A DNA stretch of 64,000 bases, from positions 1 to 64,000 of IMG/VR virus record IMGVR_UViG_3300009001_000006; one strand, given 5' to 3'. The DNA comes from a virus. This document shows, piece after piece, positions 1 through 64,000 of the stretch; position 1 is the first letter of the stretch; every line of letters begins with the position of its first letter. The notes under the pieces were generated by a model. That model made no database searches and was not told where the DNA came from. It saw only the letters and a program-made list of their open reading frames with translations. Both the position numbers and the translations under genes were made by a program.

Positions 1-2
1 AC

Positions 3-1925
3 ATAAAGTTTCCTAAAAAAGTATATGATTTTCCTGATAGCATTAGCGATGATATTAATAATGACCAAATAATCAGCTGTAATATTAACGAAAATCCTTA
101 TGCAGACTGTATATCTTGTCGTGGGGTATGCCCAACAACAACAACTCCAACAACAACTCCAACAATAACTCCAACAACAACAACTCCAACAACAACAATA
201 CCGACACCGCCCCCACCAGTATGCTATATCAGATTGAGGTATAGACTATGTCCTGGTGTTACGCCTTCTCTAGAAGCTATGAAAAATCATTGGATAAGAA
301 CCATCACAGTTAAAGACGACCCCAATACTCCGTATACTATAGACGCTTGTGATCCAAATTTCTGGGGAATAGATGGAAGCCCTGGTCAACCAAGAAGTTT
401 TACAGCATACATTGAACAATTTCAGTCTTGCATAAGTATGAACTATGACGAGAGCATTAACCATGAGGACTTACCAAAAGATGAAGATGGAAATATTACA
501 GACGATAACGTTATTCATCAAAACATAATTATTAACACATATCAAACATATTACAATTACGAAGATTGTTTAAAAGCCAAATTTGGTTGTCCTCCTGAAA
601 CAACAACAACAACAACAACAGTAACAACACCTACAACACCCACAACACCTACAATACCACCCACAATACCCCCAACCAGCAGTCCAAAAACCCCCGGCAC
701 ACCAGCAACTATTACCGCAATTACAGTTACTCCAACAATAAAAAGACCACCAACCATAACAACCCCACCAACACGCCCAGGAACTACATTAACACCAACA
801 CCAGGATCTTGTTGTGCAACCATAGTAACACCAGATGCTCTTGGCGATACAATAGACATGCCATATGCTTATGTTGGTGTCATAGACTGTAGTATTGCTT
901 GGGGTGATTTATTTCAAAGATTTGAATCTGTATTTGTAGACGATACTACACATTGCCAAATAACAGATAATACGGGAACGGCGAACTATAGTTATTGCTC
1001 TGAGCTATCTAATATTAGACAATGTGAAGCTAATTATTATGATGAAATTTGCGGACCCGCTAAAGAGTATAGGCACTATGGTGATGGCAAGGGTTATTAT
1101 ATTCAATGCGTGGACGATGAAACTGGCGCACAGGATCAATGTTTTCCTGCTAGTAGATTTAGCTGTCCAGATTGTCCACAATGTCAAACTAGCGATCCAG
1201 GCTTTAAAGGCTGCATTAAAGATAGTGAAGGTAACAGAAAGAAATTTGGAAATGAATTTTGCACTTTTAATGGGGTACTCAGTGGTTCTACGCCATGTAG
1301 TGTGTTTGATGACCTTAAACAATGTTTAAAATTACAGTGTGAAAGTGGTTGTGGAACAGGTAATTGTACAGTTAGAAGCAAAGGCTTCTATGTTTTATGT
1401 GAAGAAAATGGAGTGACCACCTGCAGACCAACTGGATACTGGAGTTGTTGTCCCACAGCAGATACAAAAACAGGGTGTGCTGATGGTAATGAATTTAATC
1501 CACAAAATATTATTATTCCTTTATCTGCACAGGGCAGTCAAAACCCTTCAGCTATAAAAATAAGTATACCATTAACAGCTGCGTCTAACCATAATAGAAA
1601 TCAATATACAGCACCGGACGTTAGAATACCTCAGTCAACACAAACATTATTACCACCAAATTCTCAAATTCAAGTATTAAGCATTAACGGCACCCCTCCC
1701 TATAACACTGGTTTTGATATTAAGAATATTACAGTAGAACTTGATACATTAAGTGGCAGATTACTTGTTAATTTTGATGCGTCTTTATTTTATTGTGGGC
1801 CAGACTATGACAATAATCCAAGAGATTTATTTTTATGTCCTCCAGAAAATTTCACAGCAGACCTTAGCTCAAATGGTCAATGCTTTAATTGTGGAGATTT
1901 CGATAGTATTGTAATAGGAGCATAA
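3..1925 (+). CDS. Cys-rich structural protein with Thr/Pro-rich tracts (5' partial)
   Basis: The reading frame is open from the first full codon of the window, so the true start lies upstream; an internal TTG at 234 is not needed. At least 640 residues are present. Two low-complexity Thr/Pro tracts (about 132-218 and 600-803) separate Cys-rich blocks with many CxxC and CC pairs (for example CPDCPQC), followed by a C-terminal part without Cys clusters and a last Cys-containing stretch. Such PT linkers between small disulfide-type modules suggest a secreted or virion surface protein. The large minus-strand protein ending at 58366 has a similar short CPTTT-type linker, so a tail or appendage role is inferred. 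No family was recognised. The Thr-rich tracts are plausible O-glycan acceptors, as glycan genes follow directly. Confidence 0.75.
   Translation: MKFPKKVYDFPDSISDDINNDQIISCNINENPYADCISCRGVCPTTTTPTTTPTITPTTTTPTTTIPTPPPPVCYIRLRYRLCPGVTPSLEAMKNHWIRTITVKDDPNTPYTIDACDPNFWGIDGSPGQPRSFTAYIEQFQSCISMNYDESINHEDLPKDEDGNITDDNVIHQNIIINTYQTYYNYEDCLKAKFGCPPETTTTTTTVTTPTTPTTPTIPPTIPPTSSPKTPGTPATITAITVTPTIKRPPTITTPPTRPGTTLTPTPGSCCATIVTPDALGDTIDMPYAYVGVIDCSIAWGDLFQRFESVFVDDTTHCQITDNTGTANYSYCSELSNIRQCEANYYDEICGPAKEYRHYGDGKGYYIQCVDDETGAQDQCFPASRFSCPDCPQCQTSDPGFKGCIKDSEGNRKKFGNEFCTFNGVLSGSTPCSVFDDLKQCLKLQCESGCGTGNCTVRSKGFYVLCEENGVTTCRPTGYWSCCPTADTKTGCADGNEFNPQNIIIPLSAQGSQNPSAIKISIPLTAASNHNRNQYTAPDVRIPQSTQTLLPPNSQIQVLSINGTPPYNTGFDIKNITVELDTLSGRLLVNFDASLFYCGPDYDNNPRDLFLCPPENFTADLSSNGQCFNCGDFDSIVIGA
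132..218 (+). repeat. ACA/CCA triplet-rich low-complexity tract 1
   Basis: A run of aca, act and cca codons encodes an almost pure Thr/Pro stretch inside the partial gene at the window start. It is a coding microsatellite-like tract, likely prone to length change by slippage. It explains the spurious Val/Gly-rich frames seen on the opposite strand in the similar second tract. Confidence 0.8.
600..803 (+). repeat. Thr/Pro-coding low-complexity tract 2
   Basis: About 68 codons dominated by Thr and Pro with some Ile, Val, Ser and Gly, bordered by Cys-Pro-Pro upstream and Gly-Ser-Cys-Cys downstream. It starts as pure aca repeats and then becomes more degenerate. Composition resembles mucin-like or extended PT linkers. 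Confidence 0.8.
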
Positions 1926-1931
1926 TTAAAA

Positions 1932-3026
1932 ATGAAATATGATTATCTTATAGTCGGATCTGGGCTTTTTGGATGCACCTTTGCTAATTTAGTGAAAAAT
2001 CATAATAAAACATGCTTAATCATAGAAAAAAGAAATCACGCCTATGGTAATTGCTATACAGAAAAAATTAATAATATTGATATCCATAAATATGGGCCGC
2101 ATATATTCCACACTAACTCAGAAAAGATATGGAATTATGTGAATAATTTTTCTAAATTCAATAATTTTATCAATAGGCCAAAAGTTAGCTATACGGGTAA
2201 ACTATATTCTTTTCCTATCAATTTAATGACATTACAACAACTCTGGGGGGTAAACACACCAGAACAAGCTGCTAAAAAAATAGAAAAAGAAAAACTAAAT
2301 ATCAGAAATCCACAGAACCTAGAAGAATGGATATTATCACAAGTTGGTGAAAAAATATATTATACTTTTATATACGGATACACAAAAAAGCAGTGGGGCA
2401 CAGAACCTAAAAATTTACCATCATTTATTATCAAAAGGCTTCCTATCAGATTAAATTTTAATGACAACTATTATTTTGATCAATATCAAGGTATACCTGT
2501 CAACGGATATTCAGAATTAATGACAAATATGACCGATGGTATAGAAATAGTATTGAATACAGATTACCTATCAAATAGAGAATATTGGGATAATCAAGCT
2601 CATCGCGTGGTCTATACTGGTGCTCTTGATGATTTTTTTAATCTAGAATATGGAACATTAGATTATCGTAGCTTGAAATTTGAACACAAGATATTGGAAA
2701 ACGTATCAGATTATCAGGGGAATGCTATTATAAATTATACAGATTATGACGTACCTTATACAAGAATTATAGAACATAAACATTTTACATTCGGGGAACA
2801 AAAAGATAGCGTTATTACAAAAGAATTCCCGCAAACATTCGGTAAAAACACAGATAAATATTATCCAATAAATAACGATAAAAATAATCATCTGTACAAT
2901 AAATATAAAGCTCAAACCCAAAATTTATCAAAAAAATATATCTTTGGTGGCAGACTTGCTGAATACAAATATTATGACATGCATCAAATTATTGGCTCCG
3001 CTATGAATAAATATGATAAACAATAA
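1932..3026 (+). CDS. glf: UDP-galactopyranose mutase
   Basis: FAD flavoenzyme that interconverts UDP-galactopyranose and UDP-galactofuranose, the donor for galactofuranose in surface glycans. The N-terminus has the dinucleotide-binding GSGLFG motif (residues 8-13), followed by an acidic residue at the end of the second strand (IIEKR), then the family's HKYGPHIFHT segment near residue 51, the YTGKLYSFPIN segment near 96 and a YTKKQWG segment near 150. The length of 364 residues fits bacterial Glf. A GGAG lies 12-15 bases before the ATG. It overlaps the following gene by 14 bases and opens the glycan block after the structural gene. Reduced flavin would have to come from the host. Confidence 0.93.
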   Translation: MKYDYLIVGSGLFGCTFANLVKNHNKTCLIIEKRNHAYGNCYTEKINNIDIHKYGPHIFHTNSEKIWNYVNNFSKFNNFINRPKVSYTGKLYSFPINLMTLQQLWGVNTPEQAAKKIEKEKLNIRNPQNLEEWILSQVGEKIYYTFIYGYTKKQWGTEPKNLPSFIIKRLPIRLNFNDNYYFDQYQGIPVNGYSELMTNMTDGIEIVLNTDYLSNREYWDNQAHRVVYTGALDDFFNLEYGTLDYRSLKFEHKILENVSDYQGNAIINYTDYDVPYTRIIEHKHFTFGEQKDSVITKEFPQTFGKNTDKYYPINNDKNNHLYNKYKAQTQNLSKKYIFGGRLAEYKYYDMHQIIGSAMNKYDKQ

Positions 3027-3966
3027 ATGTATACTATTACTTTCTCTATATTCTTTAAATAGATTATCAGAAATAGATAAACTCATATATGAGCTTGGGG
3101 GTTTAGATATAGACCTGTCTATAGGAGAACACAACAAAGGTAATAAAGATCTTTTAAAATTTACAGAAAAATATCAACACAGAATTGTAAATGTAAATTT
3201 TCATAAAAATTATGGCGTTGATATCCACCCATTTATTCACCAAGTGTGTAGTATCGATCCTGAAGAATATCCAATGTTTATTAAGCTACATTCTAAAGAA
3301 TCAAAATGGGGTCAAAAGTTTCATGTAGATTGGGGAACAGTGCTGATAGATAGTTATATTGGCAGTAAATATAATTATGCAAAAAATCTGCAACTATTAA
3401 GCAGAAAGCATATTGGCATGATTAGTCATAATTTTTTAACACTAAGTGATAGAGAACACAACAATACTAATAAAATCAAATATTTGTGTGAACGTCTTAA
3501 GATCAATTATAATAAGGTTGAAAAATCATCTTTTGCCGCAGGTTCTATGTTTATGTCGAAAACACATATATTTCAAAAATATTTGAAATCTAATAAAGAA
3601 ATTTTAGATATATTATTAAGTAATGAAGTCGGAAAAGTCGATGATAGCAGCAGTGAAAACGGAACCTATTGCCATTCTCTAGAAAGAATATTTGGATATC
3701 TAATCAAAAATGAAAATTTATTAATACATCCACATATATCAAAAACAATACCCATATTTAATTCAGAATATAAAAAATTACATTTAATTACTACTTACAA
3801 TAATAATTGTTACTTGAGAGAAGATTTAAATATTTATGGTAAACTATTATCTCAAAATAATGATAAATTAAAAATCCAGTGGTTGCATCTACAAGATTCT
3901 CCGATAGTAGAATATATAAAAACTTCCAACAAACTCATAAGGGATAATCATGCTGCAAAAACTTAA
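3013..3966 (+). CDS. RgpF-like rhamnan-synthesis family protein
   Basis: Resembles the RgpF / rhamnan synthesis F family found in surface polysaccharide loci. Visible hallmarks are KLHSKES at residues 91-97, an FAAGSMF segment at 174-180 and HSLERIFGYL at 221-230, in the family order. No signal peptide or membrane segment is seen. It overlaps glf by 14 bases and the next small gene by 17. A second copy of the same fold makes up the C-terminal half of the gene at 25753. The precise reaction is not established; a glycosyltransferase-like role in building a rhamnose- or galactofuranose-containing chain is inferred. Confidence 0.7.
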   Translation: MINNKCILLLSLYSLNRLSEIDKLIYELGGLDIDLSIGEHNKGNKDLLKFTEKYQHRIVNVNFHKNYGVDIHPFIHQVCSIDPEEYPMFIKLHSKESKWGQKFHVDWGTVLIDSYIGSKYNYAKNLQLLSRKHIGMISHNFLTLSDREHNNTNKIKYLCERLKINYNKVEKSSFAAGSMFMSKTHIFQKYLKSNKEILDILLSNEVGKVDDSSSENGTYCHSLERIFGYLIKNENLLIHPHISKTIPIFNSEYKKLHLITTYNNNCYLREDLNIYGKLLSQNNDKLKIQWLHLQDSPIVEYIKTSNKLIRDNHAAKT

Positions 3967-4210
3967 ACTAATTTTTAGATTTTTATATGCTTTCTTCTGG
4001 CACTGCGTAGAAGGCTTTCCAACATGCAATAAAGAAGAAATTCTAGAAAGATTTAATATTTGTTTAAAATGTGAAGAATATAATTCTGAAAATTCTACCT
4101 GCAATGAATGTGGTTGCAATCTTAGTAATCGTAAAGAATTCATGAATAAATTAGCCTGGGCAGATCAAGAGTGTCCTCTAAAAAAATGGCTAGCCAAAAG
4201 CAGGGGTTGA
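3950..4210 (+). CDS. small Cys-rich putative zinc-binding protein
   Basis: 86 residues. A short hydrophobic N-terminal stretch is followed by CLKC (CxxC), then CNECGC, and near the end the ECPLKKW segment. This C-C...C-C-C...CPLxKW layout is a recurrent small phage and bacterial zinc-finger type whose function is unknown to me. It starts inside the end of the RgpF-like gene and is the last gene before a strong promoter, so it closes that transcription unit. Confidence 0.6.
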   Translation: MLQKLKLIFRFLYAFFWHCVEGFPTCNKEEILERFNICLKCEEYNSENSTCNECGCNLSNRKEFMNKLAWADQECPLKKWLAKSRG

Positions 4211-4235
4211 CGATAGAGCAACCATCGGTTATAAT
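4207..4235 (+). promoter_or_regulatory. sigma70-type promoter
   Basis: TTGACG at 4207-4212, a 17-base spacer and a perfect TATAAT at 4230-4235, in the 56-base gap before the macro-domain gene. A strong GCGGAGG Shine-Dalgarno follows 20 bases downstream. It predicts expression by the host holoenzyme. Confidence 0.75.
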
Positions 4236-4266
4236 AAAATAAATACCGACCAGCGGAGGCTATCAT

Positions 4267-4821
4267 ATGTCTATAGTCAAAGATAAAATAAACAACAATA
4301 TATCCATAATTAATAAAAAGTATGATATTTTTGCAGATGCTAAGCAAGAATTACTAGATACTAATAATTCTATTATTATACTTAACATATGCAATAATAT
4401 GAATACATACGGAGCTGGTTTTAATAAGGCTGTTGCTAATACTTTTCCAATAGCCAAAGAAAATTATCACCTTCTGGGTTCCAGTAAACTGAAAACAGTG
4501 CTTGGTCATACACAGTTTGTAAAATCTGTGATTGGTCCAAAATATAAAAATGAAATTATTATTGCAAATATGATTTGTCAAACAGGTATAATGTCTGATA
4601 AAAATCCTAGACCTATAAATTACTGTTTTCTTGGTATCTGTCTAGCTAAAGTACAGGCATATATTAAACAATATATGACTGACAACGATTTACCGATCAA
4701 AGTAATTTCACCTAAGTTTCATGGCAATGTCACTGGATGTAATTGGAATTTTGTTTATGAGCTAATATTAGATACTCTTAGAAAACCAACACACACTTAT
4801 GTCTATGAATCATATAATTGA
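4267..4821 (+). CDS. macro domain (ADP-ribose-binding) protein
   Basis: Single macro domain of 184 residues. Visible are NICNNMNTYGAGF (about residues 38-50), which matches the Asn-rich ADP-ribose-binding loop, an AVANTFP segment after it, and a C-terminal HGNVTGCNW loop near residue 158 matching the second phosphate-binding loop. Members bind ADP-ribose or hydrolyse ADP-ribose 1''-phosphate or ADP-ribosyl adducts. It has its own promoter and a strong GGAGG, unlike most genes around it, so it may be expressed early. The next gene overlaps it by 23 bases. NAD-related salvage or counter-defence against ADP-ribosylation are possible roles; both are inference. Confidence 0.8.
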   Translation: MSIVKDKINNNISIINKKYDIFADAKQELLDTNNSIIILNICNNMNTYGAGFNKAVANTFPIAKENYHLLGSSKLKTVLGHTQFVKSVIGPKYKNEIIIANMICQTGIMSDKNPRPINYCFLGICLAKVQAYIKQYMTDNDLPIKVISPKFHGNVTGCNWNFVYELILDTLRKPTHTYVYESYN

Positions 4822-5179
4822 AAAAATTACCTGGCTAAAAAATCGAATGCTTTTCAAGTATAGAGAAACTAAAGATAGTCAAGCTATCAAAAGTATAGAT
4901 ATGATATATCAGTATATATATGACCTAGAAAAGCTAAATATTGAGTCTCCCATTTTAGATCAAGTATTAAATCAATATTATTATGGATTTAGTGATGATA
5001 AAACTGATGGCGAGCTAGATTTTAACTACGGATATACAAAAGAAGAGCGAAACAAAATAAAAGAAGACACAATAAATATTCTTAAAGACATTCATTTAGC
5101 TATGCTACAATCACGCACAATAAAAGATAAAATCTTACTAAATACAGATTTTGAAATCCATGAGTACTGCCTTAAATAA
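4799..5179 (+). CDS. hypothetical protein
   Basis: 126 residues, mostly helical by composition, Tyr- and Asp/Lys-rich, with no signal peptide, membrane segment or recognised motif. It sits in a chain of overlapping genes: 23 bases with the macro-domain gene and 20 with the next gene, which supports it being real and co-translated. Function not recognised. Confidence 0.6.
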   Translation: MSMNHIIEKITWLKNRMLFKYRETKDSQAIKSIDMIYQYIYDLEKLNIESPILDQVLNQYYYGFSDDKTDGELDFNYGYTKEERNKIKEDTINILKDIHLAMLQSRTIKDKILLNTDFEIHEYCLK

Positions 5180-5690
5180 CATAGAAATCAAAAATCTTTT
5201 TAGGGTCGAAGAGTTTATGGAGGCCTGTAAGGCTAATTATGGCATAGTAGCCATTAAAAATAAATTGCACTATAAGCCTAATATCAACCATAATCTGCAC
5301 AAATTCATAGATCCATTAAGAAATATAATAATAGGCATAAATGATTTTTGTTGCTTCACTAATATTAATGTTCTTAATTTTATATCTGAAAAAATACAAA
5401 AAGGCTTTAAAATAATTTTACCAGAAGATTTAGATTTACCATTAGAACTGACGCCGTTCTGTATCACAACTGATACATGGGCTGTAAATTTTATACAAAA
5501 TTACATAGCTTCCGGTTATAATAATGTATCTGCTTATATCAAAAATATAGGATATAATCCTTTTATTTATATGAGTAAAGAATGGAGCTCAAGTAACAGC
5601 TCCTCCATAGTAATGAATTGTATAAATTATAGCATAGAGAACATATTCGATATAATTATACAACAAAATAATAAATTTGGAATAGTTTAA
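5160..5690 (+). CDS. hypothetical protein
   Basis: Start chosen at the ATG at 5160, which overlaps the upstream stop, rather than the in-frame TTG at 5151. 176 residues, Ile/Asn-rich, ending NNKFGIV. No known motif was recognised. The segment LPEDLDLPLELTPFC near the middle and a Ser-rich WSSSNSSS stretch are its most distinctive parts. The stop is fused to the next start as TAATG. Confidence 0.55.
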   Translation: MSTALNNIEIKNLFRVEEFMEACKANYGIVAIKNKLHYKPNINHNLHKFIDPLRNIIIGINDFCCFTNINVLNFISEKIQKGFKIILPEDLDLPLELTPFCITTDTWAVNFIQNYIASGYNNVSAYIKNIGYNPFIYMSKEWSSSNSSSIVMNCINYSIENIFDIIIQQNNKFGIV

Positions 5691-5788
5691 TGATTACTTT
5701 AATACAAACTTTTTTACTAGCCTATGTAATATACATCGGCATTCAAGATGGTTGTTCTAGATATAAGATAAGAAAACTTTATGAATAG
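5690..5788 (+). CDS. small single-pass membrane protein
   Basis: 32 codons starting at the ATG of a TAATG junction and ending at a TAG that overlaps the next ATG. The N-terminal 18 residues (MITLIQTFLLAYVIYIGI) are hydrophobic and the tail is basic (RYKIRK), as in tiny phage inner-membrane proteins with the C-terminus in the cytoplasm. Its exact fit between two overlapping neighbours is the main support. Function unknown. Confidence 0.55.
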   Translation: MITLIQTFLLAYVIYIGIQDGCSRYKIRKLYE

Positions 5789-6311
5789 GTTATCGAATCA
5801 AAGATGTTATCTCGCTGGAGCAATAGATAGGGTTCCAGATAGGGGTAAGGGTTGGAGAGAAGAAATTACTCCATTTTTAAAATCTTTAGGGGTTATGGTA
5901 TTTAATCCAATCACCAAGCCAACAGAAATAGGGCTAGAAGATGATGATAGCCATAATCTAAAGACTAAACTAAAACAACAGAATAGATATGATGAATTAT
6001 CTTCTTTCATGAAAGTTATACGTTCTGTTGATTTAAGGTTGGTGGATATTAGCGATTTCATGATTGTTAATTTGGATCTAAATATTCATCCTTGTGGCAC
6101 ATTGGAAGAAATATTCTGGGCCAATAGACAGAAAAAACCAATTATCATACATATGGTTCAGGGTAAACAAAATACACCCGACTGGCTATTTGGAACTATA
6201 CCTCATCAAATGATTTTTTCTGATTGGAATGATATATATTCATACTTAGAAAGTGTCAATAGTGCAGAGAATATAAATAATTATAATAGGTGGTATTTTT
6301 TTAAATTATGA
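5781..6311 (+). CDS. nucleoside 2-deoxyribosyltransferase-like protein
   Basis: The N-terminus CYLAGAIDRVPDRG followed by WREE and VFNPI matches the nucleoside 2-deoxyribosyltransferase-like / DUF4406 fold, and the HPCGTLEEIFWANRQKKPIII segment near residues 107-127 carries the conserved Gly-Thr-x-x-Glu. Relatives swap or hydrolyse N-glycosidic bonds of deoxynucleosides, and many phage copies are of unknown substrate. It sits two genes after the macro-domain gene and overlaps the next gene by 4 bases (ATGA). Nucleotide salvage is the simplest role; action on an NAD-derived or modified nucleoside cannot be excluded. Confidence 0.7.
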   Translation: MNRLSNQRCYLAGAIDRVPDRGKGWREEITPFLKSLGVMVFNPITKPTEIGLEDDDSHNLKTKLKQQNRYDELSSFMKVIRSVDLRLVDISDFMIVNLDLNIHPCGTLEEIFWANRQKKPIIIHMVQGKQNTPDWLFGTIPHQMIFSDWNDIYSYLESVNSAENINNYNRWYFFKL

Positions 6312-7141
6312 ATATTATACAAGATATTAATGACATGTTTCCTGTTGATGCAGAATTTACTAAAATCTATCAAGATATGTTGATTGCTGGTCAAGAATTT
6401 TCAAAATCAAAAAATATAGCTATACTGGGTTTAGTCAGAAATATTAACTCTAAGGTTAAGTATGTTTTTAGAAAACTTAGATTACTAAGAGATTGTTTTA
6501 AGGATAATAGTGCTGTTTATATATATGAAAATGATTCTATAGATGGAACACCTGAAACTATAAGGTCGATCATCGACCAAGATCATTACAGAAACAAATT
6601 CCATCTTTTGTCAGAAAAACTTAAAACGAAAAGCATGCCTGTTTCAAAAAGTCAAATGCGCACAACAAATATGGCAAATGCTAGAAATAAATGTTATGGT
6701 ATGATAAACAATTATCAAAATGTAGATTTTGCTATCGTTATAGACTTAGATTTTATAGACTTTAGTATAAATGGATTAATGAATTCATTTGGTTGGATTG
6801 CAAAAAACAAAAATATAAGCGCTATGTGTGGCAATTCATATATCAACATACCAAACAAACATAAGCATGAATACCATAATTATGATTCTTTTGCTTTTAG
6901 GCTTAATTCTTGGAAAGATAGAGAAATGTCTTGGTTTCCTTTTTGGAATCTACCAATCGGCTCGTGTCCCATTCCGACTTTTAGTGGTTTTGGTGGATCC
7001 TGCATATACAAGTTTGAACTGTACGAACCACTATATTCTGGTGAAGATTGTGAACATGTTATGCTACATAAACAACTCAAAAATAAGTATGATAATTTCA
7101 AACTTTTTTATAATCCCAGTCAAATTATGTTAATGGATTAA
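6308..7141 (+). CDS. GT-A-type glycosyltransferase
   Basis: 277 residues. After a short lead, IAILGLVRNINSK (about 38-50) starts a Rossmann-like nucleotide-sugar domain. YENDSIDGTPE near 73-83, a TTNMANARN segment near 119-127 and the VIDLDFID metal-binding DxD (Asp146, Asp148) follow. The pattern resembles the Anp1 / CAP59-type mannosyltransferases. No membrane anchor is seen. It begins with an ATGA overlap and is followed one base later by GMP reductase. Donor and acceptor cannot be read from sequence. Confidence 0.7.
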   Translation: MNIIQDINDMFPVDAEFTKIYQDMLIAGQEFSKSKNIAILGLVRNINSKVKYVFRKLRLLRDCFKDNSAVYIYENDSIDGTPETIRSIIDQDHYRNKFHLLSEKLKTKSMPVSKSQMRTTNMANARNKCYGMINNYQNVDFAIVIDLDFIDFSINGLMNSFGWIAKNKNISAMCGNSYINIPNKHKHEYHNYDSFAFRLNSWKDREMSWFPFWNLPIGSCPIPTFSGFGGSCIYKFELYEPLYSGEDCEHVMLHKQLKNKYDNFKLFYNPSQIMLMD

Positions 7142-7142
7142 A

Positions 7143-8252
7143 ATGAAAATTATAGATGACACTAAGTTAGACTTTAATGATGTTCTTATAAGGCCAAGAC
7201 GATCTAACTTAAGCAGTAGATCGCAAGTAGATATCATGAGAAATTTTTCTTTTCCCCATTCAACCAGAACATTGTCGTGCTCTCCCATCATTGCGGCAAA
7301 TATGGATACAACCGGATCTATAGATATGGCTATAGAACTAGCAAAATCTTCTTGCTGCACATGCTTACACAAGCACTATGATGTAAAAACACTAATAAAT
7401 TATTTTTCTGAATACAAACCCACATCTTTTTATTCCACAGGCATATCTCAAACAGATATGAAAAAAATTGCTACGGTATTTGATGCTATACCTGGTCAAA
7501 AACCAAATATTTGTATAGATGTGGCTAATGGTTATTCCGAAAATTTTACAAAAATTACCAGACAAATCAGGAATTTATATCCAGAAATCGTTATTATGGC
7601 GGGTAATGTAGTTACGCCAGAAATGACAGAAGAGCTAATAATGCATGGTGGTGTAGATATAGTTAAGATAGGTATTGGATCAGGAAGTGTTTGCACAACA
7701 AGATTAAAGACCGGTATAGGATATCCACAATTATCCGCCATTATGGAATGTGGGGATGCTGCTCATGGTCTTGGTGGTCACATATGTAGTGATGGTGGAT
7801 GCACTATACCTGCGGATGTTTGTAAAGCTTTTGGAGGAAATTCGGATTTTGTTATGTTAGGGGGTATGTTAGCTGGTACAGATTGTTGTGAAGGAGAATG
7901 GGAGTATGAATATAAGTGTGTTAATAAAAATGCAACATGGTGGCAGTCAAAAGATCCTGGGTATACAACAGAACGAAGAAAAGTCTCTTTAAAATTCTAT
8001 GGCATGAGCAGCAAAGAAGCGATGAATAAACATAATGGGGGAGTGGCCAATTATAGAACAAGTGAAGGCAGATGTGTGACCATACCTTATAAGGGAACTA
8101 CACATGAGATCATAAAAGACATACTCGGTGGAGTGCGAAGTGCTTGCACATATATTGGTGCTAAATCAATAAAAGATTTTAGTAAAAAGACTATATTTAT
8201 TAAGGTTAATAATACACACAACAGAGTTTATGAATCTTATGAAACAAAATAA
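7143..8252 (+). CDS. guaC: GMP reductase
   Basis: TIM-barrel enzyme of the IMPDH/GMPR family that converts GMP to IMP with NADPH, linking guanine to adenine nucleotide pools. Seen are LDFNDVLIRPRRS at the N-terminus, AANMDTTG near 51-58, and the catalytic loop GIGSGSVCTTR with the nucleophile at Cys184. The GIGYPQLSA segment follows as in GuaC, then SDGGC. There is no CBS domain insertion, and the length of 369 residues is near GuaC size, which favours GMP reductase over IMP dehydrogenase. It overlaps the next gene by 23 bases. It is unusual among glycan genes. Confidence 0.88.
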   Translation: MKIIDDTKLDFNDVLIRPRRSNLSSRSQVDIMRNFSFPHSTRTLSCSPIIAANMDTTGSIDMAIELAKSSCCTCLHKHYDVKTLINYFSEYKPTSFYSTGISQTDMKKIATVFDAIPGQKPNICIDVANGYSENFTKITRQIRNLYPEIVIMAGNVVTPEMTEELIMHGGVDIVKIGIGSGSVCTTRLKTGIGYPQLSAIMECGDAAHGLGGHICSDGGCTIPADVCKAFGGNSDFVMLGGMLAGTDCCEGEWEYEYKCVNKNATWWQSKDPGYTTERRKVSLKFYGMSSKEAMNKHNGGVANYRTSEGRCVTIPYKGTTHEIIKDILGGVRSACTYIGAKSIKDFSKKTIFIKVNNTHNRVYESYETK

Positions 8253-9321
8253 TTTAAATTTCTACGGACCAATAAATCCGTTAGGATATGGGATTAGCTC
8301 ATATAATATCTGGAAAAATTTAAGACAAAATATATCTACAACTCTTTTTCCTATTAACGAAGTGCAATTAGAAAGTCATTGGCTCAAAACAGAATTAGTG
8401 GAAGACATTAAAAATCAATTAAATTATGATGTTACAGCGCCATGCCTTAAGGTATGGCATGCTAATGATATGCTTATTAAACCACATAATAAAAATTTAT
8501 ATGCTGGTTATACTTTTTTTGAAGTTGACAAAATTACAAATCAAGAACGTATTGGTTATGAAATCTTAGATCTTATTTTTGTTCCATCTCAATGGGCAAA
8601 AAATGTATTAATTGCTAACGATATAGATGATAAAAAAATTATTGTCGCACCTGCTGGTGTAGACACTGAAATTTTCGACCATAATAAATATGAGGATGTG
8701 GTAGAAGATAAAACAGATAAATATATTTTTCTCAATATTGGTAAATGGGAAGCTAGAAAAGGTCATGATATATTACTACATATTTTTAATAAAGCATTTT
8801 CAAAAAATGATAATGTAGAATTATGGATGATGAACACCAATCCATTTTTGTCTGAACAAGACAATAACCAATGGATTAATATGTATAAAAATACTAATCT
8901 TGGTAGTAAAATTAAGATTTTACCAAGAATGCCCACGCAAAAAGATGTAGCCAAAATCATTAAAATGTCTGACTGCGGAATATATCCTAGTAGGGCAGAA
9001 GGTTGGAATAACGAAGCCATAGAAACTATGGCAATGAATAAACCTATTATTATAACAGATTATTCTGCTCATACCGAGTATTGTGATAAACACAATAGTA
9101 ATTTACTAGAGGTTAAAAATACAGAAATTGCTGAGGATGGCGTGTTTTTCAATGGTTATGGAAATTGGGCAGATATAGACGACTGTATTGATCAGTGCGT
9201 AGGATATATGAGAGAAGTATATAAAAATAATATTAGGACAAACATAACCGGTGTCGAAACCGCACAAAAATTCAACTGGACCCAAACCTGTAATATAATA
9301 CAAAACAAGATCTATGAATGA
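8230..9321 (+). CDS. GT4-like glycosyltransferase
   Basis: 363-residue GT-B fold enzyme. The N-terminal domain opens with FYGPINPLGYGISSYN, a glycine-rich acceptor-side loop. The C-terminal domain has FLNIGKWEARKGHD, and then the signature YPSRAEGWNNEAIETMAMNKP, with the paired Glu residues of the family's EX7E motif, followed by IITDYSAHTEY. No membrane segment. Overlaps guaC and the next gene (8 bases). A second in-frame ATG at 8239 is an alternative start. The sugar is unknown. Confidence 0.8.
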   Translation: MNLMKQNNLNFYGPINPLGYGISSYNIWKNLRQNISTTLFPINEVQLESHWLKTELVEDIKNQLNYDVTAPCLKVWHANDMLIKPHNKNLYAGYTFFEVDKITNQERIGYEILDLIFVPSQWAKNVLIANDIDDKKIIVAPAGVDTEIFDHNKYEDVVEDKTDKYIFLNIGKWEARKGHDILLHIFNKAFSKNDNVELWMMNTNPFLSEQDNNQWINMYKNTNLGSKIKILPRMPTQKDVAKIIKMSDCGIYPSRAEGWNNEAIETMAMNKPIIITDYSAHTEYCDKHNSNLLEVKNTEIAEDGVFFNGYGNWADIDDCIDQCVGYMREVYKNNIRTNITGVETAQKFNWTQTCNIIQNKIYE

Positions 9322-10315
9322 CATAGCAATATTATTTATCTATACTCACAAATGCCCTCTTACAAATACTAACTATGAATCCATTGTGAAGCATAGCGGA
9401 GACATGCCGGTTTATGCTATACATCAAAATGATTTTAGCAATTATTTTTATCCAGAATTAGATTATAGGCACATTAGCCAATGGGGTGGTAGGGATATAT
9501 GGTATTGGGGATCTGATAATATATTTTTGTATTGGTATCTATCTAATCCAGATAAAAGAGCAAAACAATATCTAATTTTAGAATACGACACGTATGTAAC
9601 ACAGGATATCAAAGAATTCCTTAATATAGACCAAAAGGTTATAGATCATAATGGCATAATGTCTGCTTACAGCATTTTTGCAAAATCACACCCTGGGGGT
9701 TATTGGTGGTTCGACGTTCAAAGATTTCATCCTTTAATTGATAAATTCTATGGATGGAATAAATTTGCTGCATGCTCTCCTTTATGCGCCAATATGATAT
9801 CGGATGACGCTGTACAAATAATATTAGAACATCTGCGAGAAATACCTCTTGCCAATAAGCTTTATGTTGAGACAAAATTTGCTACAATACTTAATTACTT
9901 AAATTATAATGTATCAAATTATAATACCAACAATGCAGATAAATGTGTCTCTTATTCTACTGATATATGTTTAGACAATATAATAAGCAGCTTTAGCAAT
10001 TCAGATCCACAAAAACTTTCAGGAATGTATCATCCAATTAAAGATATTAAAATTATAGAGAAATATTTTATGAATAAAAAATTTGACAAACAACAGATAT
10101 CAAAAGCCTTATTCGGACAAATGCACGACGTAACATCGGGCGTGAAATTTATGAAAGATGTTTTAGATACTAAGTCACTAATTATAGATAATAGTATGTT
10201 TGGGGATCCGAGCCCTGGTTTTCATAAAAAATTATATCTTAAATATAAGAAAAATGGTCAAATTTACAATAAAACTATGAATGAAGGAGAAACCCTCGAT
10301 TTTGAAGATCTATAA
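9314..10315 (+). CDS. glycosyltransferase-like protein with C-terminal DUF3395-like domain
   Basis: 333 residues. The first ~240 residues look like a GT-A-type domain: hydrophobic first strand (AILFIYTHKCP) and LEYDTYV around 88-94 as a candidate DxD-like motif. From about 265 on, the sequence changes to a small domain with QMHDVTSGVKF, then NSMFGDPSPGFHKKLYLKY and EGETLDF. That resembles the DUF3395 domain at the end of some DnaJ-like and other proteins. No membrane segment. It overlaps the GT4 gene by 8 bases. The C-terminal domain could dock the enzyme or bind substrate; this is inference. Confidence 0.55.
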   Translation: MNDIAILFIYTHKCPLTNTNYESIVKHSGDMPVYAIHQNDFSNYFYPELDYRHISQWGGRDIWYWGSDNIFLYWYLSNPDKRAKQYLILEYDTYVTQDIKEFLNIDQKVIDHNGIMSAYSIFAKSHPGGYWWFDVQRFHPLIDKFYGWNKFAACSPLCANMISDDAVQIILEHLREIPLANKLYVETKFATILNYLNYNVSNYNTNNADKCVSYSTDICLDNIISSFSNSDPQKLSGMYHPIKDIKIIEKYFMNKKFDKQQISKALFGQMHDVTSGVKFMKDVLDTKSLIIDNSMFGDPSPGFHKKLYLKYKKNGQIYNKTMNEGETLDFEDL

Positions 10316-10316
10316 T

Positions 10317-10326
10317 GGTGTATTAT
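10317..10326 (+). promoter_or_regulatory. GGTGTATTAT motif, possible phage promoter
   Basis: One of four intergenic GGTGTAT-A-T boxes in the window (also at 19424, 21963 and 35373), here 33 bases before the ATG at 10360. No good -35 box is visible at 15-19 bases upstream. A role as a promoter element read by a phage sigma factor is inferred from the recurrence only. Confidence 0.4.
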
Positions 10327-10359
10327 TAGATATATCACAACCCCCAGTCGAGGAAAACC

Positions 10360-11106
10360 ATGCCATTACCCAAAAGACAAAAAGACGAAAACAAACAAAA
10401 ATTTATTTTTAGATGCATGTCAGATGAAAAAGCTAAAAAAGAATTTCCAGATAATAAACAAAGATTAGGGATGTGCATGTCTAATGCTTCAGAATATAAT
10501 CTATTAGCAAATATAAATGATTGCTATTATAACGAAACATATGGTTATACAGAAGAACTTAGTGACCAAAATTTTATAGAGGTATCAAGTGAAGATTATT
10601 TAGATTTTGGAGATGTTGCAGAAGAGTATGATATTTCCATTGCTAAACCAGGATTATGGGAAAATATACGAAAGAAAAAAGAAAGAGAAGGTAAAAAATA
10701 TCGACCAGCCAAGCCTGGTGATAAAGATAGACCATCTAAAGAAGCATGGAAAAAAGCCCAATCAGTAAAAGAGTATAAATATAGAGATCCTAAAACCGGA
10801 GAAATATATATTTACGATAAACCAGGAGCTTATAAAAAAGACGGCAGATATCTGATAAAAGCTGCTGAATATCAGGGTAGAAAAGTAACACTAAATAAAC
10901 CGTTTAGAACTTCTAACGGACCTAAAAAATTTGCTGTATATACCAAAAATGAAAAAGGCAATGTGGTGATTGTTCGTTTTGGCGATCCAAATATGAAGAT
11001 TAAAAAGAACATTCCTGAAAGGCGAAAAAGTTTTAGGGCTAGACACAATTGTGATAATCCTGGCCCTAAATGGAAAGCTCGATATTGGTCCTGTAAAGCT
11101 TGGTGA
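10360..11106 (+). CDS. phage structural/maturation-associated protein
   Basis: 248 residues. The N-terminus has MPLPKRQKDENKQKFIFRCM, a basic start also seen in phage capsid-associated proteins. The middle has KPGLWENIRKKKEREGKK and PSKEAW, and the C-terminus has a very basic aromatic block with RKSFRARHNC and KARYWSCKAW. From memory, the C-terminal block recurs in phage capsid-maturation and prohead proteins, but no protease active site is visible here. GAGG lies before the ATG. It is followed four bases later by the PAP2 gene. Function is inferred as virion assembly; the exact role is unknown. Confidence 0.5.
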   Translation: MPLPKRQKDENKQKFIFRCMSDEKAKKEFPDNKQRLGMCMSNASEYNLLANINDCYYNETYGYTEELSDQNFIEVSSEDYLDFGDVAEEYDISIAKPGLWENIRKKKEREGKKYRPAKPGDKDRPSKEAWKKAQSVKEYKYRDPKTGEIYIYDKPGAYKKDGRYLIKAAEYQGRKVTLNKPFRTSNGPKKFAVYTKNEKGNVVIVRFGDPNMKIKKNIPERRKSFRARHNCDNPGPKWKARYWSCKAW

Positions 11107-11110
11107 CCAT

Positions 11111-11794
11111 ATGTTTCATCTGATCTCACAAATACAAAATAATCTAGCTTTGGATAAAATAAAATTTTTATCCAATTTTGAATATAAGTCTTCTCCATAC
11201 GCTAGTGTTAAATTTCCAGAGATTGGAAGAAATATTAACCTATTTAATATTATTGATGAGCCACCCAAAAATTCTAGTATCAGTACAAAAAAAGAATTAG
11301 ATCATATCCATAAACTAACGACAAGCAGAAGTAAAGAAGACAAAGATTTAGTATATCTTGTAGATACTAATCCAATGCTATTGTTTGACTCATTAATACA
11401 ACAATACGACATGAAATTTGATCTTCAACTATTTAATAAAGCATTTATTACCGTTATTGTTTCTATAATAGATCATCTTAAATATTTCTACAATAGGGCT
11501 CGCCCAATCCAAATAGCTCAGAAGCTAGATATACCTATAGATGTAATTGTAACAGCAACACATCACACGCCATCATATCCTAGTGGCCACACCATGTACG
11601 CTGCGTTTATAGGCGAGCTATTAAAAAAAGACTACCCAGAACACACTAATAAAATAGACCAGCTAGTAAGAAAAACAGGGTATGCTAGAGTGCTTCAGGG
11701 AGTTCACTACCCTTCTGATAATATTGCGGCAATAAAGATTGTTAATAAAATTTTTCCTAATATACATTCAAACATCTTAAAGGAGTCAAAATGA
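11111..11794 (+). CDS. PAP2-family acid phosphatase
   Basis: Class A acid phosphatase / vanadium haloperoxidase fold. All three signature motifs are visible: KYFYNRARP (KX6RP), PSGH, and RVLQGVHYPSD (RX5HX3D; the usual preceding Ser is Ala). The ATG at 11111, four bases after the upstream stop, is preferred to the GTG at 11051, which would overlap the structural gene by 56 bases and add no conserved residues. No transmembrane helices are obvious, unlike lipid phosphatases of the family, so a soluble phosphomonoesterase acting on nucleotides or sugar phosphates is likely. Substrate unknown. Overlaps the next gene by 4 bases. Confidence 0.8.
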   Translation: MFHLISQIQNNLALDKIKFLSNFEYKSSPYASVKFPEIGRNINLFNIIDEPPKNSSISTKKELDHIHKLTTSRSKEDKDLVYLVDTNPMLLFDSLIQQYDMKFDLQLFNKAFITVIVSIIDHLKYFYNRARPIQIAQKLDIPIDVIVTATHHTPSYPSGHTMYAAFIGELLKKDYPEHTNKIDQLVRKTGYARVLQGVHYPSDNIAAIKIVNKIFPNIHSNILKESK

Positions 11795-12201
11795 GCTATA
11801 AAAGAATATTAAATAATATACAAGAACAGATTAAAGCTAATGATGAAACACCACAAGAAGAACTAATGGAATATAAAACAGATTTTCTTGAAATGAATAT
11901 TGGATCATTAAAAGCAATCATGAAGCATGCGGAAGCAATCCTCATGTCCTTAGACGACAGCTCTGTAAAAAACAACTTGACAGAAAGCTGGCTACAGGGT
12001 AAAATTGCAATAACTGAAGACTACATGAGAACAATACACGATTTTGTAAAGTATGTACCTTCAGATGACGATAAGGTTAGTGCTGGTTGTGGTTGCGGTG
12101 GGGCTAAAAAAAATAATGCAAAACCGAATGTTAAAAAACAATCATCGCCACCAAAACAAGAGCCAAAAGGTAAATCAGAACATATACATAAACCCCAATA
12201 A
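11791..12201 (+). CDS. conserved phage protein, possibly virion-associated
   Basis: 136 residues, preceded by a good AAGGAG. The N-terminal 90 residues are a helical domain with LKAIMKHAEAIL and SWLQGKIAITEDYMRTIHDFV, a segment I recall at the ends of several phage structural proteins. It then has a GCGCGG turn and a disordered Lys/Pro/Gln-rich tail ending HIHKP. The tail may bind metal or nucleic acid. An ATGA-type overlap links it to the phosphatase. Function not established. Confidence 0.5.
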   Translation: MSYKRILNNIQEQIKANDETPQEELMEYKTDFLEMNIGSLKAIMKHAEAILMSLDDSSVKNNLTESWLQGKIAITEDYMRTIHDFVKYVPSDDDKVSAGCGCGGAKKNNAKPNVKKQSSPPKQEPKGKSEHIHKPQ

Positions 12202-12217
12202 TTTATATTATTGGTTT
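12190..12217 (+). terminator. AT-rich hairpin after the gene at 11791, possible weak terminator
   Basis: An 11-bp stem (AAACC/AATAAT pairing with ATTATTGGTTT) with a 2-base bulge and TTAT loop spans the stop codon. The downstream U-run is short (TTT), so termination would be weak; RNA stability or attenuation before the sigma gene are alternatives. Confidence 0.35.
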
Positions 12218-12258
12218 GATATTGGAAATTAATTTAACACTAAGGACAAAGGATTAAC

Positions 12259-12918
12259 ATGATAGATATAGTAAATATTGGTAAACAAAAAACTAAATAC
12301 AATAATAAAAATAAGATTAAGTTTGAATCTCTAGATTTTTATATTAATCTAGCACAAAAAAGCATATCTAAATTTGCTGACCAAATATGCCAAGGTTCGG
12401 CTAAAAGAATGCTACAAAGCGAAGATGCTATTTCTAATATAGCCAATGGCATTATGATGGCTGACTGGCGATGGGACAGAGACAGAAAAGGCAAGGATTC
12501 TGGCAAAGGGAAGACCAGATATTCATATAGAAATCAGTGTGCTATATGGTCTATCAAAAGTTATATTACCAGACAATATAGCAAGAAAAATCAAATTAGA
12601 CATCAAACACTATCTTTAGACCAAGAATACAATGATGATCTAAATCTACAAAATATTGTAAGTAAAAATCATCATAACAATGTTTTAGAAGATATTATTC
12701 ATCAAGAAGAAAAAAATATTATTAGTCAAGATATTCACGAGCTATTAAATAGCGGAATTATTTCTGATAGGCAGGCTGATTTTATTAGGATGTATTTTTT
12801 TGAAGACATGACATTAGAAAACATCGGTAAGCAATATAATATTACCAGAGAAGCGGTTAGACAAAATCTCAATAAGGCCTATAATATAATAAGAAAGGTT
12901 GTAGGGTCTAATGATTAA
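12259..12918 (+). CDS. phage RNA polymerase sigma factor (sigma70 family)
   Basis: 219 residues. Region 2-like features lie near residues 73-117: MADWRWDRDRKG, RYSYRNQCAIWSIKSYITR. Region 4 is clear at the C-terminus: LNSGIISDRQADFIRMYFF, then TLENIGKQYNITREAVRQNL, a helix-turn-helix that would read a -35 element. Regions 1 and 3 are reduced, as in phage late or group-4-like sigma factors. AAGGA precedes the ATG. It probably redirects host RNA polymerase to phage middle or late genes; the GGTGTATAAT boxes in this window are candidate targets. It overlaps the next gene by 8 bases. Confidence 0.82.
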   Translation: MIDIVNIGKQKTKYNNKNKIKFESLDFYINLAQKSISKFADQICQGSAKRMLQSEDAISNIANGIMMADWRWDRDRKGKDSGKGKTRYSYRNQCAIWSIKSYITRQYSKKNQIRHQTLSLDQEYNDDLNLQNIVSKNHHNNVLEDIIHQEEKNIISQDIHELLNSGIISDRQADFIRMYFFEDMTLENIGKQYNITREAVRQNLNKAYNIIRKVVGSND

Positions 12919-13306
12919 AGCTGTTGCTGGATTAATTACTACAGATTTTTATAAAGAAGAAAAATACATACTATCTAATAAAGAAGATAGTATTAGTTTA
13001 CCGCACTGGGAAATAAATGACTATAAAGACCTATCTAATAAAATTAAAGCCCATATCGTAGATGATGTATTTACAGATAAAGCCATGGCTAATGGCTATA
13101 TTAACTTAAAATTTTTAAGTATTAATGATCAATATATTTCTCAAATATTTTCTGACTCTAATGAAAATCTATATTTTTTATATGGATGTATCTGCCCTAA
13201 AATATCTATCAACCAAGATTTTTTCTGGAAAAAATTCGACATATATGACACCGAAATACGATTAGAGTTAAATATTATCAATGACATTATTTCAAAAACT
13301 ATATAA
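12911..13306 (+). CDS. hypothetical protein
   Basis: 131 residues with MIKAVAGLITTDFYKEEKYIL at the start and FLYGCICPKIS in the second half. The beginning is faintly like a Nudix-fold strand but there is no Nudix box, so no enzyme is assigned. It is tied to the sigma gene and the next gene by 8- and 26-base overlaps. Confidence 0.55.
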   Translation: MIKAVAGLITTDFYKEEKYILSNKEDSISLPHWEINDYKDLSNKIKAHIVDDVFTDKAMANGYINLKFLSINDQYISQIFSDSNENLYFLYGCICPKISINQDFFWKKFDIYDTEIRLELNIINDIISKTI

Positions 13307-13658
13307 TTATTGCTATAACCAAAAGCCTGAGCAAAAAGAAAACAGCAGCAAACTAAACTCATCAATATTGATAGGTTTGGATAAAAATAATGAATATTTT
13401 TTTGAAATTAAATGGGATCATGATATAGTCACTAGTCCTGATCAATTAGCTAATATAATAATTGGATTAAATTATGGTTTATTTACTGAAGAAGTAATTA
13501 ATATATTACAATCCCATAATGGAGATACTATAGATAAAAAAATTATAGAGGAAGCTCTTAGCTTATTAAATAAAAAGCAAAGTATACTCAAAGATATTAC
13601 AGAAGCGGCGGATAATTCTCCCCTAATCAGGCCTAGTAGCGTATTTAAACCATCATGA
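13281..13658 (+). CDS. hypothetical protein
   Basis: 125 residues. A central segment, ILIGLDKNNEYFFEIKWDHDI, looks like two beta strands, followed by helices and a tail ending LIRPSSVFKPS. The layout (short strand pair, helical hairpin, proline-ended tail) is typical of conserved phage accessory proteins, but I do not recognise the family. It overlaps the gene at 12911 by 26 bases and ends in an ATGA overlap with the next gene. Confidence 0.55.
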   Translation: MTLFQKLYNYCYNQKPEQKENSSKLNSSILIGLDKNNEYFFEIKWDHDIVTSPDQLANIIIGLNYGLFTEEVINILQSHNGDTIDKKIIEEALSLLNKKQSILKDITEAADNSPLIRPSSVFKPS

Positions 13659-14089
13659 AAAAAACAATACTGTGGCAAAAATGGACTAATCCTTTTGAGC
13701 CACCTACAGAAGATGCTACATCTCTCAATAATATAAGTGTGGAAGATTTTTTAGATAGCGATGAGTGGAACTCGTATAATGACAACGATAACCTTGAAGG
13801 GGAAAATGATCATCATGAAATACCTAAGACCAACACGAAAGCTGTAATTACCCCGATGGGTATAGTTCCTTTTAACGAACATACTGCCTGCACGAAAACC
13901 TTTAAGTTTTGGATAGGTCATACTAATTTTGATATTTCACCAAAAGCAAAAAACATAATAGAAAGTACGCAAGGGGTTGAAACTTTAGATATCTTTACAA
14001 GATACCGTTTTCGTATTAGTATAGGTAAAGCGTTTCAGGATAGATCTGTTATGCAAAAGGTACAAAATAATTTATATGAGAAACTATAA
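13655..14089 (+). CDS. hypothetical protein upstream of ClpP
   Basis: 144 residues in two parts: an acidic Asn/Asp-rich half (IPKTNT end) and a C-terminal domain KFWIGHTNFDIS through IFTRYRFRISIGKAF. The second half looks conserved and folded, the first disordered. The gene overlaps the ClpP-like gene by 14 bases, so the two may be co-translated and act together, perhaps as protease and adaptor or substrate; this is inference. Confidence 0.55.
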   Translation: MKKTILWQKWTNPFEPPTEDATSLNNISVEDFLDSDEWNSYNDNDNLEGENDHHEIPKTNTKAVITPMGIVPFNEHTACTKTFKFWIGHTNFDISPKAKNIIESTQGVETLDIFTRYRFRISIGKAFQDRSVMQKVQNNLYEKL

Positions 14090-14747
14090 CAATTTATCTA
14101 TAGAACATATACATAATTACAATATCGATATCAAAAACAGAGAAATATATTTACATTCTTCTATGTATAGTGAAGAAGACTCTGGTGTGGATTTTAGGTC
14201 TGCTGTAGTATTACATAAAAATCTCAGATATCTCAATAATATGTGTTATGATCCAATCATTATACACATGCACATACCAGGTGGAGAATGGTGTGATTGT
14301 ATGAGTATGTACGACGCTATTAGATTAAGTCCATCGCCAATAGCTACTATTGTTTACTCTAGAGCAGAATCGTCTGGAAGTATTATTTTGCAAGCTGCTG
14401 ATTTAAGAATAATGATGCCCAATGCTTATACTTTAATACATTATGGCAGCACATTTGTTGATGGCGATCACAAAGTGGCCGTATCTAATTTACAATGGTC
14501 TCAAGCAGAAGCTTCTAAGATGGTGGATATCTTTACAGATAAAATGATGGAATCACCGCTTGTCAAAGAAAAAAAATGGAGAAAAGTAAACGCCAAGAAA
14601 CACATTTTATCTCAGTTGGATAATAAAGCTGATTGGATTCTATCACCTACCGAATCTATTCACTATGGTTTTGCTGATGGGATATTTAGCTCAGACGAGT
14701 TTACGTCAGTAGAGGATATCAGAAAGTATTTACAAAAAAATTATTAA
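14076..14747 (+). CDS. clpP: ClpP-like serine protease
   Basis: 223 residues with the ClpP/crotonase fold pattern. HMHIPGGEWCDCMSMYDAI gives the oxyanion-side glycine pair, AESSGSIILQAAD the nucleophile region (Ser99 by alignment to the ClpP Ser) and MMPNAYTLIHYG the catalytic His122. Phage copies serve as prohead proteases or act with host ClpX. The sequence from 130 on (WSQAEASKMVDIFTDKM) is the handle helix. It sits between unknown virion-type genes and glycan genes. No Clp ATPase is visible in the window. Confidence 0.82.
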   Translation: MRNYNNLSIEHIHNYNIDIKNREIYLHSSMYSEEDSGVDFRSAVVLHKNLRYLNNMCYDPIIIHMHIPGGEWCDCMSMYDAIRLSPSPIATIVYSRAESSGSIILQAADLRIMMPNAYTLIHYGSTFVDGDHKVAVSNLQWSQAEASKMVDIFTDKMMESPLVKEKKWRKVNAKKHILSQLDNKADWILSPTESIHYGFADGIFSSDEFTSVEDIRKYLQKNY

Positions 14748-14750
14748 TTA

Positions 14751-15401
14751 ATGTTTATAGAATTTTTAGTAGACTATTTATATACTGACCAGGAGACCAA
14801 AGATCTCTTTAGAGAATTAAAAACAAATTACGCTGATAGTATAGACTATATACTTATTAATGAACATCAATATAGACTTGCCAGCTATTTTTTTAGTAAC
14901 GCAAAAATTAATGTGTATATAGACTATCCATTAGGATTAAGTACTACGGAAAATAGGATTGCTTCTATATCAAACATATACAATAAATGTAATACGGTTT
15001 CTTTACAAGCGCCAGCATCATTTATCGTCAATAGAAAGTATGATAAAATACGTAAAGAAATTTCTTTGATAAAAGAATCATTTCCTAATATTAGTTTAAG
15101 ATATATTGTAGATTATAGAAAATACAACCATAATATATTAGCTAAATTTGCTAGTATATTAAAAGAAAATAAAATAGATACACTTTATCCGTCAACAGGT
15201 TTTTTTATAGATAATATATACGATAATATATTAGCGTGTAAGTATCTGGAAGAAAAATCAAAGATTAAAACTATTTTTAATGCTAACATATGGACTAAAG
15301 ATCATATAGATCTTATAATAAAATTGAAACCAGTAGGTGTTAACATACAAAATATACATTCCCTAGCTCTCATCAAACAGTATTATGACTCAGAAGAATA
15401 A
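14751..15401 (+). CDS. DeoC-like aldolase-fold protein
   Basis: 216 residues with a TIM-barrel flavour: YIDYPLGLSTTENRI near residues 57-71, KEISLIKESFPNISLRYIVDY near 101-121, LYPSTGF near 146-152 and a late IQNIHSLALIKQY. This resembles deoxyribose-phosphate aldolase (DeoC), including the GLSTTEN strand and the STG phosphate loop, but the catalytic Lys pair is not certain by eye. It could salvage deoxyribose phosphate or make a sugar precursor. It starts three bases after the ClpP stop and overlaps the following glycosyltransferase by 17 bases. Confidence 0.55.
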   Translation: MFIEFLVDYLYTDQETKDLFRELKTNYADSIDYILINEHQYRLASYFFSNAKINVYIDYPLGLSTTENRIASISNIYNKCNTVSLQAPASFIVNRKYDKIRKEISLIKESFPNISLRYIVDYRKYNHNILAKFASILKENKIDTLYPSTGFFIDNIYDNILACKYLEEKSKIKTIFNANIWTKDHIDLIIKLKPVGVNIQNIHSLALIKQYYDSEE

Positions 15402-16671
15402 TCTTATTTTCGTTAGTATCGCATCGTATAGAGATCCTGAATTATTACCAACATTACGGGATATGTTTTTAAAAGCTAAGAACCCAGAATTAATTACTGT
15501 TGGTATATGCTGGCAAAAAACAGAAGATGAAACAATAGAAGAATTTCTGTATCATGATAATGTCAGAATATACGAATGCGACTGGCGAGATAGTAAAGGG
15601 GCCTGTTGGTCACGACATATTATCCAAAAACATTTATATAAAGACGAAGAATATTTTTTACAATTAGATTCTCATCATAGATTTTTACAAGATTGGGATG
15701 AGCATTTAAGAAATTTATATCATGAATCAAACTCAGCAAAACCAATTATCGGAGGGTATGGTACTACCTACTGGCCAGAAAAGCCACAAGAAGCGTTAAA
15801 GAATGAACCATACAGAATTATTACTTTTGATACTTTTACAGAAGATGGGGATATAATATCTCGACCTCAATTGATCAATAATCATAAATATTTAAAGTCA
15901 GAGGGTATTAATTTAATTAAAGCAAGATTGCTTTCTGGTCATTTTATCTTTACAACAGGGCATTTTTGTCGAGAATGTATATATGATCCAAATTTGTATT
16001 TTCGCGGTGAAGAGGTAACCCTTAGCGCAAGAGCATACACTCATGGTTACGATATGTTTCACCCCACATACACCATTATATGGCACGAATATTTAAGACA
16101 AAAACAACACAAACATTGGGATGATCATGTTAAAGCTAATAATTTTGAAATCGAAGCAGAAGCCAGAAATATAAGATCGAAAGAAAGGCAGCGTAAGCTT
16201 TTTGGTATGGAATTATCTAATATAGATTTCAGACATTATGGACTAGGCAACAAAAGAACCTTACACGAATACGAGCTTTATTGCGGCTTGGATTTCCAGA
16301 ACAGAAGAGTGCATAAATACGCTGCTCGCATCAATGACTCTACAAACATACCAGAACCATACATCATGACAGAAGAAGAGTGGTCAAATGGCATGCTTGG
16401 TACCAATACTTATAATGTTGAATGGAATAGAGATGACATACCAGATAATGTTAAGTTTGATTTCTGGTTTTTTGGTTTTGAAGACAAAGACAATAATTTA
16501 CTGTGGAGAAAAGACTTTAATCACGAAGAAGCTTATTATGAAGATATTTTCAACAAAAAGAGGAATTCCCATCACGCTAAATTTTCATGCGATGGAAAGG
16601 TAGATCATTGTGTAATTATCCCACATATTGAAGGTGGTGACTGGTGCAAAAAAATAACCATTAAAGTTTAA
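15385..16671 (+). CDS. GlcNAc-type glycosyltransferase (GT60-like)
   Basis: 428 residues. The N-terminus LIFVSIASYRDPELLPTL (7-24) is characteristic of the glycosyltransferase (GlcNAc) family, whose eukaryotic members add GlcNAc to hydroxyproline of Skp1. LQLDSHHRF carries the metal-binding DxH-type motif, and GHFIFTTGHF and YFRGEEVTLSARAY follow. The last ~115 residues, from KYAARIND, form a separate beta-rich domain of unknown type. No membrane segment. A protein-directed acceptor such as a Pro/Thr-rich virion tract is attractive but unproven. Confidence 0.72.
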   Translation: MTQKNNLIFVSIASYRDPELLPTLRDMFLKAKNPELITVGICWQKTEDETIEEFLYHDNVRIYECDWRDSKGACWSRHIIQKHLYKDEEYFLQLDSHHRFLQDWDEHLRNLYHESNSAKPIIGGYGTTYWPEKPQEALKNEPYRIITFDTFTEDGDIISRPQLINNHKYLKSEGINLIKARLLSGHFIFTTGHFCRECIYDPNLYFRGEEVTLSARAYTHGYDMFHPTYTIIWHEYLRQKQHKHWDDHVKANNFEIEAEARNIRSKERQRKLFGMELSNIDFRHYGLGNKRTLHEYELYCGLDFQNRRVHKYAARINDSTNIPEPYIMTEEEWSNGMLGTNTYNVEWNRDDIPDNVKFDFWFFGFEDKDNNLLWRKDFNHEEAYYEDIFNKKRNSHHAKFSCDGKVDHCVIIPHIEGGDWCKKITIKV

Positions 16672-16686
16672 CAGGATTATAGATAC

Positions 16687-17754
16687 ATGGCCAAAAAAAC
16701 TGAACCAAGCAGCCCAAACACAACAGTAAGGCGAAAAAATACTAAAAAGTCCGATGTTGATGCAAAACAAACTAAATCGAGGCAAACTAAATCTAGACAA
16801 ACTAAATCTAGACAAACCAAAGCAGCAACCATAGAAAAAAAAACTAGAACTGCAGCCCGAAGAAAAACCACCTCAAAAATTAATAGAATTTTATGCTTCA
16901 CTAATTTTAACAATAATCCGTCAGATTTACTCAAATATATACATGAAATTAAAGATCAAACATACACAAACAATATTGATTATTTAATTAATATCTTCGT
17001 AGAATCTAGAGAGCAAGAAAATACATACAAAGACATATTAAAAAATTATTACATTAATAATATTATCAAGATTTGTTTTAGTAAAAAACCATCAGATATA
17101 GATGACATAAAATATGATTTGGGATTATTAAAACATATCTCACCAGAACAATACAATACTTTTATCTACTGCGATCCATCCTTTAGCTATAATGCTAATC
17201 ATATAGAAAATTTAATGACTCTATATGCAGATAAGCCTTGTGATGTTTTACAAATCACTAACGATAAAACAGTCAAAGAAAATTTGGATTTATATAAAAA
17301 TTCTAATCAGAAATATAACTTTATCTTCAACAATAAGTCATTAGATGTAATTTTAGCTAGCGACCAACCGATTTCTGAAAAATGGATAGATATATGGTCA
17401 GAGCATAAAATAAAAATCCGTCAATTAGGCCATGTCTCGACATTATTTCAAATAGATAAAGAACACACAGAGACAGTAGCACAAAAAACTTCGAATAACC
17501 ATGATAATTATTACAAAAATATAGAAAATGATTATTTTGCTATATGTATCTTTGAACACAATTACTGGTCTTCATTTGTTTATCTAAATAAGAGAAACAA
17601 TAGAATGTACAATATAGATAATGATGATCATGGGGCTTTTGAGATCAAAGACGAAAATACTATTAATATTAAATGGGACACTTGGGGAGATGAGATTTTC
17701 TATAAAAAATATGATAATGAAAATTATTTCTACACGATTAATCCCCAATCATGA
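16687..17754 (+). CDS. glycosyltransferase-like protein with basic repeat tail
   Basis: 355 residues. The first 60 are highly basic and repetitive, with three in-frame KSRQT units, and look disordered. From about 65 on, RILCFTNFNNNPSDLLKYI and IYCDPSFSYNANH look like a degenerate GT-A fold, with a Cys-Asp-Pro in place of a clear DxD. The C-terminal ~70 residues (YWSSFVYLNKRNNRMYNID through WDTWGDEIF) form a domain shared with the next gene, so the two are paralogues. GGATTA precedes the ATG. Loss of a clean DxD may mean an inactive or non-catalytic partner. Confidence 0.6.
   Translation: MAKKTEPSSPNTTVRRKNTKKSDVDAKQTKSRQTKSRQTKSRQTKAATIEKKTRTAARRKTTSKINRILCFTNFNNNPSDLLKYIHEIKDQTYTNNIDYLINIFVESREQENTYKDILKNYYINNIIKICFSKKPSDIDDIKYDLGLLKHISPEQYNTFIYCDPSFSYNANHIENLMTLYADKPCDVLQITNDKTVKENLDLYKNSNQKYNFIFNNKSLDVILASDQPISEKWIDIWSEHKIKIRQLGHVSTLFQIDKEHTETVAQKTSNNHDNYYKNIENDYFAICIFEHNYWSSFVYLNKRNNRMYNIDNDDHGAFEIKDENTINIKWDTWGDEIFYKKYDNENYFYTINPQS
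16768..16821 (+). repeat. 15-bp in-frame tandem repeat
   Basis: Three copies of a 15-base unit (caaactaaatctaga with two substitutions in copy one) plus a partial fourth, each coding QTKSR. The phase is a multiple of three, so copy-number change keeps the frame and alters the length of the basic tail. Confidence 0.9.
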
Positions 17755-18677
17755 AAATCAAACAACCGAAAGTACTATGTTTCACCACATCATACAATAG
17801 ACCATACCACCTGTATAATTGTATAAACAGTATATTAAATCAATCTTATAAAAATATAACCTACTCAGTGGGTGTTTGTACTCATACGGATATGGATTCG
17901 TATAGATCATTGCTGTCTAACTATACAAGCGACAAAAGATTCAAATTAAGTTTTCACGAAAATCTATCTCAACATGAAAACTATCTTTATCCAATAAAAA
18001 TAACTGAATATCAAAAATACGACATTTTTATTAAAATTGATGATGATGATATATATAAAAAAGAATATATAGAAAATATGGTTGCTGATTATTTGAAATA
18101 TAACAAAGATGTGTTATCAGCATATATACGATATCAACTAAATAATAATCGTTTATACAAAGGGAATTTTGATAATGTTGGCGGCCATTGGCACGAAGAC
18201 CTGAAAAGCAAAACTAAGTTTGGTATGCCATTTACATATGTTTTTAATCAAAAAGCACTAGAAGTATTACTTAACACCACCAGCGATGAGCTTAGTCAAA
18301 TACATATCTTTGAAGATGCTGGATGGAGGAGAAAATGGAGAGAAAATAAAATAACCTCCAAAGTAATAGAAAATATTGATTCCGCCATATATAATATCCA
18401 TGGGCAAAATATATCATCAAAACATTGCCTGATAGATAAAACAATAGAAGATAAGATATACGTAACTTACAAAAATTTTGATCTCGCATATTTTATGCAT
18501 TATGGCTGGCAATCATATTGTTTTATAGACAAAAAACATAATAGAATATTCAATATAGAAAATAATCATTATGGCAAATTCGACATAGAAAAAAATCATA
18601 TTATTATTAATTGGGATAATTATGGCAAAGAAATTTTTAAATTAGACAGCAACAAAATTTACCAATATATTAAATGA
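17751..18677 (+). CDS. GT2-like glycosyltransferase
   Basis: 308 residues. FTTSYNRPYHLYNCINSIL (11-29) is the usual GT2 start and IDDDDIYKKEYIENM (97-111) carries the Asp cluster for metal and donor. GHWHEDLKSKTKFG and IFEDAGWRRKWREN follow as acceptor-side loops. The C-terminal domain from YFMHYGWQSYCFID to WDNYGKEIF matches the end of the preceding gene. It overlaps neighbours by 4 bases on each side. The intact Asp cluster here contrasts with its degenerate neighbour. Confidence 0.75.
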   Translation: MKIKQPKVLCFTTSYNRPYHLYNCINSILNQSYKNITYSVGVCTHTDMDSYRSLLSNYTSDKRFKLSFHENLSQHENYLYPIKITEYQKYDIFIKIDDDDIYKKEYIENMVADYLKYNKDVLSAYIRYQLNNNRLYKGNFDNVGGHWHEDLKSKTKFGMPFTYVFNQKALEVLLNTTSDELSQIHIFEDAGWRRKWRENKITSKVIENIDSAIYNIHGQNISSKHCLIDKTIEDKIYVTYKNFDLAYFMHYGWQSYCFIDKKHNRIFNIENNHYGKFDIEKNHIIINWDNYGKEIFKLDSNKIYQYIK

Positions 18678-19420
18678 TAGATCTATACTCATATTTCGAC
18701 AAAATATACTATATCAACTTAGAAGAAGATAAAAATAAAAAAGTATATTTTGAGCAAGAAATAAACAAATCTAAATTTTTATCAAAGACATGCAAAAGGT
18801 ATGAAGCTGTTATAGGTAAATACTTAGACATTAGACTAATACCAGAATCTATAGTCACAACTAAAGCTAAAAATGATATTATCAAACAAAAACAAAGACA
18901 ATATGGTGTTTCATTAACCTATGGCTCGCTAGCGTGTGCGCTATCTCATAATTTAATATATAAAGAATGTAAAGATGCGTTTAAGCCGTTTTTAGTGCTT
19001 GAAGACGATATTATTATTACCGAACGCTTTGATCAGGATCTTTCTACGGTTATACAAGAAGTAGAGGGTACTGGCGATCCTTATGATATTGTGTATTTAG
19101 GATGTAATGAAATCCCAGGCTTTCAAAAAAAGATCATAAATAATATTATATCGAAACCTAGAGGTTTAATTACCGGCACTTATGGATATTATGTTTCTCA
19201 ATCAGGTGCTAAAAAATTACTAGATATCGTATTCCCTCTTTATAAACAAATAGATAGTTGTATTTCTGATAATGTAGATAAATTCGATCTTTTTTGTTCA
19301 ACAACCAAGATAGTAAATGTGAGAACAGATTTTGTCTCTAGAACACAAATGGACACCAGTTGTAAGAATATACACACAATCCCAGAAGAATACTCAGATT
19401 GGCACAAACTTTTCATTTAA
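18674..19420 (+). CDS. GT25-family glycosyltransferase
   Basis: 248 residues. IYYINLEEDKNKK (11-23) and RYEAVIGK form the GT25 N-terminal signature; GSLACALSHNLIYKEC and FLVLEDDIIIT (106-116) give the conserved His-containing helix and the acidic catalytic patch. Bacterial GT25 enzymes add galactose or similar sugars to lipopolysaccharide cores, and eukaryotic relatives to collagen hydroxylysine. It ends the plus-strand glycan block (d), and a GGTGTATAAT box follows 4 bases after the stop. Confidence 0.82.
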   Translation: MIDLYSYFDKIYYINLEEDKNKKVYFEQEINKSKFLSKTCKRYEAVIGKYLDIRLIPESIVTTKAKNDIIKQKQRQYGVSLTYGSLACALSHNLIYKECKDAFKPFLVLEDDIIITERFDQDLSTVIQEVEGTGDPYDIVYLGCNEIPGFQKKIINNIISKPRGLITGTYGYYVSQSGAKKLLDIVFPLYKQIDSCISDNVDKFDLFCSTTKIVNVRTDFVSRTQMDTSCKNIHTIPEEYSDWHKLFI

Positions 19421-19423
19421 AAA

Positions 19424-19433
19424 GGTGTATAAT
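19424..19433 (+). promoter_or_regulatory. GGTGTATAAT motif, possible phage promoter
   Basis: Lies in the 56-base gap before the gene at 19477, 43 bases upstream of its ATG. A GGAGA ribosome site comes between. No -35 box at normal spacing is visible, unlike the host-type promoters at 4207, 34855 and 51395. Same motif at 10317, 21963 and 35373. Confidence 0.5.
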
Positions 19434-19476
19434 AAAATTATAGACATCAACATCCAACTATCAATCTGGAGACATT

Positions 19477-19959
19477 ATGATATATTACATTAGCGGGGTA
19501 CCAAAAGTTACACAAAATAGGGCTGTCGTATTCACCGATACCGACAGAATACCAAGAGGCGAAACGGGTGGGATGGTCGGCACAGGTCCAAAGCAAACAC
19601 CCGATACTCGGGTGGCCAATAATTTTCGAGCTATTGCTAGCGATCATTTACGAGATATACATCAAAGAAGTCCAGATACATTTGGTACAACCAATGTGCT
19701 ACTAAATGCTTCAGCATATCCGGTATTAATGAAGCCCATAAATTCCGTAGAGGGCGCAAACACATCTTTATCTACAACAGCCATGAGAACCGGTAAGTAT
19801 AATTATTTTACTGGTAAATATAGCAATGGTTTTCCGATATCTCAAACAGATTCTTTTGGCAACGATAATGCTGCTAGATCATCGTACGATGCGCCAGGTT
19901 CTATAACTTTTAGAGTTGGTAATAATATTACTAGCCAAAACTATGAAGCCAAAGGTTGA
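19477..19959 (+). CDS. hypothetical protein, possibly virion
   Basis: 160 residues with GGAGAC before the ATG. Polar, Gly/Ser/Thr/Asn-rich, with many beta-turn segments (GETGGMVGTGPKQTPD, TTAMRTGKYNYFTGKY) and no Cys. Composition resembles small virion or tail-tip proteins rather than enzymes. It starts the fibre and membrane-protein block and has a putative phage promoter. Not recognised. Confidence 0.5.
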   Translation: MIYYISGVPKVTQNRAVVFTDTDRIPRGETGGMVGTGPKQTPDTRVANNFRAIASDHLRDIHQRSPDTFGTTNVLLNASAYPVLMKPINSVEGANTSLSTTAMRTGKYNYFTGKYSNGFPISQTDSFGNDNAARSSYDAPGSITFRVGNNITSQNYEAKG

Positions 19960-20031
19960 TTAATATTAATTGAGTTAAAAGGGGTGAATCATATTAAAGC
20001 CACTCCAATCTATTTATACAGAAAGTGAATT

Positions 20032-20367
20032 ATGAGCGACCCTAATACTCTCGGTCATTTTTTTGAAAATTTTACAACATCAATGTTTAGTGTTGCTATT
20101 GCTCTGATAGGATTCTGGACCACATTTATTAAAAATTTAGTAAGTCGAAAAGAAGTTGAAAAAATGATGTCCAGCTGTTGTACCAGTTCACATCAGTATA
20201 GTCAAGATAGGCAATTTATAATGGAGCGATTAAATACCCACAAAGAAGATACAAGTATTCTTTTTCGAGCCTTAGAAAAAAATACAGAAGTTATGACAGA
20301 ATTAAAGGTTCAAATAGCGACCTTGGGTAAAACATTAGAGGCACTAGAAAATAGAATAGAAAGGTAA
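20032..20367 (+). CDS. membrane-anchored coiled-coil protein
   Basis: 111 residues. Residues about 15-35 (TSMFSVAIALIGFWTTFI) form one hydrophobic helix, followed by a Cys pair (SSCCTSS) and a long amphipathic heptad region ending LGKTLEALENRIER. Topology suits a holin accessory, spanin-like or injection-related protein anchored in the inner membrane with a coiled-coil tail. Function not assigned. It precedes the fibre-type gene. Confidence 0.55.
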   Translation: MSDPNTLGHFFENFTTSMFSVAIALIGFWTTFIKNLVSRKEVEKMMSSCCTSSHQYSQDRQFIMERLNTHKEDTSILFRALEKNTEVMTELKVQIATLGKTLEALENRIER

Positions 20368-20372
20368 ACAAT

Positions 20373-20588
20373 ATGGCGAATGATATTCAAAAAAGCATAC
20401 TATCAAACCCTATTAAAAATGGGACAGTCGTAGTATCTGTAAAGCCCACAGGTTTAAGATCAGAAGATCTATTAAATAATAGCGTTTCTAATAAACCAGA
20501 AATTGCAGATATACAAGCTAAATATGACAATAGATTTGATGATCCTTCATATTATGGAGGTATCTCTGGTACCGTAATAGGTCCTTAA
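20373..20588 (+). CDS. small hypothetical protein
   Basis: 71 residues, starting five bases after the previous stop. Polar with VVVSVKPTGLRSEDLLNNS in the centre and PSYYGGISGTVIGP at the end. No motif was recognised. Short conserved proteins of this composition are common beside phage tail-fibre genes, and the next gene is one. Confidence 0.45.
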   Translation: MANDIQKSILSNPIKNGTVVVSVKPTGLRSEDLLNNSVSNKPEIADIQAKYDNRFDDPSYYGGISGTVIGP

Positions 20589-20603
20589 TATAGTGATTAT
20601 ACT

Positions 20604-21941
20604 ATGCCAATAAAAAGAATTAAAGATTTTGACGATGGATCTGGTGACCTAAGCAATGACGATATATTCCTGTTTATGGATAGTCCAGCGGCATCAGGAG
20701 TTACTAAGAAAATATCTTTAGCCGATCTTTCTGCAGCTATAGGTGGTGGATCTGTTCCTGATGGTAATTTTGATGTTATTAATCTTAGTACAACTGCTGA
20801 CCCAGAAATCCTACAAGGCTCTATAGGATGGGACGCCGCAGAAGGAACTATAGATGTTGGATTAACAGATCAAATTAAAATTCACGTAGGCGAACATAAT
20901 TTCTTTAGAATTAGAAATAACACTTCAGCAACTATTTATGCTGGTCAGGCTGTTTATGCTAGTGGTGTGCATAATAATTCTTTAATAGAAACAGAGTTGT
21001 ATGCAGCAGACGGAGCTATAGAAGAAATTAGATTCATAGGACTAGCATTATATGATATTGAAATTAATCAAAAAGGATATGCAATTAATTTTGGTCATAT
21101 AGAAAGCTTAGACACTAGAGGAAATGGAATTGCCAATGGAGCTAGTAATTTATGGGACGCGAATGAACCGGCTTGGAACTCAGGAGACATCTTATATATA
21201 CATCCTGTAGCTAGTGGTAAATTAACCAAGATTAAACCAGAGCATGCTATTTCTGTCGCTATTGTATTATATGTTCACCAAAATAATGGCAGAATATTTG
21301 TACGACCCAAAGAGTATGGACACCTATCTGATAATCATGATGTTAATATTTCTAGTCCAGCAGATGGTCAAATTCTAACATACAATAGCTCAACAACTCA
21401 GTGGGAAAACAATAATCCAGCATATGGCGAACCCACTTTTGTAAAATATGACTATAGCACTACGACCGGAAGCATTGGTGGAACAAATGCAATATTAGGT
21501 ATTAACTCTGATGGCGGTGATTTTGCATACAATGAGTCTCTTGGTGTCGGATATGATGGAGGTCTTGAATCCAGCATTAGTATAGACACAACCACAGGCA
21601 TTATCTCTGGTTTTGTAGAAAATGGTATATATCAGTTCGATGCTTCTTTTTTCTATCAAAGAGATTCTGCAAGCTCTACTTTCGATAGAGACTTTTATCT
21701 ATCAATGGAGTATAAGTCTGGTTCTAGTAGCTATAGAATACTAGATGAGTATTACGGACCTTTATTTCAAGGATCTACATTAAATAATTCATTATATTAT
21801 TTTACAGCTAAACTTAACGGAACCATGAAATTTGTTGGCTCAGATCCAACACAAAGAATAATTAGAATATCTCAAAGCCCAGACATAACATCAGACCTGT
21901 ATATAGATTATGGTTATTTTACCATAACCAGAATAGCTTAA
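20604..21941 (+). CDS. tail fibre-like protein
   Basis: 445 residues. It begins MPIKRIKDFDDGSGDLSNDD and continues with KKISLADLSAAIG, a start typical of phage fibre proteins. The middle has an adaptor-like domain (TIYAGQAVYASG, GYAINFGHIE, GDILYIHPVASGKL) and GQILTYNSSTTQWEN, a repeat type often seen in fibres and collars. The last ~130 residues (GIYQFDASFFYQRDS ... YGYFTITRIA) have the alternating-strand look of a TNF/C1q-like jelly roll. Host recognition is inferred. Confidence 0.68.
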   Translation: MPIKRIKDFDDGSGDLSNDDIFLFMDSPAASGVTKKISLADLSAAIGGGSVPDGNFDVINLSTTADPEILQGSIGWDAAEGTIDVGLTDQIKIHVGEHNFFRIRNNTSATIYAGQAVYASGVHNNSLIETELYAADGAIEEIRFIGLALYDIEINQKGYAINFGHIESLDTRGNGIANGASNLWDANEPAWNSGDILYIHPVASGKLTKIKPEHAISVAIVLYVHQNNGRIFVRPKEYGHLSDNHDVNISSPADGQILTYNSSTTQWENNNPAYGEPTFVKYDYSTTTGSIGGTNAILGINSDGGDFAYNESLGVGYDGGLESSISIDTTTGIISGFVENGIYQFDASFFYQRDSASSTFDRDFYLSMEYKSGSSSYRILDEYYGPLFQGSTLNNSLYYFTAKLNGTMKFVGSDPTQRIIRISQSPDITSDLYIDYGYFTITRIA

Positions 21942-21962
21942 GATTATCATCAGCACCATAAC

Positions 21963-21972
21963 GGTGTATAAT
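21963..21972 (+). promoter_or_regulatory. GGTGTATAAT motif, possible phage promoter
   Basis: Identical to the box at 19424, 28 bases before the ATG at 22001, within a 59-base gap. The upstream CACC-ataac-GGTG makes a small inverted repeat overlapping the box. No -35 element at standard spacing is seen. Confidence 0.5.
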
Positions 21973-22000
21973 TATATTGTTACATAAGGTGTGTTGTATT

Positions 22001-22483
22001 ATGAAAAAATCTTATCAAACAAGTGAATTCTGGTTTACTCTAGTGAGCTTTATTATTAGCGGATTATTTCTTGGTGGTATTATTAGCGAGCCAGACACCA
22101 AAGACGATCTTATTAATGCCGTAACACACGGGGTGGAAAGTGTTATATTAATAGGTGGTCAATTTATGGTATTGTCTAGATATCTAAAAAAACGTAAAGA
22201 AGAAAAGCTAGAACACGAAAAAACAAAACAAAAAGAACAAGAAAATTTAAGAAAAGAATTAGAAGATTATGTTGGAGTAGACAAAAGGCTTGACAAAGTT
22301 AATATAAATAGTGCTAGTCTTGGAGAGCTTATACAACTACCCCATATAGGTCCCGCCACAGCGCAAAAAATAATAGACTATAGAGAAACCTATGGCGATT
22401 TCCAAACTTGCAGAGAAATTATGCTAGTAAGTGGCATAGCTCATACAGTATACCAAGATATAGAAAGATATATAGAGACATGA
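22001..22483 (+). CDS. holin-like membrane protein fused to helix-hairpin-helix domain
   Basis: 160 residues from the ATG at 22001; the TTG at 21977 is rejected. Two hydrophobic helices (about 10-28, FWFTLVSFIISGLFLGGII, and 45-58, VESVILIGGQFMV) with a basic end resemble a class-II holin. Residues 62-90 are a charged coiled coil. Residues 98-158 form a ComEA-type HhH: VNINSASLGELIQLPHIGPATAQKI, split by position, with the GPATAQKI hairpin at 117-124. HhH domains usually bind DNA. A DNA-binding membrane protein in a phage late block suggests DNA entry, exit or lysis coupling; this is inference. Confidence 0.65.
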   Translation: MKKSYQTSEFWFTLVSFIISGLFLGGIISEPDTKDDLINAVTHGVESVILIGGQFMVLSRYLKKRKEEKLEHEKTKQKEQENLRKELEDYVGVDKRLDKVNINSASLGELIQLPHIGPATAQKIIDYRETYGDFQTCREIMLVSGIAHTVYQDIERYIET

Positions 22484-22911
22484 ATAGTAAAGAATTAATT
22501 AGTAGCGAATTTGACAAATTAACAGAACAATTAAAGTCTGGTATAGAAAATGTAAAAGTTTTTGCAGTAGCAGAAGCTTGGAAAATATTGCAAGTTATGG
22601 CTGCTAGTCTTATTCAAATTATAGAAAAAATAGGCACAGATCTTAGTAGTCCAGAGAAAAAGGAGTTATCTCTTAAATTATTATCAGATTTTTATGATAA
22701 AGTATTTGTTGTTGTAGATATACCAGTAATACCTAATCTGATTGAACCATTACTACACAAATACGTTAAAGCTTTTTTAATGATCTTAGTTGGATCTAGT
22801 ATAGACGCTCTAGTAGCAACATTTAGACAAACGGGTATTTTCTTAAAAAAACAATTAGATGATGATAACCAGTATACATCTGGACAAGTACTTAATATAA
22901 AACTACCATGA
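22480..22911 (+). CDS. hypothetical protein
   Basis: 143 residues starting at the ATG of an ATGA overlap; the longer frame from 22408 is not supported. Mostly helical with amphipathic stretches, such as AEAWKILQVMAASLIQIIEKI, and one long hydrophobic region (FLMILVGSSIDALVATF, about residues 92-109) that may insert in or touch the membrane. It comes directly after the holin-like/HhH gene. Function unknown. Confidence 0.55.
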   Translation: MNSKELISSEFDKLTEQLKSGIENVKVFAVAEAWKILQVMAASLIQIIEKIGTDLSSPEKKELSLKLLSDFYDKVFVVVDIPVIPNLIEPLLHKYVKAFLMILVGSSIDALVATFRQTGIFLKKQLDDDNQYTSGQVLNIKLP

Positions 22912-22921
22912 AAGGATAAAT

Positions 22922-23311
22922 ATGAATTACACAGAAACATTCGAAGAATTTAGTAAAGGATTAGCTCCTATGGATTTAGCTTTATACGCTGGCATAGGAA
23001 TTATCTTATGGATTTTATTTAAAGACAAGCTCAGTCCTGTACAAAAAATGCTTATGGATTTATTTCAAAATGTAAAGAAGCAAATTCCAGACAGTATTAA
23101 TGTGGTTGTGCCAGATATTCCTGATGTTTTTCCATCAAAATCCTTAACACCCAAAGATGATAGTGATGTATTTTTTGATTTAGTTGTGTCATGGAAACAA
23201 ACAAGAGATCTTGCTGTAAAAAGTGGTTGCGATAAAGCTGTAGAGGTTGCAGACCAGATGTTTCCTTACCTAAGCCCTAATATCTGTGAAAACGGAGAAG
23301 ATAATGAATAA
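22922..23311 (+). CDS. single-pass membrane protein
   Basis: 129 residues with AAAGGATAAAT before the ATG, a good ribosome site. One hydrophobic helix (about 20-36, ALYAGIGIILWILF) is followed by KDKLSPVQK and a soluble, acidic C-terminal part with many prolines (VPDIPDVFPSKS). The C-terminal third has the WKQTRDLAVKSGCDKAVEVADQM helix. Part of the small membrane-protein cassette. No family recognised. Confidence 0.55.
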   Translation: MNYTETFEEFSKGLAPMDLALYAGIGIILWILFKDKLSPVQKMLMDLFQNVKKQIPDSINVVVPDIPDVFPSKSLTPKDDSDVFFDLVVSWKQTRDLAVKSGCDKAVEVADQMFPYLSPNICENGEDNE

Positions 23312-23810
23312 TAAATGGCTACTTGCTCTAGCTATTGGACTAATATATATAGGAATAGCTAAACCAGATTTATCTTTTATTAACATACCATCAGGCAACA
23401 ACAATGTATGTGTAGAATCTAACTATGTTACAGATGCTCCGTCTGATGATAATTTGTTAGCCTTAGCCAGAAGCATAACAGATATAGTCAAAGATTCTGA
23501 TGATTCTACCCGTAGATCTGACTGCTCTAGATTATCCTCCTTATATGCGGATATGGCTTTACTAATAGAGCTAGACGATCAAGATAAAGTTATTAGTGAT
23601 ACCGCTAATATTAGAGAAGCTAATAGTATTGCTGGTAAAATGTTAAGATTAAATATTAAGAATAAATATCCGGGACTAGCTGAAGCAGCAAAAGTTTTGG
23701 TGTCTTCAGAAATAGGTGCTGATGATGTTGTTCTTGATGAAGATATGAGAGCAAAAGCTGTTAATGCTTTCAGGGCTTTGAGTTGGGCTTTTTATGAGGG
23801 TAGTAAATAA
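23304..23810 (+). CDS. membrane-anchored hypothetical protein
   Basis: The ATG at 23304 with a GGAGAAG upstream is chosen over the GTG at 23286. 168 residues: an N-terminal hydrophobic helix (WLLALAIGLIYIGIA) serves as signal anchor, then a soluble helical region with one Cys in each half. It ends with FRALSWAFYEGSK. TAATG joins it to the peptidase gene, so co-translation with it is likely. A role as an anchor or inhibitor of the peptidase is possible but unproven. Confidence 0.55.
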   Translation: MNNKWLLALAIGLIYIGIAKPDLSFINIPSGNNNVCVESNYVTDAPSDDNLLALARSITDIVKDSDDSTRRSDCSRLSSLYADMALLIELDDQDKVISDTANIREANSIAGKMLRLNIKNKYPGLAEAAKVLVSSEIGADDVVLDEDMRAKAVNAFRALSWAFYEGSK

Positions 23811-24736
23811 TGGCTGATATGACCCCTAGACAATTATATGACGCATACAGGGAAGGTCTTACGGGATCTATTTCTGAGCCCTATATTTTTGAAGAATTAA
23901 TTAGAACAAGCAGGTATGCCTATTTTAGAGATGGTTCTAAAGAGATTGCAGATAGCGGTAAAGGTAAATTATCAACACCTTTCAAATCAGTATTGAAATT
24001 TGATAAGAATGCTTATATAGAACGACAAACCACAGGTGACTGTGTTTCCCACGCTACCCGCAACGGGTGTGATGTAACACGAGCAGTAGAAATTGATATT
24101 AAAGGGGATAAAGAAAGCTGGGTTGCTAGAGGTGCTACCGAAGCTATTTATGGAGCAAGAGGTCATGGTGGACAAGGTATGAGTTGTAGTCGTGCCGCTA
24201 CTTTTGTGAGTCAAACCGGGGGAGTTCTTGTTCGTAAAAATTACCCTGGTGTAGCAGACTTTAGTAAATACAACGGAAGCATGGGTGCTAAATGGGGTGC
24301 TAGAGGTTTACCAGACAAAGTGATAGACGAGGCAGACAATCACCAGGTCCGCACTGTATCATTAATTAGAACAGTTGAAGAGGCTAGAGATGCTTTGGCT
24401 AATGGATATGGTTTAAGTGTATGTTCTGGTTATGGATTTTCTAATCGCAGGGACTCTAAGGGATTTTCTCGTAAATCTGGCAGCTGGGCCCACGCTATGG
24501 CATGGACGGCTTGTGATGATACTGGTGGAGAACCAGCCTTTCTAGTCCAAAATAGCTGGGGTAAATGGAACGATGGCGGCCATCCAGAATGGGGCCCTAT
24601 TCCAGACGGTTCTTTTTTAATACACGCCGATGTGGCAGAAGGTATGTTGAGGCAAAATGGAGCTTATGCCTTTAGTGATTTTAATGGATTTCCTCCTCAA
24701 AAACTTCCGGACTACGGTTTCGTAGATTACTTATGA
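23810..24736 (+). CDS. papain-like cysteine peptidase
   Basis: 308 residues with the C1-type catalytic set in order: Gln73 and Cys78 in QTTGDCVSHA, His228 in SGSWAHAMAW, and Asn248 in QNSWGKWN. No signal peptide or propeptide inhibitor is visible. Bacterial relatives are often secreted or work on peptidoglycan-linked peptides. Phage copies are rare and their targets unclear. It sits among small membrane proteins. Possible roles are prohead maturation, lysis or host protein cleavage. The start overlaps the previous stop (TAATG). The next small gene begins inside its last codon. Confidence 0.75.
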   Translation: MADMTPRQLYDAYREGLTGSISEPYIFEELIRTSRYAYFRDGSKEIADSGKGKLSTPFKSVLKFDKNAYIERQTTGDCVSHATRNGCDVTRAVEIDIKGDKESWVARGATEAIYGARGHGGQGMSCSRAATFVSQTGGVLVRKNYPGVADFSKYNGSMGAKWGARGLPDKVIDEADNHQVRTVSLIRTVEEARDALANGYGLSVCSGYGFSNRRDSKGFSRKSGSWAHAMAWTACDDTGGEPAFLVQNSWGKWNDGGHPEWGPIPDGSFLIHADVAEGMLRQNGAYAFSDFNGFPPQKLPDYGFVDYL

Positions 24737-24900
24737 AATTATTAGATAGAATAGCAATAAACAGCTTAATTAAAACCATAACGAGCTTTATACTAGCAAT
24801 AGTTAAGATATTTGTGCCAGAATCAAGTTCAAGTAACGATAAAAAAAGAAGAACCCCTATACTAGATAGATTAAGACGTAAAAGAGAAAAAGATGAATAA
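24733..24900 (+). CDS. small basic membrane-associated protein
   Basis: 55 residues, ATG overlapping the peptidase stop, stop overlapping the next ATG. Residues 6-29 (RIAINSLIKTITSFILAIVKIF) form an amphipathic or hydrophobic helix, and the tail is strongly basic (KKRRTPILDRLRRKREK). Not found as an ORF longer than 60 codons. The overlaps at both ends are the main evidence. May bind membrane or nucleic acid. Confidence 0.5.
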   Translation: MKLLDRIAINSLIKTITSFILAIVKIFVPESSSSNDKKRRTPILDRLRRKREKDE

Positions 24901-25126
24901 AATTCTTATAGCATCAGCGCTATCTTTACCTATATTATTCGGATCTACAGCACCCAAATACAGCACAACCGCTGTAGTAACTTTAGCGGGAGCTAAAGTA
25001 GTCTCTGAAAATAGTGGTGTAATAGAAAAATATAAAAGAAAAGACTGTCCAGTTTGCAAAGGCAAGGGATGGTATATGAGTGGTGATGGTATAGCTAAAA
25101 TACAATGTCAATATTGTGAGCCATAA
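24893..25126 (+). CDS. secreted or membrane-anchored zinc-knuckle protein
   Basis: 77 residues. The N-terminus MNKILIASALSLPILFGSTAP is a signal-peptide-like stretch. The C-terminal third has CPVCKGKGW and CQYC, half of a DnaJ-type CxxCxGxG zinc finger. The layout suggests export followed by metal or disulfide chemistry. It overlaps its upstream neighbour by 8 bases and lies one base before the next start. No known family. Confidence 0.5.
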   Translation: MNKILIASALSLPILFGSTAPKYSTTAVVTLAGAKVVSENSGVIEKYKRKDCPVCKGKGWYMSGDGIAKIQCQYCEP

Positions 25127-25127
25127 T

Positions 25128-25505
25128 ATGAAAAATAAAGAAAAACTAGAATCTATCGCTACAGATATACTCAGTTACCAAGATCTGCCAGAAAACAAAT
25201 TTGGTAGCGTCATAATGATTTTAATGATGATTAGCATTATCGTTGGAGCTATTAGGGTTTTACAAGAGTGTGATAAAAATAAAAAGGTTGATAACCCAAC
25301 CCAACACTACTTAAAAAAGATCAAAGATATTAGTGATAGAAAATGGTGGTTTGCTCGTATGAGATTAAAAAAAATTATGCGTCAAGAATTAAATAGAGAA
25401 GATTATAAGCAATACTCAGCATCTTTGTGTGATGCTATTTTCACAAAAGGAGTGGCTGTCACGGAAGATGAAGTTAATACATTACTGGAGACTATAAATG
25501 TTTAG
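25128..25505 (+). CDS. single-pass membrane protein
   Basis: 125 residues from the ATG at 25128, one base after the previous stop; the GTG at 25116 is rejected. A helix at about 29-47 (FGSVIMILMMISIIVGAIRV) is followed by a soluble basic part (WWFARMRLKKIMRQEL). Belongs to the same cassette. It overlaps the three-helix protein by 8 bases. Function unknown. Confidence 0.55.
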   Translation: MKNKEKLESIATDILSYQDLPENKFGSVIMILMMISIIVGAIRVLQECDKNKKVDNPTQHYLKKIKDISDRKWWFARMRLKKIMRQELNREDYKQYSASLCDAIFTKGVAVTEDEVNTLLETINV

Positions 25506-25746
25506 TATATTAATATGGTGTGTTTATGGTATTTTTGTAGGATCTATAGCTAAAGCAATTATTCCAGGAGAAGAAAACTTTGGGTTTATTAGAACTATAG
25601 CTTTAGGTGTTGCTGGTTCATATATGGGTGGTTCAATCCTATATCTTTTAGGCTCATATTCTGCTGTTGAACCGGCTGGTATTTTTATGGGTATAGCAGG
25701 ATCTTGTGTGGCTATATTGCTATATAATAAACTAACCCAAAAATAA
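25498..25746 (+). CDS. transglycosylase-associated (GlsB/YeaQ/YmgE-like) membrane protein
   Basis: 82 residues with three hydrophobic helices: ILIWCVYGIFVGSIAKAIIP, ALGVAGSYMGGSILYLL and FMGIAGSCVAILLY. The IxGxxGSxxG helix and the final AGS(S/C)xGAxL-type helix match the small GlsB/YeaQ/YmgE family, found next to peptidoglycan or stress genes in bacteria. A phage copy may form or modify membrane pores in the lysis cassette. It overlaps the preceding gene by 8 bases. Confidence 0.68.
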   Translation: MFSILIWCVYGIFVGSIAKAIIPGEENFGFIRTIALGVAGSYMGGSILYLLGSYSAVEPAGIFMGIAGSCVAILLYNKLTQK

Positions 25747-25752
25747 GGACTA

Positions 25753-27438
25753 ATGGGTTCGGGAAAAGCACCGGAAATATTAACAGAAATATTCGATAAG
25801 GATTTTTATAATTCTTATTATGGTTGTACCTCAAATGCTGAAACCTACTGGATTGATAGTAGGTATGAAGGCAGGTATATTCATAGTTGTACTATAAATG
25901 ATAACTTTGACTATGGACTATTCATTAGTAAATTAAATTGGCTAAATATCAATATTGTCACAGAATTTGAAGCGATTAAGTATTTCTTAGACAATAAAGA
26001 AAAATATGAACATTGGTTCCAAGACATACGCCATAAACAACCAAATCCAGAGTCTAACGACAACAATAAAAGCATATGCTGTCTGTATACCGCATATTTA
26101 AATGATGGGCAAGATTTAGACATTGCTCTTAATTCAATACCTAAATTATTGAAATTTAGCAATAAATTATATATCGTAGCTCTAGGCAAGAAAGATTTAT
26201 GTAAAAATTTGTCAGATCAATATTCTGACTATATTTTAGATTTTACCAATTTATATATTCTTAAAGAAGTCAAAAAATATGATCTATTAATTAATACCAA
26301 TAACAATATTTATATTCATGATAACTTAAACTATATAATTAAACAATCTATTTTATCTAATAGTCAAGTTTTTAGCATTAGCGATAAGTATAATATTACA
26401 AATAATGATGAAAAATATTATTATGGCATAAACTCTGACTTTATAATTTTTGATAAATCTGTGGGATTAAAAATCTTAAAGTGTCTGTATAGGAATTTCA
26501 ATAATTTTGAATATAATCTTAACAAATTATTAATTGATAATAATATCAAATATGATTGTTTAATCAGAAATATCTGGGAAAAAGAAGTTTTTTGGAATAA
26601 TTTATTTAATTTTGACATACTAGATTACCGATATATAGTTAAAAAATACCGTAGTCCAATTATATCTAAACATCAATATAGGATAGATATGAACAACATG
26701 CATGGTTGTGTTTTATCTAAAAGATTTTTAGACTTACAGGGAGATACAATACTAGACAAATCTTATTATTATCCGAATCAAATAAAGCCAAATAAATGGT
26801 GTTGTCATTTACATATTGGAACATCTTGCGAAAGTATTATACGGGATATACGGCGATATATAGATAGGGTCAAAAGTTTGGGTATAGATGTGTATATAAC
26901 ATCTTTAGAGCCAATAGAAAATATAGAATCATATGTTTTATCAAATACTGGTGCTGATATTGGTGCTTTTCTTTATATTTTAGATAAATATATTTTCAAG
27001 AAAAACTATAAATATATATTAAAACTTCACTCAAAAACACACCACGGTTTCAGAAATATGTGTTTTAATTCATTAATTAATAATTTAGGATATATTGAAT
27101 ACCTATTAGAAAATAAACAAGGTGCAGATATGTGTGGATTGTCTGAATACAACTATCCTCTAGATCATATAAATCAAACAATTATTAATAAATTTTGCAA
27201 TAAATACAATATGAGTAATGTAGAAAATGTATATTTCTTTGCTGGCACAATGTTCGCTTGTAATATAAATATGGTTAAAAATTTTATCCAAAAATATAAC
27301 ATTTCTATACCAGAAGAATATTTTAATATGGAATATGGCTATCAGAAAAACCATAATGCCACAGTGACTCATTCGTGGGAAAGAATATTATCAGGAATCA
27401 TACCTGCGCACATGAGAAGTAAAAAAATATACATATAA
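25753..27438 (+). CDS. glycosyltransferase-like protein with C-terminal RgpF-like domain
   Basis: 561 residues. The first half (residues about 105-300, for example CCLYTAYLNDGQDLDIALNSI) looks like a variant GT-A domain with no clean DxD. The second half is RgpF-like: KLHSKTHHG (424-432), FFAGTMFACN and HSWERILSG (about 541). It is therefore a fusion or a two-domain paralogue of the gene at 3013. It precedes the fucose module, with a promoter-like site between them. Chain-building rather than donor synthesis is inferred. Confidence 0.6.
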   Translation: MGSGKAPEILTEIFDKDFYNSYYGCTSNAETYWIDSRYEGRYIHSCTINDNFDYGLFISKLNWLNINIVTEFEAIKYFLDNKEKYEHWFQDIRHKQPNPESNDNNKSICCLYTAYLNDGQDLDIALNSIPKLLKFSNKLYIVALGKKDLCKNLSDQYSDYILDFTNLYILKEVKKYDLLINTNNNIYIHDNLNYIIKQSILSNSQVFSISDKYNITNNDEKYYYGINSDFIIFDKSVGLKILKCLYRNFNNFEYNLNKLLIDNNIKYDCLIRNIWEKEVFWNNLFNFDILDYRYIVKKYRSPIISKHQYRIDMNNMHGCVLSKRFLDLQGDTILDKSYYYPNQIKPNKWCCHLHIGTSCESIIRDIRRYIDRVKSLGIDVYITSLEPIENIESYVLSNTGADIGAFLYILDKYIFKKNYKYILKLHSKTHHGFRNMCFNSLINNLGYIEYLLENKQGADMCGLSEYNYPLDHINQTIINKFCNKYNMSNVENVYFFAGTMFACNINMVKNFIQKYNISIPEEYFNMEYGYQKNHNATVTHSWERILSGIIPAHMRSKKIYI

Positions 27439-27449
27439 GCAGAAATTTG

Positions 27450-27477
27450 TTGTACAGCCTCAAATATTTGATATTAT
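27450..27477 (+). promoter_or_regulatory. sigma70-like promoter of the fucose module
   Basis: TTGTAC at 27450-27455, a 16-base spacer and TATTAT at 27472-27477, in the 55-base gap before fcl. GAGG at 27485 follows. Weaker than the promoters at 4207, 34855 and 51395. Confidence 0.5.
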
Positions 27478-27493
27478 AGGTTACGAGGACCAT

Positions 27494-28438
27494 ATGGACA
27501 GAAATGCGAAAATATATATAGCTGGCCACAATGGCATGGTCGGTAAAGCTATTCATAAAACATTATCACAAAAAGGCTATGATAATATCATAGTTAAAAC
27601 CAAACAAGAATTGGATCTTACCGATCAATTAAAGGTAGATAAATTCTTTAGAGACAATAATCCAGAATATGTTTTCCTAGCAGCAGCCAAGGTTGGCGGT
27701 ATCACATGTAATAAAAATTATCCAGCAAATTTTATTAGAGATAATTTATTAATACAAACAAATGTGATAGACAGCGCGTGCCAGTATGGAGTAATTAAAC
27801 TCTGCTTTTTGGGGTCTGCGTGTATATATCCTAAGTTAGCATCTACCCCGATTAAAGAATCGGATTTATTAACTGGTTCTTTGGAAGAAACAAATATAGC
27901 ATATGCTATTGCAAAAATAGCTGGTTATATGATGTGTCATAAATATACTGAACAATATGGTTTCAATACAATATCTTTAATGCCTGCTAATTTATACGGA
28001 CCTAATGATAATTTCAAGTTAGATGAATGTCATGTTATTCCTGCACTTATCAGGAAATTTATTAATGCTAAAGAGCAAAATTTACCAAATGTAGAATGCT
28101 ATGGTGATGGTAGTCCTACCAGAGAATTTTTACACGTTGACGACCTGGCTGACGCTGCTGTGTATTTAATGAATAGATATAATAACCCCAATATTATTAA
28201 TGTTGGAAATGGGTTGGAGGTAAGCATTAAACATCTTGCTGAAAACATTAAAGAAATTGTAGGATATGATGGAGAAATTATTTGGAACACTCAATATCCA
28301 AATGGCACACCTAGAAGATACTTAGATGTAACTAAAATTAATAGCTTAGGATGGTCATCTCAAATAGATCTTTACGAAGGTTTAAAAAATACTATTTTTT
28401 GGTTCGAAAACACACCAACAACAAATAAAAGAGTATGA
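27494..28438 (+). CDS. fcl: GDP-L-fucose synthase
   Basis: Short-chain dehydrogenase that converts GDP-4-keto-6-deoxymannose to GDP-L-fucose by epimerisation and NADPH reduction. Seen: IYIAGHNGMVGKAI (8-21, nucleotide site), GSACIYPKLASTPIKESDLL (family-specific loop), the YAIAKIAGYMM active-site Tyr-x-x-x-Lys, and GDGSPTREFLHVDDLADA. Length 314 is normal. It has its own promoter and overlaps gmd by 4 bases, so donor synthesis is a two-gene operon. It is not inactive by any visible motif. Confidence 0.92.
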   Translation: MDRNAKIYIAGHNGMVGKAIHKTLSQKGYDNIIVKTKQELDLTDQLKVDKFFRDNNPEYVFLAAAKVGGITCNKNYPANFIRDNLLIQTNVIDSACQYGVIKLCFLGSACIYPKLASTPIKESDLLTGSLEETNIAYAIAKIAGYMMCHKYTEQYGFNTISLMPANLYGPNDNFKLDECHVIPALIRKFINAKEQNLPNVECYGDGSPTREFLHVDDLADAAVYLMNRYNNPNIINVGNGLEVSIKHLAENIKEIVGYDGEIIWNTQYPNGTPRRYLDVTKINSLGWSSQIDLYEGLKNTIFWFENTPTTNKRV

Positions 28439-29403
28439 TGAAAAAAGCATTGATAATAGGGGCAAATGGCCAAGATGCTTCGTATCTTATTGAACATCTA
28501 TTATCGTTAGATTATGATCTATATGGCACGATTAGAAGAAACTCTGTGCCAGAATCTCAAACAACCAGAATATCTCAAATTCATAAAGATAAACAAATCA
28601 GATTAATATATGCAGATTTATTAGATAGATCTTCCATAGATAATGCTATCAAAATATCTGAACCAGATGAGGTATATCACCTTGGAGCCCAAAGTCATGT
28701 AAGAATATCTTTCGATATGCCTAAATATACTACAGATGTTAATTGTGGTGGCACCATCAATGTTCTAGAATCTGTAAGAGATAACTATCCAAGAGCTAAA
28801 ATATATAATGCTTCTTCATCTGAAATGTTCGGTAATTCTATAGATAGCGACGGCTATCAAAGACTTACAACGCCTATGCATCCAGTAAGCCCTTACGGTT
28901 GCTCAAAACTATTTGCATTTAATATATGCAAAAACTACAGGCATGCATATAATATGTTTATATCTTCGGGCATATTATTTAATCATGAGTCTCCAAGGCG
29001 AGGTATTAATTTCGTCACTAATAAAATCGTAACTAGTGCCGTCAAAATAAAAAATGGAGAGTTGCACAAACTTAAATTGGGTAATTTACAAGCTTATAGA
29101 GATTGGGGTCATGCCAAAGACTATGTTAAAGCTATGCATTTGATGCTACAACAAGATAATCCAGAAGACTATATAGTAGCAACAGGCACATCCTATTCTG
29201 TTCAATTTTTATTAGAATACGTTTTTGACAAATTATCTTTGGATATAAAAAAATATGTAGAAATAGATAGCTATTATGAAAGACCAGAAGAGCTTAATTA
29301 TCTAAGAGGAGACGCTTCCGATAGTAAAACAAAGTTAGGGTGGAATTTAGAATATGATTTTTACGCAATGATCGATGAGATGATATCTTATGCATATAAG
29401 TAA
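28435..29403 (+). CDS. gmd: GDP-mannose 4,6-dehydratase
   Basis: First step of GDP-fucose synthesis. LIIGANGQDASYLIEHL has the usual nucleotide loop, with Ala where most Gmd have the third Gly. HLGAQSHVRISF, ASSSEMFG, SPYGCSKLFAFN (YxxxK) and GILFNHESPRRG all fit. Length 322 fits the family. ATGATG gives two possible starts; ATGA overlap with fcl favours 28435. It overlaps the following double-domain gene by 14 bases. Confidence 0.93.
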   Translation: MMKKALIIGANGQDASYLIEHLLSLDYDLYGTIRRNSVPESQTTRISQIHKDKQIRLIYADLLDRSSIDNAIKISEPDEVYHLGAQSHVRISFDMPKYTTDVNCGGTINVLESVRDNYPRAKIYNASSSEMFGNSIDSDGYQRLTTPMHPVSPYGCSKLFAFNICKNYRHAYNMFISSGILFNHESPRRGINFVTNKIVTSAVKIKNGELHKLKLGNLQAYRDWGHAKDYVKAMHLMLQQDNPEDYIVATGTSYSVQFLLEYVFDKLSLDIKKYVEIDSYYERPEELNYLRGDASDSKTKLGWNLEYDFYAMIDEMISYAYK

Positions 29404-31153
29404 GGAGCAATTAGATACTCTGCCAGAAGATTTTGATTGGAGTTTTTATATTACTAATCATCCAGATCTTATGGAATTCGGCTTCAGAACAGAAGAGCAT
29501 GCTATAGGTCATTATTTGCTACATGGAAAAAATGAGGGCCGGCTATATAAACCATTGAAAGCAGACTCAATATCTGAAACTATAAATAACAATCAAATTG
29601 ATTACGACCCTCACTATATTCAAGAGGCGGTGTTATTCACGCCGTGGTACAATCCTAGCGATAGTGAGGTTGAAAATAATAATACCAAATGTTTAGAACA
29701 TAATTTATTAAATAAGCATATCAGCCACGTCTGTTTAATGGTTGAAAATCTAGACGTAGAAATACCATTATATCTTAGGGATAATAGTAAATTAAAAATA
29801 TTTCATATCCATAAAAGAGCATCTTATAAAGACTGGTTTGTTTTGTCTCAAGAGCATTTTCCGGGACATATTAAAATTTTATCTAATACGGATATTTATT
29901 TTGATGATACTCTAGCTCATATTTTTAGTCGTCATTTTAACTCAAAAACATTTTATGCTATTACGCGCAAAGATATAGACGAAAACGGCAATATAACTCG
30001 TAGTCACGATTCATATCAAGATTATAGTAGGCCTACAATACCTTTTTATTCCCAAGACTGTTGGATTTTCCAACATAGACTGCCCAACATTAATCGCGAT
30101 AAAATAGATTTTGAATTAGGTGTTGGTAATTGTGATAGATTATTTAAAAATTATATCGAAAAAGAATGTGATATAAATTTTATCAATCTGGAGAAAAAAA
30201 TTAATGCAATTCATTTAGATAAAAGAAAAACCAGATCTAGAAAATCTTATGATTTATTAGACGATATGATAGACTATAAGCTTTTCAATATAAGAGAATA
30301 TATCTCACCCAATTGCATAAAACCCTATAAAAATAAACTAGAGAGTATCACTCTTTTATTGACTGGGGCAGAGATCGAAAGGGGCGATTTTGATATTTTT
30401 ATACAAAGATTGACGGCCAGTATGACCGAAGACGATAAGAAATATAGTAAATTGTTGGATTTTAATATTACTACACAACATAGCATTCCTAATGATAGTG
30501 TCAAAATTCTTAAAAAATATTTCAATCGAGTTAATATTATACATTTAGACATACCAAAAGAATATAATCAATATAAGCTCGACGAACCATCTCCGCTATA
30601 TGGAGTATACGCCGGCCCTAATTGGTGCTTCTTTGAAGCTATATCTAAATTGAAAAACTATAATACAACACTATTCCTAGAGTGTGATGTTTTTTTTGAG
30701 GAAAGATGGTTAGAGCAGCTATATAACTATTGTTTGTATAGCGGTAATTTTTGGATTTCTGGATCGAAAAATTATGGATATAATACACAACATATTCATA
30801 ATGTGGCTAATCAACATCTTAATGGTGGAGTAGCTCTGTATGCTACTGGTAATAATAATTTACAATCGTGGCTCAGTTTCTGCAAGCGAATTTTTCCTAT
30901 TTATATTGAACATCGTCTACAAAATATGCCCTATGATTATCTTTTGTATTTTACTATTCATGATTTTTGTAATTATGACATAAACAATCATAATATTTGG
31001 CATTTTATCAAAAATCATTATGTCTTTAATAATTTAATTTTTAATCTTAGCTCAATTTACAGCAAAGATATAAAGATAGCAGAATTTAGAAAACTCTACC
31101 CTTTCTACATATTACACAAAAAAAATGAAACCCAAATATCGGATAAATTCTAA
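29390..31153 (+). CDS. two-domain glycosyltransferase-like protein
   Basis: 587 residues. The first 55 (DFDWSFYITNHPDLMEFG ... HYLLHGKNEGR) form a small module seen on the N-terminus of other phage and bacterial glycosyltransferases. Domain 1 (about 75-290) has SNTDIYFDDTL with a DxD-like pair. Domain 2 (about 310-560) has LFLECDVFFEERW. Two candidate catalytic domains in one chain suggest a two-step transfer. The order of sugars cannot be told. It sits between gmd and the sulfotransferase. Confidence 0.62.
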   Translation: MHISKEQLDTLPEDFDWSFYITNHPDLMEFGFRTEEHAIGHYLLHGKNEGRLYKPLKADSISETINNNQIDYDPHYIQEAVLFTPWYNPSDSEVENNNTKCLEHNLLNKHISHVCLMVENLDVEIPLYLRDNSKLKIFHIHKRASYKDWFVLSQEHFPGHIKILSNTDIYFDDTLAHIFSRHFNSKTFYAITRKDIDENGNITRSHDSYQDYSRPTIPFYSQDCWIFQHRLPNINRDKIDFELGVGNCDRLFKNYIEKECDINFINLEKKINAIHLDKRKTRSRKSYDLLDDMIDYKLFNIREYISPNCIKPYKNKLESITLLLTGAEIERGDFDIFIQRLTASMTEDDKKYSKLLDFNITTQHSIPNDSVKILKKYFNRVNIIHLDIPKEYNQYKLDEPSPLYGVYAGPNWCFFEAISKLKNYNTTLFLECDVFFEERWLEQLYNYCLYSGNFWISGSKNYGYNTQHIHNVANQHLNGGVALYATGNNNLQSWLSFCKRIFPIYIEHRLQNMPYDYLLYFTIHDFCNYDINNHNIWHFIKNHYVFNNLIFNLSSIYSKDIKIAEFRKLYPFYILHKKNETQISDKF

Positions 31154-31158
31154 AAAAT

Positions 31159-31803
31159 ATGAGTTCCAATAAAATAAAAATTTTCGTAGTACATAAAGGA
31201 GGCTCCTGTTTACAGGATAGAATATATAAACTCATAAACTTTACGCTGGAAGAAGATGTTTTTGAATTTGCTCGACTGATGAGAACGAGCGATATAAATA
31301 AAGAAGATATTGTTATTCTTAGACACCCATTAAATAAACTAATATCTGAATATTATTCTTATGGCTGGTCACATTCAACACATGAACACACAGAAGCACA
31401 ACTAAAATTTAGAGAAAAAACTCGCAAACAAAATTTAGATGAATATATAATTCACAATAACCAAAAATTACATTTGTTCTACGACAAAGCCTTTAGTGCA
31501 ACTAAAAATATTATTAAATATGAAGACATCATGGATTATCCTCAAAAATATTTAAGATTTGTCCTCAAAAAAATTGATAAAGAAAAAATTTTTGATGAAC
31601 TATGGGTTGGTTTAAAACATGAATTCGAATTTAATGGCAAAGATTTAAGTGAAGATATTATTGCTGAGCGTTCTAAATCTCACATCCGAAATCTAGATCA
31701 CTTAGAATACCAAAAAAAAATATCACCAGCAACACTCAAAAAATTAGCGCCTAAGACGATAGAAACAATTAAAATATATAATACATTACCGAACATAATA
31801 TGA
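31159..31803 (+). CDS. sulfotransferase-like protein
   Basis: 214 residues. IVILRHPLNKLISEYYSYGW (about 53-72) matches the 3'-phosphate-binding Arg-His-Pro...Ser segment of PAPS-dependent carbohydrate sulfotransferases. The 5' sulfate-binding loop at the N-terminus (FVVHKGGSCLQD) is a weak match: KGGS replaces the usual KTGGTS-type. IIKYEDIMDYPQKYLRF follows. Activity would need host-made PAPS. It overlaps the exostosin-like gene by 4 bases. Confidence 0.65.
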   Translation: MSSNKIKIFVVHKGGSCLQDRIYKLINFTLEEDVFEFARLMRTSDINKEDIVILRHPLNKLISEYYSYGWSHSTHEHTEAQLKFREKTRKQNLDEYIIHNNQKLHLFYDKAFSATKNIIKYEDIMDYPQKYLRFVLKKIDKEKIFDELWVGLKHEFEFNGKDLSEDIIAERSKSHIRNLDHLEYQKKISPATLKKLAPKTIETIKIYNTLPNII

Positions 31804-32744
31804 AAAGTTTTTATCCAGAGCTATGTGGGAGATGGATTACCAAGATACCAAAAAACTATAAACAATTTCAAAAACATAATGCAATTTTAGATTTTCCACA
31901 ACCTAGACCCAGAGGACTTTATAAAAGAGGTGGAAATCTTGTAGATCAATTTTGGACGCAAAAATACATAGATTATTTTGATAACCCAATACTTACCCAT
32001 GCTGATTGTAAAGCGGGCAATGTTGTTAATATGCCTTTAGGTTTTATGTCTGGTCGTGCCGTAAGTCAAAATACTAACTATATGTTTGAGCAGAATAACA
32101 ATAATGAATATTTTGGTAAAATTTTTTGGAGAGGCAGAATATCAACCCACAACCGTAGATCTAAAATTATATCATATTTTACAAGTAACAAGTCTGGTCA
32201 AGTAGATGTAAACCGCTGGAACATAGATGGTGGAAAATATGGTATTTATGGACAATCTCACTTACCTCCTCCCCCAAAAAAAGAATATGAAAATTACTTT
32301 AATGCATTAAAAAACTCTGATTTTTTCTTGGTAATTAGAGGAGATAAACCTTGGACAAAAAGTTTTATGGATTGTTTAAGAGCAGGGGCCATTCCTGTGT
32401 GCATAGATACATTTTATCAAGACATGGGCTGGGAAAATATCAATATACAACCAGAAGATTTATTCTTGCATTTCAGTACTGAAACATACTCGGTCGAAGA
32501 AATATACGATAAATGTTTGGAAGTTTTACAAAACAAAGATCGCGTTCTTTACATGAAAAATAATATTAATCAGTTTTATAAAAAATATATTCTGACCGAT
32601 AGAACTGTTAAAAATAATTACAGCACTCAATGTTGGGGCGATTTTATTGCTGCTAAGATATTAGAAATACAAAGAAATGATTACAAATTAATTAGCAATC
32701 AGTTTATATCTCCTCTTGTTAATGAGATTAAGGAATTACTATGA
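31800..32744 (+). CDS. exostosin-like (GT47-type) glycosyltransferase
   Basis: 314 residues. FFLVIRGDKPWTKSFMDCL and RAGAIPVCIDTFYQ (about 177-208) carry the exostosin C-terminal pattern, where the sugar nucleotide binds. KIFWRGRISTHNRRS fits the family's FxGxxR segment. Members build glycosaminoglycan-type chains and plant xyloglucan branches. No transmembrane anchor is seen, unlike eukaryotic members. It sits between two sulfotransferase-type genes, which suits a sulfated chain. Confidence 0.65.
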   Translation: MKSFYPELCGRWITKIPKNYKQFQKHNAILDFPQPRPRGLYKRGGNLVDQFWTQKYIDYFDNPILTHADCKAGNVVNMPLGFMSGRAVSQNTNYMFEQNNNNEYFGKIFWRGRISTHNRRSKIISYFTSNKSGQVDVNRWNIDGGKYGIYGQSHLPPPPKKEYENYFNALKNSDFFLVIRGDKPWTKSFMDCLRAGAIPVCIDTFYQDMGWENINIQPEDLFLHFSTETYSVEEIYDKCLEVLQNKDRVLYMKNNINQFYKKYILTDRTVKNNYSTQCWGDFIAAKILEIQRNDYKLISNQFISPLVNEIKELL

Positions 32745-33316
32745 TAAATCACGAACATAAATTTATTTTTATACATATTCCCAGAACAGGTGGCTCAAGC
32801 ATAGAATCTCAATTTAATTTTTTCTTACCCTCTGGGCCTAAACACTGGATATTAAATGACTGGAAAAAATATCTAGAGCCTGAGATTTTTGATTCTTATT
32901 TCAAGTTCAGTTTTGTTAGAAATCCTTGGGATTTTATCATATCAAAATATATGTCTTCTTATTTTTCTTTTAATAATCGAGGAGGACGGATTGGGAAGAA
33001 AGCAGGCAAAACATTAAAATACTTTCTTGAACATTATAAGACACCAAAACACGAACATGGCGAAACTTTTCATGACTATTTTAAACCAGAACAAATGGAT
33101 TTTATCGGTAGATTTGAAAATCGAGAAAATGATTTGAATTATATATCAAAAAAAATTGGTTTAGATATTGATACAAAAACTCACATTAAGAAAATTCAAA
33201 TGCTAGACAAAAACAAAAAACACTATACTTATTATTATGACGAAGAAACAAAACAAATTGTTGCGGAACGATATGCAAAAGATATCGAATATTTTGGGTA
33301 TAAGTTTGAGAGTTAA
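32741..33316 (+). CDS. Sulfotransfer_2-type carbohydrate sulfotransferase
   Basis: 191 residues. Residues 10-21 (FIHIPRTGGSSIE) form the PAPS 5'-phosphosulfate loop and residues 57-70 (SFVRNPWDFIISKY) the 3'-phosphate loop with conserved Arg and Ser. The C-terminus YYYDEETKQIVAERYAKD is the family end helix. This is a much clearer match than the gene at 31159. It adds sulfate from PAPS to a sugar hydroxyl. The ATG overlaps the upstream stop by 4 bases. Confidence 0.85.
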   Translation: MINHEHKFIFIHIPRTGGSSIESQFNFFLPSGPKHWILNDWKKYLEPEIFDSYFKFSFVRNPWDFIISKYMSSYFSFNNRGGRIGKKAGKTLKYFLEHYKTPKHEHGETFHDYFKPEQMDFIGRFENRENDLNYISKKIGLDIDTKTHIKKIQMLDKNKKHYTYYYDEETKQIVAERYAKDIEYFGYKFES

Positions 33317-33319
33317 TAC

Positions 33320-34054
33320 ATGCAAAGTATCACTTACCAAATCACAAACAGGGGGTTATGTTCTGAGTTAAATAGTTTGTGTGGTTTCTACGAGAGCGTT
33401 GTGAATAAAGATTGCCAAATATTCATAGATGATAGTTGCTCCCAATATTTTAAAAAAGTTTCAATTTATGATATTTTTGATTTTGGAGATATGTTTGTCA
33501 AAAAGCCAATACCCAACTCGGAAATAATTTCTTCTAACAAATGTAGAAAAGCCGCTAGAAAAAACCATTTCAAACACACAGAAAGTTTTAAGCTAAAAAT
33601 ATATAACAATATAAATCAACTAAATTTGCCAAAAGTTTATAAGTGTTTCCACATTCGCAGAGGAGATAAGGTTGGGGAGAAGCACTACAAATGGACAGAG
33701 AAAACAGGAAAGAAAGAATCTAAAAGATACGAATTCATTGAATACCTAAATAATTCTGATAGATCTATCTCAAGTATTTTTATAATGACAGATGACCACA
33801 AAGTAATAAAAGAAGCAGAAAAATATCAAGCGGATGACTTGTATTATTTAACAACAAAAGATCAACAAGGGCATTCTACAGATGAGGATTTAGAAAGGGA
33901 TAGGGCATATACAGAAACAGGCTTGGTGAAATTTTTTACAGAGATAGAGATTGCGAAAGGATCGGCTCAGTTTGTTGGAACAAAAAGCAGTAACGTTTTT
34001 CGCTATATAAGAAATCAATGCACAAATAATTTAGAATTTATTAGTTTAGACTAA
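33320..34054 (+). CDS. GT23/FUT8-like fucosyltransferase
   Basis: 244 residues. CFHIRRGDKVGEKHY (about 109-123) is the HxRRxDK GDP-fucose site of alpha-1,6-fucosyltransferases such as FUT8 and NodZ. MTDDHKVIKEAEKY and FVGTKSSNVFRYIRNQC match later conserved segments. It is shorter than FUT8 and lacks the eukaryotic stem and SH3 parts. Together with gmd and fcl it makes the pathway from GDP-mannose to a fucosylated product. Three bases after the sulfotransferase stop. Confidence 0.75.
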   Translation: MQSITYQITNRGLCSELNSLCGFYESVVNKDCQIFIDDSCSQYFKKVSIYDIFDFGDMFVKKPIPNSEIISSNKCRKAARKNHFKHTESFKLKIYNNINQLNLPKVYKCFHIRRGDKVGEKHYKWTEKTGKKESKRYEFIEYLNNSDRSISSIFIMTDDHKVIKEAEKYQADDLYYLTTKDQQGHSTDEDLERDRAYTETGLVKFFTEIEIAKGSAQFVGTKSSNVFRYIRNQCTNNLEFISLD

Positions 34055-34059
34055 CATTT

Positions 34060-34791
34060 ATGATAAGAGCAAAACTTAAAGGCAGATTAGGAAACCAATT
34101 GTTTCAATATGCTATATGTAGAATAGTAGCAGAAAAAAATGGATATAATTATAGCATACCGAAAGAATGGCAGGGACAAAGACTATTTGAGTGTTCCCTT
34201 GGTGTTGATTGTACACATGAAGAAAATCTCAACACATTCAACGAAGGAGAAAACAAGTTTAACCCAGACGTGTTTAATGTAAAAGATAATACTATTATTG
34301 AGGGATTTTGGCAGTCTGATAAATATCTTGCTGGGTATGAAGAACAGGTTAAAGAATGGTTTAGGCCTAGCAAAATAAAACCAATAAAAATGAAAGATAA
34401 CACATGCGTCATACATTTGAGAATGAAAGACAGATATAATAGAGACTTAAAGTTACCTAAAGAATATTTTGAAACAGCAAAAGAAATCGTAAAAAGTAAA
34501 GTAGATCAATCTATTAAATTTTTAATAGTGACGGATAGTCCAGACGGGGCGAAAAGTTATTTTAAAGACGATAAAATAATAAGCAGCACCCTCACGGAGG
34601 ATTTTATAACTATCTATCAAGCCAGATATAAAATTATAAGTGCTTCTACTTTTTCTTGGTGGGCTAGTTGGCTGAATGCAACAGAGGACTCGTTGATTAT
34701 TGCTCCAAATAAATGGATGCATTACAATAAAATAAACAGTAATTTATTTTTTCCAAGAGATATTAAAACAGATAAATTTACATACATATAA
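34060..34791 (+). CDS. GT11 alpha-1,2-fucosyltransferase-like protein
   Basis: 243 residues. Residues 8-18 (GRLGNQLFQYA) are the GT11 signature, IHLRMKDRYNRD is a variant of the HxRxxDY donor motif and IISASTFSWWASWL is the late GT11 motif. Relatives add alpha-1,2-fucose to galactose in H-type antigens and lipopolysaccharides. The Arg of the donor motif is kept, while Arg-Gly next to it is changed to Met-Lys, so specificity may differ. Last gene of the island. Confidence 0.85.
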   Translation: MIRAKLKGRLGNQLFQYAICRIVAEKNGYNYSIPKEWQGQRLFECSLGVDCTHEENLNTFNEGENKFNPDVFNVKDNTIIEGFWQSDKYLAGYEEQVKEWFRPSKIKPIKMKDNTCVIHLRMKDRYNRDLKLPKEYFETAKEIVKSKVDQSIKFLIVTDSPDGAKSYFKDDKIISSTLTEDFITIYQARYKIISASTFSWWASWLNATEDSLIIAPNKWMHYNKINSNLFFPRDIKTDKFTYI

Positions 34792-34854
34792 TCTAAACCC
34801 AAGTATTTCTGGTACAAACTTGAATAATAGCAACTATGATTGATCACAAACATA

Positions 34855-34882
34855 TTGACAATCGGGTGTCTATGCGTATAAT
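34855..34882 (+). promoter_or_regulatory. consensus sigma70 promoter giving a leaderless mRNA
   Basis: TTGACA at 34855-34860, a 16-base spacer and TATAAT at 34877-34882. The ATG of the deaminase gene lies 6 bases after the -10 box, at the expected transcription start. This is the strongest promoter in the window. The mRNA would begin at or next to the initiator ATG, with no room for a Shine-Dalgarno site. Confidence 0.8.
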
Positions 34883-34888
34883 AGTCTT

Positions 34889-35353
34889 ATGAGACCAGAT
34901 TGGACAGATTATTTTTTAGGATTAGCTAAGGTTGTTTCGCAACGTAGTCACGACATACACACACGGCATGGTTGTGTAATCACAGACAAGCAGCACCGAA
35001 TATTAGGTGTAGGCTATAATGGCTTCCCTAAAGGCATGGATGATTCTACGCTCCCTACTTCTCGTCCAGAAAAATATCATTGGATGATTCATGCAGAAAG
35101 GAATGCCCTCTCTAATTGTGTAATTCGTCCAGATCATGGAATAGCGTATGTCACAGGACAATCCTGCAATGATTGCATTATGGCTTTGTGGCAAGAAGGA
35201 ATTACCAAAGTAATTATGGCTAATAGTCACGGGACAAAACTTTTTGATGAAGAAGCACAAAAACGCTTCGATTTATTTGTTGAACAAACAGGCATTGAAA
35301 TTTTAAAAGTAGAGCCAAATTTTGAATGGTTAAAAAATCTTCAATCAATCTGA
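34889..35353 (+). CDS. dCMP deaminase
   Basis: 154 residues. Zinc-site residues are visible as HAERNAL (about 69-75; His and Glu) and SCNDC (about 94-98; two Cys). The N-terminus RPDWTDYFLGLAKVVSQRSHD and GYNGFPKGM match phage and bacterial dCMP deaminases. It makes dUMP for thymidylate synthesis. No thymidylate synthase is in the window. The first Met matches the family's usual start, so the leaderless reading of its promoter is likely real. Confidence 0.9.
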   Translation: MRPDWTDYFLGLAKVVSQRSHDIHTRHGCVITDKQHRILGVGYNGFPKGMDDSTLPTSRPEKYHWMIHAERNALSNCVIRPDHGIAYVTGQSCNDCIMALWQEGITKVIMANSHGTKLFDEEAQKRFDLFVEQTGIEILKVEPNFEWLKNLQSI

Positions 35354-35372
35354 ATATGATTCTTACTTTGGC

Positions 35373-35382
35373 GGTGTATACT
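35373..35382 (+). promoter_or_regulatory. GGTGTATACT motif, possible phage promoter
   Basis: One mismatch in the core against the boxes at 19424 and 21963. It opens the 147-base gap before the ribonucleotide reductase gene, the longest in the window, leaving a leader of about 110 bases. Confidence 0.4.
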
Positions 35383-35406
35383 AAATTATAACAATAACAA
35401 TTCTTT

Positions 35407-35482
35407 AACCCTACAGCCCTTGATTTATGTCTACTATGAGTTATCATATCGTAAAGACTAATCTTAATTCTTAACAAGGGTT
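35407..35482 (+). promoter_or_regulatory. ribonucleotide reductase leader with mutually exclusive pairings
   Basis: AAGGGTT (35476-35482) can pair with AACCCT (35407-35412), or CAAGGG (35475-35480) with CCCTTG (35417-35422), so the two helices compete for the same strand. They precede the GAGGAG ribosome site at 35490. A translational or attenuation switch is possible but unproven; no known riboswitch consensus is seen. Confidence 0.3.
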
Positions 35483-35500
35483 GCATTCTGAGGAGATAGC

Positions 35501-37699
35501 ATGTCGGCATTGAACGAGCTTCAAAACTACACTTTCGTTAGCAAATACGCCAGATGGATAGAAAAAGAAAATAGGAGAGAAACATGGAAAGAAGCCGTCG
35601 ATCGTGTAAAAAACATGATGCGTCAACAATATGCCGATAAAAATATATCAGAACAAATAGATTGGGCGTATGAGCTCATGTTTAAAAAAAGGGTGCTAGG
35701 TAGCCAAAGAGCTTTACAATTTGGTGGAGAACCCATTCTAAAGCGTCACGCTAAGATATATAATTGTACTAGCTCCTATTGTGATAGATTAAGATTTTTT
35801 CAGGAATGTTTTTGGCTACTATTGTGCGGTAGTGGTACGGGTTTTAGTGTGCAAAAACATCATGTTGCTAAATTGCCTCAATTGTCACAAAACAAAAAAG
35901 ACAAAAGAAAAGGTGTAAAGTATATTATAGAAGATAGTATTGAAGGCTGGGCAGATGCCTTGGGTGTTTTATTAAGCTCATACTTTAATAAGCCTAGCGA
36001 GCCAAAATTCAGCGAATATAAAGATCAATATATAGTTTTTGATTATAGTAATATTCGAGAAAAAGGCGCACAACTATCATCTGGTGTTGGTAAGGCTCCT
36101 GGGTTTGAGCCATTACAAAATGGTTTAGAAAAAATTAGAGAACTACTAGATATTTGTGTTAACAATGGCCAAAAAAAACTCAGACCAATTGACGCTTATG
36201 ATATTATTATGCACAGCAGCGATGCTGTACTATCTGGTGGCGTTCGTAGAAGTGCGTCGTTAGCGCTGTTTAGCGCAGATGATGAAGAAATGGCAAAAGC
36301 CAAAACTGGTAATTGGTATATGGAAAACCCCCAAAGAGCCAGAAGCAATAATTCCGCACTACTGTTAAAAGATAATACATCTTATGAAAATTTCCTAAAT
36401 CTTATGGAATCTGTCAAAGAATTTGGTGAGCCAGGATTTATCTGGAGCGATTCTACAGAAATGACCTTTAATCCGTGCGTGGAGGTTGGGATGTGGCCTG
36501 TCGATGAAAAAACGGGTAAATCCGGATGGCAAGGCTGTAATCTTTCTACAATTAATTGCTCATCAGTTACAGACGAAGAAGATTTTTATGAAAGATGCAA
36601 AGCCGCTGCTATTATAGGCACACTACAAGCTGGTTTTACTAACCTGGAATATCTTGGGGAAGTTAGTAAGTCTATTTTTGATAGAGAGGCACTACTTGGT
36701 GTATCACTAACAGGCATTATGGAAAAACACGACCTCGTATTAACAGAAAAGGTTCTGAAGGCTGGAGCAAAAATTGCCGTTGATACAAACAAAGAGCTTT
36801 CTAAAAAAATCGACATCAATCAAGCGGCGAGGGTGACTTGTTTAAAACCAGAAGGTACTAGTAGCTCTATGCTTGGTACAAGCTCTGGTATTCACCCACA
36901 CCACGCCAAGAGATACATTAGACATGTGCAGGCTAATATTTTGGAGCCACCATATCAATATTTTAAAAGTTATAACCCACAGGCTTGTGAAAAATCATCA
37001 TGGTCTGCAAATAATACAGATGAGGTCATCAAATTTCCTATCGAAGTACCAGATGGTTCAAAGCTCAAAAATCAATTACCAGCAGTAGAAATGTTATCTG
37101 TTGTTAAGGATGCTCAAAGAAACTGGGTACAGTCTGGTAAAAACAGATCCTTGTGTACACAAGAATTTTTAAGTCATAATGTTAGCAACACTGTCACCGT
37201 GCAACCAGACGAATGGGAGGATGTAACTAAATACATCTACAATAACCGTAAATATTTTGCTGGCATTAGTCTGATTCCGCAAAGCGGAGACAAAGACTAT
37301 CCACAAGCCCCATTCACTACCGTTTTAACGAGTCGTGAAATAGTTAAAGAGTATGGTGATGCAGCTCTGTGGTGCTCTGGTTTAATTGAACTTGGTCTCA
37401 ATGCCTTTGATAATAACCTCTGGGCAGCTTGTGATTATATAACACTTAGCCAAGAAACAGATAAAGATGGTGATGATAAGCAGTTATTCTCTCTTAAAAT
37501 GAGGAGGTTTGCAAAAAAATATTTTGATGAAGATATCAAGAGACTAACATACTGTATGAAAGATGTATATAATTGGAAAATTTATACTGATTTATATGAT
37601 AGTTTTTCCAAAGTCGATTACACACAACTATTAGAAACAGAGGATAATACAGTAGGGATTGAGGAAATTAGTTGTGCTGGTGGAGCATGCCTGATTTAA
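35501..37699 (+). CDS. nrdJ: adenosylcobalamin-dependent ribonucleoside-triphosphate reductase (class II)
   Basis: 732 residues, the size of monomeric class II reductases. YNCTSSYC and CGSGTGFSVQ in the N-terminal third, FNPCVEVGMWP (active-site Cys and Glu), QGCNLSTINCSS, LKPEGTSSSMLG and HPHHAKRYIRH are the expected blocks. The C-terminal CAGGACLI gives the redox Cys pair. It makes dNTPs directly from NTPs using vitamin B12 and needs no oxygen or second subunit. GAGGAG lies before the ATG. B12 must come from the host or surroundings. Confidence 0.92.
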   Translation: MSALNELQNYTFVSKYARWIEKENRRETWKEAVDRVKNMMRQQYADKNISEQIDWAYELMFKKRVLGSQRALQFGGEPILKRHAKIYNCTSSYCDRLRFFQECFWLLLCGSGTGFSVQKHHVAKLPQLSQNKKDKRKGVKYIIEDSIEGWADALGVLLSSYFNKPSEPKFSEYKDQYIVFDYSNIREKGAQLSSGVGKAPGFEPLQNGLEKIRELLDICVNNGQKKLRPIDAYDIIMHSSDAVLSGGVRRSASLALFSADDEEMAKAKTGNWYMENPQRARSNNSALLLKDNTSYENFLNLMESVKEFGEPGFIWSDSTEMTFNPCVEVGMWPVDEKTGKSGWQGCNLSTINCSSVTDEEDFYERCKAAAIIGTLQAGFTNLEYLGEVSKSIFDREALLGVSLTGIMEKHDLVLTEKVLKAGAKIAVDTNKELSKKIDINQAARVTCLKPEGTSSSMLGTSSGIHPHHAKRYIRHVQANILEPPYQYFKSYNPQACEKSSWSANNTDEVIKFPIEVPDGSKLKNQLPAVEMLSVVKDAQRNWVQSGKNRSLCTQEFLSHNVSNTVTVQPDEWEDVTKYIYNNRKYFAGISLIPQSGDKDYPQAPFTTVLTSREIVKEYGDAALWCSGLIELGLNAFDNNLWAACDYITLSQETDKDGDDKQLFSLKMRRFAKKYFDEDIKRLTYCMKDVYNWKIYTDLYDSFSKVDYTQLLETEDNTVGIEEISCAGGACLI

Positions 37700-37722
37700 T
37701 TCTTTCCTGAAAGGGTATTATT

Positions 37723-38427
37723 TTGACTAGAAAAAGAAAAAAAATAGACAATAAAATTGTGCCTCCAGAAAAAGCTATAGGTTTTAAAAATCAATTAAAG
37801 CCTAGAAGCATAAACCAAAAAAACTATATAAGAATGGTGGCAGACAATACCGTTACATTCTGCCAAGGTGTTGCGGGTAGCGGTAAAACTCATATTGCTA
37901 TCGGTATGGCTTTAGAATATTTGGTATTTAATAAGGTTGAAAAAATTGTTATTACCAGACCTGTTGTAGAAGCTGGTGAAAGGCTAGGCTTTTTACCAGG
38001 AACAGCTGAAGAAAAACTTCATCCCTACTTGCTTCCTATCTTTGATGAAATTAACTATTTTTTAGAAATGCATAGTTATGCAAAATTAAAAACAGGTAGA
38101 CAAATAGAAATAGTACCTTTGGGGCTTATGAGAGGTAGAAGTTTTCATAAAGCTTTTATAGTTGCTGATGAGTGTCAAAACGCCTCTTATGATCAATTAA
38201 AAATGCTATTGACAAGAATAGGTACGGATAGTAAAATGGTATTAACTGGTGATGTGGCACAATCTGATTTGCAATATCAACAGAGGGGTGGTTTCTATAG
38301 ATTAGCGCACGTTTTAGAAGAAGTAGATGGTGTTGGCGTTACTTCTTTAGAAGCATCTGATATAGTGAGAAATCCAATCATAGGTAAAATTATAGATAAA
38401 ATTAATCAAGATGAACACCAAGCATAA
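37723..38427 (+). CDS. phoH: PhoH-like ATPase
   Basis: 234 residues, PhoH family. Walker A is GVAGSGKTH (about 51-59) and Walker B is FIVADECQNAS; the ERLGFLPGT and RPVVEAGE segments and the SDLQYQQRGG loop are typical. TTG is the start, with GAAAGGG 9 bases upstream; the next in-frame Met would remove part of the fold. PhoH-like proteins are widespread in phages, with an RNA-linked ATPase role proposed. It overlaps the HNH gene by 17 bases. Confidence 0.9.
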   Translation: MTRKRKKIDNKIVPPEKAIGFKNQLKPRSINQKNYIRMVADNTVTFCQGVAGSGKTHIAIGMALEYLVFNKVEKIVITRPVVEAGERLGFLPGTAEEKLHPYLLPIFDEINYFLEMHSYAKLKTGRQIEIVPLGLMRGRSFHKAFIVADECQNASYDQLKMLLTRIGTDSKMVLTGDVAQSDLQYQQRGGFYRLAHVLEEVDGVGVTSLEASDIVRNPIIGKIIDKINQDEHQA

Positions 38428-38977
38428 ACCTTGTTTAGTGCTTAATCTAGACTATACGCCAATATCTATTATTGATTGGCGTATAGCTATAACTTGGTAC
38501 TTTAAGACATTAAATAAAAAAAGACCAATTGTGGATATTATACAATACTATCCACACGAATCCATTATCGGTTGCTCAAAGCAGTACGCAATACCTAGTA
38601 TTATTAAGCTTAATAATTATGTAAAATCTAATAGAAATAGCGTTAAATTTTCTAGAAAAAATTTATTCTTAAGAGATAATAACACATGTCAATATTGTGG
38701 TAAAGAATATCTTCCGCATAAATTAACATATGATCATGTTATTCCAAAATCAAAATGGAACAGTAAGAAATCGGCCACATCATGGGAAAATATCGTTACC
38801 TCCTGTAATTTTTGTAATAGAAAAAAGGGCGACAAAACACCAGAACAAGCTAATATGAAATTATTATCCATACCTAGAAAACCCTCTTTTAGCTATAAGT
38901 TCTTGCCTTGGTACGACACAATGACTAATATAGGATATATATCTGAATGGTCTGATTTCTTGCCCGTGGAGCATTAA
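38411..38977 (+). CDS. HNH endonuclease
   Basis: 188 residues. The C-terminal half has CQYCGKEYLPHKLTYDHVIPKSKW and NIVTSCNFCNRKKGDKTPEQA (read in parts), with two CxxC zinc pairs around the DH...N...N/H core. The N-terminal half, VLNLDYTPISIIDWR, is common to many phage HNH proteins. This subtype resembles stand-alone phage nucleases thought to act in packaging or DNA processing rather than mobile introns. No intron signs flank it. Confidence 0.85.
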   Translation: MNTKHKPCLVLNLDYTPISIIDWRIAITWYFKTLNKKRPIVDIIQYYPHESIIGCSKQYAIPSIIKLNNYVKSNRNSVKFSRKNLFLRDNNTCQYCGKEYLPHKLTYDHVIPKSKWNSKKSATSWENIVTSCNFCNRKKGDKTPEQANMKLLSIPRKPSFSYKFLPWYDTMTNIGYISEWSDFLPVEH

Positions 38978-39394
38978 ATGAAAATCGACAAAACACAATT
39001 TCATGTAACCCATCATAAAATTGGCACTAAAGAAAATAAATTATACACATCTAAAGACAATGCTACTTTTTTAGATGAGGATGATTTTCCACGAACAGAT
39101 AATATAGACGAAGCTTATGCTAAAGCTATTTGTAACAAGAAAACAAAACATATCACAGACCGAAAAAAGCATTATAGTTATTATATTAAATGTAGCCCGG
39201 ATCAGGAAGCCTTTAATCCGATAAAACTACACTCATCCATCAAAGATAAAACAACAAATAATTTCATCAACTCTATTTGTAAAAACGAATGGAGGTTTAG
39301 AGAGGTAGATCAGGTTATTTTTGATAAATACATTTCATTCTTAAAAAACGAAAATATAGTATTACTAAAAGATATTAATAGGAGTTTAAAATAA
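38978..39394 (+). CDS. hypothetical protein
   Basis: 138 residues starting directly after the HNH stop. Charged, with DKTQFHVTHHKIG at the start and a helical C-terminus (DKYISFLKNENIVLLKDINRS). No motif was recognised. Its stop is directly followed by the TTG start of the next gene, so it is in the same operon as the HNH and FmdB-like genes. Confidence 0.5.
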   Translation: MKIDKTQFHVTHHKIGTKENKLYTSKDNATFLDEDDFPRTDNIDEAYAKAICNKKTKHITDRKKHYSYYIKCSPDQEAFNPIKLHSSIKDKTTNNFINSICKNEWRFREVDQVIFDKYISFLKNENIVLLKDINRSLK

Positions 39395-39736
39395 TTGCCG
39401 TCATACACATATCTATGCGACGAGTGCGGGCTAAAAACAGAAGTTTTTTTTACACTTAAAGATTACAAAGAAACCATAGAGTGTTCATGTGGTGCGGATA
39501 TGAGAAGGTCTTATCAGGATGATCTTATGAATATGGGTGGTTCTGTTATAAAGTCAGATTCGGAATTAAAGACTATAGGAGATTTAGCCAATAGAAATAG
39601 AGACAGAATGACAGACGACCATAAGGCAGCATTATATGAGAAACATAATTCTTATAAAGATGAAGCCGATAAAAAACCTATGCCTACCGGAATGTCTAGA
39701 ATGAAAAAACCAAAACAAAAGTTTAAATGGAGATAA
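39395..39736 (+). CDS. FmdB-family zinc ribbon protein
   Basis: 113 residues with a TTG start; the first codon follows the previous stop directly and the sequence PSYTYLCDECG is the family's canonical beginning. CDEC at about 8-11 and CSCG at about 30-33 form the zinc ribbon. The rest is basic and disordered. FmdB-like proteins in phages are small regulators or nucleic-acid binders of unknown job. Confidence 0.8.
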   Translation: MPSYTYLCDECGLKTEVFFTLKDYKETIECSCGADMRRSYQDDLMNMGGSVIKSDSELKTIGDLANRNRDRMTDDHKAALYEKHNSYKDEADKKPMPTGMSRMKKPKQKFKWR

Positions 39737-39738
39737 AT

Positions 39739-40059
39739 ATGAGAAAAAATAAAAATCAAGAATATGCTATATTATGGTTAGCTTCACAAAATAAAAAACC
39801 GGCAGAAATAGCCGATGAATTAAATGTAGGTATAGAAAAAGTAGAAGCAGCGATTAGGGTAAATAGCGAACCAAAACCATCTAAGCAAAAAAAGAGTAGT
39901 AAGTCTAGAGATCTTATGATTAGTAGAACATCGAATAAAGGCAATAAAAGTGTAGCTATTATGACAGAACAAGCCTCTATGCTAAACGATGAGCTGAAAA
40001 AAAAGCAAAGAAGTCGTCCTAAAGATACTCAGAGCTATATTCATAAGCCAAACGAATAA
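39739..40059 (+). CDS. small HTH-like conserved phage protein
   Basis: 106 residues. The ATG at 39739 has GGAGATAAAT upstream; the ATG at 39727 would put that site inside the gene. Residues 8-32 (EYAILWLASQNKKPAEIADELNVGIE, split) look like a helix-turn-helix. The C-terminal segment SVAIMTEQASMLNDELKKK and YIHKPNE end it. DNA-binding or transcription-associated role is inferred. Confidence 0.55.
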   Translation: MRKNKNQEYAILWLASQNKKPAEIADELNVGIEKVEAAIRVNSEPKPSKQKKSSKSRDLMISRTSNKGNKSVAIMTEQASMLNDELKKKQRSRPKDTQSYIHKPNE

Positions 40060-40070
40060 ACCACAACATC

Positions 40071-40493
40071 ATGAGTGATAATAAATTTCCATCCAAATAC
40101 TCTAATGGTAAATTTGTATCTGCTGCTCAATTTATTACAGAAATGATATGTGAGAATAAAGCTCGGAAAGACAAGAAAGATTTACACTATAGATTTTGGA
40201 CCAACAAAGAGTGGGCATCTTTTTATAGAAGCCAGATAGCATCGGCACATAAACTACTTAAAAAATATGAAGTAATGGCTATAGCTAAGGCACTAAAACA
40301 TGATAAGGCTCGTAAAATTTATTCTTTGCGAGCACCACACCTCATACCTATCATAGATCAACAGCAGTATATTTTGGATCAACAGGTGCATAAAGATGTT
40401 GACTATAGTGAGAGTAGAGCTGTACAAAACAATGAATTCAGGAAAAGCACAAACAAAAAATCCATCATATCCAAACTCAGAGAGATAGAATAA
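40071..40493 (+). CDS. conserved hypothetical protein upstream of uvsX
   Basis: 140 residues, helical and basic, with HYRFWTNKEWASFYRSQIA (about 40-58) and KALKHDKARKIYSLRAPHL (about 82-100). The last gene before the recombinase, with one base between. Position suggests a recombination or replication accessory, but no UvsY-like or other known motif is recognised. Confidence 0.5.
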   Translation: MSDNKFPSKYSNGKFVSAAQFITEMICENKARKDKKDLHYRFWTNKEWASFYRSQIASAHKLLKKYEVMAIAKALKHDKARKIYSLRAPHLIPIIDQQQYILDQQVHKDVDYSESRAVQNNEFRKSTNKKSIISKLREIE

Positions 40494-40494
40494 A

Positions 40495-41502
40495 ATGACA
40501 CTAAAGGATGATGTAAAAAAGAATTTTGGTAATGAAATTATCCAAAGCGCTAGTGCTCTTATGGATAGAGAATCTGTCATCATTCCGCTCAGTCCTGCAC
40601 TAGATATGGTCTTGGGTGGTGGTGTTCCAGAGGGTAGTTTTGTCGTGCTTACAGGACAGCCAAAATGTGGTAAAACCACGACATCTCTAGATTTCGCAGC
40701 GACAGCACAGAAGCCAGAATACCAAGGAAGCCTCAAGAAACCCAGACATGTGTATTACCTAAATATAGAGGGTAGGCTGAAAAAGAGGGATTTGCAAGGT
40801 ATCAAAGGTTTAGATATGGATCGGTTTGATATCATAGGCTCGCAAGAAGGTAAGATTTTACACGGTGAAGAGTATTTACAAATAGCAGAAAGAATTATTA
40901 ATGAAGAACCAGGTTCTATTTTAATTATTGATTCATATTCAGCTATATGTACAGCCGCAGAAATTACTAGCGATATGGATAAAATGCAAAGAGCTGATGG
41001 GGCAAAGTTATTGGCAAAATTTTGCCGTAAAGTCGCTAATGTAATTCCTGTCAATAAAAATGTTGTTATAGGAATTACTCACCTTATGGGTAATCCAACA
41101 GGATATGGTGCTGAATTTAAAGAAAAAAGTGGTCAGGCCATAGCATATCAAACTGATATTAAAATGAGAGCAAAAACATTCAAAGCATGGAATCTTACCG
41201 ACAACACTCAAATAGGTCAGACTGTTGAATGGCAAGTGTTGTGTTCGGCGTTAGGTCCTCCTGGTGGCGTTACAACATCATATATTAGATATGGAGATGG
41301 TATTGATAAAGTCACAGAGATTATGATGTTGGCAATCGATATAGGTATCATTGCTAAGGGTGGTGCTTGGTATAGTTTTGATTTAGACGGAGAAAAACAA
41401 AAATTCCAAGGAACAGAAAAACTCAGACAGTTTTTTGTTGACAATCCAGAAGCATATGATAAAATACTATCATTGACGAAGGAAACAATGGGAATCAAAT
41501 GA
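40495..41502 (+). CDS. uvsX: RecA/UvsX-type recombinase
   Basis: 335 residues. Walker A is GQPKCGKTT (54-62), Walker B LIIDSYSAI, and GITHLMGNPTGYG matches the second DNA-binding loop region. Like other phage UvsX proteins it lacks the long bacterial RecA C-terminal domain. It coats single-stranded DNA and pairs homologues for recombination-dependent replication. It overlaps the nuclease gene by 4 bases. Confidence 0.88.
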   Translation: MTLKDDVKKNFGNEIIQSASALMDRESVIIPLSPALDMVLGGGVPEGSFVVLTGQPKCGKTTTSLDFAATAQKPEYQGSLKKPRHVYYLNIEGRLKKRDLQGIKGLDMDRFDIIGSQEGKILHGEEYLQIAERIINEEPGSILIIDSYSAICTAAEITSDMDKMQRADGAKLLAKFCRKVANVIPVNKNVVIGITHLMGNPTGYGAEFKEKSGQAIAYQTDIKMRAKTFKAWNLTDNTQIGQTVEWQVLCSALGPPGGVTTSYIRYGDGIDKVTEIMMLAIDIGIIAKGGAWYSFDLDGEKQKFQGTEKLRQFFVDNPEAYDKILSLTKETMGIK

Positions 41503-41903
41503 ATGCTGTAGGATTAGATGGTTATGAGTATAAAATTTCTTTAGCTTCATTAACCACTAAAAGTAGTTTAAATAATAAATCTAATTTCCATTTGTTAGCA
41601 AGGGAATTACTTAAACAAAACTATCCAACTTTGCAAATATTAGAAGAGATACCTATACAGATAAGAAAATCAGAAACTTTATATATGGATTTTTTTATAC
41701 CACTGAGTAAGAAATGCATAGAGGTTCACGGCGAACAGCATTATGAGTTCACACCATTTTATCATAGAACCAAATTAGATTTTTTTAAACAGCAAAAAAG
41801 GGACAGAGAAAAAAGAGAGTGGTGCCATATCAATAATATTGCTTATATAGAATTGCCATATAATAAACAAGAAGATTGGTTGGAGATTATTAATAATGCA
41901 TAA
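41499..41903 (+). CDS. Vsr-like small endonuclease
   Basis: 134 residues with a PD-(D/E)XK-type core: YMDFFIPLSKKCIEVHGEQHY (split, about 63-83) holds the Asp, Glu-x-His, then KQQKRDREKREWC and IAYIELPY. This pattern is the EDxHD / Vsr-like family seen in phages. Role in DNA repair or processing with UvsX is suggested by the 4-base overlap; a homing role is less likely as it sits inside a conserved operon. Confidence 0.7.
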   Translation: MNAVGLDGYEYKISLASLTTKSSLNNKSNFHLLARELLKQNYPTLQILEEIPIQIRKSETLYMDFFIPLSKKCIEVHGEQHYEFTPFYHRTKLDFFKQQKRDREKREWCHINNIAYIELPYNKQEDWLEIINNA

Positions 41904-42390
41904 AACAAGTAAAGAAGAATTAGAATATTGGGATAAAATCTTAGATGAGTACGAAAATTCTATAGGCTTGCCATCTAATAACAGTAACACAGAAACATCT
42001 GACGAGCTGAATCAATATCTTACAATGAGTAGGGACGTTATAGAAAGATTAACCCCTGAAGATTGTGCTCAAATTTCATACAGATTAGGACAGATGTCTT
42101 TTCATATACAAAGAACATTAAATAGAGAAATAGCTCGACACAACTGGGCAGAAGATACCGCTAAGATGGTTATTGCTGAAGAACTAAACAACTATAAGGG
42201 ATATGGGTATATCGAGAAATTCTATCAAGCAGTAAAAAATAACGACAGAGCAAGTAGTCTATATAAGATACAAAAATATGCCAAACAAAGAATGGATAGG
42301 TTGTCGTACTTATCAAATAGTTTAAAAAATTTATCTGATATTTTATTAGCAGTACAAAGAAATAAGGTGAACAATGTCAAACATGCCTGA
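41896..42390 (+). CDS. conserved phage hypothetical protein
   Basis: 164 residues. An acidic lead (HKTSKEELEYWDKIL) precedes a helical domain with LTPEDCAQISYRLGQM and HNWAEDTAKMVIA (about 98-110), and the C-terminus is coiled-coil-like (KQRMDRLSYLSNSLKNL). Recurs in my recollection near recombination genes of T4-like phages, with no known function. It overlaps the nuclease by 8 and the next gene by 17 bases. Confidence 0.55.
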   Translation: MHKTSKEELEYWDKILDEYENSIGLPSNNSNTETSDELNQYLTMSRDVIERLTPEDCAQISYRLGQMSFHIQRTLNREIARHNWAEDTAKMVIAEELNNYKGYGYIEKFYQAVKNNDRASSLYKIQKYAKQRMDRLSYLSNSLKNLSDILLAVQRNKVNNVKHA

Positions 42391-42781
42391 AGATATTTTA
42401 CAAAATCCTGAGCAGCTAAAAAAATTCATTGCTGCTTTATCCAGCCTATTGCCTCCGGAAGAAAATAATGTACCGGAAAAGCCAAAGGCTAAAAAAACTA
42501 GAACGACCAAAAAAACCACCAGAAAGACCACTAATAAAACTCGTACATCAGAAGAAAGACATAATAAATTTTTAGATATGGCCGAGAATAATATGTTCAA
42601 AGAAGATCCAAAGGTTGCCAAAAAACTATATAATCAACCACCAATGAGGCGAAGAAGTAAAAAAGCTAAATTAAGTGTGACATGTAGAATTTGTGGTAAA
42701 AGAGAAGAAATATCTTCATCATTATTATATGGAGATAAAGATCGTTACAAATGTAATAAGTGTTGTAGCAGCGCGGGTTAA
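42374..42781 (+). CDS. zinc ribbon protein with basic linker
   Basis: 135 residues: helical N-terminus (DILQNPEQLKKFIAALSSLL), a Lys/Thr-rich disordered linker (KKTRTTKKTTRKTTNK), then a zinc ribbon (CRICGKREE and CNKC, residues about 108-131). Likely nucleic-acid-binding. It precedes the helicase gene by 17 bases. Confidence 0.65.
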   Translation: MSNMPEDILQNPEQLKKFIAALSSLLPPEENNVPEKPKAKKTRTTKKTTRKTTNKTRTSEERHNKFLDMAENNMFKEDPKVAKKLYNQPPMRRRSKKAKLSVTCRICGKREEISSSLLYGDKDRYKCNKCCSSAG

Positions 42782-42798
42782 TATCATTTAGAGATCAT

Positions 42799-44262
42799 AT
42801 GAAAAATACTATACTGGCAGACCCTTCTGCCGAAAGAGCAGTTCTAGCTGGTTTGTGTAAATATGGTGAAAATGCCTATTTAGATATAGCAGATATTCTG
42901 TCTAGCTCTGTTTTTACTATAGACAGTAATCAGGTTATATACAACTGTATTAAACATATATATGAGCAAAATAATACCTCAGAAATAGATCTTGCTTCTA
43001 TATATTCTGCGGCACAAGAATTAGGATGCTCTGAGTTAATTTCATCAAAAGAAGAAACTTTACATATTAAAGCTATCCTTATGTTTCCTGTTGAACAAAG
43101 CAACCTAAGGAAATTTGCTACAAAAATTAAAAAGCTAGAAATTGCCAAAACGATCTCGCAGCAATTAAATATTGCCCAGCAAGATATAGAAAATATTACG
43201 GGTACGGAATCTATTAATGATATATTAAATATTGCAGAAAGCAAGGTTTTGGATCTGGGTCAATTGCTTGGTGATGGTAATAATGATCCAGAATCTATTG
43301 GCAAAAATATCGAAGAATATATTAAAAATCTAGAAGAAAACCCGATATCTCAAGTGGGTCTTTCTACGGGCTTCCCCATCTACGATAAAGCTATTGGTGG
43401 TGGGCTCAGAAAAAGTACCGTAAATGTTATCGCAGCTAGACCAAAAACAGGCAAAACCCTACTCGCAGACAATATGGGTTATTTTTTGGCTAGTAACGGC
43501 ATACCGGTTTTAAATATGGACACTGAGATGACTACTGAGGACCATATCAACAGAATCCTGGCGATGATGACAGAGATAGACATGTCAACCATTGAAACTG
43601 GCGGCTTCAAAAATTCTAGTGACCTAAAAGCTAAAATACACGAAGCTACCCAAAAATTACAAAGCACTAAACTGTATTATAAATCTATTGCTGGTAAGCC
43701 ATTTGAAGAACAAATGTCTATTATGAGAAGGTGGCTAATTAAAGAAGTAGGACTCAATGATGATGGCACAGCAAAAGATTGTGTAATATTTTACGACTAT
43801 CTAAAACTCATGGATAGTCAAGGAATCAGCCAAGATATGAAAGAGTATCAGGTCTTGGGTTTTATGATGACGCAATTACATAATTTTGCCACAAAATATA
43901 AATTACCTATAGTCGCATTTGTTCAATTAAATAGAGATGGTATTACTAAAGAAAGCACAGATACCGCTAGCGGATCAGACAGAATCATTTGGCTTTGTAG
44001 TAATTTCTCCATTTTTAAGCGTAAGTCCGATGAAGAAATTGCAGAAGACGGTCCCACTGGAGGTAATAGAAAATTATTGCCGGTAGTAAGTAGACATGGT
44101 GCTGGCTTAGACGATAACGATTATATCAATTGTCATATGCAAGGCTGGTGTGCAAAAATAACAGAAGGTAAAACAAAATTAGAATTAGCTAATAATCCCA
44201 CAAAAGATTTTGAGATAAATAATGATGGAACTAGCGATCAAGAAGAAATACCGTTCATATAA
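42799..44262 (+). CDS. dnaB: replicative DNA helicase DnaB-type
   Basis: 487 residues. The N-terminal helical domain (DPSAERAVLAGLC) is DnaB-like, the linker follows near 150-175, and the RecA-like domain has Walker A AARPKTGKTL, IFYDYLKLM (Walker B region), and ATFVQLNRD-type VAFVQLNR (DnaB motif H3/H4). This is a hexameric 5'-3' helicase and central to the replisome. It overlaps the primase by 41 bases. Confidence 0.9.
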   Translation: MKNTILADPSAERAVLAGLCKYGENAYLDIADILSSSVFTIDSNQVIYNCIKHIYEQNNTSEIDLASIYSAAQELGCSELISSKEETLHIKAILMFPVEQSNLRKFATKIKKLEIAKTISQQLNIAQQDIENITGTESINDILNIAESKVLDLGQLLGDGNNDPESIGKNIEEYIKNLEENPISQVGLSTGFPIYDKAIGGGLRKSTVNVIAARPKTGKTLLADNMGYFLASNGIPVLNMDTEMTTEDHINRILAMMTEIDMSTIETGGFKNSSDLKAKIHEATQKLQSTKLYYKSIAGKPFEEQMSIMRRWLIKEVGLNDDGTAKDCVIFYDYLKLMDSQGISQDMKEYQVLGFMMTQLHNFATKYKLPIVAFVQLNRDGITKESTDTASGSDRIIWLCSNFSIFKRKSDEEIAEDGPTGGNRKLLPVVSRHGAGLDDNDYINCHMQGWCAKITEGKTKLELANNPTKDFEINNDGTSDQEEIPFI

Positions 44263-45388
44263 TCAAACAGAAATCAAGAATATATGCGACGGCTTATGTA
44301 ATAATATAGAAGATTTTTGTAGTGCATTAAATTTAGACTGCGTTCATAATGATAAAATGATCACAATGAGCTGTCCTATTCATGGTGGAGATAATCCATC
44401 AGCACTCAATCTTTATCATGGTGTAGACGGTAGCTATGATTATAGTGTTGGCAATTGGGTTTGTCGCACACATCATTGTGAGAAAATTTTTCAGCCTTCT
44501 ATTATAGGTTTTATGAGAGGGGTTTTGTCAGTTGGCGAAAAACAATGGCAAAAACCAGGGGATGAAATGTATCCTTTCGCCAAAACAATCGAATTAGCTT
44601 TAAAAATTCTTAAGAAAGATGTTAAGGATATTCGCATCCAAAATATCAACAAAGAAAAAAGTAATTTTACTAGACATATACACACAATATCTACTCCAGA
44701 CGTGGTAGTAAACCCAAATATCACCAGAGATGTAGTGCGTAGCACATTAACTATACCATCTGATTATTATGTCGATAGGGGTTTTACCAAAGAAATATTA
44801 GATAAGTATGACGTGGGTTTATGCTCAAATCCAAAGAAAGAAATGTATGACAGGGTGGTTGTACCAATATATGATCAAGATTATAAATATATGGTTGGCT
44901 GCACCGGTAGAAGTATCTATAATAAATGCAACAGTTGCGGCTACTTCCATAATCCACAATCAGAGTGCATAACTGGCAAATGGGCATGGAAGTATTCTAA
45001 ATGGAAACATAATAAAGACTTCAAAGCAAAAGACCATCTTTATAATCTATGGTTCGCCAAAAAACACATAATGCAAAGCGGGGTGGCTATTATAGTTGAA
45101 AGCCCTGGGAATGTCTGGAAATTGGAGCAAGCAGGAATTCATAACTCTATTGCAATTTTTGGCACATCTATGAGCGATAGGCAGAAAATGCTATTAGATT
45201 GTTCTGGAGCCATGTCTGTGATAATAGCATTAGATCCTGATGATGCTGGTGTTGATGGGGCAAAAAAAATACAGGATAAATGCCAAAGAACATATAATAC
45301 AAAAATTATAAGCAATTTGAAAACAGATATAGGCGAAATGACTACCGAAGAAATAGAAACTATTTTAAAGCCACAGATGGAGAATTGA
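44222..45388 (+). CDS. TOPRIM DNA primase
   Basis: 388 residues. CPIHGGDNPSALNLY and CRTHHC form the CHC2-type zinc finger, followed by a second zinc-like CNSCGYFHNPQSEC, then TOPRIM with AIIVESPGNVWKL and ALDPDDAG. A short basic-rich RNA polymerase domain may lie between. It lacks a fused helicase, unlike T7-type, and works beside DnaB. The start overlaps helicase by 41 bases; a second ATG directly follows the first. Confidence 0.85.
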   Translation: MMELAIKKKYRSYNQTEIKNICDGLCNNIEDFCSALNLDCVHNDKMITMSCPIHGGDNPSALNLYHGVDGSYDYSVGNWVCRTHHCEKIFQPSIIGFMRGVLSVGEKQWQKPGDEMYPFAKTIELALKILKKDVKDIRIQNINKEKSNFTRHIHTISTPDVVVNPNITRDVVRSTLTIPSDYYVDRGFTKEILDKYDVGLCSNPKKEMYDRVVVPIYDQDYKYMVGCTGRSIYNKCNSCGYFHNPQSECITGKWAWKYSKWKHNKDFKAKDHLYNLWFAKKHIMQSGVAIIVESPGNVWKLEQAGIHNSIAIFGTSMSDRQKMLLDCSGAMSVIIALDPDDAGVDGAKKIQDKCQRTYNTKIISNLKTDIGEMTTEEIETILKPQMEN

Positions 45389-45389
45389 T

Positions 45390-45983
45390 ATGAGTATAAT
45401 TATAGCTATGGCTGGCAGAAAACAATCTGGAAAGACAAGTGCTTGTGAATATATTGCTAAAATATTTGCTAAAGAAGCACAATTAAATTCTGCTATATAT
45501 AATTTTGCAGATCCATTAAAGCAGATGTGTATTAGTATCTTTGGCTTAACATATGAGCAATGTTATGGTTCAGATGACCAAAAAAATGAATCTGTTAATT
45601 GTAAATGGCCAGATAGTGGTAAGGTTATGTCTGCTAGAGAAGTTATGCAATATGTTGGTACTAACGTTTTTAGAAAAATGCAGCATAATGTTTGGGCAGA
45701 TGCTACCATTAGAAAAATACAAGATGAAAAATTACCATTAGCTTTAATTGCTGATTGTCGCTTTCCTAATGAAGTACACGCCATAAAAAATGCTGGAGGA
45801 TTAGTCATTAAACTCAACAGAAATCTGTATAACTCCTCGCATGAAAGCGAAATAGCATTAGATGAAGATCAATATGACCCATCCAACTTTGATTTGGTTA
45901 TAGACAATAGAAACCTAGAAATTACAGAAACCCACCAATTAATTAAAAACTACCTACAAGTAAAGAGGGTACTACCATTATAA
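45390..45983 (+). CDS. deoxynucleoside monophosphate kinase-like protein
   Basis: 197 residues, with P-loop GRKQSGKTS (about 9-17), NFADPLKQMC, a VMQYVGTNVFRKM segment and CRFPNEVHAIKNAGG. This matches T4 gp1-like dNMP kinases, which make dNDPs from several dNMPs. It starts one base after the primase stop. Works with dCMP deaminase and RTPR to supply dNTPs. Confidence 0.82.
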   Translation: MSIIIAMAGRKQSGKTSACEYIAKIFAKEAQLNSAIYNFADPLKQMCISIFGLTYEQCYGSDDQKNESVNCKWPDSGKVMSAREVMQYVGTNVFRKMQHNVWADATIRKIQDEKLPLALIADCRFPNEVHAIKNAGGLVIKLNRNLYNSSHESEIALDEDQYDPSNFDLVIDNRNLEITETHQLIKNYLQVKRVLPL

Positions 45984-47041
45984 TTACATATTTTAGAAGC
46001 TCCTCTTACGGCACACATAATATGTGCGAACAACAATATTTTATTGAATACGTGTTAGGTAGAAGAGGGCTATCTAATAAAAAAGCAGATAAGGGCACAA
46101 TTGTACATAAGGTTTTAGAAATTTTAGCCCTTATGAAAAAAGGTGTTCAGGATAAAGAAATTATTATAGTGGATGATATTATTGGCGATATTAATTTGGA
46201 AAAATGTGATATGTTTGATAATACATACGTTCTCTATTTGTGTAATGCTGTATACGATTACTATACTTCACAATTTACCCATCATCAATGGTTTGATAAA
46301 GATAGAAAAGATTGTATAGAATGGGTTAGAAAAACCTTAACATCCAATAACCGTCTTTTTGATCCAAGACTAAGAAATATTTTTAGAGCTGAACAGCATT
46401 TTGATATTTCTATAGACAAAGAGTGGGCTAAATATAAATACGACACACCAAATGGCCCGCTAGAAGGTGTTCTGTCTATCAAGGGTACTGTAGACTTGAT
46501 CACACAAGTATCGGACGACACTTTGGAAATTATTGACTGGAAAACAGGTAAAAGATTGAATTGGGCAACTGGTGAAGAAAAAACTCAAGAAAAATTAGAA
46601 CAAGATCCTCAATTAAGAATTTACCATTATGCTATACACAGGCTTTTCCCTCAATTTAAACATATTATTATGACCATTAATTTTATGAATGATGGTGGTC
46701 CGTTTTCCATTTGTTTTGATAATGAAGATAATGCTATAACAGCAGAATATATGATTAGAGAAAAGTTTGAACGCATAAAAAAGAATAAACGGCCCCATCT
46801 AAAGAAAACCTGGAAGTGTACCAAATTATGCCATTTTGGAAAAAACAGCTTCTTGGAGGACGAGCACGTTGCTCCTATGATAGAGTATAGAGATGGTCAC
46901 ACAACACCCAAAGACCAACTTATGACTCAGTGTGAACAAATTAAACACGACAACGACATTAATGGTATGGATTATGTTGTTGACAATTATACATTACCAG
47001 GACATTCAGTAGATAAATATAAAGCTCCAGGAGAAGTTTAA
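45983..47041 (+). CDS. Cas4/RecB-family PD-(D/E)XK exonuclease, probable ATT start
   Basis: The clear family start YFRSSSYGTHNMCEQQYF begins upstream of the first ATG (46022), in an open stretch with ATT as first possible codon at 45983, overlapping the previous stop (TAATT). The protein would be 352 residues. GTVDLITQVSDDTLEIIDWKTGKRL (read in parts) carries the D...E-x-K nuclease core, and QLRIYHYAIHRL follows. Cys residues near CTKLCHFG may bind an iron-sulfur cluster. It likely resects DNA for recombination. Confidence 0.78.
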   Translation: MTYFRSSSYGTHNMCEQQYFIEYVLGRRGLSNKKADKGTIVHKVLEILALMKKGVQDKEIIIVDDIIGDINLEKCDMFDNTYVLYLCNAVYDYYTSQFTHHQWFDKDRKDCIEWVRKTLTSNNRLFDPRLRNIFRAEQHFDISIDKEWAKYKYDTPNGPLEGVLSIKGTVDLITQVSDDTLEIIDWKTGKRLNWATGEEKTQEKLEQDPQLRIYHYAIHRLFPQFKHIIMTINFMNDGGPFSICFDNEDNAITAEYMIREKFERIKKNKRPHLKKTWKCTKLCHFGKNSFLEDEHVAPMIEYRDGHTTPKDQLMTQCEQIKHDNDINGMDYVVDNYTLPGHSVDKYKAPGEV

Positions 47042-47044
47042 TTA

Positions 47045-48919
47045 ATGTACACCCCATTACATGTACACACGCATTATAGCTTATTGGACGGCATCTCAAA
47101 ACCTGATCAGATAGCAAAAAGATGCAAAAAGCTTGGCATTAAATCTTGCGCCATTACCGACCATGGCACAATATCTGGTAATATAGATTTCTATAAAACC
47201 ATGAAGAAAAACGACATTAAACCCATATTGGGTTGTGAGCTATATATCAGTCCAGATGCATCTGTAAAAAACAAAGACAACAGATCTTTGTCACATTTAG
47301 TTGTATTAGCTAAAAATTATGATGGATGGCAAGACTTAATAAAGATAGTTTCACGATGTAATAGCGAGGATTTCTTTTATTATAAACCTAGAATAGATCT
47401 CAAAAATATTAAAGACAATATTGCTACTAAAAATCTTATCTGCATTTCTGGTCATCCTGGCTCAACTTTAGCCAATAGTATTTATAGTTTTACTGATCAG
47501 TCATTAGTTGATAGTTGGGAGAATAAAGCAAAAGAACATATTGATATCTTGCAAGAAACTTTTGGTAAAGATAATGTTTTTATTGAAATCCAATTAATGG
47601 ACACAGAAAACAAAGATCAACAAATTATAGGCAAATCATTAAGATCTTACGCACAAAAAAATGGCATTCAAAGGGTTGCTACTATAGACGCTCATTATTG
47701 CGAATCTATCGATGCTGTTGATCAAAGAGTTTTATTGTGTAGTTCACTAAAAACTACCCTGCCCGATGTATCAAATAAAATAATCAATAATCAAGAAGTG
47801 GCGTTATCAACATTTTTTACTTCTGATAAATATTACATTTTATCACCAGAAGAAATGAATCAACTTCATGATGATGAGGAAATTAGTAATACATTGAAAA
47901 TAGATCAAATGTGTGAAAATTATGATATCTTAAAACCACCACAGCTTCCTTCTTTTGATTGCCCAGACAATCAATCTCCTATAGACTATATTAGAGAATT
48001 ATGTAGAGTAGGTTGGAGAGAGAAAATACACAACAAAATACCTAAAGATAAACAAGAAATATATGTAGAAAGAGTTAAAAAAGAATTGGAAGTTTTGGCT
48101 GGAGCTAATCTATCTAGTTATTTTTTGATAGTAAGGGATATAGTAAATTATGTTAAGTCTATAAATTGCTTACCCGGCCCAGGTAGAGGTAGTGCAGCTG
48201 GATGCTTAGTTTCCTATTTAATAGGTATCACAGCAATAGACCCAATACAGTATGATTTAATCTTTGAAAGATTTTATAACACTGGACGTAATACAGAAAC
48301 TCGCATATCCATGCCAGATATCGACGTTGATGTACCTATCGAACACCGAGAAGATATTATCAATTATATTAAGGAAAAATACGGATATGATAAAGTATCA
48401 CAAATGATCACATTTAACACCCTTAAGGGCAGGGGTGCCCTAAAAGAAGTATTAAGAGTTTATGGGAATATTTCTTTTGAAGAAATGAATAAAATCACCA
48501 AAAACATTCCTGATGAAGCTAAAATTGCTGATGAATTACAGGAAATGAAAGATGAAGATGGTGGAGCTTCTATAATTAGATGGTCTTTAGAAAATAATGG
48601 TGATAAATTAAAAGAATGGTGCTATCTAGATGATGATGGTGAACTACAAGGTCCACTCGCTAAAAGATTTGAACAAGCAATACGTCTTGAGGGATCTAAA
48701 TATAATCAGTCAAAACATGCTGCTGGTATCGCCATTGCTAATAATTCATTAAACACAATATGTCCAATGATTTGGGACACCAAGGCTAATCAAAACATAG
48801 CTGGTTTTGAAATGGGTGATTTAGAATCTATAGGTGTGATTAAATTTGATATTTTAGGTATAGCCCTATTAGATAAAATGATGCTCGCAAAAGAACTATT
48901 AAATGTAAAGGCTTTATAA
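47045..48919 (+). CDS. dnaE: DNA polymerase III alpha subunit, N-terminal half (PHP and palm)
   Basis: 624 residues. The PHP domain starts with PLHVHTHYSLLDG (H-x-H), then ITDHG, GCELY, SLSHLVVLAK and IDAHYC. Its palm has GRGSAAGCLVSYLIG and PDIDVDVP (catalytic Asp pair) and ends with the third Asp in IKFDILG near residue 604. The gene stops just after the palm. Fingers and the rest are encoded at 49782, with a 58-codon gene and an exonuclease gene between. No intein splicing motifs are seen, so two chains must assemble. Most PHP metal ligands look intact. Confidence 0.88.
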   Translation: MYTPLHVHTHYSLLDGISKPDQIAKRCKKLGIKSCAITDHGTISGNIDFYKTMKKNDIKPILGCELYISPDASVKNKDNRSLSHLVVLAKNYDGWQDLIKIVSRCNSEDFFYYKPRIDLKNIKDNIATKNLICISGHPGSTLANSIYSFTDQSLVDSWENKAKEHIDILQETFGKDNVFIEIQLMDTENKDQQIIGKSLRSYAQKNGIQRVATIDAHYCESIDAVDQRVLLCSSLKTTLPDVSNKIINNQEVALSTFFTSDKYYILSPEEMNQLHDDEEISNTLKIDQMCENYDILKPPQLPSFDCPDNQSPIDYIRELCRVGWREKIHNKIPKDKQEIYVERVKKELEVLAGANLSSYFLIVRDIVNYVKSINCLPGPGRGSAAGCLVSYLIGITAIDPIQYDLIFERFYNTGRNTETRISMPDIDVDVPIEHREDIINYIKEKYGYDKVSQMITFNTLKGRGALKEVLRVYGNISFEEMNKITKNIPDEAKIADELQEMKDEDGGASIIRWSLENNGDKLKEWCYLDDDGELQGPLAKRFEQAIRLEGSKYNQSKHAAGIAIANNSLNTICPMIWDTKANQNIAGFEMGDLESIGVIKFDILGIALLDKMMLAKELLNVKAL

Positions 48920-49096
48920 TATGAAATTTAAAGACGTTCAGGTTGGTCAGAGATTTATCTATAAGCAATTAGAATATCTAAAAGTAACAGAAATGAAAAA
49001 AAGTTGCTGTAAGATAGAATATAATGCAGTAAAATTACAAGACAATTCTAACATATTATTTGAATATAAAGCAGAAGTGGAGTTAGTTAATGATTA
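48920..49096 (+). CDS. small protein between polymerase halves
   Basis: 58 residues in one tight frame: ATG overlaps the upstream stop (TAATATG spacing of none) and the stop overlaps the exonuclease ATG. It reads as small beta-strand domain: FKDVQVGQRFIYKQLEYLKV, MKKSCCKIEYNAVKL and FEYKAEVEL. It resembles small phage proteins with a barrel-like fold. A structural bridge in the split polymerase is possible but unproven. Confidence 0.55.
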
Positions 49097-49785
49097 GAAA
49101 TAAAATTTGTGTATTTGATTTTGAAACAGACGGTAAGGACCCGAGTGTGTGTAGTCCTGTTCAATTATCTGCTGTTATAGTAGATCCTATCAAATTAGAG
49201 ATCGTGAAAGACTCTCAATTTAATACCTTATTAAAGCCAGAAAAATTGGATGATGATGTAGACAATCCTTATACAGACTCTGACATATTAGAATGGCATG
49301 GTAAAGTTAGGTCTATTTCTGCAGAACAGGTTTTGTCTGAATGGAAAGAATATCCCAACCAGAAACAATCATGGTCACAATTTGTATCTTATTTAGATAA
49401 ATATCATTCTAAAGCCAATGGTGGTAAAAAATCACAGTTTACAGCGCCTATAGCTTGTGGATATAATATCCTCAGATTTGATATGGCTATTGTGGATAGG
49501 CTTAGCGTCAAGTATAATAACGTAAACAAAGAAAAGAGCACATGTTTGTTTCATCCTAGAGATAAAATCGATTTGATGCATGTAATGTTTTTATGGATGA
49601 GTTACGTTTCCGAAGTAAGATCACTATCTTTAGATAATATGCGTGATTATTTAGGATTAAGTAAAGACAATGCGCATGATGCAGTTAAAGATGTTGAGGA
49701 TTGTGCTAAAATATTAATAAGATTTCTTAGGCTACATAAAAATTTAAGCAGTAAAATACAATTTAAGGGTGCTTTTAGCTCATGA
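49090..49785 (+). CDS. DnaQ-like DEDDh 3'-5' exonuclease
   Basis: 231 residues. FDFETDG (Asp, Glu), GYNILRFDM (Asp) and HDAVKDVEDCA (His, Asp) form the four-residue DEDDh set. This is the fold of the bacterial epsilon proofreading subunit. It sits precisely between the two halves of the polymerase gene, with overlaps of 7 and 4 bases, so proofreading for the split polymerase is inferred. Confidence 0.85.
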   Translation: MIRNKICVFDFETDGKDPSVCSPVQLSAVIVDPIKLEIVKDSQFNTLLKPEKLDDDVDNPYTDSDILEWHGKVRSISAEQVLSEWKEYPNQKQSWSQFVSYLDKYHSKANGGKKSQFTAPIACGYNILRFDMAIVDRLSVKYNNVNKEKSTCLFHPRDKIDLMHVMFLWMSYVSEVRSLSLDNMRDYLGLSKDNAHDAVKDVEDCAKILIRFLRLHKNLSSKIQFKGAFSS

Positions 49786-51392
49786 AGACTATTACTTTTG
49801 CAGACTGTGCTTGTGAGTTTCCTGTCGATGAAAACGGAAAAATTGATTTAGATATTAGTTTAGAAAATATCTGTCTAAGTTGTAATAAAACTTGGAATTT
49901 GATTTCTGAGGGTAATACAAAGGGTTGCTTTCAGCTGGAATCTAGGCTCGGTCAAATGATGTCCAAAAAATTAAAACCTAATAATATTGAGCAACTTTCT
50001 GCCCTAATTAGTATTATGAGGCCGGGATGTCTAGAGGCTTATCGTGATGGAAAATCGGTTAGCAATCATTATATAGACAAAAAGAATCAAGAAGAAGAAG
50101 TAGATTTCTTTCACGAGTCTTTAGAGCCGATATTAAAAACCACTTATGGAGAAATGGTTTATCAAGAACAGGCTATGCAGATATGTCAGAAAGTAGCTAA
50201 TTTTGACCTTACTGAAGCTGATAGACTCAGAAAAGCAATTGGTAAGAAAAAGCCAGAAGAAATGAAGAAAATCAAAAAACTTTTCATTAAAAAAACAGCC
50301 GAAACCAAAATATTATCAAAAGAAGAAGCTGATCAGGTATTCGGATGGATCGAAAAAAGTCAGAGATATAGTTTTAATAAAAGTCATGCTGTTAGTTATG
50401 CATATAACGCTTATCTATCGGCCTATATTAAAGCTCATTTTCCTAAACATTTTTTTGCATCTTATCTTAAATTTGCTAAAGATAAAATAGACCCGCTCAA
50501 AGAAATACAAGAATTAATTAATAACGCCAACCAAATGGGAATTGATGTGTATAAACCAAGCATATCAAAGCCAAGAGAAGAGTTTTTTATAGACGAAAAT
50601 GATCACCAGATATATTTTGGTCTTACTGATATTAAGGGCGTTGGGGGATCTGTATATCAAAAAATTATAGAGATATTAAATAATATTAATCTTAAAGATA
50701 TTAGTTTTGGAGAATTATATTGTAAATTTTTTCAACATATTAATTCTACAGCCGTTAAAGCCCTGATTTCTGTTGGCGCTATAGACTGTTTGTCTATCTC
50801 AAGAAATAGAATGCTATTCTACTATGATTGTTTAAATAATTTAACAAGTAGAGAGTCGGGTGTTATTGAAAATATTTTTCAAAAAGAAAAAGAGATTGAT
50901 AAAGCTTTAGGTTTATTGGTTGATAATACAGAAAAGAAATTGACTGCGAAAAGAAAGGATGTTATCCTATCAATTATCAACAGTATACATAAGCCACCCT
51001 ACAGTCTACAGGATAGTCCAGAATGGATAGCAAGTAATGAGAGATTTTATTTGGGTATATCTTTGACTTGTCACAAAATAGATGGTTGTGATATTTATTC
51101 TGCTAATGTAGAATGTAAAGATTTACTCAAAAGTGGCTGTCCAAAACAGCCGGTTTTAGGTGCTGAAATTGTAGATATCAATGTTATAAAAACTAAAAGA
51201 GGGCTTAATCCAGGTCAAGAGATGGCTTTTGTTAAAGCAGAGGATTCTACTGGTGCTTGCGATCTGGTTATTTTCCCCGAAGAATTTAATAAATACAAGG
51301 ATTTACTAATGGAAGGAAATACCCTATTATTAAAATTAGATAGATCCAAGAATAAGGATTCTTTTATAGTAAAGAAATGCTGGCAAGTGTAG
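49782..51392 (+). CDS. dnaE: DNA polymerase III alpha subunit, C-terminal half
   Basis: 536 residues. It begins at the linker before the fingers: the TKGCFQLESRLGQ segment (about 47-59) matches the classic FQLES motif, then RPGCLEAYRDGKS, ADRLRKAIGKKKPEEM and FNKSHAVSYAYNAY. An HhH-like region (YFGLTDIKGVGG) and a C-terminal OB fold (VLGAEIVDINVIKTKRG) follow. This half has no catalytic Asp triad, which is in the first half. An OB-ended second half suggests it handles DNA binding and contacts. Confidence 0.88.
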   Translation: MKTITFADCACEFPVDENGKIDLDISLENICLSCNKTWNLISEGNTKGCFQLESRLGQMMSKKLKPNNIEQLSALISIMRPGCLEAYRDGKSVSNHYIDKKNQEEEVDFFHESLEPILKTTYGEMVYQEQAMQICQKVANFDLTEADRLRKAIGKKKPEEMKKIKKLFIKKTAETKILSKEEADQVFGWIEKSQRYSFNKSHAVSYAYNAYLSAYIKAHFPKHFFASYLKFAKDKIDPLKEIQELINNANQMGIDVYKPSISKPREEFFIDENDHQIYFGLTDIKGVGGSVYQKIIEILNNINLKDISFGELYCKFFQHINSTAVKALISVGAIDCLSISRNRMLFYYDCLNNLTSRESGVIENIFQKEKEIDKALGLLVDNTEKKLTAKRKDVILSIINSIHKPPYSLQDSPEWIASNERFYLGISLTCHKIDGCDIYSANVECKDLLKSGCPKQPVLGAEIVDINVIKTKRGLNPGQEMAFVKAEDSTGACDLVIFPEEFNKYKDLLMEGNTLLLKLDRSKNKDSFIVKKCWQV

Positions 51393-51394
51393 AC

Positions 51395-51422
51395 TTGACT
51401 GCATCAGACAGAGTGCTATAAT
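51395..51422 (+). promoter_or_regulatory. sigma70 promoter of ssb
   Basis: TTGACT at 51395-51400, 16-base spacer, TGC-TATAAT with the -10 at 51417-51422 (extended -10). The leader is about 40 bases and has AGGAG before the ATG. Confidence 0.78.
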
Positions 51423-51468
51423 AGGTTAGATTGTTACTTAACTTTTTTGAAATGAAATAGGAGCTATT

Positions 51469-51864
51469 ATGAATTTAGTAATTTTGAGAGGCAACCTTGC
51501 TAGAGACCCAGAACTTCGTTATGTTAATCCTTCTGGGAGAGAAACAGCTGTAATTAATTTTACTGTTGCTGTATCTAGAGAATTCACCAAGAATAATGGT
51601 GAACAAGATAAGGTTACCACATTTGTTAATTGTGAAGCCTGGGATACTGGAGCAGAAGCTATCGGAAATTCCTTCAGGAAGGGAGATCTCGTTATGATCG
51701 AGGGATCATTAAGAAATGACACCTGGGAAAAAGATGGTGTTAAAAGATCCACAATGAAGGTTAGAGTTAATAATTTTGCTCGTATACAGAAGGTGTCGAA
51801 ATCTTCTGGAAAGACGGCAGAGGAAAGTAAGGATAGTAGTGAGGAACCCGCTGTAGCCTTCTAG
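51469..51864 (+). CDS. ssb: single-stranded DNA-binding protein
   Basis: 131 residues. MNLVILRGNLARDPELRYV is the bacterial SSB start, WDTGAEAIGNSFRKGDLVMIEG covers the OB fold and the acidic tail ends EEPAVAF. The classical C-terminal DDDIPF-type tip is only acidic-hydrophobic here. It has its own strong promoter and a terminator, so it is the only monocistronic, presumably abundant, gene in this block. AGGAG ribosome site. Confidence 0.93.
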   Translation: MNLVILRGNLARDPELRYVNPSGRETAVINFTVAVSREFTKNNGEQDKVTTFVNCEAWDTGAEAIGNSFRKGDLVMIEGSLRNDTWEKDGVKRSTMKVRVNNFARIQKVSKSSGKTAEESKDSSEEPAVAF

Positions 51865-51884
51865 TTTTTTGGTTGCTGTGGTGA

Positions 51885-51923
51885 GTGCGGGAGTCTTGTT
51901 GTGGGGGCTCCCGCACATTTTTT
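51885..51923 (+). terminator. intrinsic terminator after ssb
   Basis: Perfect 9-bp stem GTGCGGGAG / CTCCCGCAC (51885-51893 with 51908-51916) with a 14-base loop and a TTTTTT run. It separates the replication block from the glycosyltransferases at 51943. The GC-rich stem contrasts with the AT-rich surroundings. Confidence 0.9.
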
Positions 51924-51942
51924 ATCAGGATAATAACTTCTT

Positions 51943-53565
51943 ATGCCCTCTAAAAATAAAAAACTTAAAATCTTATTTTGTACAGAGTCTGGGCATGTAC
52001 ACTCGGGCTACGGTAATTATACCAGATCTCTGTTAAATCGACTCTATAATAGAAACAAATATCATATTGCAGAATTCTCATGTTATAGAAGTTGTGATAT
52101 ACCTAAAACAGAACCGTGGAAGGTTTATCCAAATGCAGTTGTTAAAAATGACGATAGGTATGAATCATATATTGCTAATACCACAAATCAATTTGGGCAA
52201 TGGCGTTTTGATGTTGTATTAGCAGATTTTAAGCCTGATGTTGTTGTAGACTTTAGAGATATCTTCATGTCGTTGTATCAGGGAACATCGGTATTTCGTA
52301 ATAAATTTCATTGGGTTTTAGCCCCAACAATCGATTCCATACCATTAAAACAAGAATGGTTATCTGCGCTCAGAAACTGCAACACATTATTAACACACAC
52401 AGATTGGGCCAAAAACGAACTAAACAATATGTACGATTTAGATGTTCGTGGGGTGGTCAAAGATTCTGTAGATACTGATATTTTTAAGCCAGAGAAACAA
52501 ATTTCTGCTAGAAAAAAAACAAACATACCTCTAGATGCTTTTGTTGTTGGTAGTGTAATGAGAAACCAAAAAAGGAAACTAATACCGAATATTTTAAAAA
52601 TTACACAAAAGCTAAAACATAAAAACCCAAATAAAAAAATATATTTGTATTTACATACCAGCTATCCAGAAGGGCAGGGATGGGATATACCAAGCCTATT
52701 ATTAAAATATGGTGTGCAATCTAATATTCTATTCTCTTATAAATGCAAGCATTGTCAGTCTTGGACACCCATGACATGGCATGGCGAGGTTTGTATATGT
52801 CCAAAATGCAATCAGAAAAAATTATCTATTTGTAATGTAAATAATGGATTATCTGACGATCAACTATCTGATATATATAATTCAATGGATATATATTTAC
52901 AGTATTCTATATGCGAGGGTTTTGGGATACCACCACTAGAAGCTGCTTCTTGTGGCGTTCCGTTTATTTCTGTCAAGCACGGAGCTATGCTGGACTTAGT
53001 TAAAAGTCTGGGTGGCTATGGTGTTGATATTAAAAACGAATTCACAGAACAAGAGAGTGGAGCAGATAGAGTATATCCAGACGACGACCACTGCGTATCG
53101 CTAATTACTCAACACATGAATTTAGATATAGTGGACATGCTGTCTATGAAAAAAAATATTAGAAATAAGGTTTTGGAACAGCACTCATGGGACAAAACAT
53201 GCACTAATTTTGAAAACATATTTGATAAAATCAAACCCAAAAAACATCAATGGATACCAATTCCTAAAGAACATTTCGAACAAATCAACACTAGTTTAGA
53301 TGACCATCAATCAAACAGAGATTTTGTTTATAGTATGATAAATTCTATCCTAGAAGAGCCAACATTAAAAAAAGAATTTTTTGTACAACAGGTTGTCAAA
53401 GCTTTGGATAGTGGCTATATTATGAATGAGAAGGATGTGGTTGGTTTCAGCAGAAAAGATGCCGTAGATATACTCCAGATGTGGTTTAATAATAAAGTCA
53501 ATCTAAACAGATTACTAGAAGATACATCTATACTAACTAATAAAGATTTCTTAGAGTACAAATGA
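51943..53565 (+). CDS. GT4-like glycosyltransferase with inserted zinc ribbon
   Basis: 540 residues. The N-terminal domain begins LKILFCTESGHVHSGYGNY. The C-terminal domain has FVVGSVMRNQKRK, then an inserted zinc-ribbon with Cys268, Cys271, Cys284, Cys286 and Cys289 (C-x2-C then C-x-C-x2-C). It resumes with YLQYSICEGFGIPPLEAASCGVP, which carries the EX7E motif at Glu325 and Glu333. The last ~120 residues form an added helical region. The zinc insertion lies before the donor site, so it may modulate acceptor choice or bind a partner. It overlaps the next gene by 4 bases. Confidence 0.75.
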   Translation: MPSKNKKLKILFCTESGHVHSGYGNYTRSLLNRLYNRNKYHIAEFSCYRSCDIPKTEPWKVYPNAVVKNDDRYESYIANTTNQFGQWRFDVVLADFKPDVVVDFRDIFMSLYQGTSVFRNKFHWVLAPTIDSIPLKQEWLSALRNCNTLLTHTDWAKNELNNMYDLDVRGVVKDSVDTDIFKPEKQISARKKTNIPLDAFVVGSVMRNQKRKLIPNILKITQKLKHKNPNKKIYLYLHTSYPEGQGWDIPSLLLKYGVQSNILFSYKCKHCQSWTPMTWHGEVCICPKCNQKKLSICNVNNGLSDDQLSDIYNSMDIYLQYSICEGFGIPPLEAASCGVPFISVKHGAMLDLVKSLGGYGVDIKNEFTEQESGADRVYPDDDHCVSLITQHMNLDIVDMLSMKKNIRNKVLEQHSWDKTCTNFENIFDKIKPKKHQWIPIPKEHFEQINTSLDDHQSNRDFVYSMINSILEEPTLKKEFFVQQVVKALDSGYIMNEKDVVGFSRKDAVDILQMWFNNKVNLNRLLEDTSILTNKDFLEYK

Positions 53566-54668
53566 AAAATATTCTATATATAGGACCATACAGAGAAAAT
53601 ACTGGTCTTGGTAGATCAGCTAGAAGATATGTCGATGCTTTAGGTTATAATCTAGATATTAATTTATCTATAAGGCCGATATATTTTACCCCATATCTAG
53701 ATCATGGTAATGAGGCCGGAAAAGACTATAACGAATTTGAAGAAAATAGTAGTGCTTCCTATGATATGGTAATACAACATGGCTACCCAAATTGTTTCGA
53801 ATATAGGTATGATTTTGGTGAAAATATAGGAATAGCAGAAGTAGATACATATGGTATAGGGCATACGGGATGGATTGAGCGCATGAATATGATGGATCGC
53901 ATCATAACTCCATCTAATTGGTCTAAATCCTCTATAATGGACGCAGGCTGTAACACACCGGTGCAAGTACTACCAGAACCATTTGATCTTACTAAATTTG
54001 ATCAAGATTATGAGCCTATGTTTAGCGATAAGAATAATGATTTTATTTTTTATTATATCGCAAAACATCAGGACAAAAATAATATCAAAGCATTGCTCGC
54101 GGCCTTTTTATTAGAGTTTCGCAAACACGACGATGTTAAATTAGTGATAAAAACAGATATTAATGGTTTCGATAATCAAGAGTCTGAACATATTGTGGCT
54201 TACGATATACAACAGGTAGAGAGAGCCCTTAGAATTAATGGAAAAAATATACAAGTTCCTAAGGTCATCATTGGTTATTACGAGCAAGAGTATATGTTGA
54301 GATTACATAACCAATGCGACTGCTATGTGGATGTGTGCAGAGCTGAAGCTTTTGGTGCTTCATCAATTGAATCTATGCTTTTTGGTAATGCTACTATTGT
54401 CAATAAAGATACTGGTCCAAATACTTATATCAATAATAAAAACGGGTGGGAAATAGACAGTATTCTAACCAATGTATATAGCAAAGACTTTTATATGGAA
54501 AATACATTTACCATATATGAAAAATGGAAAGAGCCATTTCTAGACTCCATCAGAACAAATATGAGATCGGCTTATGAGTCAACACAACAAGAAAGAAAGA
54601 ACAAAATAAACAATTTTAATAAACAAATTTTTTCAGAGGAGTCTTTCACTAAGGCTTTATTTCAATGA
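53562..54668 (+). CDS. GT4-like glycosyltransferase
   Basis: 368 residues, GT-B fold. LYIGPYRENTGLGRSARRY (about 5-23) is the glycine-rich start, IITPSNWSKSSI mid-domain, and CYVDVCRAEAFGASSIESMLFGN has the EX7E-type Glu pair. No zinc insertion, in contrast to its neighbour. It overlaps both neighbours by 4 bases. Sugar unknown. Confidence 0.75.
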   Translation: MKNILYIGPYRENTGLGRSARRYVDALGYNLDINLSIRPIYFTPYLDHGNEAGKDYNEFEENSSASYDMVIQHGYPNCFEYRYDFGENIGIAEVDTYGIGHTGWIERMNMMDRIITPSNWSKSSIMDAGCNTPVQVLPEPFDLTKFDQDYEPMFSDKNNDFIFYYIAKHQDKNNIKALLAAFLLEFRKHDDVKLVIKTDINGFDNQESEHIVAYDIQQVERALRINGKNIQVPKVIIGYYEQEYMLRLHNQCDCYVDVCRAEAFGASSIESMLFGNATIVNKDTGPNTYINNKNGWEIDSILTNVYSKDFYMENTFTIYEKWKEPFLDSIRTNMRSAYESTQQERKNKINNFNKQIFSEESFTKALFQ

Positions 54669-55123
54669 ATTCTATAACTGGTATTTTATCTAGAGAATAT
54701 ATTACTAGAAAAGATAAATTAAATATAGTTTGGACACCAGTGGACCGTTCTGTATTTAAAGAACAAATCAAAAAATTGGGACATAAATTACTATCTTTTG
54801 ATCATTTGTATTTTGGTAAAGATTCCCCACAACTAATTATATGTAATAATAAGGTTTTGTTCTATGAAAAATGTAAAAATATAGCCATTCAATTCCATAT
54901 ACCAATACTAGTAATAGACCATGATCTAAAACCCAAAAATATTAATGATAAAGAAAAATACGAATTACCAGCAATGTATAAAATTGCATTAAGCGAAAAA
55001 ATTGCACAATCATGGAATGAACCCTATCATAAAATACTTGAACCCGACCAAGTGAATAACACAGAATTATGGATTGACATCATATTTAAAACCTCAAAGA
55101 AACTTTTCCAATATTATGAGTAA
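54665..55123 (+). CDS. hypothetical protein in glycosyltransferase operon
   Basis: 152 residues. LNIVWTPVDRSVFKEQI and LLSFDHLYFGKDSPQLIICNN (about 41-61) suggest a Rossmann-like N-terminal domain of a split or shortened GT-B protein, and LVIDHDLKPKN a second strand. No donor-site motif is visible. It may act together with the next small genes. Overlaps on both sides support co-translation. Confidence 0.5.
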   Translation: MNSITGILSREYITRKDKLNIVWTPVDRSVFKEQIKKLGHKLLSFDHLYFGKDSPQLIICNNKVLFYEKCKNIAIQFHIPILVIDHDLKPKNINDKEKYELPAMYKIALSEKIAQSWNEPYHKILEPDQVNNTELWIDIIFKTSKKLFQYYE

Positions 55124-55538
55124 ATCAGTTTTTTTTCACGTTACAGAACAAGAGCTAAGACCTTCAGAAAGCTCTTATGAAAATATATTAAAAATTAATG
55201 AATATAAAGATAATTCATTAGAATCTATAATTTTACAAGACACCTGTGATTATCTTATAAGAGAAGATGTGCCTGTTTTAATCAAAAAGATATGCGGGAA
55301 ATTAATATCTGGCGGTAAACTATATATTCAAGGATCAGACTTCAAGCAGTTGTGTGTGGCTGTTACATTTGATATGATGCCGGAAACAACCATAATGAAG
55401 GTATTATATCCCGATAAAAAATCTATTCATAATATGGGCGAAATACTAAAATATTTAAAAGACAACGATATGAGTATAGTATTAAAAAAATATATTAATA
55501 TCTTTGAATATTATATAGAGGCTGTGAAGGGTGAATAA
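55116..55538 (+). CDS. methyltransferase-like small protein
   Basis: Start taken at the ATG at 55116 in a TATGAGTAA overlap; the TTG at 55074 is less likely. 140 residues. ESIILQDTCDYL, KLISGGKLYIQGSDF and FEYYIEAVKGE resemble the second half of a class I SAM methyltransferase, but the N-terminal SAM-binding GxGxG is missing. It may be a remnant or need a partner. It lies between glycosyltransferase and nucleotidyltransferase-like genes. Confidence 0.45.
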   Translation: MSKSVFFHVTEQELRPSESSYENILKINEYKDNSLESIILQDTCDYLIREDVPVLIKKICGKLISGGKLYIQGSDFKQLCVAVTFDMMPETTIMKVLYPDKKSIHNMGEILKYLKDNDMSIVLKKYINIFEYYIEAVKGE

Positions 55539-56205
55539 AAACACTAATTTTATATTAGTTGTTGGTAATATGGATAAAAACCATATAGCCGCACAAAAGA
55601 TATACAAAACCAAATTTCTAGACTATCAAATCAGTAGTATACTAAATACATATAATAGGTCTAAGGTTTTTGTTGTTGGTTCGTGGTCAGAAGATTTTAA
55701 GATGCAAAAAATACCTAGAGTTAAATATATTAAATATGACACCAATGATCTATCTAATATTGGACTAGCTATTAATAAATCTATAAAATATATTAGTAAC
55801 TCTTCATTAGCTATAATGAACATAGAAATGTTTTTTGATCATAAAATTTTATCAAAATTAACAATGAAAAACAATGCTATCATAGTTAATCAAAATAATA
55901 AATTCTGCTCTAAAATAGGATGTACCATAGAAAATAATAAAGTGAGTTTTATTTTTTACGAGCTAGAAAATAAAGTATGCGAATTTGTTTATATACACAA
56001 AAATAGTCTGGATAACTTCAAACAAATTATAGAGGATAAGGTTTCTAATAATATGTATCTATTTGAGATATTAAATATACTAATTGAAAATAATATACAG
56101 CTTGATCCCTGTATTACCAATGAAAATATAGTACATATATATAACAATAAAGACATAAATAAAATAAGAAAAACACTGAAAAGAATAAAAAATGTTCCTG
56201 TATAA
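55531..56205 (+). CDS. nucleotidyltransferase-like protein (GT-A fold)
   Basis: 224 residues, GTG start inside the upstream stop (8-base overlap). LDYQISSILNTYNRSKVFVVGSW (about 31-53) and a following KYDTNDLSNIGLAINKSI region look like sugar-1-phosphate or choline-phosphate nucleotidyltransferases. A weak AIMNIEMFFD takes the place of the metal DxD. Without clear catalytic residues, activity is uncertain. It ends with a 14-base overlap with the next gene. Confidence 0.45.
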   Translation: MNKNTNFILVVGNMDKNHIAAQKIYKTKFLDYQISSILNTYNRSKVFVVGSWSEDFKMQKIPRVKYIKYDTNDLSNIGLAINKSIKYISNSSLAIMNIEMFFDHKILSKLTMKNNAIIVNQNNKFCSKIGCTIENNKVSFIFYELENKVCEFVYIHKNSLDNFKQIIEDKVSNNMYLFEILNILIENNIQLDPCITNENIVHIYNNKDINKIRKTLKRIKNVPV

Positions 56206-56527
56206 AAATAATATTAATCACCAAGACTTACACCTAATTAATTTAGTTAGAGAGGTATCTGGCGAAGAATTTTGTATATTTACAGATCAATTCAATATAC
56301 ATAATAAAGAACTACCATTCTTCCATACTTTCTACCTAAACCAGCTTGTAAAAAAATATGTTTTAGTATCAAGCGACAAGGATTTAGATAATTTATTATC
56401 TATGGGATATGAAAAAGAATATATAATATTATTGAGCGATACCAACATCTATAAACACAGGCTACACATTAATATAAATCAAGAAATAGCAGATATAAAA
56501 TATCAACTACAAGAAATGGTGTCATAA
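56192..56527 (+). CDS. hypothetical protein
   Basis: 111 residues, with LYKNNINHQDLHLINLVREVSG at the start, then KYVLVSSDKDLDNLLSMGYEKEYIILL. This reads as two beta-alpha units, possibly a leftover Rossmann subdomain. Stop overlaps the next ATG by one base. No family recognised. Confidence 0.45.
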   Translation: MFLYKNNINHQDLHLINLVREVSGEEFCIFTDQFNIHNKELPFFHTFYLNQLVKKYVLVSSDKDLDNLLSMGYEKEYIILLSDTNIYKHRLHININQEIADIKYQLQEMVS

Positions 56528-57321
56528 TGATAAAAGAATATAATAAATTAAATGAACCACAAAAACAAAAATTAATACAAGAACTGTATGTTCAGGATAA
56601 TAAAAGTTTCCAAGCTATTGCTAAAGAATATAATACATATCCGAACAAAATACTTAGGGACGCTAAAAAATTTAATATACCTATCAAAAATAAATCACAA
56701 GCACAAAAGAATGCTTTAAAAAAGGGCGTTATTAAGCACCCAACAAAAGGTAGGAGTAGGACACAGGACGAGAAAAATAAAATCGGACTAGGTGTCTTAA
56801 ATACATGGTCTAAGGCTGATGAAAAAACAAAGAATAAAAAGAAAGATCAAGCTAAAAAACTATGGGACAAAAAAACAGAAGATGAGCGGAACCAAATGCT
56901 ACAAAAAGCTAATTACGCCGTAAGGGAAAGTAGCAAAAAAGGGTCCAAGATGGAGCATTTTATTTTAAATTTTTTGGTAGATAATGGTATAAAGGTAGAT
57001 TTCCATAAAGAGCAATTCTTAGTAAATACCAAATTGCAAATAGACCTGTTTTTACCTAAGATAAACGTAGCAATAGAAGTAGATGGCCCATCGCACTTTG
57101 AGTCTGTGTGGGGAGAAGAAGTACTTCAAAGAAACATAGCTTATGATGCAAAGAAAACAGGTTTGATTATTGGTAAAGGATATAAACTAATTAGGGTAAA
57201 ACAAAAAAGGGATTTCTCAAATACAAGAGCTAAAATTGTATGCGATAAAATATTGAGTGTAATTAATAATATAGAAAATAACAGCAACAAAGTTACAGAA
57301 ATAGAGGACAATAATGCCTAG
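56527..57321 (+). CDS. HTH plus Vsr-like endonuclease
   Basis: 264 residues. An N-terminal helix-turn-helix (QAIAKEYNTYPNKILRDAKKF), a long basic helical linker of NUMOD type (RSRTQDEKNKIGLG), then a nuclease core: LQIDLFLPKINVAIEVDGPSH (split, about 172-192) with Asp, Glu-x-Asp...His, then YDAKKTGLIIGKGYKLIRVKQKR. This is the EDxHD layout of I-Bth0305I-type homing endonucleases, in a stand-alone gene. It may be mobile, but no intron or insertion scar is visible. Overlaps the next gene by 8 bases. Confidence 0.7.
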   Translation: MIKEYNKLNEPQKQKLIQELYVQDNKSFQAIAKEYNTYPNKILRDAKKFNIPIKNKSQAQKNALKKGVIKHPTKGRSRTQDEKNKIGLGVLNTWSKADEKTKNKKKDQAKKLWDKKTEDERNQMLQKANYAVRESSKKGSKMEHFILNFLVDNGIKVDFHKEQFLVNTKLQIDLFLPKINVAIEVDGPSHFESVWGEEVLQRNIAYDAKKTGLIIGKGYKLIRVKQKRDFSNTRAKIVCDKILSVINNIENNSNKVTEIEDNNA

Positions 57322-58045
57322 ACCCAAAAAAACACAAACAACAGAAACACAGACAGAAGTTAAGGAACAAGGCCAACAATATACGATATGGGATATTGAA
57401 TGGACAGATTATGTGTTGTCTTTGCTCTCAGAAGATGAAAAAATTCAAGGCAATCCAACTACAGACGGTTTGAGACGGGTTTTTGAAAAAGCCTTAAACT
57501 GCGTACTAGTAGAATCAACATCTGATGTGGTGCAATCCCCCTGCCCAACCAATGAGAAAAGAGCCACTGTGGTACATTCTCTGAGCTATATTTTAAAAGA
57601 TATACCCCAAGATAGCCCATTTAATACTATCACGGTAAATGGAGCCGCAGACGTTTATTGGGGTAATTGTGACAAGGTGTTCAGGAATCATCCTGTAGCC
57701 GTAGCTGAGACTAGGGCAGAGGGTAGGGCTTTAAGAAGAGCCTTAAGGCTACGTAAAGTACTAGCTGCTGAAGAAGTAGTAGATAGTACAGAAGATGATA
57801 TTGGTGCTGATAATGTGACCAAAATTACTAATAATCAAATTAATTTTATAGACGTCATTGCCAAAAGATTAGATATAAATGTATTATCTATTATTAAAAA
57901 TCTAGGTATAAATGAAGATAATGTAAAAAACATATTGCATGAAGATGCCTTAAGGGTTATTAGAGAGTTATCTTCGTATCAACAAAAAGTAGATGATATA
58001 CCAGAAGATATTAAAGGTTACGTCAACAACTGGAGCTTATTATGA
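57314..58045 (+). CDS. putative Rad52/ERF-like annealing protein
   Basis: 243 residues. The N-terminal 170 include WTDYVLSLLSEDEKIQGNPTTDGLRR, then AADVYWGNC, and HPVAVAETRAEGRALRRALRL (split). Such an Arg-rich AETRAEGRALRRAL helix recalls the Rad52/ERF single-strand annealing family ('AxTRAxGRALR'). A C-terminal helical domain follows from about 175. The next gene encodes a zinc ribbon that overlaps by 4 bases. A DNA-annealing role is inferred. Confidence 0.5.
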   Translation: MPRPKKTQTTETQTEVKEQGQQYTIWDIEWTDYVLSLLSEDEKIQGNPTTDGLRRVFEKALNCVLVESTSDVVQSPCPTNEKRATVVHSLSYILKDIPQDSPFNTITVNGAADVYWGNCDKVFRNHPVAVAETRAEGRALRRALRLRKVLAAEEVVDSTEDDIGADNVTKITNNQINFIDVIAKRLDINVLSIIKNLGINEDNVKNILHEDALRVIRELSSYQQKVDDIPEDIKGYVNNWSLL

Positions 58046-58365
58046 AAGTCAAGTATCGAGCAAATGAAAAATTGGAATTTGAGGTAGAAGGTTCTGGGCA
58101 AAAAGAGCTTTTTAAAGAACTATCTGCTATTCAGGAAATTTTTGGTGAAGAACAATGCGGTATGTGTAAGAGCCCTAATATCAAATTTGGTGTTAGAAGT
58201 GTAGAAGGTAATGATTATTTTGAAATGAAATGCTCTAAATGCGGAGCTACACTATCGTTTGGTCAGCACAAGAAGGGCGGAACTCTTTTCCCGAAAAGGA
58301 AAGATAATGAAAACAATGAATACCTACCAAATAACGGTTGGTATAAGTGGCAAGGTAAAAACTAA
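58042..58365 (+). CDS. zinc ribbon protein, phage conserved
   Basis: 107 residues: CGMCKSPNIKFGVRSVEGNDY and CSKCGATLSFG form a zinc ribbon, and the tail has KKGGTLFPKRKDNE and NGWYKW. This type is common next to single-strand DNA-binding or recombination proteins in phages. Its last base is directly followed by the stop of the convergent minus-strand gene, so no terminator space exists. Confidence 0.7.
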   Translation: MKVKYRANEKLEFEVEGSGQKELFKELSAIQEIFGEEQCGMCKSPNIKFGVRSVEGNDYFEMKCSKCGATLSFGQHKKGGTLFPKRKDNENNEYLPNNGWYKWQGKN

Positions 58366-61300
58366 TTATTGATTTTCGTAAAAATTAGGCGGCGGAGTAT
58401 AGCATTCTACTATATCCTCCCACATTAAACAATCAGGGCCCTGTGTTTCAGACTTATGAACCAGGGCTTGATGCTTGCCTTCTTTATAACCTTTTAGTGT
58501 TTGTAAACACTCAAGATTACACCAGCAACTTGTTGGTGTCGGTATGGTTGGTTGAGATACGGCTGGGGTAGCTGTTGTTGTTGGACAGCAAACCTCATTA
58601 GGGTCTTTATATGCTCTGCTACTTTCTAGAACAATATATCTATTATCATCATAATAAGCATATACTGTATCACATTTACAAAGCTCTATGCCTAAATAAT
58701 CATATATTTTAATTTTTGCTTTTTCAATAGATTTTTTAACATTCTTACCATCCTTATCCCAAATATCATAATATTCATAAAAACTTACCCCACCACCATC
58801 GGGATTAATTAATTCTGCCTCAACAACACCATATTTCGCTAAATTGCCTAGTAATCTTGCTACCACAATCTTATTAGCTGGCGGAGCTACCCAAACTCCT
58901 CTTTCTCTATCCCATCGTAAATCTATCGGACCAGCAGGCCATGTTTTAGGATTTTCTAGCCAATTTTTGAGGAATTTATCTTGTAGACCTTTTCTTCTAA
59001 ATTTACCCTGCTCTGTTTCAGCTGCTGAGTCAATAGCATTAGGTATGGGCTTTCCAGAAGTATCATAACCCCAAGCCTGTAAACTTAAAGGACCTCTTAA
59101 AATATTATACCTAAAGTTTTCAGATGCTTGTCTATTTCGTTCATCTTCGTCTAAATGTGTTAATTTATAATCTTCGTCAGTACCCCAACTAATAACATTG
59201 CAAATAAATCCTTTAAAGCTATTGTTTTGTCTGCCATCCCAATTATTCAACATTGCTTCAGAGGTTACGGCATTTAAATACTGTTGATGAACCGCTAGGT
59301 CATATGTTAATTCAGAGTCTAAAAGAAAGGGTGGAATTTCGTTTCTAGGTCTAGAATTGGGTGGTTTACCGGGCGTACTGTCCTCTGGTTTTTGTCCATA
59401 CTCCATAATTCCACAATCATAATCCTGATACATAGCTAGTCGTGGTAATTGATATTCATCGTCACCTTCTTGATTGGTGCTGATGGGTGTAAATATCAAA
59501 TCCAAAGTAGAAATAGCATGTCTTTTAAAGGTATTTTTTTTAACGTGTTCCCAGGTATATCCTTTTTCAAGCTCTAATTTAGGTCTATTTTTCAAAATAT
59601 TACCGGTAGAAGCACTAGATCCACCACCTAGATCTGGTGGTGGTATATATGGCTTACATGGTCTACAACCTCTTTCGAGGCCCTTCGAACCATCATGACA
59701 ATCTGTGCCCCCACTAGCATTGGTATCTTTACTTCTCATGAAAAATGAGCCAATTAATATTAAACCTGGACTTGTTCCAGAACCTTGTGTATTACCTCCA
59801 CCATCATTTTGTGTAACTACCCCAGCAGTACCTGGTATCTGAAAACTTTGCGTAGATGCATCTTGCAGAGCCGTATCAGTGCTATTGATAAGTTTCTGTA
59901 ATTCTAAACTTTGATCCTTGAAGAATTTATTAATATAAGACATCGACTGATAGCTTTTAGACCACAAATCAGCCAATGCTCTACCAGGACTACCAAACTT
60001 TGGAGTATAAGTTTGAAAATTATAAGTAGTAGTATACCCACCTTCACCAATATTAATATTTATATCAGTAAGAGTAGCAGCATTAGTGCCGACCATATAG
60101 CCTATATTGTAAGATGGTAGGGCAGCAACAGTAACCGAGCCCTTTTCTTGTTTTTGCAATCCTCTAGGACCATCAGCAGCAATTAAATTGCCATACTGAT
60201 TCATTCTTGCATAGCCATCGTCAAAACCATTTGTAAATTTCCATGGACACAATTCTTTATTATTTTCATATATCGTTCCACCAACAGGATTGCTCACAAA
60301 ACTCCAAGGACCATAAACAAAAAGATTGCTTCTCATAGGAAGTATAAAATGATCTGGAACAACACATGGTCTATGGCTTTTTAAGACATTAAAAGCACTA
60401 GTGTTAGTAGGAGCACCATCATTTCGATCTTGGGGATCATCACAAAATATATCCTGTAAAGCCTCCATTCTTGACTGGTCAGTATTACCATCAAAAAGAG
60501 TCATCATAGCCACAGCGCCTTGGCTAATTAAATTCTGATCACATAATTTACCATCTGCTTGTAATCTTAATCTTGGTGGCCCACTAACACTCACTCTAAC
60601 ATACTGCTTGCCATCGACTTGATAAATAGCCTCTGTTGTCGATGACTTTAGGTATAATGATTGAGCCTTGGTGTAAAAAGCCTCATCGCTACAACTACTA
60701 AGTTCAACCTCCCAGGTATTATCTAATTTATTGATATTTTTTCTTTCATCTATCTTAACAAAGGGGCCTATTCGATTGTCTGATTCATGAAATAAAAGAG
60801 TTTCTGGACCTATAGTAAGTCCCAATATTTGATTTGCACCAGGATTAGGCCATCCACCAGCAGATGATGGCATATCAGAAGTGTAAAATAAACCACCAGG
60901 TTCTGCTTTTAAATTAAATGCTGGTTTATTGCCAAACTTATCTTTAATACAAATACCCGAATTCTGATCGCCAACCTGTACAAGATACTCTCTGCCATAA
61001 TATTTATCATGAATATTTTTTAACCAATTAAAAGCTTCTTGTAGTTTAGGCATAATTTCTTTACGATTATTTCGCACCAATTGATTCATATGCTCATTAA
61101 CGCTTTGAGCTGTACGATTCTCTGCGAAATTTGTTAAAAAGTCAGCAACATTATCTCTTAATTTTGCCATATCAAAACCCAAAGCACTCATAACCTTATA
61201 ACCAAAAGTAAGCTGACCAGTACCAGCTTCTCCTACATACATGCACCATGTTTGATATGAAGCTGTAGCTAATAACTCTTTTTCTGTAAGCTCGAACGAC

Positions 61301-61446
61301 GTAAAGTTATTGGCTATACCTAAAGCCTCGCATATCATCGTACAATCATAATCTGCAATAAAAACCTGCTCAGGATCAGATAGATATACATTAAATCCTT
61401 GTGCTGTTAATCTTTCTCCAAAAAACATTTTAACAGAGCATGCCAT
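58366..61446 (-). CDS. large tail/baseplate-type structural protein
   Basis: 1026 residues, minus strand. No recognised catalytic site. TTTYNFQTYTPKFGSPGRALADLW (split, about 467-490) resembles a conserved segment of phage tail/baseplate proteins, and the N-terminal 170 residues, ACSVKMFFGERLTAQGF, look folded and helical. Gly/Pro-rich linkers (GGGNTQGSGTSPG, CKPYIPPPDLGGGSSAS) separate domains. Near the end CCPTTTATPAVSQPTIPTP is a small PT linker followed by a Cys-rich C-terminus (CWCNLEC), echoing the protein at 3. Virion appendage inferred. Confidence 0.68.
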   Translation of the reverse strand: MACSVKMFFGERLTAQGFNVYLSDPEQVFIADYDCTMICEALGIANNFTSFELTEKELLATASYQTWCMYVGEAGTGQLTFGYKVMSALGFDMAKLRDNVADFLTNFAENRTAQSVNEHMNQLVRNNRKEIMPKLQEAFNWLKNIHDKYYGREYLVQVGDQNSGICIKDKFGNKPAFNLKAEPGGLFYTSDMPSSAGGWPNPGANQILGLTIGPETLLFHESDNRIGPFVKIDERKNINKLDNTWEVELSSCSDEAFYTKAQSLYLKSSTTEAIYQVDGKQYVRVSVSGPPRLRLQADGKLCDQNLISQGAVAMMTLFDGNTDQSRMEALQDIFCDDPQDRNDGAPTNTSAFNVLKSHRPCVVPDHFILPMRSNLFVYGPWSFVSNPVGGTIYENNKELCPWKFTNGFDDGYARMNQYGNLIAADGPRGLQKQEKGSVTVAALPSYNIGYMVGTNAATLTDININIGEGGYTTTYNFQTYTPKFGSPGRALADLWSKSYQSMSYINKFFKDQSLELQKLINSTDTALQDASTQSFQIPGTAGVVTQNDGGGNTQGSGTSPGLILIGSFFMRSKDTNASGGTDCHDGSKGLERGCRPCKPYIPPPDLGGGSSASTGNILKNRPKLELEKGYTWEHVKKNTFKRHAISTLDLIFTPISTNQEGDDEYQLPRLAMYQDYDCGIMEYGQKPEDSTPGKPPNSRPRNEIPPFLLDSELTYDLAVHQQYLNAVTSEAMLNNWDGRQNNSFKGFICNVISWGTDEDYKLTHLDEDERNRQASENFRYNILRGPLSLQAWGYDTSGKPIPNAIDSAAETEQGKFRRKGLQDKFLKNWLENPKTWPAGPIDLRWDRERGVWVAPPANKIVVARLLGNLAKYGVVEAELINPDGGGVSFYEYYDIWDKDGKNVKKSIEKAKIKIYDYLGIELCKCDTVYAYYDDNRYIVLESSRAYKDPNEVCCPTTTATPAVSQPTIPTPTSCWCNLECLQTLKGYKEGKHQALVHKSETQGPDCLMWEDIVECYTPPPNFYENQ

Positions 61447-61449
61447 AAT

Positions 61450-62403
61450 TTATTGATCCTCCTGATTTAAAGAATTATCAACAGCAGGAGTGCTTTGTGT
61501 AATTTGATTTCCAACATAACCTAATCCTGTCACCACAGGATCGTCTGGCACAGGTCTTACACCAGGTGTACCCGGCCGACCTTCACAATCACCCGCCTTA
61601 TCTACATTAGTAAGATAATGTACATTTTCTCCTATTACAAATTTCTTACTAGGCTCATAAGCTGTTTCTTCACCATATCTATAATCTATAGTACCTGCAC
61701 CGCCACAAGAACCGGCAGCTATACTATTTAACAATGTTCTCAAAGCACCGCTAGGGGGTGCGATTTTTTTACTAATAGGCACAAACGTAAAGTAGCTACC
61801 AACAATTTGTACAAAAAAATCATAACCAGCTTCTTGGCATGCCTGATCAACAATATTTAAAACATTACTATGACTATCACTAATTCTAAGGTAAAATGGA
61901 CATATGGCAATAATTTGAGATAAATCCATATATAAAGTTCCGCCACAAACAGGTAATAGCACAGCCCTTTGGTTTAGTGCTTGTAAGACATAATTCATAG
62001 GAATGCCAGACTCATCCTTCAATGAATTCATAAAATCGCCACAATCAAAATTACAAATACTAGGCTCTAAAAGAGCTAAAACATTATATATATTAGGACT
62101 ATTAATAGGACAATAATAATCATCTAATACTGCGATAACATTATTCAGGCTTTGTCTGCCATCCGTAAGTCTGACGTCCCACACTAATCCGCCAGAAGAT
62201 TCCTGATATGTATGATCTGCTAATACACCGGTGAAAGAAAGCCCACCAACAGCTATGGTATATATGCAACCTAAAGACCCATTATAAGTGCCACAATCTC
62301 TTTGTTCTACTAGTTTTAAGGAAACGCTAGACTCGTTACTACCGAAACCTAAATTACATGTGATACTAGCTATTTCGCAATTAAATGCTTTAGTAGAAGC
62401 CAT
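61450..62403 (-). CDS. tail hub-like structural protein
   Basis: 317 residues. LADHTYQESSGGLVWDVRLTDGRQSL (split, about 62-86) and YDFFVQIVGSYFTFVPISK (about 193-211) resemble hub domains of the gp27/VgrG class: a turn-rich beta domain with a conserved WDVRLTDGR strand. Many Cys residues (CDGCGD, SCGGAG). The C-terminus has a Pro/Gly-rich tail. It overlaps the upstream gene start and leaves 3 bases to the downstream gene. Structural role is likely; family call is moderate. Confidence 0.6.
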   Translation of the reverse strand: MASTKAFNCEIASITCNLGFGSNESSVSLKLVEQRDCGTYNGSLGCIYTIAVGGLSFTGVLADHTYQESSGGLVWDVRLTDGRQSLNNVIAVLDDYYCPINSPNIYNVLALLEPSICNFDCGDFMNSLKDESGIPMNYVLQALNQRAVLLPVCGGTLYMDLSQIIAICPFYLRISDSHSNVLNIVDQACQEAGYDFFVQIVGSYFTFVPISKKIAPPSGALRTLLNSIAAGSCGGAGTIDYRYGEETAYEPSKKFVIGENVHYLTNVDKAGDCEGRPGTPGVRPVPDDPVVTGLGYVGNQITQSTPAVDNSLNQEDQ

Positions 62404-64000
62404 TTGGTTCTTTCTCTAGTATAATGGTGACTAAATCTTTTGATTTGTTGATAAAGAATTCCTGTTTTTTTGATAAGTATCCTTCGTGCCAAGATTCTAT
62501 AGAATATTTGCCATAATCCAATTCTACAATACCATATCCACAACCATCGATTTTATTTCCATCATCATCAATGATTTCATAACAAGCTTCAGATGGTGAT
62601 ATATTAATTAATACCCCGTTTGTAAATTCTGGTGATGTGAATAATAATTTACTTGGTGTTTTATCGTAAGTATTTAATGATTCTATAGGAATATCATAGG
62701 TTTTTGACATCATAGCTTGAGAATATTGTTGTTCTTCTTTAAATGATTTTAATATAGTGAATGCATAATATTCGCTATTTATATTTGTCTTATTATATTC
62801 AATAGCATAAATATATCTATCGTATACTTTAATTTTATAATCCCCATGGGTCAAATCATTAATCCTTAAATAATTGTCCTTAATATCATAATATGATTTA
62901 TTATCGTCTTTGTCTATTAATTCAGCTTTTAAAGAATTCTTATCTCCACCAGCAACATATAAATATATCTCACCAAGATTGTTATTAGATTTGGTGGTCA
63001 AACACCTAATATCAATTTGTTTAGACTTGTTGAGAAAATTTAAAACTTGCTCTGGATTATTAGGTAAAAAATTAATAATTGTTGATATATTTGGAGATAT
63101 ATAAAGACCGCTAGTTGTATAAGAGTACCTAATAGTTTCTGTAATAGATTTATCTGTCTTTGTATCTGTTAAAGACACAATATCATCATTGTGAAATAAA
63201 TATTCATAATTTTTATCTAATATAATAGATCCTATTAATAATTTATTTTGATTATTAAATGTCGTATCATGGTATAAGGTGATGTCTTCGTCGCCAATAG
63301 ATAATACAGAAGTAGCTTGTGATATTCTGGTTAATCCAGGACTAATATAAAAATACATATAATCTAGACCATCAATACTTACAGTATCAAAGTCTAATAC
63401 TATATTTTGCTCTGTTTTTTGTTTTTTGTGCTCTAAGACAATTTTATTCGATTTTAATTTTTTGTGGAAGTCTTTTATTTTATTTTTTTCTAGTGGTATT
63501 AATAAAAGATTATAAAGCTTTTGTGTTGTTTCTTCAGGAAAATAAGATTCGCTACGGTAGTCTGCAGAAATTTTTGTATTAACTAAAATATTAGATGGCT
63601 CAGATATGAAAAAATCCTTATATATCTTACAGTTATTAGAGTCTGTAACAATTAATGTATAATAATTAGACTTGAGTTTATTTTTAATAGAGTTTTTATT
63701 AACAACAATAGGTTTGCTATCATCCTGTATAAACCAAGCTATAGAATATGGGGCTTTACCACCAGATATTGTACATTCAACATTTTCTGATGTTCCGCCA
63801 TTATATTTAATGGGCTCCCATTGTAATTCTACTTTTAAATAGTCTATTTTTTTACTAATATTTTTACGCTCAACCATACAACCCAAACTATCTTTAATAG
63901 TAATATCATATGTATGATCGGCTTTAATCTCATCAACTATATTATTATCATTAGTAGTAATATTTTTACCGTTTATAGACACAGCATATGGTGATTTACC
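62390..64000 (-). CDS. SprB-repeat tail protein (5' partial)
   Basis: Minus-strand frame stays open to the window edge (GKSPYAVSINGKN precedes the GTG at 63982), so the start lies beyond. At least 536 residues. Two SprB-type repeats are seen near the N-terminus: one truncated by the edge, and one with SGGKAPYSIAWF, YTLIVTDSNNC and ISEPSN. The remaining part has alternating beta segments (LFHNDDIVSLTDTKTDKS, YYFISPG-type) and ends with EPNGFY. SprB repeats occur in bacterial surface adhesins, so host binding is inferred. Confidence 0.65.
   Translation of the reverse strand, partial: GKSPYAVSINGKNITTNDNNIVDEIKADHTYDITIKDSLGCMVERKNISKKIDYLKVELQWEPIKYNGGTSENVECTISGGKAPYSIAWFIQDDSKPIVVNKNSIKNKLKSNYYTLIVTDSNNCKIYKDFFISEPSNILVNTKISADYRSESYFPEETTQKLYNLLLIPLEKNKIKDFHKKLKSNKIVLEHKKQKTEQNIVLDFDTVSIDGLDYMYFYISPGLTRISQATSVLSIGDEDITLYHDTTFNNQNKLLIGSIILDKNYEYLFHNDDIVSLTDTKTDKSITETIRYSYTTSGLYISPNISTIINFLPNNPEQVLNFLNKSKQIDIRCLTTKSNNNLGEIYLYVAGGDKNSLKAELIDKDDNKSYYDIKDNYLRINDLTHGDYKIKVYDRYIYAIEYNKTNINSEYYAFTILKSFKEEQQYSQAMMSKTYDIPIESLNTYDKTPSKLLFTSPEFTNGVLINISPSEACYEIIDDDGNKIDGCGYGIVELDYGKYSIESWHEGYLSKKQEFFINKSKDLVTIILEKEPNGFY

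What the first reader, a model, noticed from the sequence alone, without database searches (positions are those of the whole stretch)
47045..51392. DNA polymerase III alpha split exactly between palm and fingers, with a proofreading exonuclease gene in the gap
All three palm Asp motifs are in the first gene, which stops about 20 residues after IKFDILG. The FQLES fingers motif opens the second gene. A 58-codon gene and a DEDDh exonuclease gene sit between, with overlaps at each junction. No intein motif or frameshift signal is visible. A split family-C polymerase with its exonuclease between the halves would need a distinctive assembly.
Basis: partly seen in the sequence, partly recalled or inferred. 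Interest (0 to 1): 0.78.

Follow-up and report, generated by a model that had tools for sequence, protein, structure and literature searches.

The report
Phage DNA polymerase in two genes
A large, uncultured group of aquatic phages makes its only recognisable DNA-copying enzyme as two separate protein chains, with the gene for a proofreading enzyme always between the two halves, which shows that the core of a bacterial-type replicase can be cut in two and still be kept by evolution.

Summary
Window 47045-51392 encodes a DNA polymerase III alpha subunit (family C) in two genes. The first holds PHP and palm with all three catalytic Asp; the second holds fingers, HhH and OB-fold. A 58-residue gene and a DEDDh exonuclease gene lie between them. 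It is not an assembly error: the order N, (small gene), exonuclease, C holds in all 174 distinct related pairs examined, and none is fused. The split group is one clade (100/100). All 18 large records checked have one fingers domain and no family A or B polymerase or beta clamp. Catalytic residues are conserved and N, exonuclease and C are under purifying selection. No intein is detected at the break, although a real fractured intein was detected elsewhere in a relative's N-half.

Most likely the halves are co-translated and join non-covalently into the phage's replicase, with the exonuclease as proofreader. Assembly is inferred, not shown. A sister clade (65 loci) is split at a different joint, PHP|palm, again with a DEDDh exonuclease gene between (56 of 57 assessable loci). 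Cultured phage phiT1 has an independent palm|fingers split without an exonuclease between. Working split phage polymerases are known in family B. I found no description of this arrangement in the searched literature.

The parts
47045..48919 (+). N-half of DNA polymerase III alpha: PHP domain (res. 5-183), palm (res. 315-605), short tail; 624 aa
   Evidence: Pfam PF02811 3.6e-43, PF07733 2.9e-72; aligns to Taq/E. coli/M. tuberculosis Pol III alpha; D425, D427, D602 in 105/105 relatives
48921..49097 (+). Small gene S, 58 aa, predicted small beta-barrel with conserved Cys-Cys; accessory, function unknown
   Evidence: AF2 pLDDT 96.6; no convincing fold match, best E 0.15 (EF-P/eIF5A-like); absent in 14/113 relatives
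49090..49785 (+). DEDDh 3'-5' exonuclease (DnaQ-like), 231 aa, presumed proofreading subunit
   Evidence: Pfam PF00929 5.7e-9; PHROG 'DNA polymerase exonuclease subunit' 3.5e-19; five catalytic residues in 112-113/113
49782..51392 (+). C-half of DNA polymerase III alpha: 49-residue head with CxCxF, fingers, helix-hairpin-helix, OB-fold; 536 aa
   Evidence: Pfam PF17657 2.3e-45, PF14579 1.9e-11; AF2 pLDDT 89.9; Foldseek best hits are all Pol III alpha, E 8.6e-23
48917..48920 (+). N|S junction: TAA stop, 1-nt gap, then ATG (no overlap)
   Evidence: sequence
49782..49785 (+). exo|C junction: 4-nt ATGA overlap; a -4 or -8 overlap is the commonest state in relatives (56/113)
51469..51864 (+). Single-strand DNA-binding protein, next gene downstream in the same module
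   Evidence: Pfam SSB 1.9e-26
42799..47041 (+). Rest of the replication module upstream: DnaB-like helicase, Toprim primase, dNMP kinase, PD-(D/E)XK nuclease
   Evidence: Pfam, PHROGs

Best explanation
The phage's only recognisable replicative polymerase is a two-chain DNA polymerase III alpha. N (PHP + palm) and C (fingers + HhH + OB) are translated from adjacent, mostly coupled cistrons and fold onto each other non-covalently, closing the active site that in other family-C polymerases is one chain. The break lies in the loop between the last palm helix and the strand leading into the fingers, so no core element is lost. The DEDDh exonuclease encoded between them is the proofreading subunit, alongside a PHP site that also keeps the full active motif. 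Fixing the break at a domain boundary and nesting the exonuclease inside the cistron probably secures stoichiometric co-translational assembly. Shown: gene order, conservation, intact active sites, purifying selection, sole polymerase found, no intein detected. Inferred: non-covalent assembly, exonuclease partnership, co-translational benefit, origin of the break (plausibly a homing-endonuclease insertion).
For: Order N-(S)-exo-C in 113/113 distinct pairs and 65/65 of subclade 2; 174 distinct pairs, 0 fused. Clade support 100/100. Palm D 105/105, exo DEDDh 112-113/113; PHP HHDHEHHDH in 91/105, the rest missing only residues at the gene start, which matches the published 'active' motif HHDHEH[C/H]DH (PMC12926913). 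dN/dS about 0.03-0.13 for N, exo and C wherever dS could be estimated. 18/18 large records: one fingers domain; no PolA, PolB or beta clamp. C-half alone predicted with good confidence and matches Pol III alpha. Junction overlaps suit translational coupling. Precedent: split gp43A/43B of phage 25 co-purify with polymerase activity (PMC2988022).
Against: No experiment and no co-fold of the chains was possible. No beta clamp is encoded and no clamp-binding motif is obvious, so processivity is unexplained. The records checked may be fragments, so a missed second polymerase cannot be fully excluded. In part of subclade 2 other genes sit between exo and C (26/65 with >150 nt gap), so tight coupling is not obligatory. 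phiT1 has the same split with no exonuclease between, so the exonuclease is not needed for a split enzyme.
Confidence: 0.82

Rival explanations
1. The halves are rejoined covalently (split intein, trans-spliced or spliced intron) into one normal polymerase.
For: DnaE is a classic intein host (cyanobacterial split DnaE). Inteins and homing endonucleases do invade these phages' N-half: fractured intein in L072, LAGLIDADG ORF in L062/L220.
Against: No intein domain at the N end or C start at E up to 0.1, while the same search finds Intein_splicing in L072. N tail and C head are homologous to intact polymerases almost up to the break, with their own stop and start. The gap holds full genes, conserved over 174 pairs. 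Rfam finds no intron, but it also found none at L220's interruption, so that negative is weak.
Confidence: 0.04
2. The exonuclease gene is only a neighbour: it is a nuclease of another kind (for example nucleotide scavenging or recombination) and not part of the polymerase.
For: No binding test possible. phiT1 has a split polymerase without it. Standalone DnaQ-like proteins are common and not all are proofreaders (PMC12926913).
Against: Present between the halves in every complete locus of both subclades. A sister clade with a different break point also has a DEDDh exonuclease between its pieces in 56 of 57 assessable loci. It evolves as slowly as the polymerase and has a conserved C-terminal motif in 84/113.
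Confidence: 0.15
3. The polymerase is a decaying or accessory copy and another polymerase replicates the genome.
For: Records may be incomplete.
Against: No PolA or PolB in 18/18 large records; active sites invariant; strong purifying selection; sits in a replication module with helicase, primase and SSB.
Confidence: 0.03
4. Assembly or sequencing artefact.
For: L019 shows frameshifts in its N-half.
Against: Same break in 174 distinct pairs from many metagenomes, and in MAG contigs.
Confidence: 0.01

Closest known systems
DNA polymerase III alpha, DnaE type (E. coli, Taq, M. tuberculosis DnaE1)
   Same: All domains from PHP to OB in the same order, same catalytic residues
   Different: Two chains; ends after the OB-fold, no tau-binding C-terminal domain; exonuclease gene nested between
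Cyanobacterial split-intein DnaE
   Same: DnaE encoded by two genes
   Different: No intein detected at the break; halves adjacent in one gene cluster
Split gp43 (family B) of Aeromonas phages 25 and 44RR; Aeh1 split NrdA (PMC2988022)
   Same: Phage replication enzyme in two chains; for phage 25 gp43 and Aeh1 NrdA shown experimentally to work; homing endonuclease associated with the break in phage 25 and Aeh1
   Different: Different polymerase family; reported for a few T4-related phages, whereas here it marks a whole clade; a proofreading gene, not an endonuclease, in the gap
Minimal split Pol III alpha of group 2.2 jumbo phages (PMC7824862)
   Same: Family-C catalytic module in two phage proteins
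   Different: That one lacks the other domains, coexists with a family B polymerase and is encoded by distant genes; here PHP to OB present, sole polymerase found, adjacent genes
Rossellomorea phage phiT1 gp20/gp18 (PV767480)
   Same: Break at the same palm|fingers joint, small ORF (49 aa) between
   Different: Not in the clade; no exonuclease between
PolC
   Same: Family-C polymerase with both PHP and DEDDh exonuclease
   Different: There the exonuclease is a domain inserted in one chain; here a separate gene at another place

Membership tests
DNA polymerase III alpha (family C, DnaE type) | Three catalytic palm Asp | tested here: met
   105/105 relatives
DNA polymerase III alpha (family C, DnaE type) | Fingers domain | tested here: met
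   PF17657 2.3e-45; Foldseek to Pol III alpha
DNA polymerase III alpha (family C, DnaE type) | N-terminal PHP domain with metal site | tested here: met
   PF02811 3.6e-43; HHDHEHHDH; motif from PMC12926913
DNA polymerase III alpha (family C, DnaE type) | Single polypeptide | tested here: not met
   Split in 174/174 pairs; usual but not a catalytic hallmark, hence 'variant'
DNA polymerase III alpha (family C, DnaE type) | Clamp-binding motif | tested here: inconclusive
   Inspection only: no invariant Gln after residue 194 in alignment A1; no clamp gene in 18 records
Split-intein DnaE | Intein halves at the break | tested here: not met
   No Pfam intein hit at the break; positive control L072
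DnaQ-type proofreading subunit | DEDDh active site | tested here: met
   112-113/113
DnaQ-type proofreading subunit | Binding to the polymerase | not testable with these tools
   Only single-chain prediction available
PolC | Exonuclease domain inside the polymerase chain | tested here: not met
   Separate ORF with own start and stop
Jumbo-phage minimal split Pol III (PMC7824862) | Minimal module without other Pol III domains, distant genes, coexisting PolB | tested here: not met
   PHP, HhH, OB present, adjacent genes, no PolB
Homing-endonuclease split gene (T4-like mobE/seg type) | Homing endonuclease in the gap | tested here: inconclusive
   None in the window; Endo VII-like ORF at the exo|C junction in 14/65 loci of subclade 2

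The most novel reading that the evidence does not exclude
The exonuclease is a structural bridge: it binds both halves, so that the polymerase is an obligate heterotrimer (N-exo-C) which cannot copy DNA without its proofreader. The sister clade reached the same nesting with a different break point (PHP|palm).
Probability: 0.22. Interest if true: 0.82.

Novelty: new variant of a known kind. Interest (0 to 1): 0.63.

Why it matters
Family-C polymerases are the replicases of bacteria and are known mainly as single chains. A whole phage clade that keeps the enzyme as two chains, broken at the palm|fingers joint and with the proofreader gene nested between, shows that the catalytic core tolerates a permanent break. 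It gives a natural two-part system for studying fingers movement, proofreader coupling and assembly. The repeated exonuclease-in-the-gap layout in a sister clade with another break point makes an old question testable: does gene order guide assembly of a replicase?

Tried and rejected
Intein: none at the break, positive control found elsewhere. Intron: Rfam gave no hits, but it also missed the HEG-type interruption in L220, so little weight is put on this. Frameshift or bypass: the gap holds complete conserved genes. Assembly error: excluded by 174 pairs. Second polymerase: not found. Small gene as obligatory glue: rejected, because 14/113 loci lack it (L003, L020 and others), the L016 clade has a 95-aa ORF there that matches no family, and it is not detected in subclade 2. 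Small-protein fold: no convincing match (best E 0.15). Exonuclease in annotated phages: no match at 1e-3. Literature on this exact arrangement: none found in the open-access library searched; subscription papers were not searchable. Host: MAG binning to Bacteroidota and others is only a hint; ribosome-binding-site statistics were not decisive.

Full report
What is there. The window lies in a 113,832-base virus record. Four plus-strand genes make up the finding. N (47045-48919, 624 aa) matches PHP and the Pol III alpha palm domain, with Asp425, Asp427 and Asp602. S (48921-49097) is a 58-aa gene. X (49090-49785, 231 aa) is a DEDDh exonuclease. C (49782-51392, 536 aa) matches fingers, HhH and OB-fold. 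N|S has a 1-nt gap, S|X an 8-nt overlap, X|C a 4-nt ATGA overlap. Upstream are a DnaB-like helicase, Toprim primase, dNMP kinase and PD-(D/E)XK nuclease; downstream is SSB, so this is a replication module.

Where the break falls. N aligns with E. coli, Taq and M. tuberculosis Pol III alpha to just past the third Asp; C picks up at about residue 578 of E. coli alpha. N ends 16-27 residues after KFDxLG, and FQLES comes mostly 47-61 residues into C. Both sides carry sequence homologous to intact enzymes nearly up to the joint, so the break is in the palm-fingers linker. Most C-halves begin with a CxCxF head, but several (L012, L014, L030, L129, L145, L212, L221) lack it, so it is not essential. 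Modelled alone, C gives mean pLDDT 89.9 and its best Foldseek matches are all Pol III alpha.

Is it general? Two close scans of IMG/VR found relatives, mostly at 52-100% identity, with the same layout; the one exception, L034 at 32%, is discussed below. Among loci with all three genes, 113 distinct N+C pairs all have the order N-(S)-X-C; S is missing in 14. A scan seeded with the most divergent member (L221, from a SAR202 MAG contig) gave a second subclade: 65 complete loci, all N-X-C. In total 174 distinct pairs, none fused. MAG contigs binned as Chitinophagia, Flavobacteriales, Alphaproteobacteria and SAR202 carry it. The annotated phage collection holds no close relative: best N identity 36%, no match for X.

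Is it the working polymerase? In 18 large records there is exactly one fingers domain and no family A or B polymerase and no beta clamp; the control genomes rang as expected. Palm Asp are invariant (105/105), exonuclease residues 112-113/113, and the PHP motif is HHDHEHHDH in 91/105, the others lacking only residues at the gene start. That motif is scored 'active' in PMC12926913, so two proofreading sites are predicted. The divergent L221 has a shortened, degenerate PHP but an intact exonuclease. dN/dS is about 0.03-0.13 for N, X and C where dS is not saturated.

Phylogeny. The palm|fingers split group is one clade with 100/100 support in two trees. Its sister (100/99, long branch, so the placing is less sure than the number says) is a group of 65 loci in which the gene is broken elsewhere, between PHP and palm, and in 56 of 57 assessable loci a DEDDh exonuclease gene again lies between the pieces. 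The two exonucleases are not detectably close. Cultured Rossellomorea phage phiT1 has a palm|fingers break with a 49-aa ORF and no exonuclease between, outside the clade. So breaks in phage Pol III alpha have arisen more than once and the palm|fingers joint has been used at least twice.

Intein, intron, homing endonucleases. No intein domain is found at the break. The clade offers controls: L072 has a real fractured intein inside N with an endonuclease-like ORF between its parts, and L062/L220 have a LAGLIDADG ORF splitting N at the palm motif. Rfam found no intron but was also silent on L220, so that is weak. In subclade 2 Endo VII-like ORFs sit at the X|C junction in 14 of 65 loci. This makes an origin by homing-endonuclease insertion plausible, though they may equally have invaded an existing break, the same ambiguity noted for phage 25 gp43 (PMC2988022).

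Mechanism. I propose a non-covalent two-chain alpha subunit with the exonuclease as proofreader, made from coupled cistrons. Phage precedents work this way: 43A and 43B of phage 25 co-purify and are active, and Aeh1 split NrdA is fully functional (PMC2988022). Whether X bridges the halves is open. X has a conserved C-terminal motif, K[IV]xFKx[AS]F, in 84/113, a candidate docking peptide. S is a confident small beta-barrel with no convincing fold match; it is dispensable in evolution. I give about 0.82 to the two-chain enzyme, about 0.15 to the exonuclease being a mere neighbour, and about 0.22 to the exonuclease being a structural bridge.

Novelty. By domain content it is a DnaE-type Pol III alpha; of the features tested it fails only the single-chain one. 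It is not a split-intein DnaE, not PolC and not the minimal split Pol III of jumbo phages (PMC7824862). I found no paper describing this arrangement, within an open-access library only. I rate it a new variant of a known kind.

Noticed in passing
L324-L388 and L034 (4729-9551): A separate clade (65 loci) with Pol III alpha broken between PHP and palm; a DEDDh exonuclease gene lies between the pieces in 56 of 57 assessable loci.
   Followed up: partly
L072:3029-6105: Fractured intein in the N-half at GRG|SAAGC with an endonuclease-like ORF (4497-5291) between the intein parts.
   Followed up: partly
L062:4393-5244 and L220:3230-4081: LAGLIDADG homing endonuclease ORF interrupts the N-half at EHIS|MPDIDID, the palm active-site motif.
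   Followed up: partly
L221:10251-10652; L276, L283 and others at the exo|C junction: Endonuclease VII (HNH) ORFs recur at the exo|C junction of subclade 2 (14 of 65 loci); other loci carry unrelated or unknown ORFs there.
   Followed up: partly
L232:3486-6768 (Rossellomorea phage phiT1, PV767480): Independent palm|fingers split in a cultured phage with a 49-aa ORF between: the most accessible system for testing a split Pol III alpha.
   Followed up: partly
L242:3480-6887 (Bacillus phage Jayan) and L193:2115-5722 (BpsS-140): Further breaks in phage Pol III alpha: inside the palm region in Jayan (its relative PS1 is intact) and between PHP and palm in BpsS-140.
   Followed up: no
window:49090-49785, last 14 codons: Exonuclease C-terminus carries a conserved motif K[IV]xFKx[AS]F (84/113 relatives), a candidate docking peptide.
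   Followed up: partly
window:47045-48919, residue 137: The seventh PHP metal ligand, Cys in Taq DnaE, is His in all full-length members checked (105/105).
   Followed up: yes
L094:3358-6850: About 3.6 kb of unrelated genes (including a pseudopilin-like ORF) between exo and C; possibly a chimeric contig.
   Followed up: no
L019:5246-7137: N-half broken by several frameshifts in one record, probably sequencing error.
   Followed up: no
window:35501-37699, 15385-16671, 27494-28438, 62390-63982: Ribonucleotide reductase, glycosyltransferase, nucleotide-sugar epimerase and a Hoc-like decoration protein elsewhere in the window.
   Followed up: no
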